Shown: positions 1 through 41,339 of the stretch, piece after piece
How positions within the stretch are numbered: position 1 is the stretch's first letter
Layout: each line of letters starts with the position of its first letter
Source: Myxococcales bacterium
GTDB taxonomy: Bacteria > Myxococcota_A > Polyangia > Polyangiales > Houyiibacteriaceae
Direction: 5' to 3'
DNA length: 41,339 bases
Assembly (NCBI GenBank): GCA_024640845.1
Contig: JAHEEE010000033.1
Coordinates: 1-41,339 of the forward strand
Notes under the pieces: generated by a model
The model's database searches: none
The model's input: the letters and a program-made list of their open reading frames with translations, nothing else
Told to the model about the DNA's origin: nothing
Translations under genes and position numbers: made by a program

Positions 1-150
1 GCAACCACCCCCGATTGGCGCGCCGCCCGAGGCGAGGCTTGCGTGGCCCGACCCTCCCTGTTCTTCCGGCCACCTTTGCAAGCCGAGCCGTCCCGTGAAA
101 CCCCCATCGTGTTTTTCCGAGCCCCGTGTGCACCGCGACGCCCGGGCGTC
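1..150 (+). repeat. Copy A of a 150-bp dispersed repeat, cut by the window edge
   Basis: These bases match the reverse complement of 31291-31440 at 148 of 150 positions (differences at 122 and 134). The inner end is the perfect 14-bp palindrome GACGCCCGGGCGTC at 137-150. The repeat lies 25 bp past the stop codon of the leftward DUF255 gene. Its outer part is missing because the window starts here. A short open frame crosses it, but the match is at the DNA level and ends abruptly at the palindrome, so I treat it as a non-coding repeat. Confidence 0.85.
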
Positions 151-175
151 CTGCGCTTCGGCGCCCGTGCCAGCT

Positions 176-2206
176 TCAACGCAGCTGGTCGGCGAGCTCT
201 TGGGGGTCGGTCACCGGGGCCTGACATACGAACTGCCGGCAGACGTATGCCGTACCCTTGCCGTCGACCTGAGGTCGGTCTTCCAGAAGAGGGAGCGATT
301 CTTCGCCTTCCAGTCCCGCAGCCAGCACTTGAAACGGCCGGTACTCGCTTCGCAGCACGTTCAGCAATGGCGCGAGCTCCTCTTCGTCTCCGATCAGCGC
401 AATCTCCCGTGGTTGGCTCAGCATGAAGATCGCGGCGTTGAGCCACTGGCCAAAGCCCGTGGGATACTGGCGCATGAACTTGGCCATCGTGCCCATGCTT
501 TGTTCTGCGAGCTGCCAGTAGTCCCCGTTGCCGGTCAGTAGACTCAACTTCAACAACACCGTGACGGCGACGGCGTTCCCGCTTGGGACTGCGTTGTCTT
601 GCAGATCCTTCGGGCGGTGGATCAGCTCTTCATGGTCATCCGAGGTGTCGAAGAAGCCGCCGTTGGTGTCGTCGTCGAAGTGAATGACCATCAGTCCTGC
701 GAGCTCGCGCGCCCAATCGGACCAGCGCGCGTCAAACGTGGCTTCATACAGGGCCAAGAGGCCCTCGGCCAAGTATGCGTAGTCCTCGAGGTAGGCATTG
801 TATTTGGGCTCCGATCCGGCCTTCCAAGTGCGGAACAGTCGGCCCGTGTCGGCGCGCATCGTACGATATAGGAACTCGGCGTTGTTGTGCGCAGCCTCTA
901 TGTAGTCGCGCCGCCGCAGCATGGCACCCGCCTCCGCGAAGGCTGCGAGCATCAACCCGTTCCACGAGGTCAACACTTTGTCGTCGAGCCCCGGCCAGAT
1001 CCTCTTGCTTCGGACTTCGTAGAGCTTCTGGCGCGCAGCTTCGAGGCGCGCCGCCAGGTCGTCGGGATCGATGCCCGTCTGCTCGGCAAGGCCGCTTGGG
1101 TCGAGGTGCAAGTTGAGAATGTTGTGTCCCTCCCAGTTCCCTTCCTCGGAGACACCGTAAACACGCATGAAGACCTCGGCCTCTTCGCCGAGGACCTCGC
1201 GTATCTCCTCGGCGGACCACACGTAGAACTTCCCCTCGACGCCCTCGCTATCGGCATCTTGGCTGCTGTAGAAGCCGCCGTCCTCATGGCGCATCTCGCG
1301 CAGCACGTAGTCGAGGGTCTCTTCCGTGACGCGCCGGTAGAAGTCGGAGCCCGTCATCTGCCAGGCATGTAGGTAGACCCGCGCGAGCTGCGCATTGTCG
1401 TACAACATCTTTTCGAAGTGCGGAACGAGCCAACGGTTGTCGACCGAGTATCGTGCGAACCCACCTCCGATCTGGTCGTACATCCCGCCCTGCGCCATCT
1501 TCCTGAGAGTCTTCTCGGCCATCGCAAGGGCGTCCGACTCCGGGTCGCGGACGTGCTGACGAAGGAGAAACTCGAGCGTCATCGGTTGTGGGAATTTCGG
1601 GGCGCCGCCGAAGCCGCCCCAGATCGCGTCGAAGCTCCCACTGAGCGCCCGCATGGCACCTCGAAAGACCTCCTCGGTGACTTTGCCGGCTTCGAGCCCA
1701 ACGCTCGAGAGGGCGCGAAGCTGCTCGGCGACCTCGCCAGCGCTCTCGACGACGTTGTCCCGATCATTGTCCCATGCCTGCTTCACGCCGGTGAGGATCT
1801 GGCGGAAGCTCGGCATCCCCTGGCGTGGCTCGTTGGGAAAGTAGGTTCCCGCGTAGAACGGCTTGCCGTCGGGCGTGAGAAACACCGTCATAGGCCAACC
1901 GCCGCGGCCGATCATGGCCGTAACCGCCTGCATGTAGATACTGTCGACGTCGGGTCGCTCCTCACGGTCGACCTTCACGTTGATGAAGTCGGCGTTCATC
2001 TGCGCGGCGGTGGCGTCGTCCTCGAATGACTCGTGCGCCATGACATGACACCAATGACAGGCGGCGTAACCGATGCTGAGCAGGATGGGTTTGTCCTGGG
2101 CCTTCGCAAGCGCCATCGCCTCATCGCCCCACGGGTACCAATCGACCGGGTTGTCGACGTGCTGCAGCAGATAGGGGCTGGTTTCTTCGCTCAGATGGTT
2201 GGCCAT
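176..2206 (-). CDS. DUF255 thioredoxin-domain protein (YyaL / SPATA20 family)
   Basis: This 676-residue protein has the family's usual length and layout. The N-terminal third is a thioredoxin fold with the motif Cys50-His-Trp-Cys53 (AACHWCHVM), followed by a sequence about keeping close contact with a partner (KVDREERPD). The rest resembles the alpha/alpha-barrel of N-acylglucosamine 2-epimerase-like enzymes. The reaction is not established for the family; a redox or sugar-related role is usually suggested. No signal peptide is visible, so it is probably cytoplasmic. The ATG at 2206 lies 28 bp after the HxlR gene on the same strand, so the two may be co-transcribed. The gene ends just before a dispersed repeat. 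Confidence 0.9.
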
Positions 2207-2234
2207 GCAGCCATTCTTCTGTTGCTTCCTTGGT

Positions 2235-2894
2235 TCAGGTCAACATCGCGTTGATTGCCCGGCCCAGCAGACCCGCAAACGCCTCAGCCTTCCCGTAATC
2301 CGGTCCGGACAGCTCCACGTGGTGAGCCGTGAAATCGTCCATGCGCATTTCGCCGTCAATCACGGCGATCATCGCCTCGTAGCTCGTCTCCATCGCTGCT
2401 TCTGGCGCTCTCGGCGCTCCCGCTTTGACGTCGACGATCCCATCATCGACAGCGACCGAAAACGGCTCGCCATCGACGATCAGCGCAACGCAAAGGCTCA
2501 TATCGGGCTCCACGACGCGCTGACACGCCATTCGAAGAGTCACCGCGATCGTTCTCAGGTTGCCAGGCTTGCTCACCGCGGCGTCGGCCGGGAAGTGCGA
2601 GCCAAACGTGGCCAGCTCAAACAAGATTGCTCCGGTCCGTTCTCCGAGATCGGTCAGCTGGTACACCGTTGTCCCGTATTCCGCGCCCCTCCGGGTGATC
2701 AACCCGTCGCGTTCCAATCGACGGAGTCGATCGGTGAGAAGGTTTGATGCGATGCCGGGCAGCGTCTGCAGCTCCGAGAAGCGCGCTGGGCCCGCATGCA
2801 AGTCCCTGAGGATGATCAGCGTCCATCGATCGCCAACCCGGTCCAGAGCGCGGGCGATCGGGCAAAGCAGGCGATATCGCCGTGTTCCCGACAC
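2235..2894 (-). CDS. HxlR-family winged-helix regulator with C-terminal SCP2-like domain
   Basis: Residues 1-110 form an HxlR-type winged helix, with the typical blocks [25 protein letters not shown] and [14 protein letters not shown]. Cys11 sits at the N-terminal position that acts as the redox or electrophile sensor in YodB/HypR/QorR relatives. The C-terminal hundred residues look like a sterol-carrier-protein-2-like domain, a fusion seen in some HxlR proteins. The start is GTG at 2894. The gene is divergent from an NmrA-like reductase gene, which is its likely target. A sensor role for Cys11 is inference from position. Confidence 0.85.
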
Positions 2895-2910
2895 GAAGCC
2901 ATTTTTAGCG

Positions 2911-2970
2911 TAACAACTTTATATTGTAAAGCATACATCTAAAAAACACATCTTGTTAGGAGTTTACAAT
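2911..2970. promoter_or_regulatory. AT-rich divergent promoter/operator between HxlR and NmrA genes
   Basis: This 60-bp stretch is much richer in A and T than its surroundings and contains nested inverted repeats: taacaa (2911-2916) with ttgtta (2953-2958), cttta (2917-2921) with taaag (2927-2931), and attgtaaa (2923-2930) with tttacaat (2963-2970). A ribosome-binding site AGGAG (2958-2962) sits 6 bp before the NmrA ATG at 2969. HxlR proteins bind dyads of this kind, so I infer operator sites; the exact site is not proven. Confidence 0.5.
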
Positions 2971-4036
2971 GCATGCAAAGCCCATGATTCTCGTCACCTC
3001 CGGCGTCGGCAATACCGGTCGGCCTGCTACCGAAGAACTCCTGCGCCAGGGATTTCCCGTGCGAGCGATGGTTCGCCAGGATGATCAGCGCGCCGAACGG
3101 CTACGCGCGCTTGGCGCCGACGTCATCGTCGGGAACCTGTTCGACGTTCGCGACCTTCGTCGCGCCCTCGACGGTGTTCAACGCGCCTACTTCGCGGCAC
3201 CTCACGGACCAAATGGTCTGCACGCCTCGATGAGCTTTGCCATCGCGGCAGAGGACGCCAAGCTCGAAAGCGTCACTACGCTCACGCAGTGGCTTCTGCA
3301 TCCTGGGCACCCCTCGCTCGCGACTCGCGAGCTTTGGCTCGCCGATCAAACGATGCCGTGGATGCCGAATGTCGATGTCGTGCGGATTACACCCGGCTGG
3401 TTCGCCTGGACATATTTCCTGGTCCTCGATGTCGTGGCCCAGCTCGGGGTGTTTCCCATGCCGCTCGGCCAAGGCCGCAATGCGCCACCATCGAACGAAG
3501 ACATGGGTGCGGTCGTCGCAGCCACGCTCACAGATCCAACGCCTCATATCGGCAAGACCTACCGACCGACGGGCCCCGAGCTCCTTGCGCCCGAAGACAT
3601 CACGGCGACTTTCGCGAAAGTCCTGGGTCGTGAGGTCAAGTACCAGCCGAGCTCTATCGATATGTTCATCAAGGCTGCGACGGTGGCTGGATACGACCCT
3701 TACGAGATCTCTCAAGTTCGCCTCTACCTCACCGACTATCAGCAAGACGCGTTTGCGGTCGGAGCCCCGACTACGGTCGTCCGCGATCTCACCGGTCGAG
3801 AGGCAGAGGACTTCGAGACGATCTGCCGCCGCTACGCGGGTGAGCGACCCGAGGCCGTCCCGTCACTAGGCAACAAGATGGGCGCGCTCTCACGTCTGCT
3901 GCGCGCCGCGATGATGCGAACACCCGATATGGCTGCCTTCGAGCGAGAGCAGCGCCACCCTCCGCTGTCCGATCCGGCTTTCGCGCAAGACGCCCCCGAG
4001 TGGCGCGCCACTCACTTCCAGGCGAATGGCGGTTGA
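2969..4036 (+). CDS. NmrA-like NAD(P)-binding oxidoreductase
   Basis: This 355-residue protein starts with a Rossmann nucleotide-binding motif, VTSGVGNTGRP, followed by the atypical-SDR pattern of NmrA/QorB-like proteins (RALGADVIVGNLFD, then a serial dyad-less core). These proteins bind NAD(P)H and act as redox sensors or as quinone or isoflavone-type reductases. The ATG at 2969 has a good AGGAG site. The divergent HxlR gene suggests induction by electrophiles or quinones, as for qorB/QorR pairs; this is inference. The last 25 bp overlap the end of the convergent Nudix gene. Confidence 0.85.
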   Translation: MHAKPMILVTSGVGNTGRPATEELLRQGFPVRAMVRQDDQRAERLRALGADVIVGNLFDVRDLRRALDGVQRAYFAAPHGPNGLHASMSFAIAAEDAKLESVTTLTQWLLHPGHPSLATRELWLADQTMPWMPNVDVVRITPGWFAWTYFLVLDVVAQLGVFPMPLGQGRNAPPSNEDMGAVVAATLTDPTPHIGKTYRPTGPELLAPEDITATFAKVLGREVKYQPSSIDMFIKAATVAGYDPYEISQVRLYLTDYQQDAFAVGAPTTVVRDLTGREAEDFETICRRYAGERPEAVPSLGNKMGALSRLLRAAMMRTPDMAAFEREQRHPPLSDPAFAQDAPEWRATHFQANGG

Positions 4037-4632
4037 TCGTAGTGTCGCACGCGGGTGTCACGCCCGTGAATGGCGACCTCGCGGAACTGGAAGATCACGG
4101 CCGCCGTCGGGGCGAAGATGTCTTGGCCGAGGATGCGCACCGAGAGCACGGGACGGTCGCTCACCTCGAGCTCGAATAACTTCGGAATGCCCGGGGCGTC
4201 GAGCTCCGCGATGGAAACCCGGTGTACTTCCGCGACCTCTTTGGGATTCGGTGTGAGCGAGACGTTGGCGCCCGCCCATACGACGACGGGCGTGATACAA
4301 AAGCCCGAGCGCGTCGGGTAGTCATCGAGCAGACCCAACGCGCTATCGCGATCGCATCGAAGTGCCACCTCTTCATCCAGCTCGCGAAGCGCTGCGCCGA
4401 TGGGATCCTCTCCGTCATCGATGCGGCCGCCCGGAAGGGCCCATTGGCCGCTGTGATTTCGGAGGCTCGATACTCTGCGCGTGATGATAAAAGAGGCTTC
4501 GCCGCGTTCGCCCGTTACGATAGTGAGGGCGACCGCCGCGCGCCGAAGGCTGACGTCTCGCTCCATCGAGCGTTCGTGAGACGCGAGGTTGGCGGCAATG
4601 GTCGCGCGAAGCGTCTGGTCAGCGCTAAGCAC
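4012..4632 (-). CDS. Nudix hydrolase, CoA-pyrophosphatase-like
   Basis: The Nudix box reads G-x5-E-x7-RE-x-x-EE in the stretch GRIDDGEDPIGAALRELDEE. It is preceded by LRNHSGQWALPGG, close to the UPF0035 motif of CoA pyrophosphatases (NudL type), so hydrolysis of CoA or acyl-CoA to 4'-phosphopantetheine is the best guess. I chose the GTG at 4632, giving 206 residues; it overlaps the thioesterase stop by 8 bp and suggests translational coupling. An ATG at 4566 is the alternative. Longer upstream extension would run through the thioesterase gene. The 3' end overlaps the convergent NmrA gene by 25 bp. Confidence 0.85.
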   Translation of the reverse strand: MLSADQTLRATIAANLASHERSMERDVSLRRAAVALTIVTGERGEASFIITRRVSSLRNHSGQWALPGGRIDDGEDPIGAALRELDEEVALRCDRDSALGLLDDYPTRSGFCITPVVVWAGANVSLTPNPKEVAEVHRVSIAELDAPGIPKLFELEVSDRPVLSVRILGQDIFAPTAAVIFQFREVAIHGRDTRVRHYDQPPFAWK

Positions 4633-5068
4633 GAGTCGGTTTAATGCTCCGGAGCTGATATCGGTTCGACGAAATGCACACGACCTGGCTATTGGCATCC
4701 TTGAGCTCGCACTCCCACCCGTAGTCGGCCTTGCCGAACTCGTTTGCCTTCTCCTGGATCCGAAGCGCCTCGTCGGCATCGAGTCGAACCTCGACCGTGA
4801 TATCGGTCGCCGCTGGCTTCACGAACTTGATGTCCATTCCTTTGATCAACGGGTAGAAGCGACTTGCGTCGAACGTCGTGAGAAAGATCGCGCCGCCTGG
4901 AAGCTCCGCCAGCGTGAACAAGGCCCCCGCATACATCGTCCCGACGTGATTCGAGTTGGGCCCGAGCGGCATCATCATCTTCACGTAGCCAGGCTCCATC
5001 TCGAGAACCTTCACTTCCGTCCGCCCGGCGAACGGAATCCCTCGCTCGATCATCATCTTGGGTTCCAT
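4625..5068 (-). CDS. Hotdog-fold thioesterase, DUF4442/PaaI-like
   Basis: This 147-residue protein is the length of a single hotdog domain. The region NHVGTMYAGALFTLAE is the typical long-helix segment with the conserved Asn-His-x-Gly seen in PaaI/DUF4442 proteins. It probably hydrolyses acyl-CoA or related thioesters in the cytoplasm; the substrate cannot be read from sequence. It is upstream of, and overlaps, the CoA-pyrophosphatase-like Nudix gene, which fits a shared CoA-ester clean-up role (inference). The start is ATG at 5068, 44 bp from the divergent crotonase gene. Confidence 0.85.
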   Translation of the reverse strand: MEPKMMIERGIPFAGRTEVKVLEMEPGYVKMMMPLGPNSNHVGTMYAGALFTLAELPGGAIFLTTFDASRFYPLIKGMDIKFVKPAATDITVEVRLDADEALRIQEKANEFGKADYGWECELKDANSQVVCISSNRYQLRSIKPTRA

Positions 5069-5112
5069 TGCGCTTGTATACTTCTCGGACCCAGAAACGC
5101 TAGACTCCCGGC

Positions 5113-5967
5113 ATGCCGAAAGTCCTCTATGAGCGAGACGGGCGGATTGGGCGCATCACGCTGAACCGTCCCGAGGTGATGAACGCGATCGATGACGAGC
5201 TGCCCCAGGAGCTTGCGGCGCATGTCGAACAGGCCAATGCCGACGAGAAGGTGCACGTGATTGTCTTGTCCGGCGCGGGCCAGGCGTTCTGCGCCGGCTA
5301 CGATCTCAGCTACTACGCCGAGGCGACCGGTTCGGCGTCCGGGACACAGGAGATGCCGTGGGACCCCATGAAGGACTACGCGTTCATGATGCGGAACACT
5401 CAGCTCTTCATGTCGCTCTGGCGATCCTACAAGCCGGTGATCTGCAAAGTGCACGGCTACGCAGTCGCGGGAGGCTCCGATATCGCTCTTTGCGCCGACC
5501 TGATCGTGATGGCCGATGACGCGCGAATCGGATACATGCCGGTTCGCGTGTGGGGGTGCCCGACCACGGCGATGTGGGTCTACCGGCTCGGCCCCGAACG
5601 GGCAAAGCGCATGCTGTTCACCGGCGACAAGATCGACGGCCGAGAAGCCGAACGGATCGGACTCGTGCACAAGGCGGTCTCCGCTGCGGAGCTAGATGCC
5701 GAAGTCGAAGCACTCGCCGACCGCATCTCCACGGTCCCCATCAACCAGCTCATGATGCAGAAGCTGGTGATCAATCAGGCGGTCGAGGCGATGGGGCTTC
5801 ATCAAACGCAGATGTTTGCAACCGTCTTCGACGGGATCACTCGTCACTCGCCCGAAGGCATCAATTTCAAGCACCGCGCCGAGCAGGTCGGCTGGAAACA
5901 GGCGGTGCGGGAGCGCGACGAAGGGACCTTCGACTGGACGGCCGACCGCCGGTTCGAGGACTCGTGA
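5113..5967 (+). CDS. Crotonase (enoyl-CoA hydratase/isomerase) family protein
   Basis: The 284-residue protein has the crotonase core: the first oxyanion segment AFCAGYDLSYY and the second, HGYAVAGGSDIALCADL. In standard hydratases the second segment carries a catalytic Glu (GGGCEL) and a second Glu follows in a PE motif. Here these positions read Asp (AGGSDIA) and Val (MPVRVWGCPT). The protein is therefore probably not a classical hydratase, but a related acyl-CoA enzyme such as an isomerase, hydrolase or dehydratase. It is the first gene of a tight rightward set with gloB 13 bp downstream. Confidence 0.85.
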   Translation: MPKVLYERDGRIGRITLNRPEVMNAIDDELPQELAAHVEQANADEKVHVIVLSGAGQAFCAGYDLSYYAEATGSASGTQEMPWDPMKDYAFMMRNTQLFMSLWRSYKPVICKVHGYAVAGGSDIALCADLIVMADDARIGYMPVRVWGCPTTAMWVYRLGPERAKRMLFTGDKIDGREAERIGLVHKAVSAAELDAEVEALADRISTVPINQLMMQKLVINQAVEAMGLHQTQMFATVFDGITRHSPEGINFKHRAEQVGWKQAVRERDEGTFDWTADRRFEDS

Positions 5968-5980
5968 TAAGGTTCGGCCG

Positions 5981-6724
5981 ATGCAGGTGATCCCGGTACC
6001 GTGCTTGAGTGACAACTACGCGTATCTCGTGGTTCGAGGTCGACTCGCCGCGGTCGTCGATCCTTCCGAGGCCGACCCGGTGCTCCGCGCGATCGATGAT
6101 CATGGGTTGAAGCTCAGCGAGATCTGGCTGACCCACCATCACTGGGACCACGTAGGCGGCATCGAGCCTCTGGTCGAGGAATGCCCCGTCGATCGAGTCC
6201 GTGGCTCCCGCTACGACGCGGAGCACCGGAGAATTCCGAGCCAAACGGATGCGCTGTCGGACGGCGATTCGTTTGAGTTCGAAGGCGCAACCGTCGACAT
6301 CGTCGAGATCCCCGGCCACACGCTCGGGGCGATCGCGTTCATCACCGAGGGCAACCTCTTCAGTGGGGATACGCTATTTATTGCCGGGTGCGGCCGCGTC
6401 TTCGAAGGCACCATGGAGATGATGGCGCAATCGCTCCAGAAGCTCCGGTCCCTACCCGCTGACACGAAGGTCTGGTGCGGGCACGAGTACACCGTCAACA
6501 ACCTGCGTTTCGCGCGAACCATAGAGCCCGACAACGCGGAGATTGCTCGCGCGCTAGACGAAGCGATTGCAACGCGCGAAGCGAAGCGGTTCACGGTGCC
6601 CGGCCGAATCGCCCGGGAGCTCGCCACGAATCCGTTCTTGCGCTTCGACCACCCCGACGTCGCTGCAGGTCGCGATTCGGTCGCCTCGTTCACTGCGATT
6701 CGCCGAGCGAAGGACAGCTTCTAG
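5981..6724 (+). CDS. gloB: Hydroxyacylglutathione hydrolase (glyoxalase II)
   Basis: This 247-residue metallo-beta-lactamase-fold enzyme cleaves S-lactoylglutathione to lactate and glutathione in methylglyoxal detoxification. Visible signatures are the metal motif THHHWDH, then GHTLGAIAFI, FSGDTLFIAGCGR and CGHEYTVNNLRFA, the last typical of glyoxalase II rather than other family members. The frame is open further upstream, but that part lies inside the crotonase gene. ATG at 5981 starts the family's usual N-terminus (MQVIPVPCLSDNYAY), with AAGG upstream. The next gene begins 2 bp after its stop. Confidence 0.92.
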   Translation: MQVIPVPCLSDNYAYLVVRGRLAAVVDPSEADPVLRAIDDHGLKLSEIWLTHHHWDHVGGIEPLVEECPVDRVRGSRYDAEHRRIPSQTDALSDGDSFEFEGATVDIVEIPGHTLGAIAFITEGNLFSGDTLFIAGCGRVFEGTMEMMAQSLQKLRSLPADTKVWCGHEYTVNNLRFARTIEPDNAEIARALDEAIATREAKRFTVPGRIARELATNPFLRFDHPDVAAGRDSVASFTAIRRAKDSF

Positions 6725-6726
6725 CG

Positions 6727-8859
6727 ATGACGACACCAAGAGCGCACTGGACCCGGGACGAGCATGGCATTCCGCAGATCGCCGCAAACGACATCGACGG
6801 CCTCTACTGGGGCATGGGCTACTGCCACGCGATGGATCGCGGGCTGCAGATGCTCATCATGCGGATCCTCGGGCAGGGGCGCGCCGCCGAGTTGCTCGAT
6901 GGGAGCGACGAGATGGTCGAGGTCGATCGGTTCTTTCGTCGGATGAACTGGAACAGCGGCGTCGCGGACGAGGCCGAGAAGCTCCGCATAGAAGCCAGCG
7001 CTGCGTGCTCGGCGTACTGCGAGGGTGTCAATGCGCGTTTTGCGAAAGCGACCCCTTGGGAGCTCAAGCTCGTCGGCGTTCGCCCCGACCCATGGACGGT
7101 CGGCGACTCGCTGCTTTTAGCGCGCATGACCGGCTTTCTCACGCTCGCCCAATCCCAGGGAGAGGTCGAGCGCTTCTTCGTAGAGATGGTCAAAGCGGGC
7201 GTCAGCGACGCTCACCTCGAGGCGCTCTTCCCCGGCTGCACACGGGGACTCGATCGTGCCGTCGTCGAAAAGGTGCAACTCACCGAGCGCATCGTACCCG
7301 AATCGCTCAAGTGGGCCGCCGCTGCGTCGCGCATGATGGCCTCGAACAACTGGTGCATCTCGGGCTCGCGGACCGCTTCGGGCGCCGCCATGCTCGCCAA
7401 CGATCCGCATCTCGAAACCAATCGTCTCCCCAACATCTGGGCGGAACAGAGCTTTCGCTGGCCGGGAGGCTATGCGCTCCTCATGACGATGCCTGGCCTG
7501 CCGGCGCCTCTCGTTGGCCGAAATGCGCACCTTTCCTGGGGCGCGACATACACGTTCATGGATGCGATCGACTCCTGGGTCGAACACTGCCGCGAAGGCA
7601 AATACCGGCGCAGTGATAGCTGGTTCGACTTCGATCGGCGCGTCGAGACGATCCATCGCAAGAAGGGCGATCCCATCATCGAAACGTTCTGGGAGAACCA
7701 GCACGGCGTGCTCGATGGTGACCCCAACGTCGGAGGGTATCTCCTCGCCACGCGGTGGTCCGGCTCGCTCGGAGGGGCCGACTCGATCAACTCGCTCCTT
7801 GCGATGTGGACGGCTCGTACGGTGGCGGAAGGTATGGCCGCGTTCGCCCCGGTAGAGTCCTCTTTCAACTGGATCTTTGCCGATGGTGCCGGCGACATCG
7901 GCTATCAGATGTCGGGGTTGATGCCCAAGCGTCCGGGTGATTGGTCTGGGTTCGCTCCGCGGCCTGGCTGGGAAGGGCGATTCGACTGGGCCGGATTCGT
8001 CGACCCGAGCCTTCTTCCCCGCGTCCACAATCCCGAGAGCGGCATCGTCGTGACCGCCAACCAGGACCTCAACTACCTCGGCGAAGTCGATCCGATCAAT
8101 GCACCGATGGGCGACTATCGCGCGCGCCGCATCGAGCAACTGCTGAGTGCGCGGGACGACCACGACGTCGACTCGTTCCGCGCGATTCAGCTCGATACCT
8201 ACTCGATTCAAGCGGCCGAGTTCATGGAGATACTCGAACCGCTTCTCCGCGCTGGCCCTATCGCGGATGCGCTACGGACCTGGGACTACCGCTACGATCT
8301 CGACTCCACGGGTGCGACCGCGTTCGAGATCTTCTATGGCGCGCTTCTCCTCGAGATGTTCGGCCCCGGTTGTGGCGCGCCAGTGGTCGAGCATCTGCTT
8401 GACGCCACCGGCATCTTCATCGATTTCTATCAAAACTTCGATCGGGTGTTATGCGCCGAGTCCTCCCCTTGGCTTGGAGAGCGCGCACGCGATGAAGTCT
8501 GGCGCGCAGCGCTCGAAAGGGTAGCCGCCCGAGTGCCGGAGCCTTGGGGTGAACGAAACCGCATCTCTCTCACGAACATCTTCTTTGGTGGCAAGCTGCC
8601 TAGCTTTCTCGGCTTCGATCCAGGGCCCATTCCGATCCGCGGTGGGCGCGCGACGCCGCACCAAGGGCAGATCTATCGCGCCGGGGATCGCCTGACTTCG
8701 TTTGCGCCCTCGCTGAGGCTCGTTGCCGACATGAGCACGGACGTGCTTCACACCGCCATGTGCGGCGGTCCTTCTGACCGGCGTTTTTCGAAGTGGTACA
8801 AAAGTGGCGTGCGCGGCTGGCTCGCGGGCGAGCTAAAAGTCAGAAACGCCCCCGCCTAG
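6727..8859 (+). CDS. Penicillin acylase family N-terminal-nucleophile hydrolase
   Basis: This 710-residue protein belongs to the penicillin acylase / acyl-homoserine-lactone acylase superfamily. These are made as precursors that self-cleave so that a Ser becomes the N-terminal nucleophile of the beta chain. Here that Ser is Ser206 in MASNNWCISG; upstream are the alpha-chain features GYCHAMDRGLQM and GQGRAAELL. The ATG at 6727 follows the gloB stop by 2 bp, and the protein starts directly with alpha-chain sequence (WTRDEHGIPQIAA). No signal peptide is visible, although most relatives are exported. The substrate is unknown. The last 4 bp overlap the convergent SDR gene. Confidence 0.9.
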   Translation: MTTPRAHWTRDEHGIPQIAANDIDGLYWGMGYCHAMDRGLQMLIMRILGQGRAAELLDGSDEMVEVDRFFRRMNWNSGVADEAEKLRIEASAACSAYCEGVNARFAKATPWELKLVGVRPDPWTVGDSLLLARMTGFLTLAQSQGEVERFFVEMVKAGVSDAHLEALFPGCTRGLDRAVVEKVQLTERIVPESLKWAAAASRMMASNNWCISGSRTASGAAMLANDPHLETNRLPNIWAEQSFRWPGGYALLMTMPGLPAPLVGRNAHLSWGATYTFMDAIDSWVEHCREGKYRRSDSWFDFDRRVETIHRKKGDPIIETFWENQHGVLDGDPNVGGYLLATRWSGSLGGADSINSLLAMWTARTVAEGMAAFAPVESSFNWIFADGAGDIGYQMSGLMPKRPGDWSGFAPRPGWEGRFDWAGFVDPSLLPRVHNPESGIVVTANQDLNYLGEVDPINAPMGDYRARRIEQLLSARDDHDVDSFRAIQLDTYSIQAAEFMEILEPLLRAGPIADALRTWDYRYDLDSTGATAFEIFYGALLLEMFGPGCGAPVVEHLLDATGIFIDFYQNFDRVLCAESSPWLGERARDEVWRAALERVAARVPEPWGERNRISLTNIFFGGKLPSFLGFDPGPIPIRGGRATPHQGQIYRAGDRLTSFAPSLRLVADMSTDVLHTAMCGGPSDRRFSKWYKSGVRGWLAGELKVRNAPA

Positions 8860-9719
8860 CCGCGCATCTTTTCGATCGATCGTTTCATGATCGCCAGCGT
8901 CCAAGCGCGGGGAACGAGCTTCGACAACAGCCCAGCGGAGATGCGATCTGCGAGCGTCGGCACGACGATCGGTTGCTTTCCGAGACTCCGAAGCGCGCCC
9001 AGCGCCACCGGCTCGGGGCCGTTCAGCGGAACGTAGAAGGGACGGTCCCTCGCGAGATGGCGATCTCGAACGGGTTGGGTGTCGGTCATGCCTGGGCAAA
9101 CGGCGAGCACGTCGACGCCGCTTTCCTGAAGCTCCGACCACAGCCCGCTGGCGAGGTTGAGACCATATCCCTTCGTCGCCGCGTAGTGGCAAAAATATGG
9201 CGAGCCGGAAAGCGCCGATGCCGACGACACGATCACGATGCCCCCGCGCCCGCGGGCGACCATTGTCCGTCCGAAGATGTGGGTCAGCACGAGCGTTGCC
9301 CGGCAATTGACCTCGAGCGTTTGGAGATGCGTATCGAGCGGAATCTGCAGGAACGGGTCGAGGGGCGAGATGCCTGCATTGTTGATCAAGAGCCCGACGT
9401 CGTAGCTCATGGCCCACCGCTCGGCATTCTCGACGAGGCCTGGCTCCGTGAGGTCACAGACCATTGCATGGGCTTGGATCTGGTGTTCGGCGCGGAGAGC
9501 TTCGGCGAGCGCCTTCGTCTCGTCCGCTTCGCGATCCACCAAGAGCAGATCGAGTCCTTCCGACGCGAGGTAGTTGGCGAACGCGCGTCCGATGCCGCCT
9601 GCTGCGCCGGTTACCAAAGCAAAGCCTCCATAGCGCTGTCGCAAGCCCAGCTTTGGCAGGTTTCCCAAATCACTCCTCTCAGGCAGTCGTGAGCCGCGCT
9701 CGCGCACGGTTCCGGTCAT
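8856..9719 (-). CDS. Short-chain dehydrogenase/reductase (SDR)
   Basis: A classical SDR of 287 residues. It has the cofactor motif VTGAAGGIGRA, the NNAGIS motif, an active-site Ser in IVIVSSASA and the Tyr-x3-Lys pair in YAATKGYG. An Asp at the end of beta 2 (LLLVDREAD) suggests NAD(H) over NADP(H). The C-terminal tail resembles 3-ketoacyl/hydroxysteroid-type reductases. The substrate is not predictable. The start at 9719 lies 41 bp inside the end of the upstream CPBP gene, and a start further in is possible. It appears to be the last gene of a leftward exonuclease-CPBP-SDR operon. Confidence 0.88.
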   Translation of the reverse strand: MTGTVRERGSRLPERSDLGNLPKLGLRQRYGGFALVTGAAGGIGRAFANYLASEGLDLLLVDREADETKALAEALRAEHQIQAHAMVCDLTEPGLVENAERWAMSYDVGLLINNAGISPLDPFLQIPLDTHLQTLEVNCRATLVLTHIFGRTMVARGRGGIVIVSSASALSGSPYFCHYAATKGYGLNLASGLWSELQESGVDVLAVCPGMTDTQPVRDRHLARDRPFYVPLNGPEPVALGALRSLGKQPIVVPTLADRISAGLLSKLVPRAWTLAIMKRSIEKMRG

Positions 9720-10578
9720 GCCACAAGAAAGCTAACCAAATGACCGTCAGCGCCCCAATTCCTGCAAGCCCGTAGAAGGGCGCAAGCCACGTGGGGGCGC
9801 CGAAGGTGAGGTCGTGCGCTGCCGCTGTCAGTGCGATCATCGTGCCTCGGGCGACGGCCGATGCGACGACAGACTCACTCCGGACCCGGATGTAAAGCAG
9901 GACCCACGAAGCGATGACGCACCAGGGGAGGGCGAGCGCGACGCTCCCGAGGCCGGGCTCACCGTAGAGATTTCCAAGCGCGACCGAGGGCGCGAGCCAG
10001 AGCCACCAGAGAAGCCCGATCTTCGTCGACCTCGGCCAGAACCCGCCCGGCACTTCGCGGAAATAGTAGCCACGGAACGCGATCTCCTCGCACATTCCCG
10101 GGATGAGATTGAACGTGAGGCCCGCGGGCATACCCAACACAATCAACATCAAAGGGTGGGGCGGCGAGTTCTCGGCGAGGTAGCCGTCGAACTCCGCCAG
10201 TTGTTCCGGCGGCACGAGGCTTCGCTTGTTCTCGATCAATTGCTCCACCGTGAGCACGGGCTCGAAGCCTGCGAGCCAAGTGAACAGCATGCCGAGCAAC
10301 AAGACAGCGACGGGAAGCAACCAGGCAATGCCCCACCAACGGTTCACCCTGAGGCGAATCCCGAGTGGCTCGAGGATCGGTTGCTTCAGCCACGGGCCTT
10401 GAACCATCAGGACGGCGATCAACGCGGGCACCGTGTACCAGAGCGCGGCTGCACGCCCGGCTGCGCCCGACCATTCGATGCCTTGCGACGCCATGATGAT
10501 CACCGGAGTCCAGCTACCAACGGCCATCAGCGCGAAAGGCGCCCAGATCAATCGGGCCTTGGTGACCTTTGGGCTCAC
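9679..10578 (-). CDS. CPBP-family intramembrane protease-like protein
   Basis: A 299-residue polytopic membrane protein with about seven or eight hydrophobic segments. The motif EEIAFRGYYF matches motif 1 (EExxxR) of CPBP/Abi glutamic intramembrane proteases related to Rce1. The second conserved motif normally supplies a His (F/W-x3-H), but the equivalent stretch here reads WWLWLAPSVALGN with no His; activity is therefore uncertain. The GTG start at 10578 overlaps the exonuclease stop in the sequence GTGA, a typical coupled start. A longer reading frame upstream lies inside the exonuclease gene. Confidence 0.82.
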   Translation of the reverse strand: MSPKVTKARLIWAPFALMAVGSWTPVIIMASQGIEWSGAAGRAAALWYTVPALIAVLMVQGPWLKQPILEPLGIRLRVNRWWGIAWLLPVAVLLLGMLFTWLAGFEPVLTVEQLIENKRSLVPPEQLAEFDGYLAENSPPHPLMLIVLGMPAGLTFNLIPGMCEEIAFRGYYFREVPGGFWPRSTKIGLLWWLWLAPSVALGNLYGEPGLGSVALALPWCVIASWVLLYIRVRSESVVASAVARGTMIALTAAAHDLTFGAPTWLAPFYGLAGIGALTVIWLAFLWHDRNRARARLTTA

Positions 10579-11348
10579 CGAAAGCGTTTCCAGGCGGCGA
10601 GCTCTGCATCCTGGAAAGCGGCGTACCGCTTTTGCAGTCGAATGAGCTCGCCGTAGACGCGCGGCATCTGGGGAGCGAGGGCCAGCAGCACGCGACCCGT
10701 CGCCTCGGCATCCCCGGCTGCGCGGTGCGCCTGCTCGAGTGGGATGCTCAGGTGCTTGGCGACATCGCCGAGTCGCCGGCTCTGGAGCTCCTTGAGGATC
10801 TCTCTTGCCCACACCAACGGGTCGACCCAGACCACCTCATCACGTGCCGCCGCCGGCATGTCGCCCTGAGTCATGCCCTCGGGGGCCGCGCGCCGAATCT
10901 CTGCATGCAGGAAGCCGCGATCGAAGGGCGCGTTGTACGCCACGGGGAGCTTTCCTTGTAGGAGATCGAGCACCCGAGGCATGACGGTCGCGAAATCCGG
11001 GGCCCCTGCCAACTCTTCGTCGCTGATGCCATGAACGGCGCGTGATTCCTCTGGCACCGGGATACCCGGATTGACCAACAAGCTTTCTCGTTGCGTGACT
11101 TTGCCCTTCTCGAACGTGACCAAGCCAATTTCGATGACGCGATCGGTCTCGGAGTCTCGTCCTGTCGTTTCGAAGTCGATCACGACGACGGGAATGTTTT
11201 CCCAAGAAGAGCCTGGCTCGAACTCGTGGCACAACCCTTCGACGTTTTGGATGGCATCGGCGATCAGATCGGCGATCCCAGGGTAGTGACGCCCAGTTGG
11301 AAAGCACCCGCAGACATCGGTTCGTCCCCGCACGGGCGGAAGATGCAC
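10575..11348 (-). CDS. DEDDh 3'-5' exonuclease, DnaQ/Pol III epsilon-like
   Basis: The exonuclease motifs are in order: Exo I VVIDFETTG, Exo II NAPFDRGFLHAE and Exo III HRAAGDAEATG, the DEDDh arrangement of proofreading and repair exonucleases. No polymerase or helicase domain is attached, so this is a free-standing exonuclease, possibly for DNA repair or RNA trimming. About 45 residues precede Exo I, including a short Cys-containing piece (DVCGCFPTGRHYPG). I chose the GTG at 11348; GTG at 11333 is also possible, so the N-terminus is uncertain. The gene is divergent from gluQ. Confidence 0.82.
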   Translation of the reverse strand: MHLPPVRGRTDVCGCFPTGRHYPGIADLIADAIQNVEGLCHEFEPGSSWENIPVVVIDFETTGRDSETDRVIEIGLVTFEKGKVTQRESLLVNPGIPVPEESRAVHGISDEELAGAPDFATVMPRVLDLLQGKLPVAYNAPFDRGFLHAEIRRAAPEGMTQGDMPAAARDEVVWVDPLVWAREILKELQSRRLGDVAKHLSIPLEQAHRAAGDAEATGRVLLALAPQMPRVYGELIRLQKRYAAFQDAELAAWKRFR

Positions 11349-11387
11349 TGCATGGCCGCCTCGGCGCAAGTCGTATAAAGGAGAGGG

Positions 11388-12287
11388 GTGGCCTCGACGT
11401 ATCGGACGCGCTTCGCTCCCTCGCCGACTGGCAAGATGCACATCGGGCACGCGCGAACCGCGCTCGTGACCTGGCTGCGCGCGCGCCAGCAGGGCGGCGC
11501 GATCGTCATGCGGATCGAGGATATCGATCATCCGAGGGTCGTTCCGGGCGCCGCGGAATCGATCTGCAGGGATCACGAGTGGCTCGGCCTCGATTGGGAC
11601 GAGGGCCCGATCTACCAGTCGACGCGTGACGAAGCGTACGAGCAGGCGCTGACCGAGCTTCGCGACGCTGGATTCGTCTATCCTTGCACCTGCTCCCGCA
11701 AAGAGATCGCCGAAATCGCCAGCGCCCCACACGATGGGGAGGGTCCACGCTATCCTGGGACCTGCCGAAACGGAGTGACCCGACCGGATCGCGCGGCGGC
11801 GCTCCGCTTTCGCTTCGATGAGCCCTCCCCTGGGTTTGATGATCTCGTCTTCGGTCCTCAGCCAGCGGGCGGACTCGGTGGCGACTTCGTTCTTCGGCGC
11901 GCAGACGGAACATGGGCTTATCAGTTTGCGGTGGTGGTCGACGACGCCGATGGAGGCATCACCGAGGTGATTCGCGGCGCCGATCTACTCTCCTCGACGC
12001 CCCGCCAGATCGGTCTCTATCGCGCGCTCGGTAGAACCGTGCCCCGCTTCGCTCACGTCGGCCTCGTCGTCGACCCCGAGGGCAGACGGCTTTCGAAACG
12101 CCATGGCGCTGCGCCGATCGAGACGTTGCGAGACGCCGGCGTGGCGCCCGAGGTGATCATAGGCCGCCTCGGATACTCCCTGGGCATGACGACCTCAGCC
12201 TCGCCGAAGCGCGCCGTGGACCTGCTCCCGGCCTTCGAGATGCCCCGAATCCCTCGGGCAGCCTTCATCTGGGACGCCAAGGGTTGA
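11388..12287 (+). CDS. gluQ: Glutamyl-Q tRNA(Asp) synthetase
   Basis: This 299-residue protein is a shortened glutamyl-tRNA synthetase that lacks the anticodon-binding domain. It glutamylates the queuosine base of tRNA(Asp). Visible features: the HIGH motif at residues 18-21, the KMSKS-equivalent RRLSKRHG, and zinc ligands Cys100, Cys102, Tyr122 and Cys126 as in E. coli GluQ. Length also matches the E. coli enzyme. The start is GTG at 11388, preceded by GGAGAGGG. Its presence implies that the organism makes or salvages queuosine. Confidence 0.93.
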   Translation: MASTYRTRFAPSPTGKMHIGHARTALVTWLRARQQGGAIVMRIEDIDHPRVVPGAAESICRDHEWLGLDWDEGPIYQSTRDEAYEQALTELRDAGFVYPCTCSRKEIAEIASAPHDGEGPRYPGTCRNGVTRPDRAAALRFRFDEPSPGFDDLVFGPQPAGGLGGDFVLRRADGTWAYQFAVVVDDADGGITEVIRGADLLSSTPRQIGLYRALGRTVPRFAHVGLVVDPEGRRLSKRHGAAPIETLRDAGVAPEVIIGRLGYSLGMTTSASPKRAVDLLPAFEMPRIPRAAFIWDAKG

Positions 12288-12330
12288 CATTAATTGAGTT
12301 TTCCGCCCTGATCGAAGGCCAGGACGTGCT

Positions 12331-12945
12331 GTGACAACCAGCGAAAAGCTGATGGGCATCGCCGAGCACCTCATGGAGCTCGATCCGGTCCGCACATATC
12401 CGCAGCGGGGGGCGACCGTCCTCGCCAGTCTCGTTGGCGCGCACTCATATCGCCTGGAGCGACCGGACGAAGAGCCGGTGAGCAGTGAGTCCGCGCTGAC
12501 CGCGAACGAGCCGACGATTTCGCTGCCGCTCCGCCGTGGTCGCACCCCCGTCGGCACGCTTCACCTCGAAATCGTCGGCGATGCGCCCGTCGGCAAAGAG
12601 CTCGAGGTGCTCAAGTGGGCGTCACGCATCTACTCGAAGGGGCTCGGGTGCGCCGAGCGTCTCGTCGACGAGGGTAGCCGGCGGCCCGGCGAGGCGGTCG
12701 AACAGACGCTGCGCCGCGCGCCGTTGACCCCGCGCGAGCGTGACGTCGTATCGCTTCTGGTCGCCGGATCGAGTACCCGCGACATCGCTTCGGAAACGGG
12801 GCTGACCGTCTCGACCGTCAACACGTACCTCAAGCGTATTTTCTCTAAGCTCGGTGTGCATTCACGGGTCGAGCTGATTGCTCGAATGGCGGGGACGGCT
12901 ACGATTCCTCCGCGCGCGAGCTACGAAGCGCCGCCCCCCGACTGA
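12331..12945 (+). CDS. LuxR-type HTH transcriptional regulator
   Basis: The C-terminal 70 residues are a LuxR/NarL helix-turn-helix: [14 protein letters not shown], then [19 protein letters not shown]. The N-terminal 130 residues lack a clear phospho-receiver Asp and no autoinducer-binding domain is recognisable; they may be a small GAF-like sensor, which is a guess. The start is GTG at 12331, with AAGG/AGGA upstream. Its TGA overlaps the moaC ATG by one base (TGATG), so the two are translationally coupled. The regulated genes are unknown. Confidence 0.85.
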
Positions 12946-13433
12946 TGGATCAAGATGACGAGCTCACCCACCTCGACCGCGAGGGCCAGGCCCGCATGGT
13001 CGACGTCGGGGAAAAAGACAAGACTGCGCGCGAAGCGAGAGCCCGCGCCACGCTCCGCATGAAGCCCGGGACGCGCCGTGTGCTGCTGTCCGGCCAAGTG
13101 CCGAAGGGCGACGCGATGGCCACCGCCCGGATCGCAGGGATTCAGGCGGCCAAGCGCACATCCGAGCTCATTCCGCTCTGCCACCCGCTCGCGATCACGG
13201 GCTGCGACGTGTCGTTCGAGCCGGCGAGCGACGACGAGCGGCTCGTCGTCGAGGCCGCGGTTCGGTGTGCCGACCGGACGGGCGTCGAGATGGAGGCTCT
13301 CACCGCGGTTACGGTCGCGGCGTTGACGCTGTACGACATGCTGAAGGCGATCGACAAAGGCATGGCCATTGAAGAGGTCGTCTTGCTCGAAAAGCAGGGC
13401 GGTCGGAGCGGCCACTATCGGCGCGAAAGCTAG
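12945..13433 (+). CDS. moaC: Cyclic pyranopterin monophosphate synthase
   Basis: MoaC converts the MoaA product, a cyclised GTP derivative, into cyclic pyranopterin monophosphate, the first stable intermediate of molybdenum cofactor. The 162-residue length fits. Signatures include [31 protein letters not shown] and the catalytic region LKAIDKGM. It is coupled to the upstream LuxR-type gene by a one-base overlap. No other moa/moe gene is in the window. The gene ends 7 bp from the end of the convergent flippase gene. Confidence 0.93.
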
Positions 13434-13440
13434 ACCTGCT

Positions 13441-14961
13441 CTAGTCCCGCCGGACGATTCTCCGAAGGGCTCGCCAGTCCTCGGCGCCGAGCTCCCGAGT
13501 CACGACGAGCACACCGAGCGTGGCGGCGAAACCCGAAGCGAGCGCGACAATCGCGAACACGCTCGAGTCGTGCGGTACCGCTCGGGCTACCGCGAATCCG
13601 ACGCCCGCGCCGAGCGCCGTCCGCACCCACGTCATCGAGGGGATGAAGACGCCGAACTGCCGGTAGAGTACCCATGCCGACAGAACGAATGCGATGCACA
13701 TTCCGATGCTCGTGCCCGTGGCTGCGGCCTCCAGCGTTCGTTCGCCGAGCCCCGCCCGCATCAGCAAAGCGCGGTTCGCTGCAACCACGGTCACCAAGGA
13801 AACGCCCGCAATCGCGGCAGCGACCGAAGGCCTGCCGGCGCCGCTGATCGCCGTCGCCGCGACTGCGAACAGGGCGAACGCAGCAACTCCGAAGATCAGG
13901 ATCGCCAGCGCCTGCGCGCCCACCAAGTATTCGCCCGGATACGCGATTCGCATGACTCCCTCTGCTGCACCAGAAGTTGGTGCGGCCACGAGCAAGAGCA
14001 GCAACAGCGACAGACGCATCGCATGTTGGATCGTCGACTTGGCCGCGTCTCGGTCGCCCACGCTCGTCGCCCGACTAATCATCGGGAACACGATGAAGGT
14101 CATCGAGATGATGAGCTGGTAGGGGACGAATGCGAATGTCTGGGCGGCGCGGTAGTACGCGACGTATTGGTTGGCGAGGTCGACAGCCGCTTGTGCGCTG
14201 CCCGCGCCGACGAGCGCTATCTCGGTGGCCGTTCGCTTCAACACCTGGAGGTCGATCAGCAGAATCCCATTGAGGCAGACTTGATAGGTCCAGATAGGCG
14301 CCATGAAACCAAGCCACCGGCTGCGTTTGATCTTCTCGCCCGGCGCCCCGGCCTTCCCCAGGCCGATCCAGAGCAAGCTGATCGTGACGATCGTGGCGGC
14401 TGCCGTGGCAAAGCCAGTCACGGCGCCGATGGCACCGAGCCCGAGGGCGGCGCCGCCGAGGATGCCGGCCGTTCGCAGGGTCGAGAACGTGAGGTCGAGG
14501 CGCGCCTGCTTTGCGAACAGGTGCCGCCCATTCAGGCTGCCGACCGCGGCTGCATAGAGGGCGTACGCGAAAACCACGACCGAAGCGACTCGCAACAAAG
14601 GAGTGAGCTGCTCGTCGAGCAGAACATGTGCGAGCGCGGGCGCGAACACGAACAGCGCGAGCGCCAGCACACCGCCGACCAGCGCTTGAATCCGAAGACC
14701 CTGACGGAGAGCGACTTCGGCCTTGCTCTCGTCCTCGCTAGTGAACTTCGAGACGGACTGGATCGTTGCGACGATCAGCACGTTCGTCAGGATCGCGACG
14801 CCGCTCATGGTCGCCGAGTACAGACCGAACTCCTTGGCCTCGCCGAAGATGCGCGGGAGCAGGAGCTGAACCGCGTAGCTGGTGACGATGAAGTAGCCCT
14901 TCGCGCCGGCGATCGACACCAAACCACGCCCCGCTCGGCGCGCGTCTTCCGAAGGACTCAC
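13441..14961 (-). CDS. Polysaccharide flippase-like membrane protein (Wzx/MOP superfamily)
   Basis: A 506-residue integral membrane protein with roughly 12-14 hydrophobic helices. The N-terminal stretch GAKGYFIVTSYAVQLLLPRI and the later pattern resemble polysaccharide biosynthesis (PST) transporters of the MOP superfamily. These flip lipid-linked oligosaccharides across the inner membrane. No glycosyltransferase or polymerase gene lies beside it, so its substrate is open. The start is GTG at 14961. A long open frame on the other strand is a GC-rich shadow. The gene is divergent from the potassium-channel gene. Confidence 0.82.
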   Translation of the reverse strand: MSPSEDARRAGRGLVSIAGAKGYFIVTSYAVQLLLPRIFGEAKEFGLYSATMSGVAILTNVLIVATIQSVSKFTSEDESKAEVALRQGLRIQALVGGVLALALFVFAPALAHVLLDEQLTPLLRVASVVVFAYALYAAAVGSLNGRHLFAKQARLDLTFSTLRTAGILGGAALGLGAIGAVTGFATAAATIVTISLLWIGLGKAGAPGEKIKRSRWLGFMAPIWTYQVCLNGILLIDLQVLKRTATEIALVGAGSAQAAVDLANQYVAYYRAAQTFAFVPYQLIISMTFIVFPMISRATSVGDRDAAKSTIQHAMRLSLLLLLLVAAPTSGAAEGVMRIAYPGEYLVGAQALAILIFGVAAFALFAVAATAISGAGRPSVAAAIAGVSLVTVVAANRALLMRAGLGERTLEAAATGTSIGMCIAFVLSAWVLYRQFGVFIPSMTWVRTALGAGVGFAVARAVPHDSSVFAIVALASGFAATLGVLVVTRELGAEDWRALRRIVRRD

Positions 14962-15048
14962 CGCGCCCGGTTGTGCCCGTCCGCGTCGACCTGGTCAAGG
15001 GGTTGACTTGGATCCGTGCATGACGCCAACTACCCCCAAGTGAGGCCG

Positions 15049-16089
15049 ATGTTTTTCAAGTCGAGGTCGTCGGCCTACAGCCGTTTGGTCTCCGCGGCGG
15101 GTGTGCTCGGGGCCGTGGTGCTTGCGGGAGCGACGGCGTACTACGCCGTGGGCGACGGACGGTGGTCTTGGTTCGACTGCTTCTACATGACGATCATCAC
15201 GCTCTCGACAGTGGGCTTCGCCGAGACGCTCGAGGGTATGAACGAGATCGGCGAGGCGCGAGCCGTCACGGTGACGCTCATCATCCTCGGAAGCGGCACC
15301 CTCCTTTATTTCATTTCAAGTCTCACCGCTTTGATCGTAGAAGGTGATTTACAGGGAGTTCTGAGGCGCAGAAGAATGCAACGAGCAATCGGGACACTGA
15401 GCCAGCACGTGATCGTCTGTGGGATTGGCACCACCGGGCGCCATATCGCCACCGAGCTCAAGGCGGTTGGCATTCCTTTCGTGGTCGTCGACACGCGAGG
15501 GGATCTACTCGAGGAGCTCGACGAGGAGTTCGAGGGAGAGCTTCTCTACGTCGTGGGCGACGCGACCGACGACCATGTCCTCGAGTTGGCTGGCGTGGAT
15601 CGGGCGCGGGGTGTCATATCCGCGCTGAACGACGACAAGTCCAACCTCTTCGTCACCATTAGTGCGCGCGCCCTCAACCCGACTGCGCGCATCGTCGCCA
15701 AGTCCATCGAGCCCTCGACCGAGGGCAAGCTTCGGCGCGCTGGCGCCGATTCGGTCGTCGCGCCCAACTACATCGGCGGTGTGCGGCTCTTCAGCGAGAT
15801 GGTCAGCCCCAAGACCGTCGCTTTCCTCGACCGAATCGTGCAGTTCGGCAGCGGAATCAGCGTGGGCATCGAGGCGATCGACATCCCCGAGTCGAGCCCA
15901 CTGGTCGGCAAGCGGCTCGCGGAGACCCGTCTTCGGGAAGCTGGCGCGCTCGTGGTCGCAGTACACCTCGCCGACGGGGACTACGTCTACAACCCCGGAA
16001 GCGAGCAGGAGCTCCACGCTGGGGACTCGCTGATCGTCTTGGCGGACAGTAATGACGTTGCCGCGCTCCGGCAGCGAGTCGCGGGCTGA
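15049..16089 (+). CDS. Two-TM potassium channel with RCK (TrkA-N/TrkA-C) domains
   Basis: The protein has one N-terminal TM helix (residues 12-33), a pore loop, a second TM helix ([16 protein letters not shown]), then an NAD-binding RCK domain ([15 protein letters not shown]) and a TrkA-C domain. This is the MthK/GsuK-like layout of ligand-gated potassium channels. The selectivity filter reads TLSTVGFAE where TVGYGD is usual; the second filter Gly is Ala. I chose ATG at 15049 (346 residues); a GTG at 15016 would add 11 residues. It is followed by the dnaK leader. Confidence 0.87.
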
Positions 16090-16121
16090 TTTCGAGCCTC
16101 GAATTCAGGGCCTAGAAAGCC

Positions 16122-16149
16122 TTGACGGCCACCCACGCATGGTTAGGTT
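16122..16149 (+). promoter_or_regulatory. Possible promoter upstream of dnaK
   Basis: TTGACG (16122-16127) is followed after 16 bp by TAGGTT (16144-16149), about 45 bp before the dnaK ATG. The -35 is good and the -10 weak. The preceding C also gives CTTGAC, reminiscent of a heat-shock sigma-32 -35 box, but no matching -10 was found. This is the only promoter-like pair I see in the gap. Confidence 0.3.
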
Positions 16150-16195
16150 GGCCCAACTCCGGGGTCACTTCGGAGCAAAAAGGAGACCAGGAAAA

Positions 16196-18103
<1,908 letters not shown>

Positions 18104-18128
18104 TTCTTAGGATTCTAACCTAGGATTG

Positions 18129-18163
18129 GGCCCCGCTCGACTGCGTGTCGGGCGGGGCTTTTC
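18129..18163 (+). terminator. Rho-independent terminator after dnaK
   Basis: GCCCCGC (18130-18136) pairs with GCGGGGC (18152-18158), with a short inner CGA/TCG pairing, and is followed by TTTT. It begins 26 bp after the dnaK stop. This is the clearest intrinsic terminator in the window. Confidence 0.85.
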
Positions 18164-18235
18164 ATTGTGCTTGCCCCAATCGAAGGACCCCCTATGTAAT
18201 GGGGAAGGGTGCCCCTACACAGGGCCTCACAAACC

Positions 18236-20836
18236 ATGCCCTCATTAGATATTCCCTTCTTCGGCACCTTGGTGCTCTCTCTCACCCTCATCAGCGCCTC
18301 GTACACCATGGCGGTGGCGATCGGGGCTGGCCGAGGGCGTCCACACCTGCTTCCCTCGGCGCGGCTGGGCACATATGCAACCTGCGCACTCGTCGTCGTA
18401 GCGGTGTGCGTTTTGGCCTATGCGTTCCAAGTTCACGATTTCCGCATTCGCTACGTCGCGCGCTACAGCGACAGGTCGATGCCGTGGTGGTACCTGATCG
18501 CGTCCCTCTGGGGCGGTCAGGATGGGTCGCTCTTGTGGTGGGCGTTCCTGCTGTGTGGGTACACCTTCTTCGCAACCCGATGGCTGCGAGGGCGCTACAC
18601 CGAGCTTCAGCCCTGGATTCTCGCCACCTTGATGAGCATCTTGATCTTCTTCGTAGTCTTGATGCTCTTCGCGGCGAATCCGTTTGCGACCTACATCCGA
18701 ACGACCCCCGGCGATGGTGAAGGGCTCAATCCGCTCTTGCAGAACTACTGGATGGCCATCCATCCGCCGAGCCTCTACATGGGCTTCGTCGGTTGGTCGG
18801 TACCATTTGCGATTCTCATCGCGGCCCTGATCACCGGGCGACTCGGCAACGAGTGGGTTCGCGCTGCGCGCCTTTGGTCGATGATCGCGTGGACCTTTCT
18901 TTCCCTCGGGCTGCTGCTCGGCTGCCTCTGGTCGTACGAAGAGCTCGGGTGGGGCGGCTACTGGGCATGGGACCCGGTCGAGAACGCATCGTTCATGCCC
19001 TGGCTTGTCGGCACTGCGTATCTGCACTCCGTCCTCATTCAGGAGCGCCGCTCCATGATGAAGGTGTGGAACGTCTTCCTGCTCGCGCTGACTTTCTTCC
19101 TCACGATCTTCGGCACTTTTCTCACGCGCTCCGGGCTCATTGCGAGCGTTCACTCGTTCGCGCGGTCCGACATCGGTCAGTACTTCGTCTGGTATATGGC
19201 GTTCCTCATCATCGGGATCGCTGCGTTGATCATCTGGCGACTGCCGAAGCTCAAGGCTGACAACGAGATCGAGTCGCTCGTGAGCCGTGAGTTCGCATTC
19301 CTCCTGAACAACTGGGTGCTGCTCGGCATGATGGTGTTCGTGCTGATCGCGACCACATTCCCGCTGCTCAGCCAGTGGGTGCGCGGCGAGGAGGTTACCG
19401 TTGGGCCCGGCTTCTACAACAAGTGGATGGCGCCTCTTGGTATCGTGCTCCTGTTCCTAGCCGGCCTCGGTCCGCTCGTCGCGTGGCGTAAGGCGACCGG
19501 GTCGAAGCTCGCTCGTGCGATGGCATTCCCGATCGGCGCGGGCGTCGTGGTTGCCGTCCTGCAGATTCTGTTCGGGGCTCGGCTCGGCTACCCTCCAGTC
19601 GTCGAGCCCACGGAGATCTACGACACGACGACAGGTACCGTGCTTGCGTGGATGGCTGCGGTCGCACCGGTCGTGTCGTTCGCCACGTGCGCATTCGTGC
19701 TCGCTAGCGTCGGGCAGGAGTTTTGGCGCGGGATGCGCGTCCGCATGAGGAGGGGAGAGGGCGCCGGAACTTCGATCTTCCGCCTCGTTGCAAAGGGGCG
19801 CCGCCGCTACGGTGGGTACATCGTTCACGTTGGCATCGTGTTCATGTTCATCGGCTTCACGGGCGCGGCCTACGATGTCGAGCAAGAAAAGGCGCTTCGT
19901 CCCGGCGAAACCATGGCGATCGGCGAGCACACCCTGCGTTACGACCAGCCACGAATGGAGACTGATCCGAACAAGCGGATGATCTATACGGACATGACGC
20001 TGCTCGATCCTTCCGGCACCGAGAAAGGTCAGGTCGCGCCGGCGAAGTTCATCTACCGCACCCATCCTCAGATGCCGACCACCGAGGTCGCGATTCGCAG
20101 CCGTCCGTCCGAGGACGTTTACGTGATCATGAGCACGGTCGACCCGTCCACGCGGCGGGGAACCTTTCGCATCATCATCCGGCCGCTCGTCGCGTGGATT
20201 TGGCTCGGCGGTATCGTTCTGTTACTCGGCGCCATCATCGGCATGTGGCCGACTGGCCGTGAGCTCGTCCGAAACGAAGTCGCTCGCTCGCGTCCCCGTC
20301 GTTTCAAATTTTCACCGGCGGGAGCCATCGTCGCGTTGGCGATCGCGCTAGCGACCGTGATGGCCTGGGCGGGAGTGGCATCGGCCCAAGACGACACCAG
20401 CAGCTCGCTGCACGCCGGCACCGTCGTGATCAACAACCCGATCGAGCGGCAGCTCTTCGGGCGGTTGCTTTGCCAGTGCGGCGACTGCGCGCGGCTACCA
20501 CTCGACACCTGCGCCTGCGGCTGGGCTGACGACAAGCGCGCCGAGGTGCGCGAGCAATTGGCGGCTGGCGTCGAGCCGTCGCAGATACAGGAGTCGTACC
20601 GCGTTCAGTACGGCGCCAAGGCGCTGGCCATTCCCTCGGACAAAGGACTGGATAGAGCTCTCTGGGCGGTTCCAGTTGCCACGATGGTCCTTGCGATCGG
20701 GTTCGTTGTCATGCTCGGCCGGCGCTGGCAGCGGCGAGGGGCGGAAGCACATGCCGCGGCTTCGGGAAGGACGAACGCCGAGCTCGAATACGACGAGCGA
20801 CTCGATGAAGAGCTCGACCGCCTGGAGGACAGCTGA
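18236..20836 (+). CDS. CcmF-CcmH fusion, cytochrome c heme lyase subunit
   Basis: Residues 1-650 are CcmF, the membrane heme-ligation subunit of system I cytochrome c maturation. It has WGGQDGSLLWW, IHPPSLYMGFVG and the heme-binding WWD motif WGGYWAWDPVENASF (from Trp239). CcmF usually ends here. Instead the chain continues through a new hydrophobic segment (AGAIVALAIALATVMAWAG) into a CcmH-like domain and a final TM helix. CcmH normally carries LRCxxC; here five cysteines (746, 748, 751, 759, 761) form C-x-C-x2-C-x7-C-x-C. The ATG at 18236 suits the family better than the GTG at 18209. The stop overlaps the next ATG (TGATG). Confidence 0.92.
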   Translation: MPSLDIPFFGTLVLSLTLISASYTMAVAIGAGRGRPHLLPSARLGTYATCALVVVAVCVLAYAFQVHDFRIRYVARYSDRSMPWWYLIASLWGGQDGSLLWWAFLLCGYTFFATRWLRGRYTELQPWILATLMSILIFFVVLMLFAANPFATYIRTTPGDGEGLNPLLQNYWMAIHPPSLYMGFVGWSVPFAILIAALITGRLGNEWVRAARLWSMIAWTFLSLGLLLGCLWSYEELGWGGYWAWDPVENASFMPWLVGTAYLHSVLIQERRSMMKVWNVFLLALTFFLTIFGTFLTRSGLIASVHSFARSDIGQYFVWYMAFLIIGIAALIIWRLPKLKADNEIESLVSREFAFLLNNWVLLGMMVFVLIATTFPLLSQWVRGEEVTVGPGFYNKWMAPLGIVLLFLAGLGPLVAWRKATGSKLARAMAFPIGAGVVVAVLQILFGARLGYPPVVEPTEIYDTTTGTVLAWMAAVAPVVSFATCAFVLASVGQEFWRGMRVRMRRGEGAGTSIFRLVAKGRRRYGGYIVHVGIVFMFIGFTGAAYDVEQEKALRPGETMAIGEHTLRYDQPRMETDPNKRMIYTDMTLLDPSGTEKGQVAPAKFIYRTHPQMPTTEVAIRSRPSEDVYVIMSTVDPSTRRGTFRIIIRPLVAWIWLGGIVLLLGAIIGMWPTGRELVRNEVARSRPRRFKFSPAGAIVALAIALATVMAWAGVASAQDDTSSSLHAGTVVINNPIERQLFGRLLCQCGDCARLPLDTCACGWADDKRAEVREQLAAGVEPSQIQESYRVQYGAKALAIPSDKGLDRALWAVPVATMVLAIGFVVMLGRRWQRRGAEAHAAASGRTNAELEYDERLDEELDRLEDS

Positions 20837-21201
20837 TGGGCGACTTCCTTCCCTGGCTTTTCATTCTCGTCGCTGTCGCCGCCATGCTCGGCGGGTTGGC
20901 GAGCCTGTGGCTCAGCCTCACTCTCACTCTGTCCGGCGAGGCCACCGGTGCTGCTCGCGCCGAAATCACCACCGATGCACGGCTCGCGTTGCTCACCGAG
21001 AAAGAGGCGCTCCTCAATGAGATCCGGGAGATCGCTTTCGAGCACGATGCGGGTAAGCTCTCTGATGTCGACTACGAAGAGTTGAACGCAAAACTCCGCG
21101 CCGAGGCACGGCACGTATTGCATGAGCTCGATGCGGGCGCCGAGGGCTTTCGAGAGCAGGCAGAGGCGTTGATCGCCCAGAAGCTCGGGAAAGCGGAATG
21201 A
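20836..21201 (+). CDS. Small membrane protein of the ccm operon, CcmI-like helical tail
   Basis: A 121-residue protein with one N-terminal TM helix (WLFILVAVAAMLGGLASLWL), then a soluble, probably coiled-coil region. The stretch EALLNEIREIAFEHDAGKLS followed by DVDYEELNAKL resembles the helical motif near the N-terminus of CcmI/CycH and of short zinc-ribbon-adjacent proteins. I infer a CcmI-like partner of the CcmF-CcmH fusion, perhaps holding apocytochrome or assembling the ligation complex. Its start overlaps the upstream stop (TGATG) and its stop overlaps the next start (ATGA), so all three genes are coupled. It is too short to assign by family with certainty. Confidence 0.75.
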   Translation: MGDFLPWLFILVAVAAMLGGLASLWLSLTLTLSGEATGAARAEITTDARLALLTEKEALLNEIREIAFEHDAGKLSDVDYEELNAKLRAEARHVLHELDAGAEGFREQAEALIAQKLGKAE

Positions 21202-22391
21202 TTCGATTGGCCATGCTCGCCGGCGTGCTCGCGCTGGCACCATCTCTAGTGTTGGCCCAGCAAGACCAAGCGGTCGTCAATCGCGTCCTCGGCAACGTGC
21301 CCGACCTCGTAACCTCGGTCGTCGATGATTCCCTCCCCGCGGGCACGATTTTGGTGCAGGTCCTCGACGCTGCCGATGCGCCGGTCGCCAAGCAACCGGT
21401 GCGCCTCGGCATCATGGAGCAGTCGGGAGGCCGCGAGAGCGCGGCCTGCATGACCGACGAGCAAGGCGTATGTTCGTTCGACTCGCTCGCGGTCGACGCT
21501 AAACACTCGTACCGCGTCAACGTGCCGTACCAGGGGGCGCGTTACAGCTGCACGCCGTTTCGGCTCGACCCGACCAGGGGGCAACGCGTTCGAGTGGTTC
21601 GCTTGGAAACGACGACAGACGATCGGCGGGTCTTTCAGATTCTCGGCCGCACGATGATCGAGTTCAAGGAAGACCGCGCGCACATCACCCAAGAGGCGCG
21701 GCTCAGCAATCTCGGCGACACGACTTACGTGTTTCCCGAAGGGGGGATGCAGATTCGTCTACCCGACGGCTTCAAGGCGGTCGATACGATGGCGGTCATG
21801 ACCGACCAGCAGCTAACCGCCACCGATGACGGGCTGCAGATCACAGGCTCGATCCCACCAGGGCGAGTGAACTTGATGTGGAGCTATGACGTTCCCGTCG
21901 GTGGAACCTCGATGACGATTCAGCAAGCGGTTCCATTCCCAACGATGGAGTACCAAGTCGTCTCCGACTACGTCGACGGAATGAGCCTCGAGGTCGAGGG
22001 CTTTCAGGTCGCTCGTGTCCATGAAGGCGCCGACCGTCGGTTTCTAGTCGCAGGGATGATGCGCCGACCAGGCGATCCTCCGCTCGACCCGCTACGGATC
22101 CGCCTTCGCGGCATTCCGGGTGGTGGCTCGCTGCCCTATTTGGCCTCGGCGATTTCGCTGCTCTTCGTGATTTGGGGCTTCGTGTTTCTCATGCGCCCTG
22201 CGGACCAGCGCGAGGCCTTCGCCACGGTCCGGGACGTGCGTCGGGAGGCGCTTCTCGACGAAATCGCAGAATTGGAGCGCCAACGCGCGAACGAAGCAGT
22301 CGGACCGACGTTTTACGAGCACCGTCGGCGCGAACTGACCGATGAGCTAGCAATCGTCCTTCGTATGCAAAGCGAGGCGACGGGCCATTGA
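21198..22391 (+). CDS. Secreted, C-terminally membrane-anchored protein of the ccm operon
   Basis: I do not recognise a named family. The 397-residue protein has a Sec signal peptide (cleavage near LVLAQ), a beta-rich region resembling a carboxypeptidase-regulatory or Ig-like fold (TILVQVLDAADAPVAKQPV), more predicted beta sheet, and a TM helix near residues 312-332. The cytoplasmic tail contains EALLDEIAELERQRANEAVG and then YEHRRREL. That tail resembles the helical motif of the preceding small protein. Coupled translation (ATGA) with the ccm genes suggests a role in cytochrome c maturation or heme handling; this is inference. Two periplasmic Cys (in AACMTD and GVCSF) could form a disulfide. 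Confidence 0.8.
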   Translation: MIRLAMLAGVLALAPSLVLAQQDQAVVNRVLGNVPDLVTSVVDDSLPAGTILVQVLDAADAPVAKQPVRLGIMEQSGGRESAACMTDEQGVCSFDSLAVDAKHSYRVNVPYQGARYSCTPFRLDPTRGQRVRVVRLETTTDDRRVFQILGRTMIEFKEDRAHITQEARLSNLGDTTYVFPEGGMQIRLPDGFKAVDTMAVMTDQQLTATDDGLQITGSIPPGRVNLMWSYDVPVGGTSMTIQQAVPFPTMEYQVVSDYVDGMSLEVEGFQVARVHEGADRRFLVAGMMRRPGDPPLDPLRIRLRGIPGGGSLPYLASAISLLFVIWGFVFLMRPADQREAFATVRDVRREALLDEIAELERQRANEAVGPTFYEHRRRELTDELAIVLRMQSEATGH

Positions 22392-22451
22392 TCGGCGGCC
22401 CTAGGCCGCGTATGTTCGCCGCCCATTGCGGCTGAGGAGAAGAGGGGAGCC

Positions 22452-22886
22452 ATGGCAGAAGGCCTGAATCGTGTGACGCTCATCGGGAACCTGGGTGCAG
22501 ACCCGGAGCTCAAGTACACCCAAAACGGGCAAGCCGTCCTACGGCTGCGCCTCGCGACCACGGAGTCTTACGTCAACCGCTCCGGCGAGCGCCAGCAGCG
22601 CACGGATTGGCACACAGTCATCGTCTGGGGGAAGCGCGGCGAGGCGCTGAACAACATCCTGTCGAAGGGCCGCAGCATCTGCGCTGAGGGCCGGATTCAG
22701 TATCGCCAGTGGGAAGACAAAGAGGGCAACAAGCGCAATTCGACCGAGATCGTCGCGCAGAACATCGTGCTCCTCGGTAGCGGCCGCGGGCGCGACTCCG
22801 GCGCCCCAGGCGACTTTGGTGGCAGCGACGGCGGCGGAAGCACCCCGCCGACCGACGACTTCGGCGACGACGACATTCCTTTTTGA
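22452..22886 (+). CDS. ssb: Single-stranded DNA-binding protein
   Basis: SSB coats single-stranded DNA during replication, repair and recombination. The OB fold covers residues 1-110 (LNRVTLIGNLGADPELKYT, then DWHTVIVWGKRGEALNNILS). A Gly-rich linker and the acidic tip DDFGDDDIPF follow, the tip that binds partner proteins. The length of 144 residues is normal. ATG at 22452 has an AGGAG/GGGGAG site upstream. A 15-bp perfect hairpin (22395-22409) lies in the 60-bp gap after the ccm operon but has no T-tract, so readthrough is possible. Confidence 0.96.
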   Translation: MAEGLNRVTLIGNLGADPELKYTQNGQAVLRLRLATTESYVNRSGERQQRTDWHTVIVWGKRGEALNNILSKGRSICAEGRIQYRQWEDKEGNKRNSTEIVAQNIVLLGSGRGRDSGAPGDFGGSDGGGSTPPTDDFGDDDIPF

Positions 22887-22933
22887 GGCGAGAGTCACGA
22901 TGGCTCCCGTCGCTGGGGGCGCGATCGGTTCGC

Positions 22934-23434
22934 TCAGGGCTGTTGTACGGGGGCTGGAGAGGATGCGGCTTCCGCGTCGACCGCGTGCTCGGCTGCCAAA
23001 GCCGCCTCGAGTGCCGCCTTCTCCGCCTTCTTCAGCTCTTTGGCCTCGCGGGCGAGCCTGGTCTTTTCGGAGATGTATGCGGCCGAAGCCATCACGACCA
23101 TCGCCACCTCGAGCGCGAGTGCGATTCCGGTGTAGACCCCAGGCCTTGCCCCCTGCACCAGCGCAAGAACGCGACCGCCCACCATGCCGACTGCACAGAC
23201 GAGAAAAGCGAGCGCGGCGGCGAGGCGCAGTCGTTGAAACATCCCACCGAGGAATCCGAACACGCCGAGCGCGGTCCACATGCCGACGTTGGTTGCGAGC
23301 GACTCGATGTAGAGCTCGCCATGCTCGGCCCCGGAGAGCCCCATCCAATCGGGCAGCACACTTCCCGCAAAGAGGGCAAGCATCGCCCAGCCGATCGAGC
23401 CTACTCCTAGAACAAACAGAACGTTGCGCGCCAT
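22934..23434 (-). CDS. Small multi-pass membrane protein, DUF4345-like
   Basis: The 166-residue product has four hydrophobic segments (VLFVLGVGSIGWAMLALFAG; ATNVGMWTALGVFGFLGG; LAAALAFLVCAVGMVGGRVL; VYTGIALALEVAMVVMASAA). A charged Ala/Lys/Glu-rich cytoplasmic tail follows, ending in Pro/Gln. The pattern fits DUF4345-type proteins of unknown function, but I hold this loosely. I chose ATG at 23434; a TTG at 23464 would add ten residues. Neither has a convincing ribosome-binding site. It is convergent with ssb and divergent from tlyA. Confidence 0.7.
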   Translation of the reverse strand: MARNVLFVLGVGSIGWAMLALFAGSVLPDWMGLSGAEHGELYIESLATNVGMWTALGVFGFLGGMFQRLRLAAALAFLVCAVGMVGGRVLALVQGARPGVYTGIALALEVAMVVMASAAYISEKTRLAREAKELKKAEKAALEAALAAEHAVDAEAASSPAPVQQP

Positions 23435-23488
23435 GAGAACAAGATAGCGCCGTTCGCTTTTCAAAGGAAGTTAGTCCAATCTGAACCT

Positions 23489-24250
23489 GTGCCGAAGATC
23501 CGCGCCGACGTGTTGCTGACCCAGCGAGGCCTCGCGCCGTCGCGCTCCCGTGCCCAGGCGTTGATCCTGGCAGGCAAGGTTTATTCTGGAGAACGCAGGG
23601 TGGAAAAGAGTGGCGAGGCGCTCGATGACGGAGCACCGATCGAGGTGCGGGAGCCTGATCACCCTTTCGTCTCACGCGGGGGGGTCAAGCTCGCCGGAGC
23701 GCTCGATGCGCTCGGCTACGATCCTGCCGGGCGGTCCATCGCCGACTTCGGCGCATCGACCGGTGGTTTCACCGATTGCCTGTTGCAGCGAGGTGCGGCC
23801 AAGGTCTTTGCGATCGACGTTGGGTATGGCCAACTCCACAACAGGCTTCGGCAAGACGAGCGGGTCGTCGTCATGGAGCGAACCAACGCGCGACATCTCA
23901 AGCAGGGCGACCTACCGGAAGCGGTCGACCTCGTCGTGATTGACGCTTCCTTCATCGGTCTAGAGAAGCTGCTCCCGGCGGCGCGGGCGTTGCTGAAGCC
24001 GGAGGGCGATGTCATTGCCCTGGTCAAGCCTCAGTTTCAAGTTGGGCAAGACAAGGTCGGGAAGGGTGGAGTAGTGCGCGACGCGGAAGTGCGACGAGGA
24101 GCCATCGCGTCGGCCGTGTCGGCGGCCGAGAGCCTCGGTTTTCAGATACTCGCCCAGAGCGACAGCGTGATCACCGGGCCCAAGGGAAACCAGGAGACCT
24201 TCATCTGGCTTCGTCGGCAGGAACCACTCTCTCGACCAGATCGGGATTGA
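23489..24250 (+). CDS. tlyA: TlyA-family rRNA 2'-O-methyltransferase
   Basis: The 253-residue protein begins with an S4 RNA-binding domain (RADVLLTQRGLAPSRSRAQA) and continues as an FtsJ-like SAM-dependent methyltransferase (DFGASTGGFTDCLLQRGA, VVIDASFIGL, ALVKPQFQVG). TlyA adds 2'-O-methyl groups to 16S and 23S rRNA in some bacteria, which makes ribosomes sensitive to capreomycin. The name hemolysin A is historical. The start is GTG at 23489. The last 50 bp overlap the end of the convergent lipoprotein gene. Confidence 0.9.
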   Translation: MPKIRADVLLTQRGLAPSRSRAQALILAGKVYSGERRVEKSGEALDDGAPIEVREPDHPFVSRGGVKLAGALDALGYDPAGRSIADFGASTGGFTDCLLQRGAAKVFAIDVGYGQLHNRLRQDERVVVMERTNARHLKQGDLPEAVDLVVIDASFIGLEKLLPAARALLKPEGDVIALVKPQFQVGQDKVGKGGVVRDAEVRRGAIASAVSAAESLGFQILAQSDSVITGPKGNQETFIWLRRQEPLSRPDRD

Positions 24251-24863
24251 CGATCATCCAGCCCTTGTCGACCCTGCTCCTCGCCACCTGAATCCACCAG
24301 TGCTGCTCGCAGGCGTTTGGAGTCTCGGGGCTCAACCCCTCGAAGGTGTCGTCGAACGTGCATGGTGTCCAGACTGAGCCGACGTCGGTGTCTACCATGC
24401 AATACCCTTGCGAATTGTAGAACAGGAAGCTCGCAGGCTCGCCGGCTTTCGCCACGGTGATCTCACGCTCCACTTCGATGCCCTGGCTGGTCACCTTTCG
24501 CTTGACGACGATGTCGCGCTTGGCGATCAGACGACGTGGCTTCATGACGTGCACTTCGGAGTCCAAGACCTCGATGGGATCGCCTTCTCGAAAACTGACG
24601 GTGGCGGTGACGAAGGAGGCGTGGTTTGGCTTGAGCTTCAGGCGCGCCTTCTGGTGCTTCGCGGTCCAACGGAGGTTGCTTCGGTCGGCGGGATACGGCC
24701 AGCTGTGCTTGGCGATCGCTTTTACTCTCAGGTCGTGATCGCAGTCGAGGCCGACCGAAGCCGCGTCGATCGCGCTTGCGGCGCCCTGGACCTCTTCGCC
24801 CTTGTTGCAAGCGATTGAAGGACCGGCGAGCAGGAGGGCGAGGAGTAGAAAGGCGAATCGCAT
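24201..24863 (-). CDS. Predicted lipoprotein of unknown function
   Basis: The 220-residue product starts with a clear lipoprotein signal (MRFAFLLLALLLAGPSIAC, lipobox SIAC with Cys19). The mature part has many charged beta-like segments and four further Cys, including CMVD and ANACEQHWW, which could form disulfides. I do not recognise a family. Its ATG is 8 bp after the CCA end of the tRNA-Gln gene on the same strand, with no separate promoter and no clear ribosome-binding site. It is probably read from a shared tRNA-mRNA transcript. The frame stays open through the tRNA, but the signal peptide fixes the start. Confidence 0.75.
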   Translation of the reverse strand: MRFAFLLLALLLAGPSIACNKGEEVQGAASAIDAASVGLDCDHDLRVKAIAKHSWPYPADRSNLRWTAKHQKARLKLKPNHASFVTATVSFREGDPIEVLDSEVHVMKPRRLIAKRDIVVKRKVTSQGIEVEREITVAKAGEPASFLFYNSQGYCMVDTDVGSVWTPCTFDDTFEGLSPETPNACEQHWWIQVARSRVDKGWMIVNPDLVERVVPADEAR

Positions 24864-24871
24864 GGTGACCG

Positions 24872-24945
24872 TGGTTCCCGGGGGTGGATTCGAACCACCA
24901 TTCACAGGTCCAAAGCCTGTTGTCCTGCCCTTAGACGACCCGGGA
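24872..24945 (-). tRNA. tRNA-Gln (anticodon TTG), 3' CCA encoded
   Basis: On the minus strand the acceptor TCCCGGG pairs with CCCGGGA, followed by the discriminator A and an encoded CCA. The anticodon stem ACAGG/CCTGT encloses the loop CTTTGGA, giving anticodon TTG, which reads CAA. The T arm is GGTGG-TTCGAAT-CCACC. The total is 74 nt. The lipoprotein gene begins 8 bp past its 3' end. Confidence 0.95.
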
Positions 24946-24954
24946 GCGACTCTC

Positions 24955-24982
24955 CTCATAACACGCATGTAGCACCTCTCAA
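24955..24982 (-). promoter_or_regulatory. Promoter of the tRNA-Gln gene
   Basis: On the minus strand TTGAGA (24982-24977) and TATGAG (24960-24955) are separated by 16 bp. The predicted start, about 7 bp downstream, falls a few bases before the mature tRNA 5' end at 24945, as expected for a short tRNA leader. Confidence 0.55.
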
Positions 24983-25058
24983 GCGTCTTGGTCCGGGGCT
25001 TGCGAGGAAGCCGGGATTGGTGCGATACCGAGCGTTCAAACACGGCGAGGAGTAGCGC

Positions 25059-25688
25059 GTGAACGACAGACGACAGCACCCAGAATGGTTGCTCTGGCTC
25101 ATGGAGCATGGGGTTCGGATCCTGATCCTCTTGGCCATTGCTTTCATGGCGTTCGTGTACACACAAAGTAGGAGCAACACGGAGGCGCGGCTCGGCGCGA
25201 TCGAGGCCCGTGTGAGCAGCGAGGCCGCGCGCGCGTTCCAACCGCCCAATCTTGCCGACTTCGACGCGAAAGGTGTCGACCAAGCGACCCTTCGCGTCCA
25301 TCAGGCGGCGTACGTACCCGTATACTCTCACATCTACTACGACGGCGGCAGGCCGTACCTATTGGAGACGACGCTGAGCATACGCAACGTCGACCCCAAC
25401 GAGCCGGTGTACGTCAGCAAGGCCGATTACTATGACACCAAGGGCAAGCTATCGAAGGCGAAGGTCGACCGTCTCATCAAGTTGGATCCGCTGCAGACCA
25501 TCGAGTTCCTGATCGAGAGACACGACGCGAGCGGCGGATCCGGCGCCAACTTCATCGTCGAATGGCACGCTGCCGACAAGAACGTCCATGCGCCCTTGAT
25601 TGAGGCGGTCATGGTCGGGCGGTCGGGAACCAACGCGATTTCATTCGTGCGAAAGAGCGTGCCTCTTCCACAGTGGAACATCGACTAA
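25059..25688 (+). CDS. DUF3124 protein with N-terminal membrane anchor
   Basis: The N-terminus has a TM segment (GVRILILLAIAFMAFVYTQ) and then a short coiled region. Residues from about 80 carry the DUF3124 pattern: VPVYSHIYYDGGRPYLLETT, SIRNVDPNEPVYVSKADYYD and GGSGANFIVEW. The family's function is unknown; these proteins are small and beta-rich, and the topology suggests a periplasmic location. The start is GTG at 25059, with GAGGAG upstream. It is divergent from the tRNA-Gln gene and ends 9 bp from the convergent DUF1254 gene. Confidence 0.88.
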   Translation: MNDRRQHPEWLLWLMEHGVRILILLAIAFMAFVYTQSRSNTEARLGAIEARVSSEAARAFQPPNLADFDAKGVDQATLRVHQAAYVPVYSHIYYDGGRPYLLETTLSIRNVDPNEPVYVSKADYYDTKGKLSKAKVDRLIKLDPLQTIEFLIERHDASGGSGANFIVEWHAADKNVHAPLIEAVMVGRSGTNAISFVRKSVPLPQWNID

Positions 25689-25697
25689 TCATCGCCC

Positions 25698-27140
25698 TCA
25701 CCGGCTGACTTCGACCGGGGGCGGCAGGTAGAGGGGATCGAGGGCTGCGGGCTTCGGAAGATACATTCGGAGCTGCAACGAGAAGGGGCCGCTCGGCGCA
25801 GGTAACCAGTTGCTCTCGAGCTTCTTCTCGGGGGACTCGTGCTGGATGTAGATCGTGAGTGATCCGTCGTCGCCGTATCGAAGATTGGACCGGTCGCCGA
25901 CCGAGTATCGGTCGATCGGGTTCGCGACCATGAGTTGATCAGGCAGGCTGTACATCGTAATCGACCAAAACGCATCGACCTGAGGCAGCTCTGCCTTTTC
26001 GAATCGGATCGCGTAGTCGTGCTCCGAGCCGTCGAGCGGTCGGCCCGAGCCGTCCGAGACTCCGATCGGATAATAGGCCTCGACTGCGTCGTTGCCGTAG
26101 AGACCGATCATCGCGGCAACCGCGCGAGCCAAGTATTTGAAGCGCATCTCGTCGCCGTCGCCGAAGAGCCCTACGACCCCCTGCCATCCATCTGCCGTGC
26201 GCGCGGTCACGCCGCGTAGCGAGCTCGGGTTTGCGGCGGCCCCGTGGATCGCGATGAGCGCTTGGCCTACACCCGCGTCGACTGCCGCGCGAGTCGATGG
26301 GTCGAGGCTGAGCGATGCCGCTAGCGCACCTGGGCGAATCCCGATCTTGCCGAAACGCGCCATCAGGTCGTCTTCTCCGGCCGGAGTGACATGGGACAGC
26401 AAGAAGCCGAGCAGGTCCATGAATTCTGCTGACTTCGCCTTGTCGGCGTCATACATCGGGAATGTGATGCCGGAAGTGGCTGGCGCCTGGGAGCGGCCGA
26501 GAAAGGCGTGCAACGGCGTGAAGCGGAAGCCTCGTTGGAGCGCAGTCACCGCACCGAGGTCGTCAGGGCCACGCACCTCGATCCGCACGATACAGTAGAC
26601 GAACGCGCTCTCGCTTCTGAACATGGCCTTGGCGCCGCCGGGCTTTTCGCCTCGCCACTCGGGCCCAGCGATGACGTAGCTCCCCGCCTCGCCGTGGGTC
26701 GCTCGGGTCCCCATGTAGGCGAAGTTGTGAGTGAACATGTCGATCAGCTGCACCGAGAAGTAGCGACCCGCGATCTTCGGCACGGTGATCACCATCGGCT
26801 GCGCACGGAGATCGAGCCAGCCGATCGAGTACATCGTGTCGTTGTTCGGGCGCACGACGTCCTTGAACTCCGGTCCGAGGAGCTCGGTCATGTGAGTGAT
26901 CTCGTTGAACGGAGCGAGGTAGCCAGGTGCGGTCCTGTCGATCGCCTGGACGAACATGGTTCGGTAGTTCTCCATCATTGGATACGCGTAGACATACGCT
27001 TCTTCGGCGATGGCCTGGACTTCCTGAACGCTGATCGCCGCGTCGCTTGCGTCCTCGGTGGCCGGTGAGGACTCGCTCTTGCTACACGCGACGACGGCTG
27101 CGAGGGACGTTGCAACCACTATCGCTACCAAGGATTTCAT
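25698..27140 (-). CDS. DUF1254/DUF1214 lipoprotein
   Basis: The 480-residue product begins with a lipoprotein signal (lipobox VVAC, Cys19). It has the N-terminal DUF1254 pattern (AYVYAYPMMENYRTM, RPNNDTMYSIGWLDLRAQP) and a C-terminal DUF1214 domain (VDAFWSITMYSLPDQLMVAN, YIQHESPEKK). Members occur widely in soil and marine proteobacteria; their biochemical role is not settled. It lies 23 bp after the BASS-family transporter on the same strand, so the two may form one unit. Confidence 0.9.
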   Translation of the reverse strand: MKSLVAIVVATSLAAVVACSKSESSPATEDASDAAISVQEVQAIAEEAYVYAYPMMENYRTMFVQAIDRTAPGYLAPFNEITHMTELLGPEFKDVVRPNNDTMYSIGWLDLRAQPMVITVPKIAGRYFSVQLIDMFTHNFAYMGTRATHGEAGSYVIAGPEWRGEKPGGAKAMFRSESAFVYCIVRIEVRGPDDLGAVTALQRGFRFTPLHAFLGRSQAPATSGITFPMYDADKAKSAEFMDLLGFLLSHVTPAGEDDLMARFGKIGIRPGALAASLSLDPSTRAAVDAGVGQALIAIHGAAANPSSLRGVTARTADGWQGVVGLFGDGDEMRFKYLARAVAAMIGLYGNDAVEAYYPIGVSDGSGRPLDGSEHDYAIRFEKAELPQVDAFWSITMYSLPDQLMVANPIDRYSVGDRSNLRYGDDGSLTIYIQHESPEKKLESNWLPAPSGPFSLQLRMYLPKPAALDPLYLPPPVEVSR

Positions 27141-27163
27141 CGGTCTACCTGCATGAGGCCACT

Positions 27164-28015
27164 TTACCCCACTGACAGTCGTTTGCTGAAGAATAACTTG
27201 GAAACCGGGAAGGCGAGCGCGAACACGACGAACATGCAGAGCGCCACTGTGATGAGCACGCGGGGATCATCCCGGAAGTTTGCCGTCGCGACGGTTGCAG
27301 CTGCGCCGATGTTTCGTGCTGTCGTGATGAGACCGAGCGTCACGCGGCCCCTCATCTTACCCGGACCGAGGAGGTAGCCGATCGCGAAAGCAACGATCGT
27401 GAGCAAGATGGCATATGCGACCGCCCCGGTTCGAGCCGTCGCAGCAAGCTCGTCCCAGTGCAGGACCAGCGCCAGCACAAGAAAGATGAGCGCGGAGAGG
27501 TTGACCAGGATGTTGGCCGGCCGTCGCAGCTTCGTGGCAGCCGATTCGCTTGTGTGGCGGATGAGCAGCCCAGCAAGCAGCGGCACAAACATCTGAAGGA
27601 GTAGGGGCTTGGCGATCTCCCAGATGCCGATTGCGCTCCCAGGGACCAGAAGAGGGAGCACGAAAGGCATCAGCGCGATGGTGAGCACCGTGAGCAACAT
27701 CGTCGCCGCGATCGAGCTCGGGACGTCGCCGCCCGCGACGTTGACCAGCTTCGGGGTGTACGGGGCGCCGGCCGAGAAGCCATAGAGCAGCACACCGATC
27801 ATGAACGGCCGCTCGAGTGGGTAGAGGATACTCGCGCCATACACCAGGAGAGGCACGATCACGAGGTTCGCGAGCAGCGTGCGGGTGACGAGCCCAAGGT
27901 TCCTCATCGGTTCCAGCGCTTGCTGAAAGGTAACCTCGAGCCCCGCGGTGAAGAGGACCCCGGCGATGAAAACGGCGATAGCGACGTTCAATACGACTTC
28001 GAGAGCCTCGAGCAC
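27164..28015 (-). CDS. Bile acid:sodium symporter (BASS) family transporter
   Basis: The 283-residue protein has about nine or ten hydrophobic helices and the BASS pattern: an N-terminal GLEVTF segment, Ser/Ala/Gly-Ala-Pro in the crossover helix (GFSAGAPYTPKLVNVAGGD), and TTARNIGAA near the C-terminus. These proteins are sodium-coupled importers of bile acids, pantoate, 2-keto acids or other organic anions; the substrate here is unknown. The start is GTG at 28015. It is followed on the same strand by the DUF1254 lipoprotein gene, and divergent from the ABC exporter operon across a palindrome cluster. Confidence 0.85.
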   Translation of the reverse strand: MLEALEVVLNVAIAVFIAGVLFTAGLEVTFQQALEPMRNLGLVTRTLLANLVIVPLLVYGASILYPLERPFMIGVLLYGFSAGAPYTPKLVNVAGGDVPSSIAATMLLTVLTIALMPFVLPLLVPGSAIGIWEIAKPLLLQMFVPLLAGLLIRHTSESAATKLRRPANILVNLSALIFLVLALVLHWDELAATARTGAVAYAILLTIVAFAIGYLLGPGKMRGRVTLGLITTARNIGAAATVATANFRDDPRVLITVALCMFVVFALAFPVSKLFFSKRLSVG

Positions 28016-28054
28016 GAGCGAAGGGGTACACCATTTCCGAGTCCCAGCGCCAGT

Positions 28055-28177
28055 GCGGAGCCCCGTGGTGACGAAGTCACTCTACGGGGTCAGCCCGTAA
28101 AACCGATGCGTCGCATCGCCCACGGGCCTTCGGCGTCAGCGCGGAGCCCCGTGGTGACGAAGTCACTCTACGGGGTC
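28055..28177. repeat. Cluster of three palindromes with an exact 37-bp direct repeat
   Basis: A 37-bp unit occurs identically at 28055-28091 and 28141-28177. Each unit folds as CCCCGT-g-GTGAC-gaa-GTCAC-tct-ACGGGG. Between them is a third palindrome, GCCCGT (28093-28098) with ACGGGC (28122-28127), enclosing the perfect dyad CGATGCG-t-CGCATCG (28104-28118). The set fills most of the 199-bp gap between two divergent genes, which is unusual for a terminator. It resembles a REP/BIME-type cluster. Confidence 0.85.
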
Positions 28178-28214
28178 GGTGCCGGTGTTAGTGATCTGGT
28201 ATGCTCACGCCCCG

Positions 28215-29189
28215 ATGGCGGCAGTCCAACTTCAGAGAGTGCTCTTGGCTGCTTGCGTCTTGGCGCTGACCGGCTGTCGCGCCGACCGCAGTACGCCTCC
28301 TGGCTATCAAGGGATCGTCGAGCACGACGACCGACATTTGGGGTTCCGAGTCGGCGGGCAGCTTCGCGAGATCCGATACGATCGCGGAGACGTCATCGAC
28401 GAAGGTGCGCTGATCGCGGTCCTGGACGACACGGCCGAACTTCCCATCTTGCTGGCCCGCGAAGCAGACCTCGCGCAGATCCGAGCGAACGCAGCCTTGG
28501 TCTACGCAGGGCCGCGCGAAGAGGAGGTCCGCTCGACGATGGCTGAGCTTGCGGGCGCGCGCGCGTCACTGAGAGAAGCCCGCGCCAACCTCGACCGTCA
28601 TTTGAACCTCCCAGAACAGGCGGCGACGGCCCAATCTCGGGTGGCCGAGCTCGAAGCGGCGTACGCGCAGTCGAAGGCTCAGTTTCGGATGCTGCAAGAG
28701 CGCCTCAAGCAGCTACGAAAAGGGGCAAGGCCGGAGGAGCTCGCGGCGGCTGACGCAGCGGTCCTAGCGGCCGAAGCCGCAGTCGACGCCGAGAAAGAGA
28801 AGCTCGCTCTCTACTCTCTTCACGCCTCGGAGCGCGTAACCGTTCTCGACGTGCCCGTACGCGTCGGCGAGGTGGTCGCCGCAGGCGCAACCGTGGCAAC
28901 GGTCGCCGACACCAAACATCCATACGTGGATGTATTCGTTCCCCAGCAATCTCTCCATGGGCTCGAGGTAGGGGTCGCGGCGCAGGTTCGAGTCGATTCG
29001 GAGAGAGACGCCTTCGAGGGCCAGATCGAGCACGTCGCGCCGACCACCGAGTTTACGCCGCGCTTCCTCTTCTCGCCGCAAGAGCGCCCGAACCTCGTGG
29101 TTCGCGTCCGGGTTCGCATCAGTGATCCCGACGAGCGTTTGCCGGCTGGCGTGCCAGCGTTTGCGACGTTCGCGATCGAGGACGAGTAG
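28215..29189 (+). CDS. HlyD-type membrane fusion lipoprotein of an ABC exporter
   Basis: A 324-residue periplasmic adaptor. A lipobox (LTGC, Cys19) replaces the usual TM anchor. A lipoyl half-motif (FRVGGQLREIRYDRGDVIDEG) precedes a long coiled-coil hairpin (residues about 90-190) and a beta-barrel end. The C-terminal pattern PTTEFTPRFLFSPQER resembles YbhG-like adaptors. It would bridge the ABC permease to an outer-membrane channel, which is not encoded nearby. ATG at 28215 starts at the signal peptide. Only 2 bp separate it from the ATPase gene. Confidence 0.88.
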   Translation: MAAVQLQRVLLAACVLALTGCRADRSTPPGYQGIVEHDDRHLGFRVGGQLREIRYDRGDVIDEGALIAVLDDTAELPILLAREADLAQIRANAALVYAGPREEEVRSTMAELAGARASLREARANLDRHLNLPEQAATAQSRVAELEAAYAQSKAQFRMLQERLKQLRKGARPEELAAADAAVLAAEAAVDAEKEKLALYSLHASERVTVLDVPVRVGEVVAAGATVATVADTKHPYVDVFVPQQSLHGLEVGVAAQVRVDSERDAFEGQIEHVAPTTEFTPRFLFSPQERPNLVVRVRVRISDPDERLPAGVPAFATFAIEDE

Positions 29190-29191
29190 GG

Positions 29192-30130
29192 GTGAGTGAT
29201 CCGGTCGTCGTGGAGGGGCTCTCGCGGAGCTTTGGCACGCTCGTCGCCGTGAGCGATGTCAGCTTTCGTGTTCACCGTGGCGAGATCTTCGGGCTGCTAG
29301 GGCCCAACGGCGCAGGGAAGTCGACTACATTGCGCATGCTTTGTGGCATCCTGGACCCCAGTGCGGGTCGCGCGACGGTCGTCGGTTTCGACGTCGCGAA
29401 GGAACCGGAGCGGGTGAAGCAGAACATTGGCTACATGACCCAACGGTTTAGCCTCTACGAAGACCTCAGCGTCGAGGAGAACCTCAATTTCTACGCCGGC
29501 GTCTACGGGCTCCGCCGTCGCGAACGGCGTGCGCGCATCCCCGCCGAGCTCGAAAGGGCGGGGCTGACCGACCGCCGTGACCAGATTGCGGGCACCCTTT
29601 CGGGCGGTTGGAAGCAGCGCCTCGCGCTCGTCTGCGCCACGATTCACGAGCCGCCGCTTCTCTTTCTCGACGAACCGACGGCCGGCGTCGATCCGGTGAG
29701 CCGTCGCGAGTTCTGGGCGCACATTCACCGTATCGCGTCGGCAGGAACGACGGTGATCGTCACGACCCACTACATGGACGAAGCCGAGCGTTGTCACCGG
29801 CTCGCGTTCATCTTTCGCGGCAGCCTCCTCGACATTGGAACCCCGACAGAGATCATCAAACGCCGCAACATCAGGGTTGCGGTCATCACGACTTCGAACG
29901 TTGGCAGAGCCGTGGACCTGCTGACCCCGTACCCGTCCGTCGACGAAGTCGCGCCGTTTGGCGACCGCCTTCGAGTCGCGACGCTCGATGCGGTAGACCC
30001 GATCGCGCTCGCACGGGAGGTGCTCGGCCAAAGTCCGGGTGTGCTCGATGCGCGCGAGATCGTTCCCAACGTCGAAGACGCATTCGTCGCCATGGTACAC
30101 AGCGAAGCTCGCGCCGGAGCCGGTTCATGA
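29192..30130 (+). CDS. ABC-2 type exporter ATP-binding protein
   Basis: A 312-residue ATPase with all core motifs: Walker A GPNGAGKST, Q-loop in GYMTQRFSLYEDLSVEENL, signature LSGGWKQRLAL, Walker B LLFLDEPTAGVDP and the H-loop in TTHYMDEAERC. The DrrA/YbhF-like C-terminal extension is present, with no fused second ATPase domain. It powers the adjacent ABC-2 permease. The start is GTG at 29192; its stop overlaps the permease ATG in ATGA. Confidence 0.93.
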   Translation: MSDPVVVEGLSRSFGTLVAVSDVSFRVHRGEIFGLLGPNGAGKSTTLRMLCGILDPSAGRATVVGFDVAKEPERVKQNIGYMTQRFSLYEDLSVEENLNFYAGVYGLRRRERRARIPAELERAGLTDRRDQIAGTLSGGWKQRLALVCATIHEPPLLFLDEPTAGVDPVSRREFWAHIHRIASAGTTVIVTTHYMDEAERCHRLAFIFRGSLLDIGTPTEIIKRRNIRVAVITTSNVGRAVDLLTPYPSVDEVAPFGDRLRVATLDAVDPIALAREVLGQSPGVLDAREIVPNVEDAFVAMVHSEARAGAGS

Positions 30131-31257
30131 ACCGCATGCTTTCGATCGCCTGGAAAGAGATGATCCAGGCGAGGCGCGACCGCCTGACGATGGGAATGAT
30201 GGTCGGAATTCCGATCATTCAGCTTCTGCTCTTCGGCTATGCAATCAACACCGACGTTCGAAACATCGCGACCGTGGTCTACGACCAGGACCACTCGGAG
30301 GAGTCTCGTGGATTCGTGAGGCGCATGGAGGCCACGGGGTTCTACGACGTGGTCGGTCACGTGAAGAGCTACGAAGAGATAGGCATCGCGCTCCGATCGC
30401 GGGATGCGATGGTGGCGCTCGTCGTACCCCCTCGTTTCGGGGCTGAGGTCGAGGCAGGCAGAGCCGCGCAGCTTCAACTCGTCGTCGACGGGTCGGATCC
30501 ACAGGTGGTCGCGAGCGCGACGGACACGGCCATGTCGCTTGCTGCGGCTCGTTCCTCGGTGCTCACCATCGAGCGACTCCAACGGCTCGGCCAACCCGTG
30601 TCCGCGCCTACCCAAGTGATCGCGCTCGAGCCGGCGACTTGGTACAACCCCGATCTTCGAACTGCCGTCTTCATCGTACCGGGTCTCGTCGGCGTCATCC
30701 TCACGATGACACTGGTCATGTTCACCGCGATGGCCATCGCACGTGAGCGCGAGCGCGGCACGCTCGAGCAGCTCATCGTCTCGCCGATTCGCAGCGGCGA
30801 GCTCACGGTCGGGAAGATCCTCCCGTACATCGCCGTCGGATACCTGCAAATGACGCTCATTCTCGTTGTAGGCTCGTTGGTTTTCGACGTGCCAATCGTC
30901 GGGTCGATTCCGCTGCTCTACTTGCTCTCGGTCTTTTTCATCGCGGCGAGTCTCGCCGTGGGCCTTTTCTTCTCCACCCTCGCCAAGACCCAGCAGCAAG
31001 CGATGCAGATGTCGTTCTTCTTTCTGCTTCCGAACATTCTATTGTCCGGTTTCATGTTCCCCTGGGAAGCCATGCCGGCACCCGCGCGGTGGCTCTCGAC
31101 GATTCTCCCGCTAACGCACTACCTCCGCGTCATTCGAGGCATCGTTCTCAAAGGCGCCTCGTTGGCAGAGCTGAGCAGCGAGCTGGTGTGGCTGGCCGGG
31201 CTGACGCTCGTTTTGATCATCGTGGTATCGATGCGGTTTCAAAAGAAGTTGGGGTAG
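30127..31257 (+). CDS. ABC-2 type exporter permease
   Basis: The 376-residue protein has the ABC-2 layout: one N-terminal TM helix (MMVGIPIIQLLLFGYAI), a periplasmic domain of about 140 residues, and five C-terminal helices. The coupling motif ERERGTLEQLIVSP and the end-motif LPLTHYLRVIRGI are typical of YhhJ/YbhR-like permeases. Only one permease is encoded, so a homodimer is likely. With the HlyD-like lipoprotein it forms a tripartite exporter, probably for a lipophilic drug or lipid (inference). A 150-bp dispersed repeat begins 33 bp after its stop. Confidence 0.92.
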   Translation: MNRMLSIAWKEMIQARRDRLTMGMMVGIPIIQLLLFGYAINTDVRNIATVVYDQDHSEESRGFVRRMEATGFYDVVGHVKSYEEIGIALRSRDAMVALVVPPRFGAEVEAGRAAQLQLVVDGSDPQVVASATDTAMSLAAARSSVLTIERLQRLGQPVSAPTQVIALEPATWYNPDLRTAVFIVPGLVGVILTMTLVMFTAMAIARERERGTLEQLIVSPIRSGELTVGKILPYIAVGYLQMTLILVVGSLVFDVPIVGSIPLLYLLSVFFIAASLAVGLFFSTLAKTQQQAMQMSFFFLLPNILLSGFMFPWEAMPAPARWLSTILPLTHYLRVIRGIVLKGASLAELSSELVWLAGLTLVLIIVVSMRFQKKLG

Positions 31258-31290
31258 TTTTCCCGGCTTCAGCATGCCGGAGCTGCGCGC

Positions 31291-31440
31291 GACGCCCGGG
31301 CGTCGAGGTGCACACGGGTCTCGGAAAAACACGATGGGGGTTTCACGGGACGGCTCGGCTTGCAAAGGTGGCCGGAAGAACAGGGAGGGTCGGGCCACGC
31401 AAGCCTCGCCTCGGGCGGCGCGCCAATCGGGGGTGGTTGC
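31291..31440 (-). repeat. Copy B of the 150-bp dispersed repeat
   Basis: Read on the minus strand these bases match positions 1-150 at 148 of 150. The palindrome GACGCCCGGGCGTC occupies 31291-31304 at the end nearest the permease stop. Homology to copy A stops at 31290. On the other side copy A is cut by the window edge, so the full repeat may be longer than 150 bp. Confidence 0.9.
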
Positions 31441-31501
31441 TGTCGTGCCGATTGGCACTTCGCACGCCCGCTCCAACCCCCATCGCGTTTTTCCGAGCCC
31501 C
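31316..31501. mobile_element. 186-bp MITE-like element bounded by 27-bp inverted repeats
   Basis: The left arm, 31316-31342, and the right arm, 31475-31501, are inverted repeats matching at 25 of 27 bases (core CTCGGAAAAAC and GTTTTTCCGAG). A nested inverted repeat, GCCAATCGG (31422-31430) with CCGATTGGC (31448-31456), lies inside. No transposase frame fits in 186 bp. It is either a non-autonomous mobile element or a structured RNA element. No target-site duplication is obvious. Confidence 0.5.
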
Positions 31502-31712
31502 TTATGAACGACTCTTTGCATCCAAAGGGCTGCGACGGTGTGTGCATGCGGAAGACCCCGTTCACAAGCCATGCGCGGCAGCGCGAGCCCGCAGGGCGAA
31601 GCCCGGCGCGCATGCGCCGCCAAGCGCGAGCAAAGCGAGTGCCGCGGAGGCACGCTGTTCACTCGCGTGAGAGTGATGCTGAGATTACGCGGTGGGGGTG
31701 GGTGGGTGGAGA
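31502..31712. other. Gene-free GC-rich stretch with a G-run tract
   Basis: I see no supportable gene here. Part of it (31565-31650) is made of GC-rich near-repeats built on GCGCGAGC and GCGAAGCC. A G-run tract at about 31691-31709 (GGTGGGGGTGGGTGGGTGG) abuts the stop codon of the leftward DUF924 gene. Confidence 0.5.
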
Positions 31713-32312
31713 TTAAAAAGAAGAGCCGGGTTTCTTCAAGAACTCGAGCTCTTCATCGGTGGAGGCGCGCCCGAGGATCTCGTTGCGATGTGGGTAGCGT
31801 CCGAAGCGTTCGATGATGGCTCGATGCTGTTTCGCGTAGTCTAGGTAGTAGTCGGCGTCGGCTTTCAGCGAATCGGGTGCTTCTCTGCAGAGAGCCGAGA
31901 ACCGCTCATGACACTGTTCGTGGTCGGTCAGCTCCTCGCTGTGCTCGAGCGGGAGATAAAAGAATACGCGCTCGTCGAAGCCGAGCTCCGCATCGAATCC
32001 AGCGTCGAGCCCCTCACGACACGCCTCACGGGCGAGATGATCGGCGGCGAACATCTTCGGTGTGTTTCGAAACATGTTTCGCGAAAACTGATCGACCACG
32101 ATAATGTATGCGAGCGCGCCTCGCGGTGTGCTGCGCCATCGTTCGCGGTCGCCGGCTACAATCGTTTCGTAGTCCGAGAGGAAGTTTGCACGGATCGTCT
32201 GATCGAAAGCATCCGATTTCGTCCACCAACGTTTTCGTTGGTTGGGGTTCGCGCACCCGAGCTCATCGAGCTCTCCAAACCAAAAATCGAGAATCTCTTC
32301 CGCGTCACTCAT
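31713..32312 (-). CDS. DUF924 family protein
   Basis: The 199-residue product has the DUF924 hallmarks: ILDFWFGELDELG, KRWWTKSDAFDQTIRANF, VVDQFSRNMFRNTPKMFAAD and FFYLPLEHSEEL. The family is all-helical with a TPR-like fold; its function is not known. It lies downstream of pabB and their ends overlap by 8 bp (32305-32312), so the two are co-translated. A role related to folate synthesis is not established. Confidence 0.93.
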   Translation of the reverse strand: MSDAEEILDFWFGELDELGCANPNQRKRWWTKSDAFDQTIRANFLSDYETIVAGDRERWRSTPRGALAYIIVVDQFSRNMFRNTPKMFAADHLAREACREGLDAGFDAELGFDERVFFYLPLEHSEELTDHEQCHERFSALCREAPDSLKADADYYLDYAKQHRAIIERFGRYPHRNEILGRASTDEELEFLKKPGSSF

Positions 32313-33624
32313 TGGGGCCTCCGCGCAACGACTCTACTGCATCTAGGAATACCTTGGCCTTCAGCTCGGTCTCCGCGACTTCTCGGTCTGGATCGCTCGC
32401 TTCGACAATACCCCCTCCGGCCCAGTATTGGGCTCGTCCGCCACACACGATCGCGGTCCGAATCGCGACCGCCAACGAAAGCCCGCCCGCGTGGTCGACG
32501 AAGCCGAGGGCACCGCAGTATACGCCGCGAGGATGCTGTTCGAGCTCCTCGATGATTTCGACAGCGCGGATCTTGGGCGCCCCGGTCACGCTACCGGGCG
32601 GAAAGGTCGCCAAGAGAACGTCTTCTATCGTGACCTCGGGTCGCGTCTCGCACCTCACGGTGCTCACCAGGTGATACAGCCCCGTGAATGGCTCGACCAC
32701 CAGGGGTGCATCGACCCGCACCGTACCCACCTCTGCGACGCGACCCAAGTCGTTGCGCATGAGGTCGACGATCATCGAGTGCTCTGCGCGCTCTTTTGGG
32801 TCCGCCCGCAGCCGTTCGGAAGCCCCGTCGTCAGTTGGCACCCGGCGAATCGTCCCTTTGATCGGTCGAGTGACTAGCTCGCGGCTCGTCGGGTCCCATT
32901 GAATGAAGCGCTCCATCGTGCACGCGAGCACGGTATGATCGCCGCCGTCGAAGAACAATCCGAGTGGAACACGACTCGCGATCCGCATCGCCTGCCAAAG
33001 CTCGAGCGCGCTACCCACAAAGCTAGTCGACCACCTCCGGGCCACATTGACTTCGTACACTTGACCCTGCGAGATGTAGTCGAGTGCGCGCACGATTGCG
33101 CCTCGATGAGCATTGGGGTCGTCCGCTAGCATCGGACCGACCACCGGCTTTTTCGGCGCGACCGGCGTCAGCGCAGCCAACTTGTTGCGGAACGCATCGC
33201 ACGCAGACGCGTCGTCTCCCACGAGCCATGCGCACCGAGCCTCGTGGTCGATCGCAATGAGCGCCGGATAGCGCCGAAAGTAGAGGATCGGTTCTCGCGA
33301 GCGCTCGAATCGGGGCGCTCCGCGCGCGGGCGCAGACCAGCACGCGTCGTAGGCGATGTACCCGATCCAGGCCGGCACTTCGGAGGCCTCCGGCCCTTCG
33401 GCACCTGTCTTGCCGTTCCGCCGCGCGAGGTCCCGAAGCGACGCGAACGGGGCTTGATCCCCGAACTCGACCCGCACCTCCTCGGCCGGCCACGCGGCGA
33501 GAAAAGAGTAGCGACCGTCGCGTGACTCGCTTCGATTGGAGTCGAGCCACGCAAACCCCGCCTGCGAGCTCAAGGATCGCGCGGTGGCCCGCTCATCGAT
33601 CGAAGCAAAGCGTTCGGCCCACAC
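32305..33624 (-). CDS. pabB: Aminodeoxychorismate synthase component I
   Basis: PabB turns chorismate into 4-amino-4-deoxychorismate, the first step to p-aminobenzoate for folate. The 439 residues carry the chorismate-binding core: RPIKGTIRR (PIKGT with a Lys marks PabB, where anthranilate synthase has PIAGT), DLMRNDLGRV and TFPPGSVTGAPKIRA. The end GRAQYWAGGGIVEASDP is also typical. No pabA or pabC is adjacent, so its glutamine amidotransferase partner must lie elsewhere. The DUF924 start overlaps its end by 8 bp. Confidence 0.92.
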   Translation of the reverse strand: MWAERFASIDERATARSLSSQAGFAWLDSNRSESRDGRYSFLAAWPAEEVRVEFGDQAPFASLRDLARRNGKTGAEGPEASEVPAWIGYIAYDACWSAPARGAPRFERSREPILYFRRYPALIAIDHEARCAWLVGDDASACDAFRNKLAALTPVAPKKPVVGPMLADDPNAHRGAIVRALDYISQGQVYEVNVARRWSTSFVGSALELWQAMRIASRVPLGLFFDGGDHTVLACTMERFIQWDPTSRELVTRPIKGTIRRVPTDDGASERLRADPKERAEHSMIVDLMRNDLGRVAEVGTVRVDAPLVVEPFTGLYHLVSTVRCETRPEVTIEDVLLATFPPGSVTGAPKIRAVEIIEELEQHPRGVYCGALGFVDHAGGLSLAVAIRTAIVCGGRAQYWAGGGIVEASDPDREVAETELKAKVFLDAVESLRGGPNE

Positions 33625-33672
33625 AGCAATCCTCTACTTGCTCGCGGTCGAGCGGTAACGCAACCTCTCGCG

Positions 33673-35022
33673 GTGCTCGGACGATCCATCTTGCTTTGCC
33701 TGCTCTGCGCCGCCGCCCTCTCTTGCAAAGACGACACGTTTCAGTTCGTATTCCAAGCGATCATCGTCGATGGCGACGACGGCAACCCTGTGGCCGGTAC
33801 GGATGCCGATACGCTCCGAATCGAGATCGCCCAGGGCGCGCTCCCCGTCCGGGAGTTCGAGTTCCCAATTTCGGACGGTGAGTTCGACGCCGAGATCGAG
33901 TTAGCCTCGCTCTCAAGCCTCACTCGGCTCCGCATCGAGATGGAGGGCCCGACCACCGATCTGATCACGGCGCCTCCCGGGTTCGTCCCTTCGGCGTCGG
34001 AGGGTTTTCTCCGAGTCGTCGCCGGAGCGCCGTCTTCGTGCACCGCCGTTTCGTTCAATACGATGGAAGCCCCACGTGCGGATTTCGGCATGGTTTCATC
34101 CGGCACGTTTGCGCTGGCAGTCGGCGGCACTGCCGCCGATGACGAGCAGGTCGAGTTCTTCGACGAGCTCGAGTGGGATTCCCGCCTGTTCGACGCGGAT
34201 TTCTCGCTCTCGTTTCTCGGGGCCACTCGGGCGGCCACGGTGGGGGAAGGTCAGATTCTCGTTCTTCCCACAGATGCTGCGCCTTTCATCTTCAACATGC
34301 TCGATGCAAGCGATCGAATCACTCAGGTCGTCCTCCACTCTGGCGCGGGGCCGGAGTCCGCGCTGGTGTCGGTGCCTGGCCTTGGCGCAATGGTCATCGG
34401 TGGCGAGGCAGGAGGCGCGGCGCGGGCGGGCGTCTCGCTCGTCGAGCTCGACGGCGTGGTTACCTCGCTTCAGTTGAGTGAACCACGTTCGGGCGCCGTC
34501 GCGGCCGCTCTCGGCGAAGACGTTCTGGTCGTCGGAGGCGATGCCGAGGGCACTGCGGAGATCCTCCTTGCCGGGAGCACCGTTGGACAGCCGATCGACG
34601 GCGTGATGGACGGTGTACGCAATGGTGGCCTGCTCGTCGGCGATGGAGAAAGCCGAGCGCTGCTGATCGGAGGTGCGGATGCAGACGGCGCGGTCCGGCA
34701 GGACACGCTTCGGTTCGATGGATGCCCCGGCAGCTGTGTTTCGAGCGCGGGGCCGCTGTGGAGCACGGCGCGCTTGCGCGCAATCATTCCCGAGTACAGC
34801 GCATTGATCATCGGCGGCGAGGACTCGCAGAGCGTCGAAGAAGCTCGCTGGAGCGGCGACACCGTCGCGATCGAGCCGGTTGTCGAAATGGTCCTCCCCC
34901 GTGCCTCAGCTGGCGCCATCGTATACGAGAGCGGTGCGTTCGTCGTTGCCGGTGGCGAGAACGGAGGGGTTGTTCTCGATGACTTCGAGTTCTGTGTCCC
35001 TGCGGCGTTGACCCCGCTCTAG
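33673..35022 (+). CDS. Lipoprotein with predicted seven-bladed kelch-like propeller
   Basis: The 449-residue product has a lipoprotein signal with lipobox LSC (Cys18). An N-terminal beta domain follows (to about residue 130) with a carboxypeptidase-regulatory-like start (DGDDGNPVAG). Then a Gly-Gly pair recurs at residues 151, 243, 288, 333, 381 and 427, spaced 45-48 apart, with a degenerate unit near 197 filling the 92-residue gap. Seven such units would make one kelch-like beta-propeller (VVGGDAEG, LIGGADAD, IIGGEDSQ). I do not know its ligand. The start is GTG at 33673, and the gene is divergent from pabB by 48 bp. Confidence 0.75.
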   Translation: MLGRSILLCLLCAAALSCKDDTFQFVFQAIIVDGDDGNPVAGTDADTLRIEIAQGALPVREFEFPISDGEFDAEIELASLSSLTRLRIEMEGPTTDLITAPPGFVPSASEGFLRVVAGAPSSCTAVSFNTMEAPRADFGMVSSGTFALAVGGTAADDEQVEFFDELEWDSRLFDADFSLSFLGATRAATVGEGQILVLPTDAAPFIFNMLDASDRITQVVLHSGAGPESALVSVPGLGAMVIGGEAGGAARAGVSLVELDGVVTSLQLSEPRSGAVAAALGEDVLVVGGDAEGTAEILLAGSTVGQPIDGVMDGVRNGGLLVGDGESRALLIGGADADGAVRQDTLRFDGCPGSCVSSAGPLWSTARLRAIIPEYSALIIGGEDSQSVEEARWSGDTVAIEPVVEMVLPRASAGAIVYESGAFVVAGGENGGVVLDDFEFCVPAALTPL

Positions 35023-35072
35023 AAGGGCGGGTCCGCCGAGGCGGAACCTGATATCCTCGGAATTCCGGGCAC

Positions 35073-36851
35073 ATGTTACGCAAGCTGGAGAAGTACGAGG
35101 TCCTCGACGAGATCGGCCACGGCGGGATGGCTACGGTGTATCGCGCGCGCGACAGCTCGCTCGACCGCTTCGTCGCGTTGAAGGTGCTGCACCCCCACTT
35201 GCAGCGGACCAGCGAAGCGCGCGCCCGATTCGCGCGCGAAGCCAAGAGCGTCGCCCGCCTTCGCCATCCGCACATTCTCGAGATCTACGACTACAGTGGC
35301 GAGGCGTCGGACGAAACATACATCGCGGCCGAGCTGCTGACCGGGCCGACACTCAAGGACTTCGTTCTCAAACACAAGGAGCTCCCTCCAGAGATTGCCG
35401 CGTGCATCGCGATGCAGCTTGCTGACGCTCTCGGGGAAGCGCACGCCAAAGGGATCATACACCGCGACGTGAAACCAGAGAACGTTCTGACTCACGAAGA
35501 CCGATGCGTGAAACTCACCGACTTCGGCATCGCGCACATGGTCGATACGCATGCGTTCACTGCGACGGGCCAGATCCTCGGCTCGCCCGGGCATATGGCG
35601 CCCGAGCAAGTCGAAGGTGGCACCTGCGACGCGCGAAGCGACGTGTTTTCTCTTGGGACGGTCCTCTACTTCTGTTCGACCGGACGACTCCCATTCGTAG
35701 GCCGCAATCCGCACCATCTGTTGAAGCTTCTGTTAGGCGGCGAGTACCCGGATCCACTGCGCGTGCATCCCGAAGTCGGCGCCGACCTCGCTGCGATCAT
35801 GCACAAGGCCCTTTCAAGAGACCCAGCGGACCGCTACCAGAGCGCTGCGGAGATGGCGGCGAGCCTTCGAGAGTTTCTCGCGCAGATGGGTATCGAGGAT
35901 TCGGACGAGACGCTCGCGCGCTATCTCAAGGCGCCGGCCGCGGTCACCGCAGAGCTCCGAGAGTCGTCTCTCCGGCGCCTCATCGCGCTCGGTGCGGAAG
36001 CTTCCCGCTCCGGAGACGTGCCAAAGGCTCAGGCCGCGTTGAGCCGGGCACTCGCGATCGATGATGGCAACGAAGAAGCGCTCGCCCTCCTCGGCTCACT
36101 CGGTCGCCGTCGGCGACGCGGCGCGGTGATTGCTGCGACCGTCTCGGCCGCAGCCATCCTCGGCCTGGCTGCTTGGGGTCTGTCGCAATGGTCCAAGGAG
36201 CCGGCGTTTGAAGTCTTGGGCCAACCGGCGAACGAGCCGGCGCTTCCCGATGATGCCAAGGCGTCGACCGCCGTCGAGCCTCCAGACGCACCGGCCGTGG
36301 CGGCCGAAACCGAGGCGAAGGAGGAGGCCAGCAACCAGCCTTCCGACGGGCTCGAGGAGACATCGGCGAACGGGCGTCGATGGGTGGTCTTCAGGCCGAC
36401 GCCACCCAACGTATCGATCAGCGTGGACGGGGGTCCACCCAAAGCCTACGGACCCGGCTTTCAGAAAATCCGACTGAAGACGGGCGTGCACACATTCCGG
36501 TTCGTCGGTGCGGAGGAGTGCTGCGAGGATCGGGTTGTTCGGCGACGGATACCTCCCGGTTCCCGTGACTACGAGCTTGCGGTGGAGCTCCAGTACAAAC
36601 CCGCGCGCCTCTACTTGAAGGGCCCCGCTCCCGTGGACGCGTCGGTTCGAATCACGCTTCCTGGCAATCGGCGTGTCAGCGGTCGGATTCGTGAGATTCT
36701 TAGCATTCCCATGCGTTCACTTAGCGCGTCTGCGCAAGTCGAGGTCCGAGCGCCCGGCTATCGACCGCACAAGAGCGTGGTGAGCCTCAGGGCGGGCGGC
36801 GATCTGACCGAGCACTCCTTCTCGCTTGAGAGGGAGCAGGAAACCCCGTAG
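35073..36851 (+). CDS. Hanks-type Ser/Thr protein kinase with extracytoplasmic tail
   Basis: The N-terminal kinase domain is complete: Gly loop IGHGGMATVYRA, Lys37 (VALKVL), HRDVKPEN at residues 130-137 with catalytic Asp132, DFG at 150-152 and APEQ. A TM helix lies near 350-372, followed by an acidic low-complexity linker. A beta-rich tail follows, with a PEGA-like PPNVSISVDGGPPKAYGPGF. The tail may sense an envelope signal or bind the neighbouring secreted protein; this is inference. The 592-residue length is normal for the class. The next gene starts 11 bp downstream. Confidence 0.93.
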   Translation: MLRKLEKYEVLDEIGHGGMATVYRARDSSLDRFVALKVLHPHLQRTSEARARFAREAKSVARLRHPHILEIYDYSGEASDETYIAAELLTGPTLKDFVLKHKELPPEIAACIAMQLADALGEAHAKGIIHRDVKPENVLTHEDRCVKLTDFGIAHMVDTHAFTATGQILGSPGHMAPEQVEGGTCDARSDVFSLGTVLYFCSTGRLPFVGRNPHHLLKLLLGGEYPDPLRVHPEVGADLAAIMHKALSRDPADRYQSAAEMAASLREFLAQMGIEDSDETLARYLKAPAAVTAELRESSLRRLIALGAEASRSGDVPKAQAALSRALAIDDGNEEALALLGSLGRRRRRGAVIAATVSAAAILGLAAWGLSQWSKEPAFEVLGQPANEPALPDDAKASTAVEPPDAPAVAAETEAKEEASNQPSDGLEETSANGRRWVVFRPTPPNVSISVDGGPPKAYGPGFQKIRLKTGVHTFRFVGAEECCEDRVVRRRIPPGSRDYELAVELQYKPARLYLKGPAPVDASVRITLPGNRRVSGRIREILSIPMRSLSASAQVEVRAPGYRPHKSVVSLRAGGDLTEHSFSLEREQETP

Positions 36852-36862
36852 AACGCATCTGA

Positions 36863-37777
36863 GTGATGCGGCGCACCACGTTGACCGGGCTGGTGGTCGT
36901 CTTGATGGCTGCGTTCGCGCTGCCCGTAGCGGCGGACGAGCTCTCGGACTTCGAGGCGGCCCGGCGTAACTACGACAAGCAGAGTTACGCCAAAGCGGCG
37001 CGGGGGCTCGAATCGCTCGTCGGAGGGGTCGTTCCGCGGGCCCGCAATCCCGTCGTCCGCCTGGAGGCACGGAAGTATCTCGGGGCCACCTATTTGTTTT
37101 TGGGAAAGGACGAGGAGGCGCGCGAGCAGTTCAGGCTCTTGCTCGAAGAGGATCCGGCTTATGACATCGATCCGGTTGCCTTTCCGGGCGCCGTCGTCGA
37201 GGCGTTTCAGGAAGTGCAGGCTCAGGTCACCGCCGAGGTCGCTCGGCAGAAGGCGCTGGATGAGGCGCGACGGCAACGCGAGCGGGCTGGGGAGCTCGAG
37301 CAGCTGATCGAGGAGCAGCAGCGCATTCAGGGACTCGAACAGTTGGCGGCCACCGAAACGGTCGAGAAGGTCAATTCGCGCTGGATCGCGGCGCTCCCCT
37401 GGGGGATCGGCCAGTTCCAAAACGGGAACCGCAAGCTGGGCATCATGTTCGCCGTCACCGAGTCGGCTTTCTTGGCCGCTTCGATCGCTACGTTCATCGG
37501 TCACAACTCCCTCCGAGATGAGAATCCGGCTCCAGACGAGATCGAGCGTGCCCAGCGAGTCGAGAAAGCCCTGCGGATCGGGAACTGGGTGAGTGTCGGA
37601 GCGCTGGTCAGTTTCTACATTGCTGGGGTCGTCGAGGCGGAGGTGCGGTTCAAGCCGACGATTCGAAGCACGCGGCAGCGAGCGCTACCGGACGAGCTTC
37701 AAAGACCACAGAGCAGGCGCCCGGAGATCCGCTTCCAACTCGGCCTCACCGGGGGCAGGATGCGGGTCGATTTCTGA
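36863..37777 (+). CDS. Secreted TPR-like protein with C-terminal membrane helices
   Basis: Unnamed family. The 304-residue product has an N-terminal signal peptide (LTGLVVVLMAAFALPVAADE), a short TPR-like helical region (ARRNYDKQSYAKAARGLESL; ARKYLGATYLFLGKDEEARE) and a coiled coil (residues about 120-165). Two hydrophobic helices follow, preceded by ALPWGIGQFQNGNRKLG, a P-x-G-x-G-Q-like motif seen in TM2/DUF5683-type proteins. GTG at 36863 or ATG at 36866 start the protein. The 11-bp gap to the kinase gene suggests an operon and a common pathway. Confidence 0.75.
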   Translation: MMRRTTLTGLVVVLMAAFALPVAADELSDFEAARRNYDKQSYAKAARGLESLVGGVVPRARNPVVRLEARKYLGATYLFLGKDEEAREQFRLLLEEDPAYDIDPVAFPGAVVEAFQEVQAQVTAEVARQKALDEARRQRERAGELEQLIEEQQRIQGLEQLAATETVEKVNSRWIAALPWGIGQFQNGNRKLGIMFAVTESAFLAASIATFIGHNSLRDENPAPDEIERAQRVEKALRIGNWVSVGALVSFYIAGVVEAEVRFKPTIRSTRQRALPDELQRPQSRRPEIRFQLGLTGGRMRVDF

Positions 37778-37895
37778 GGTCCAAGGTCTGGGATCATCTT
37801 TGATCACACCCCGGCCGGCCGCTCCTCCGGCTTGGGATGATAGATGAATGATCACAATGGCTTAGAGCCAACCCCCTTTTCGGGGAAGACTTCGC

Positions 37896-37923
37896 TTGAC
37901 AGCAGGGCTTTCGCGCCTATCAT
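37896..37923 (+). promoter_or_regulatory. Strong promoter of the str operon
   Basis: TTGACA (37896-37901, perfect) and TATCAT (37918-37923, one mismatch) are separated by 16 bp. The likely transcript starts near 37930, leaving a leader of about 60 nt before rpsL. The strength fits a ribosomal protein operon. Confidence 0.7.
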
Positions 37924-37930
37924 GCGCTCC

Positions 37931-37979
37931 CTTCGACGCGTGGGGAACTTGCGCGCGCTCGAAGAATTGCACGCTTTTT
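37931..37979 (+). promoter_or_regulatory. Structured leader of rpsL mRNA
   Basis: CTTCGACGCG (37931-37940) can pair with CGCG-c-TCGAAG (37954-37964), leaving one bulged C. A T5 run at 37975-37979 follows about 10 bp later. It is too far from the stem for a standard terminator, but a leader control element is possible. Confidence 0.4.
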
Positions 37980-37988
37980 CGGATAGTT

Positions 37989-38387
37989 ATGCCAACGATC
38001 AATCAGCTCGTCCGCAAAGGACGAAAACAGATCAAATCAAAAACGGACTCGCCGGCGCTTCAGCGATGCCCGCAGAAGCGAGGTGTGTGCGTTCGCGTGT
38101 ACACCACCACTCCGAAGAAGCCGAACTCGGCCCTTCGCAAGGTCGCCCGTGTGCGCCTCAGCAACGGGATCGAGGCCACGACATACATCCCCGGTGAGGG
38201 CCACAACCTGCAGGAGCACTCGGTCGTGCTCATTCGCGGCGGTCGCGTGAAGGATCTTCCCGGCGTCCGCTACCACGTCGTGCGCGGCACGCTCGACGCC
38301 ACTGGCGCCGCTGGCCCGTCAAACACCAACAAAGCGAACCGCGTCAACAAGCGTTCCAAATACGGCGTAAAGCGCCCCAAAAACTAA
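37989..38387 (+). CDS. rpsL: 30S ribosomal protein S12
   Basis: S12 sits at the decoding centre of the small subunit and controls accuracy. Signatures: [38 protein letters not shown] and [14 protein letters not shown]. The Lys in PKKPN, mutated in streptomycin-resistant strains, is wild type, as is the Lys of GGRVKDLP. The Asp of VKDLPG is the site of methylthiolation by RimO. The 132-residue protein is about 8 residues longer than E. coli S12 because of extra sequence between GTLDATG and [14 protein letters not shown] at 37989 is set by the family N-terminus ([11 protein letters not shown]). Confidence 0.97.
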
Positions 38388-38395
38388 GTTAAGCC

Positions 38396-38866
38396 ATGAG
38401 TCGTCGAGTCAGCGCACCCAAGAGAGAGATCATTCCGGACGCCAAGTATGGCGATCGGCTCGTTGCCAAGTTCGTCAACTCTTTGATGCTGGCGGGCAAG
38501 CGCTCGACGGCGGAGAAGTGCCTCTACAGCGCCTTCGAGATCATCGAAGAGCGTTACAAGGACGAACCGCTCGAGGTCTTCAAGAAGGCGCTCGACGCGG
38601 TGAAGCCCCGCGTCGAGGTGAAGAGCCGTCGTGTTGGTGGCGCCACGTATCAGGTGCCCGTCGAGGTTCGCTCGGACCGCCGCAACGCGCTCGCGATGCG
38701 CTGGCTGGTTCAGTACTCGCGCGCCCGCGGCGAGAAGTCGATGGAAGAACGTCTCGCGGCGGAGCTCATGGAGGCCTCGCAGGGTCGCGGAAACGCGGTC
38801 AAGAAGCGGGAGGACACCCACAAGATGGCGGACGCGAACAAGGCTTTCGCGCACTACCGCTGGTAA
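38396..38866 (+). CDS. rpsG: 30S ribosomal protein S7
   Basis: S7 nucleates the head of the 30S subunit by binding 16S rRNA. Signatures: [37 protein letters not shown] and [18 protein letters not shown]. The 156-residue length is normal. It begins 8 bp after rpsL. In E. coli the rpsL-rpsG gap is about 100 nt and holds the S7 autoregulatory site. Here there is no room for such a site between the two genes. Confidence 0.97.
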
Positions 38867-39097
38867 GTTTTTTCTAGCGTCTGGGAAGGTCCACGGAAAC
38901 CACTCGGACAAGGAGCAGCAGCTGAACTCATGACACCGCGCACATAAAGAGAGTCACCGGGAAGACCGCGACATACCCGTCGCAACCGATGTGCCTCTCG
39001 AACCCTCTCTGAGTCGAGGAAGCCCGAGGGTGGCTTCTGGGTCGGAGGGGGTTTTGTACGTGCAGCGCCACAGTCAGAGAAAAGCTCAGATCATCCG
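38867..39097 (+). promoter_or_regulatory. Long structured spacer between rpsG and fusA
   Basis: This 231-bp gap has no supportable gene. AACCCTCT (39001-39008) can pair with AGGGGGTT (39046-39053), next to a T run at 39052-39055. GAAGCC (39019-39024) pairs with GGCTTC (39032-39037) inside. An alternative stem, CTCGA (38997-39001) with TCGAG (39014-39018), encloses the first arm in its loop. This looks like an attenuator or a ribosomal-protein binding leader. Confidence 0.4.
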
Positions 39098-41212
39098 ATG
39101 GCTAGGAAGTACCCACTCGATAGGACGCGCAACATCGGCATCATGGCCCACATCGATGCCGGGAAGACGACGACCACCGAGCGCATCCTCTATTACACCG
39201 GCGTCAACTACAAGATGGGCGAGGTGCACGACGGCGCTGCGACCATGGACTACATGGAGCAGGAGCAAGAGCGCGGCATCACGATTACATCGGCTGCGAC
39301 GACTTGTTTCTGGCGGCCCAAGGCGGGCCTCTACAGCGACGAGCAGTTTCGCATCAACATCATCGACACGCCCGGTCACGTGGACTTCACCATCGAGGTC
39401 GAGCGATCGCTCCGCGTTCTCGATGGTGCCGTCGCGGTGTTCGACGGCAAGGAAGGCGTCGAGCCTCAGTCCGAGACCGTATGGCGTCAGGCAGACCGCT
39501 ACGGGGTTCCGCGGATCTGCTTCATCAATAAGATGGACAAAGCCGGCGCCGACTTCGCAGCGGCCTTCCGGTCGATCGAGGAACGCCTCGGTGCCCCGGC
39601 GGTTGCTGTGCAGTTGCCCCTCGGGCAGGAAGCTGAGCTCGCAGGCATCATCGACTTGGTGAACATGAAGGCCAACCGCTTCAAGGACGACAACCTCGGG
39701 GCGGAGTGGTCAGTCGAGGAAATTCCTGAAGAGTTCCTCGCAGACGCTGAGGCCGCGCGCGCCACCTTGATCGAGGCTGTCTCCGAGGTCGACGACGCGT
39801 TGATGGAGCGCTACCTCGAGGGCGATACGGATTTCACGCCCGAAGAAATTCTCGCCGGCATCCGAAAGGGTTGCCTCGAGCAGACCATCGTCCCGGTACT
39901 CACGGGCTCGGCGTTCAAGAACAAGGGTGTGCAGCAGCTTCTCGACGCGGTCGTGAACTTCCTGCCTTCTCCCGTCGAAGTCCCGGCGATTCAGGGTGTC
40001 GACCCCGACGACCCCAACAAGGTGCTGGTGCGCAAGGCTTCCGATGACGAGCCCTTCAGTGCGTTGGCCTTCAAGATCATCAACGACCCGTTCGTCGGTC
40101 AACTCACCTTCTTCCGCGTCTATTCGGGCGTGCTGGAAGCCGGCTCGGGCGTCCTCAACTCGACCAAGGGCAAGAAGGAGCGCATTGGCCGTATCCTTCA
40201 GATGCACGCCAACAATCGCGAGGAGCTCAAGGAGATCCACGCGGGCAACATTGCCGCGGCCGTTGGCCTCAAGACTGCGACCACAGGGGACACTCTTTGC
40301 GACGAAAAGGCGCCCGTCATTCTGGAGCGCATGGATTTTCCCGATCCCGTCATCTCGGTCGCGATCGAGCCTAGGACCAAAGCCGACCAGGACAAGCTTG
40401 GGGTGGGGCTCGGCAAGCTCGCGGCGGAGGATCCCAGCTTTCGGGCGCACACCGACGAAGAGTCAGGCCAGACGATCATCAGCGGGATGGGTGAGCTTCA
40501 CCTGGAAATCATCGTCGACCGGCTCAAGCGGGAGTTCAAAGTCGACTCCAACGTCGGCGCGCCTCAGGTTGCGTACCGCGAAACGATCACCAAGGCGGTC
40601 GAGTCCGAGGGCAAGTACGTCAAGCAGAGCGGCGGCCGCGGCATGTTCGGCCACGTCTGGGTGAAGCTGGAGCCCCTCGAAGCCGGCAGCGGCTTCGAGT
40701 TCGAGAACAAGATCGTCGGTGGTGTCGTCCCGAGGGAGTTCATTCCCGCCGTCGAAAAGGGCATTCGGGACGCGATGAGCCGCGGCGTGATGGCCGGGTA
40801 CCCGGTGATCGACATGAGGGCAACGCTCTTCGATGGCTCGTATCACGACGTCGATTCCAGCCAGGCCGCCTTCGAGGTCGCCGGGTCGCTCGCCTTCCAA
40901 GAAGGCGCGAAGCGGGCGGGCATTCAGCTGCTCGAGCCGGTAATGGACGTTGAAGTTCGAGTCCCAGAGGACTACATGGGTGAGGTCATCGGCGACCTCA
41001 ACTCACGTCGAGGCCACGTCGGTGGAATGGATTCTGCGAGCGGTCTGCAAGTGATTCGTGCACTGGTGCCGCTCGCGAACATGTTCGGTTATGTGAACGA
41101 CCTTCGCTCCAAGACCCAGGGGCGGGCGGTCTACACGATGCAGTTCAAGGAGTATCAGGCGGTGCCCACAAGCATCGCTGAAGAAATCGTCGCCAAGGCG
41201 AAGGGCGGATGA
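39098..41212 (+). CDS. fusA: Elongation factor G
   Basis: EF-G is the GTPase that drives ribosome translocation. G-domain motifs: [15 protein letters not shown] (P-loop), [10 protein letters not shown] (switch I), [14 protein letters not shown] (switch II) and [10 protein letters not shown]. Domains III-V follow, with [18 protein letters not shown] and the domain V end [18 protein letters not shown]. The 704-residue length equals E. coli EF-G. The ribosome-binding site is weak, and the gene follows a long structured spacer, so its translation or transcription may be set there. tuf begins 10 bp after its stop. Confidence 0.97.
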
Positions 41213-41222
41213 GGAGCTAACG

Positions 41223-41339
41223 ATGGCTAAAGAAAAGTTTGTCCGAGACAAACCACACATCAACGTAGGCACGATCGGTCACATCGATCACGGCAAGACG
41301 ACGCTGACGGCGGCGATCATGAAGGTGATGGCCGACAAG
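41223..41339 (+). CDS. tuf: Elongation factor Tu, 5' part only
   Basis: The first 39 residues of EF-Tu are present before the window ends: [19 protein letters not shown], then [16 protein letters not shown], the P-loop. The gene is truncated only by the window edge. GAGGAG lies upstream of the ATG at 41223. Its place after fusA completes the str order rpsL-rpsG-fusA-tuf. Confidence 0.95.

Follow-up and report, generated by a model that had tools for sequence, protein, structure and literature searches.

The spacer between two divergently oriented genes in the genome of an uncultured myxobacterium contains a hairpin-forming sequence in two identical copies, and the locus raises the question of whether these are operators shared by both genes or members of a dispersed repeat family. 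The DNA analyzed, referred to here as the window, is the whole 41,339-nucleotide stretch of its contig. A preliminary description of the window had named an operator, a REP-type element, and a DNA-binding-protein site affecting both genes as candidates. The arrangement is probably a REP/BIME-type (REPIN-like) repeat that was inserted between the two genes, perhaps in a stretch of hexamers.

Hairpins in the divergent spacer

The spacer lies between two divergent gene starts, as first described. On the minus strand is a transporter of the BASS/SBF (sodium/bile-acid symporter) family (27164..28015, start at 28015; Pfam PF01758, E 2.1e-18). On the plus strand is an HlyD-family adaptor (28215..29189; PF13437, E 7.2e-15) with an ATG start at 28215 and an alternative GTG at 28179. 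The next gene after the adaptor encodes an ABC ATPase (29192-30130; PF00005, E 7.8e-33).

The exactly duplicated sequence is 37 nucleotides long and was located by a repeat finder at 28055-28091 and 28141-28177. These copies are enclosed in 45-nucleotide copies (28047-28091 and 28133-28177) that are 96% alike. Each 37-nucleotide copy contains a hairpin, here termed hairpin A. The first A copy (28057..28091, plus strand) was identified by the repeat finder, by DNA folding, and by a match to R1, the covariance model built for A (63.6 bits, E 8.3e-11). The second (28143..28177, plus strand) was identified by the repeat finder and an R1 match. Hairpin A has a GGAG head and an outer stem of CCCCGT paired with ACGGGG; its 3' side carries a 2-nucleotide bulge, and its inner stem ends in a GAA loop.

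A further palindrome, hairpin B (28091..28131, minus strand), lies between the two copies of A. It matches R2, the covariance model built for B, with 68.3 bits and an E value of 1.2e-16 in the genome and 1.1e-18 in the window. When read on the minus strand, B shares the plan of A. It has a GAAG head, an outer stem of GCCCGT paired with ACGGGC, a larger internal loop, and an inner stem of CGATGC paired with GCATCG. The B model also matches both window copies of A, each with an E value of 1.7e-4, and A and B are therefore taken as homologous. On this sequence likeness all three hairpins are assigned to one family, with B as the inverted homologue of A. The third palindrome noticed earlier is thus real, and its sequence, first described as different, is that of a diverged, inverted relative of the outer two. 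Hairpin B and the second copy of A form a head-to-head dimer in which 11 nucleotides separate the two model matches.

DNA folding of the three single hairpins gave z values of −2.29, −2.73, and −2.20; of 200 shuffles of each, 6, 4, and 4 equaled or bettered the hairpin. The 134-nucleotide whole gave a z value of −3.64, and none of 200 shuffles folded as well. Sequence, repeat finder, and folding agree on a 37-bp hairpin-forming unit in exact duplicate. Short motifs beside both gene starts appear, by eye, to be conserved. We infer, only by eye, that the hairpins are placed between two core promoters, since a scan of 27950-28300 found no promoter-like consensus sites.

Copies in the genome and the genus

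A genome-wide count of the unit had been proposed as a check, with many intergenic copies to be read in favor of a REP element over a specific operator. The genome searched comprises 4.14 Mb in 145 contigs and is 95.6% complete. A DNA similarity search, in which 40 of 52 candidates were scored, placed the unit at 33 positions, including that of the window. The covariance models gave 39 A (R1) and 31 B (R2) matches at E ≤ 0.1, which overlap at a few places and so are not to be summed. By the measure of the preliminary description itself, these numbers favor REP.

Each model has matches in all 19 genomes of the genus, from 1 to 39 for A and from 3 to 47 for B. The DNA search found matches in 18 of the 19 genus genomes and in none of 18 genomes outside it. 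Among 96 genomes of the order, searched with stricter filters that lose weak matches, R2 at E ≤ 1e-5 matched 14, all of them genus members, and none of the 82 outside the genus. An exact-pattern scan of the genome_contigs collection, which holds one genome per species for 84,980 species and may omit records near the window's own, returned 33 stretches in 11 assemblies. All 11 are titled MAG, and all are named Myxococcales or Deltaproteobacteria except for one "uncultured bacterium". Among the genomes searched, the family is matched only in this uncultured myxobacterial genus. Open-license literature on REP, RAYT, REPIN, and BIME, on myxobacteria, on hexanucleotide repeats, and on the 23S rRNA intervening-sequence protein (IVP) contained no description of the family among the matches listed. 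The tens of model matches per genome compare with hundreds for GTAG REPs and REPINs; this copy number is low for REPs and counts against the REP reading.

Copies were usually found in pairs. Among the matches listed for R1 and R2 (about 150 for each model), where G003 has no row, 18 genomes hold 56 close pairs (≤400 nucleotides), of which 43 are head-to-head, 8 tail-to-tail, and 5 direct. The gaps between heads in these matches are mostly 5, 8, 10, or 11 nucleotides, so that inverted pairing with a characteristic spacing, the mark of REPINs, is present in the family. Usually the homologous bulged hairpins A and B together form one head-to-head dimer; the extra A in the window turns this unit into A-B-A. 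At another locus of the same genome (L010), three B-A dimers stand in tandem.

None of 30 clusters in the window's own genome lies inside a gene called by a home-made codon-usage gene caller. The clusters fall in tandem (14), convergent (10), and divergent (4) gaps, with 2 at contig edges. The family thus consists of palindromic hairpins within the 20-40 nucleotide range at many dispersed extragenic sites, as is typical of REPs and BIMEs. The position of the window's copies between divergent genes had been called unusual for such elements, a point that carries little weight here. In sampled stretches plus the window, gaps of 30 to 1,500 bp number 39 tandem, 17 convergent, and 18 divergent, and their lengths sum to 9,541, 6,240, and 2,293 bp, respectively. 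With 4 of 28 classifiable clusters in divergent gaps, against 18 of 74 gaps and 2,293 of 18,074 bp, divergent placement is not rare per base.

The A copies were aligned in 40 rows (32 distinct), drawn from 44 copies after omission of two in L013 that adjoin Ns and of shifted ones in L027 and L029. The B alignment includes all 30 copies (26 distinct). Paired cells make up 96.6% of A and 95.2% of B. Double-changed cells number 13 in A, where shuffles average 4.6, and 10 in B, where they average 2.3; none of 500 shuffles was as high in either case, in a test that is inflated by related rows. Double-changed pairs were not above shuffles in A (2 against 1.4, reached by 189 of 500) or in B (2 against 1.6, reached by 289 of 500). 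The clearest switch is at one inner pair of A, which is T-A in 25 of 28 rows from the window's genome and C-G in 10 of 12 rows from relatives. Judged by the double-changed cells and the score, both above all shuffles, and by this switch, the stem has been kept by compensatory changes, as in REPs and BIMEs.

REPIN doublets have been reported to be more alike than singlets (PMC3116915). In the window's genome, A copies in dimers had a likeness of 0.945 (n = 17) and singlets 0.874 (n = 11), with p of 0.013-0.015 as first grouped, where the singlets took in two direct-repeated copies (L028) and two that are 128 nucleotides apart (L032). After these four loosely paired copies were omitted or regrouped, p was 0.061 or 0.16; the difference is not robust. 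Copies of A are as alike among relatives (0.912) as in the window's genome (0.916), for which reason the likeness is weak evidence of homogenization within the genome.

The corresponding locus was compared in ten relatives that have close BASS orthologues (68-80% identity). At none of these ten loci does the A or the B model match. The HlyD gene neighbors the BASS gene as in the window in four of them (G002, G004, G005, and G013), and the flank searched in the other six contains no HlyD match. No clean empty site was aligned, which also counts against the REP reading.

An operator or regulatory palindrome governing both divergent genes would fit the placement between the two starts, the exact duplication of A, and the symmetry of the sites. 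It is nevertheless very unlikely and, like a specific protein site for the two genes, is not supported, because copies adjoin many other genes and the transporter loci of ten relatives lack the hairpin, four of them with the divergent pair retained. The changes among copies also follow a covarying stem-loop, and a double-stranded operator partly tolerates such changes but does not need them. The same covariation, together with the position of a number of copies only bases away from the end of a gene, could point to an element that acts at the RNA level and was amplified for that role, such as an mRNA stabilizer, a terminator, or an attenuator hairpin. This explanation is improbable, in that 27950-28300 holds no terminator-like site, a covariance-model search of 27900-28400 against Rfam gave no match up to E 10, copies also occur in divergent spacers, and dispersed dimers restricted to one genus resemble a mobile repeat. 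The REP-type option of the preliminary description is the one that the data support, with dispersed, extragenic, genus-wide copies of bulged, covarying hairpins that mostly stand in head-to-head pairs. What appeared to be a tidy duplicated operator turns out to be a dispersed repeat, and the REP/BIME class gains a myxobacterial example.

Known REP classes and Y1 transposases

The family resembles GTAG REPs, BIMEs, and REPINs in its imperfect palindromes of about 29-35 nucleotides, which have a bulge as well as a short head and loop (PMC3116915, PMC2817692, PMC8266576, PMC3733652). It also resembles them in its dispersed extragenic copies, which are mostly inverted dimers with short spacers and include some tandem clusters. 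REPINs are REPs paired in inverted orientation (PMC3116915), and the pairing of A with B is like that of enterobacterial REP dimers made of two related but non-identical hairpins. The REP transposase of E. coli depends on a bulge that a conserved mismatch forms (PMC8266576).

The head, which is GGAG or GAAG and varies among relatives, sets the family apart from GTAG REPs, and no repeat-flanked Y1 gene was present among the loci searched. With a search pattern that favored purine heads and allowed mismatches, GTAG was the head in none of 40 A rows and none of 30 B rows, the commonest being GGAG (21) and GAAG (23). One A copy from the window's genome, left outside the alignment owing to neighboring Ns, reads GTAG. 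The CGTC head is likewise absent from the head tetranucleotides of the 70 rows. The opposite end of the hairpin, beside the stem, reads GTCA (B) or CTGA (A) by eye in most copies of the window's genome. The family is like the CGTC REPs (PMC3733652) in being made of short palindromes, chiefly in head-to-head dimers, without an adjoining dedicated transposase. It is unlike them in its outer stems, which start with C/G rather than A-T, and in its loop, bulge, and head.

A search for a REP-associated (RAYT) transposase gene, also proposed at the outset, detected a single Y1 gene in the window's genome, and neither hairpin flanks it. This gene (L035, 1462-2112) encodes 216 amino acids and matches Y1_Tnp with an E value of 1.7e-11; its REP_Tyr_transpos score of 55.4 bits is below the curated cut-off of 80. 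It sits between GGGGACAG and CTGTCCCC (L035, 1363-2182). Of 16 Y1 loci of the genus that were checked, 3 carry this pair of sequences (L035, L060, and L071). The two sequences resemble the GGGGWSAS motif in the terminal repeats of TIRYT, which are RAYT-like genes with long terminal repeats (PMC3733652). The motifs of the protein, NHVH and YIDLNP, place it by eye near TnpA-Y1 subclass 2.1, which has YIELNP and is described in PMC6006769 as not REP-flanked. Because the sequences that flank the gene have no relation to either hairpin, it is at most a candidate mobilizer.

Neither hairpin was found beside the Y1 genes at 30 loci, where the best E values were 0.71 and 1.3. The genus contributes 17 of these loci, out of 20 Y1 matches listed for it. 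A RAYT gene flanked by the repeat, as in a REPtron, is thus lacking at these 30 loci, which come from mostly incomplete assemblies. In six of the 19 genus genomes that hold hairpins (G002, G006, G009, G014, G016, and G018), PF01797 finds nothing at E ≤ 0.001. A cognate gene may have been missed, since the assemblies are mostly incomplete; this is less likely in G016 and G018, which are listed with 100% completeness. The number of Y1 genes did not correlate with hairpin density (0.28, p 0.24). Because head and transposase neighbor were tested and differ from those of the named classes, the family is assigned neither to the GTAG or CGTC REPs nor to the REPtrons.

The most likely account, drawn by analogy with other REPs, is a hairpin element in DNA that is itself passive and is copied in trans. 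The family would be a small, non-autonomous DNA element that spread by way of a single-stranded hairpin intermediate, in which the head, bulge, and stems would be recognized. The mobilizer would most likely be a Y1/RAYT-type transposase that acts in trans or has since been lost. One copy of the element would have inserted between the transporter and HlyD genes, perhaps into a hexamer stretch. Any effect on the flanking genes, through the spacing of upstream regions or local structure, would then be incidental and would involve no dedicated operator. If a cognate RAYT should also be absent from closed genomes, the family would be a test case for the spread of REPs without a dedicated transposase, for example the CGTC class.

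Hexamer stretches and IVP genes

Possible remnants of a hexamer stretch border the hairpins on both sides. The left one, AGCGCCAGTGC (28046..28056, plus strand), abuts the first hairpin and is by eye a candidate (CAGYGN)n remnant. The right one, GGTGCCGGTGTTAGT (28178..28192, plus strand), appears hexamer-like when compared by eye with relatives. No part of the window was called as an array by a tandem-repeat finder. By eye, longer runs of CAGYGN hexamers lie beside the BASS start in G006, G013, G014, and G015.

Arrays of this kind allow another explanation, in which the hairpins are not mobile and are passengers copied along with (CAGYGN)n arrays as these slip and recombine with one another. 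In the window's genome a 16-nucleotide hexamer motif is matched 164 times, and its reversed control once. By a strict test, arrays stand beside 8 of 31 clusters in this genome, against 15 of 4,486 control positions, and beside 6 of 50 clusters in relatives, against 63 of 8,789. Hexamer arrays are thus enriched beside clusters, yet most clusters fail the strict test (23 of 31 and 44 of 50, respectively). The lack of a strict array at these clusters, and the recurrence of head-to-head dimers and covarying stems across the genus, make the passenger explanation unlikely. A tentative variant of the REPIN-like reading, itself rather doubtful, is a genus-wide family that has no RAYT of its own and is moved by another factor, either a trans-acting Y1 transposase of the type with long terminal repeats or an enzyme of another kind. 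Such a family would prefer (CAGYGN)n arrays, which also host 23S-IVP-like genes.

The window's genome has eight genes for IVP (PF05635) at five loci (L114 to L118) on contigs C6, C102, C57, C93, and C105, with convergent pairs at three of the five. A long inverted repeat precedes most of the IVP starts, and hexamer arrays lie outside it. Hairpin A or B is present at 4 of the 5 loci, where 0.25 is expected by chance, and at 4 of 28 IVP loci in relatives, where at most 0.6 is expected; IVP genes and hairpins are therefore found together more than by chance. This association may reflect shared residence in hexamer arrays. IVP was rejected as the mobilizer. The number of IVP genes is uncorrelated with hairpin density (Spearman −0.06, p 0.80), and G003, G004, G009, and G018 hold hairpins without an IVP match at E ≤ 0.001.

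Long arrays of AGCGYC hexamers are also present in the window's genome, for example at C29:148122-148275. By eye, a second dispersed repeat contains GGCGTCGGGAGG followed by at least about 150 bp of shared sequence and is in tandem at some loci. It occurs at L009, L010, L016, L017, L020, L024, and L025, where it adjoins the hairpins or lies no more than about 1 kb away.
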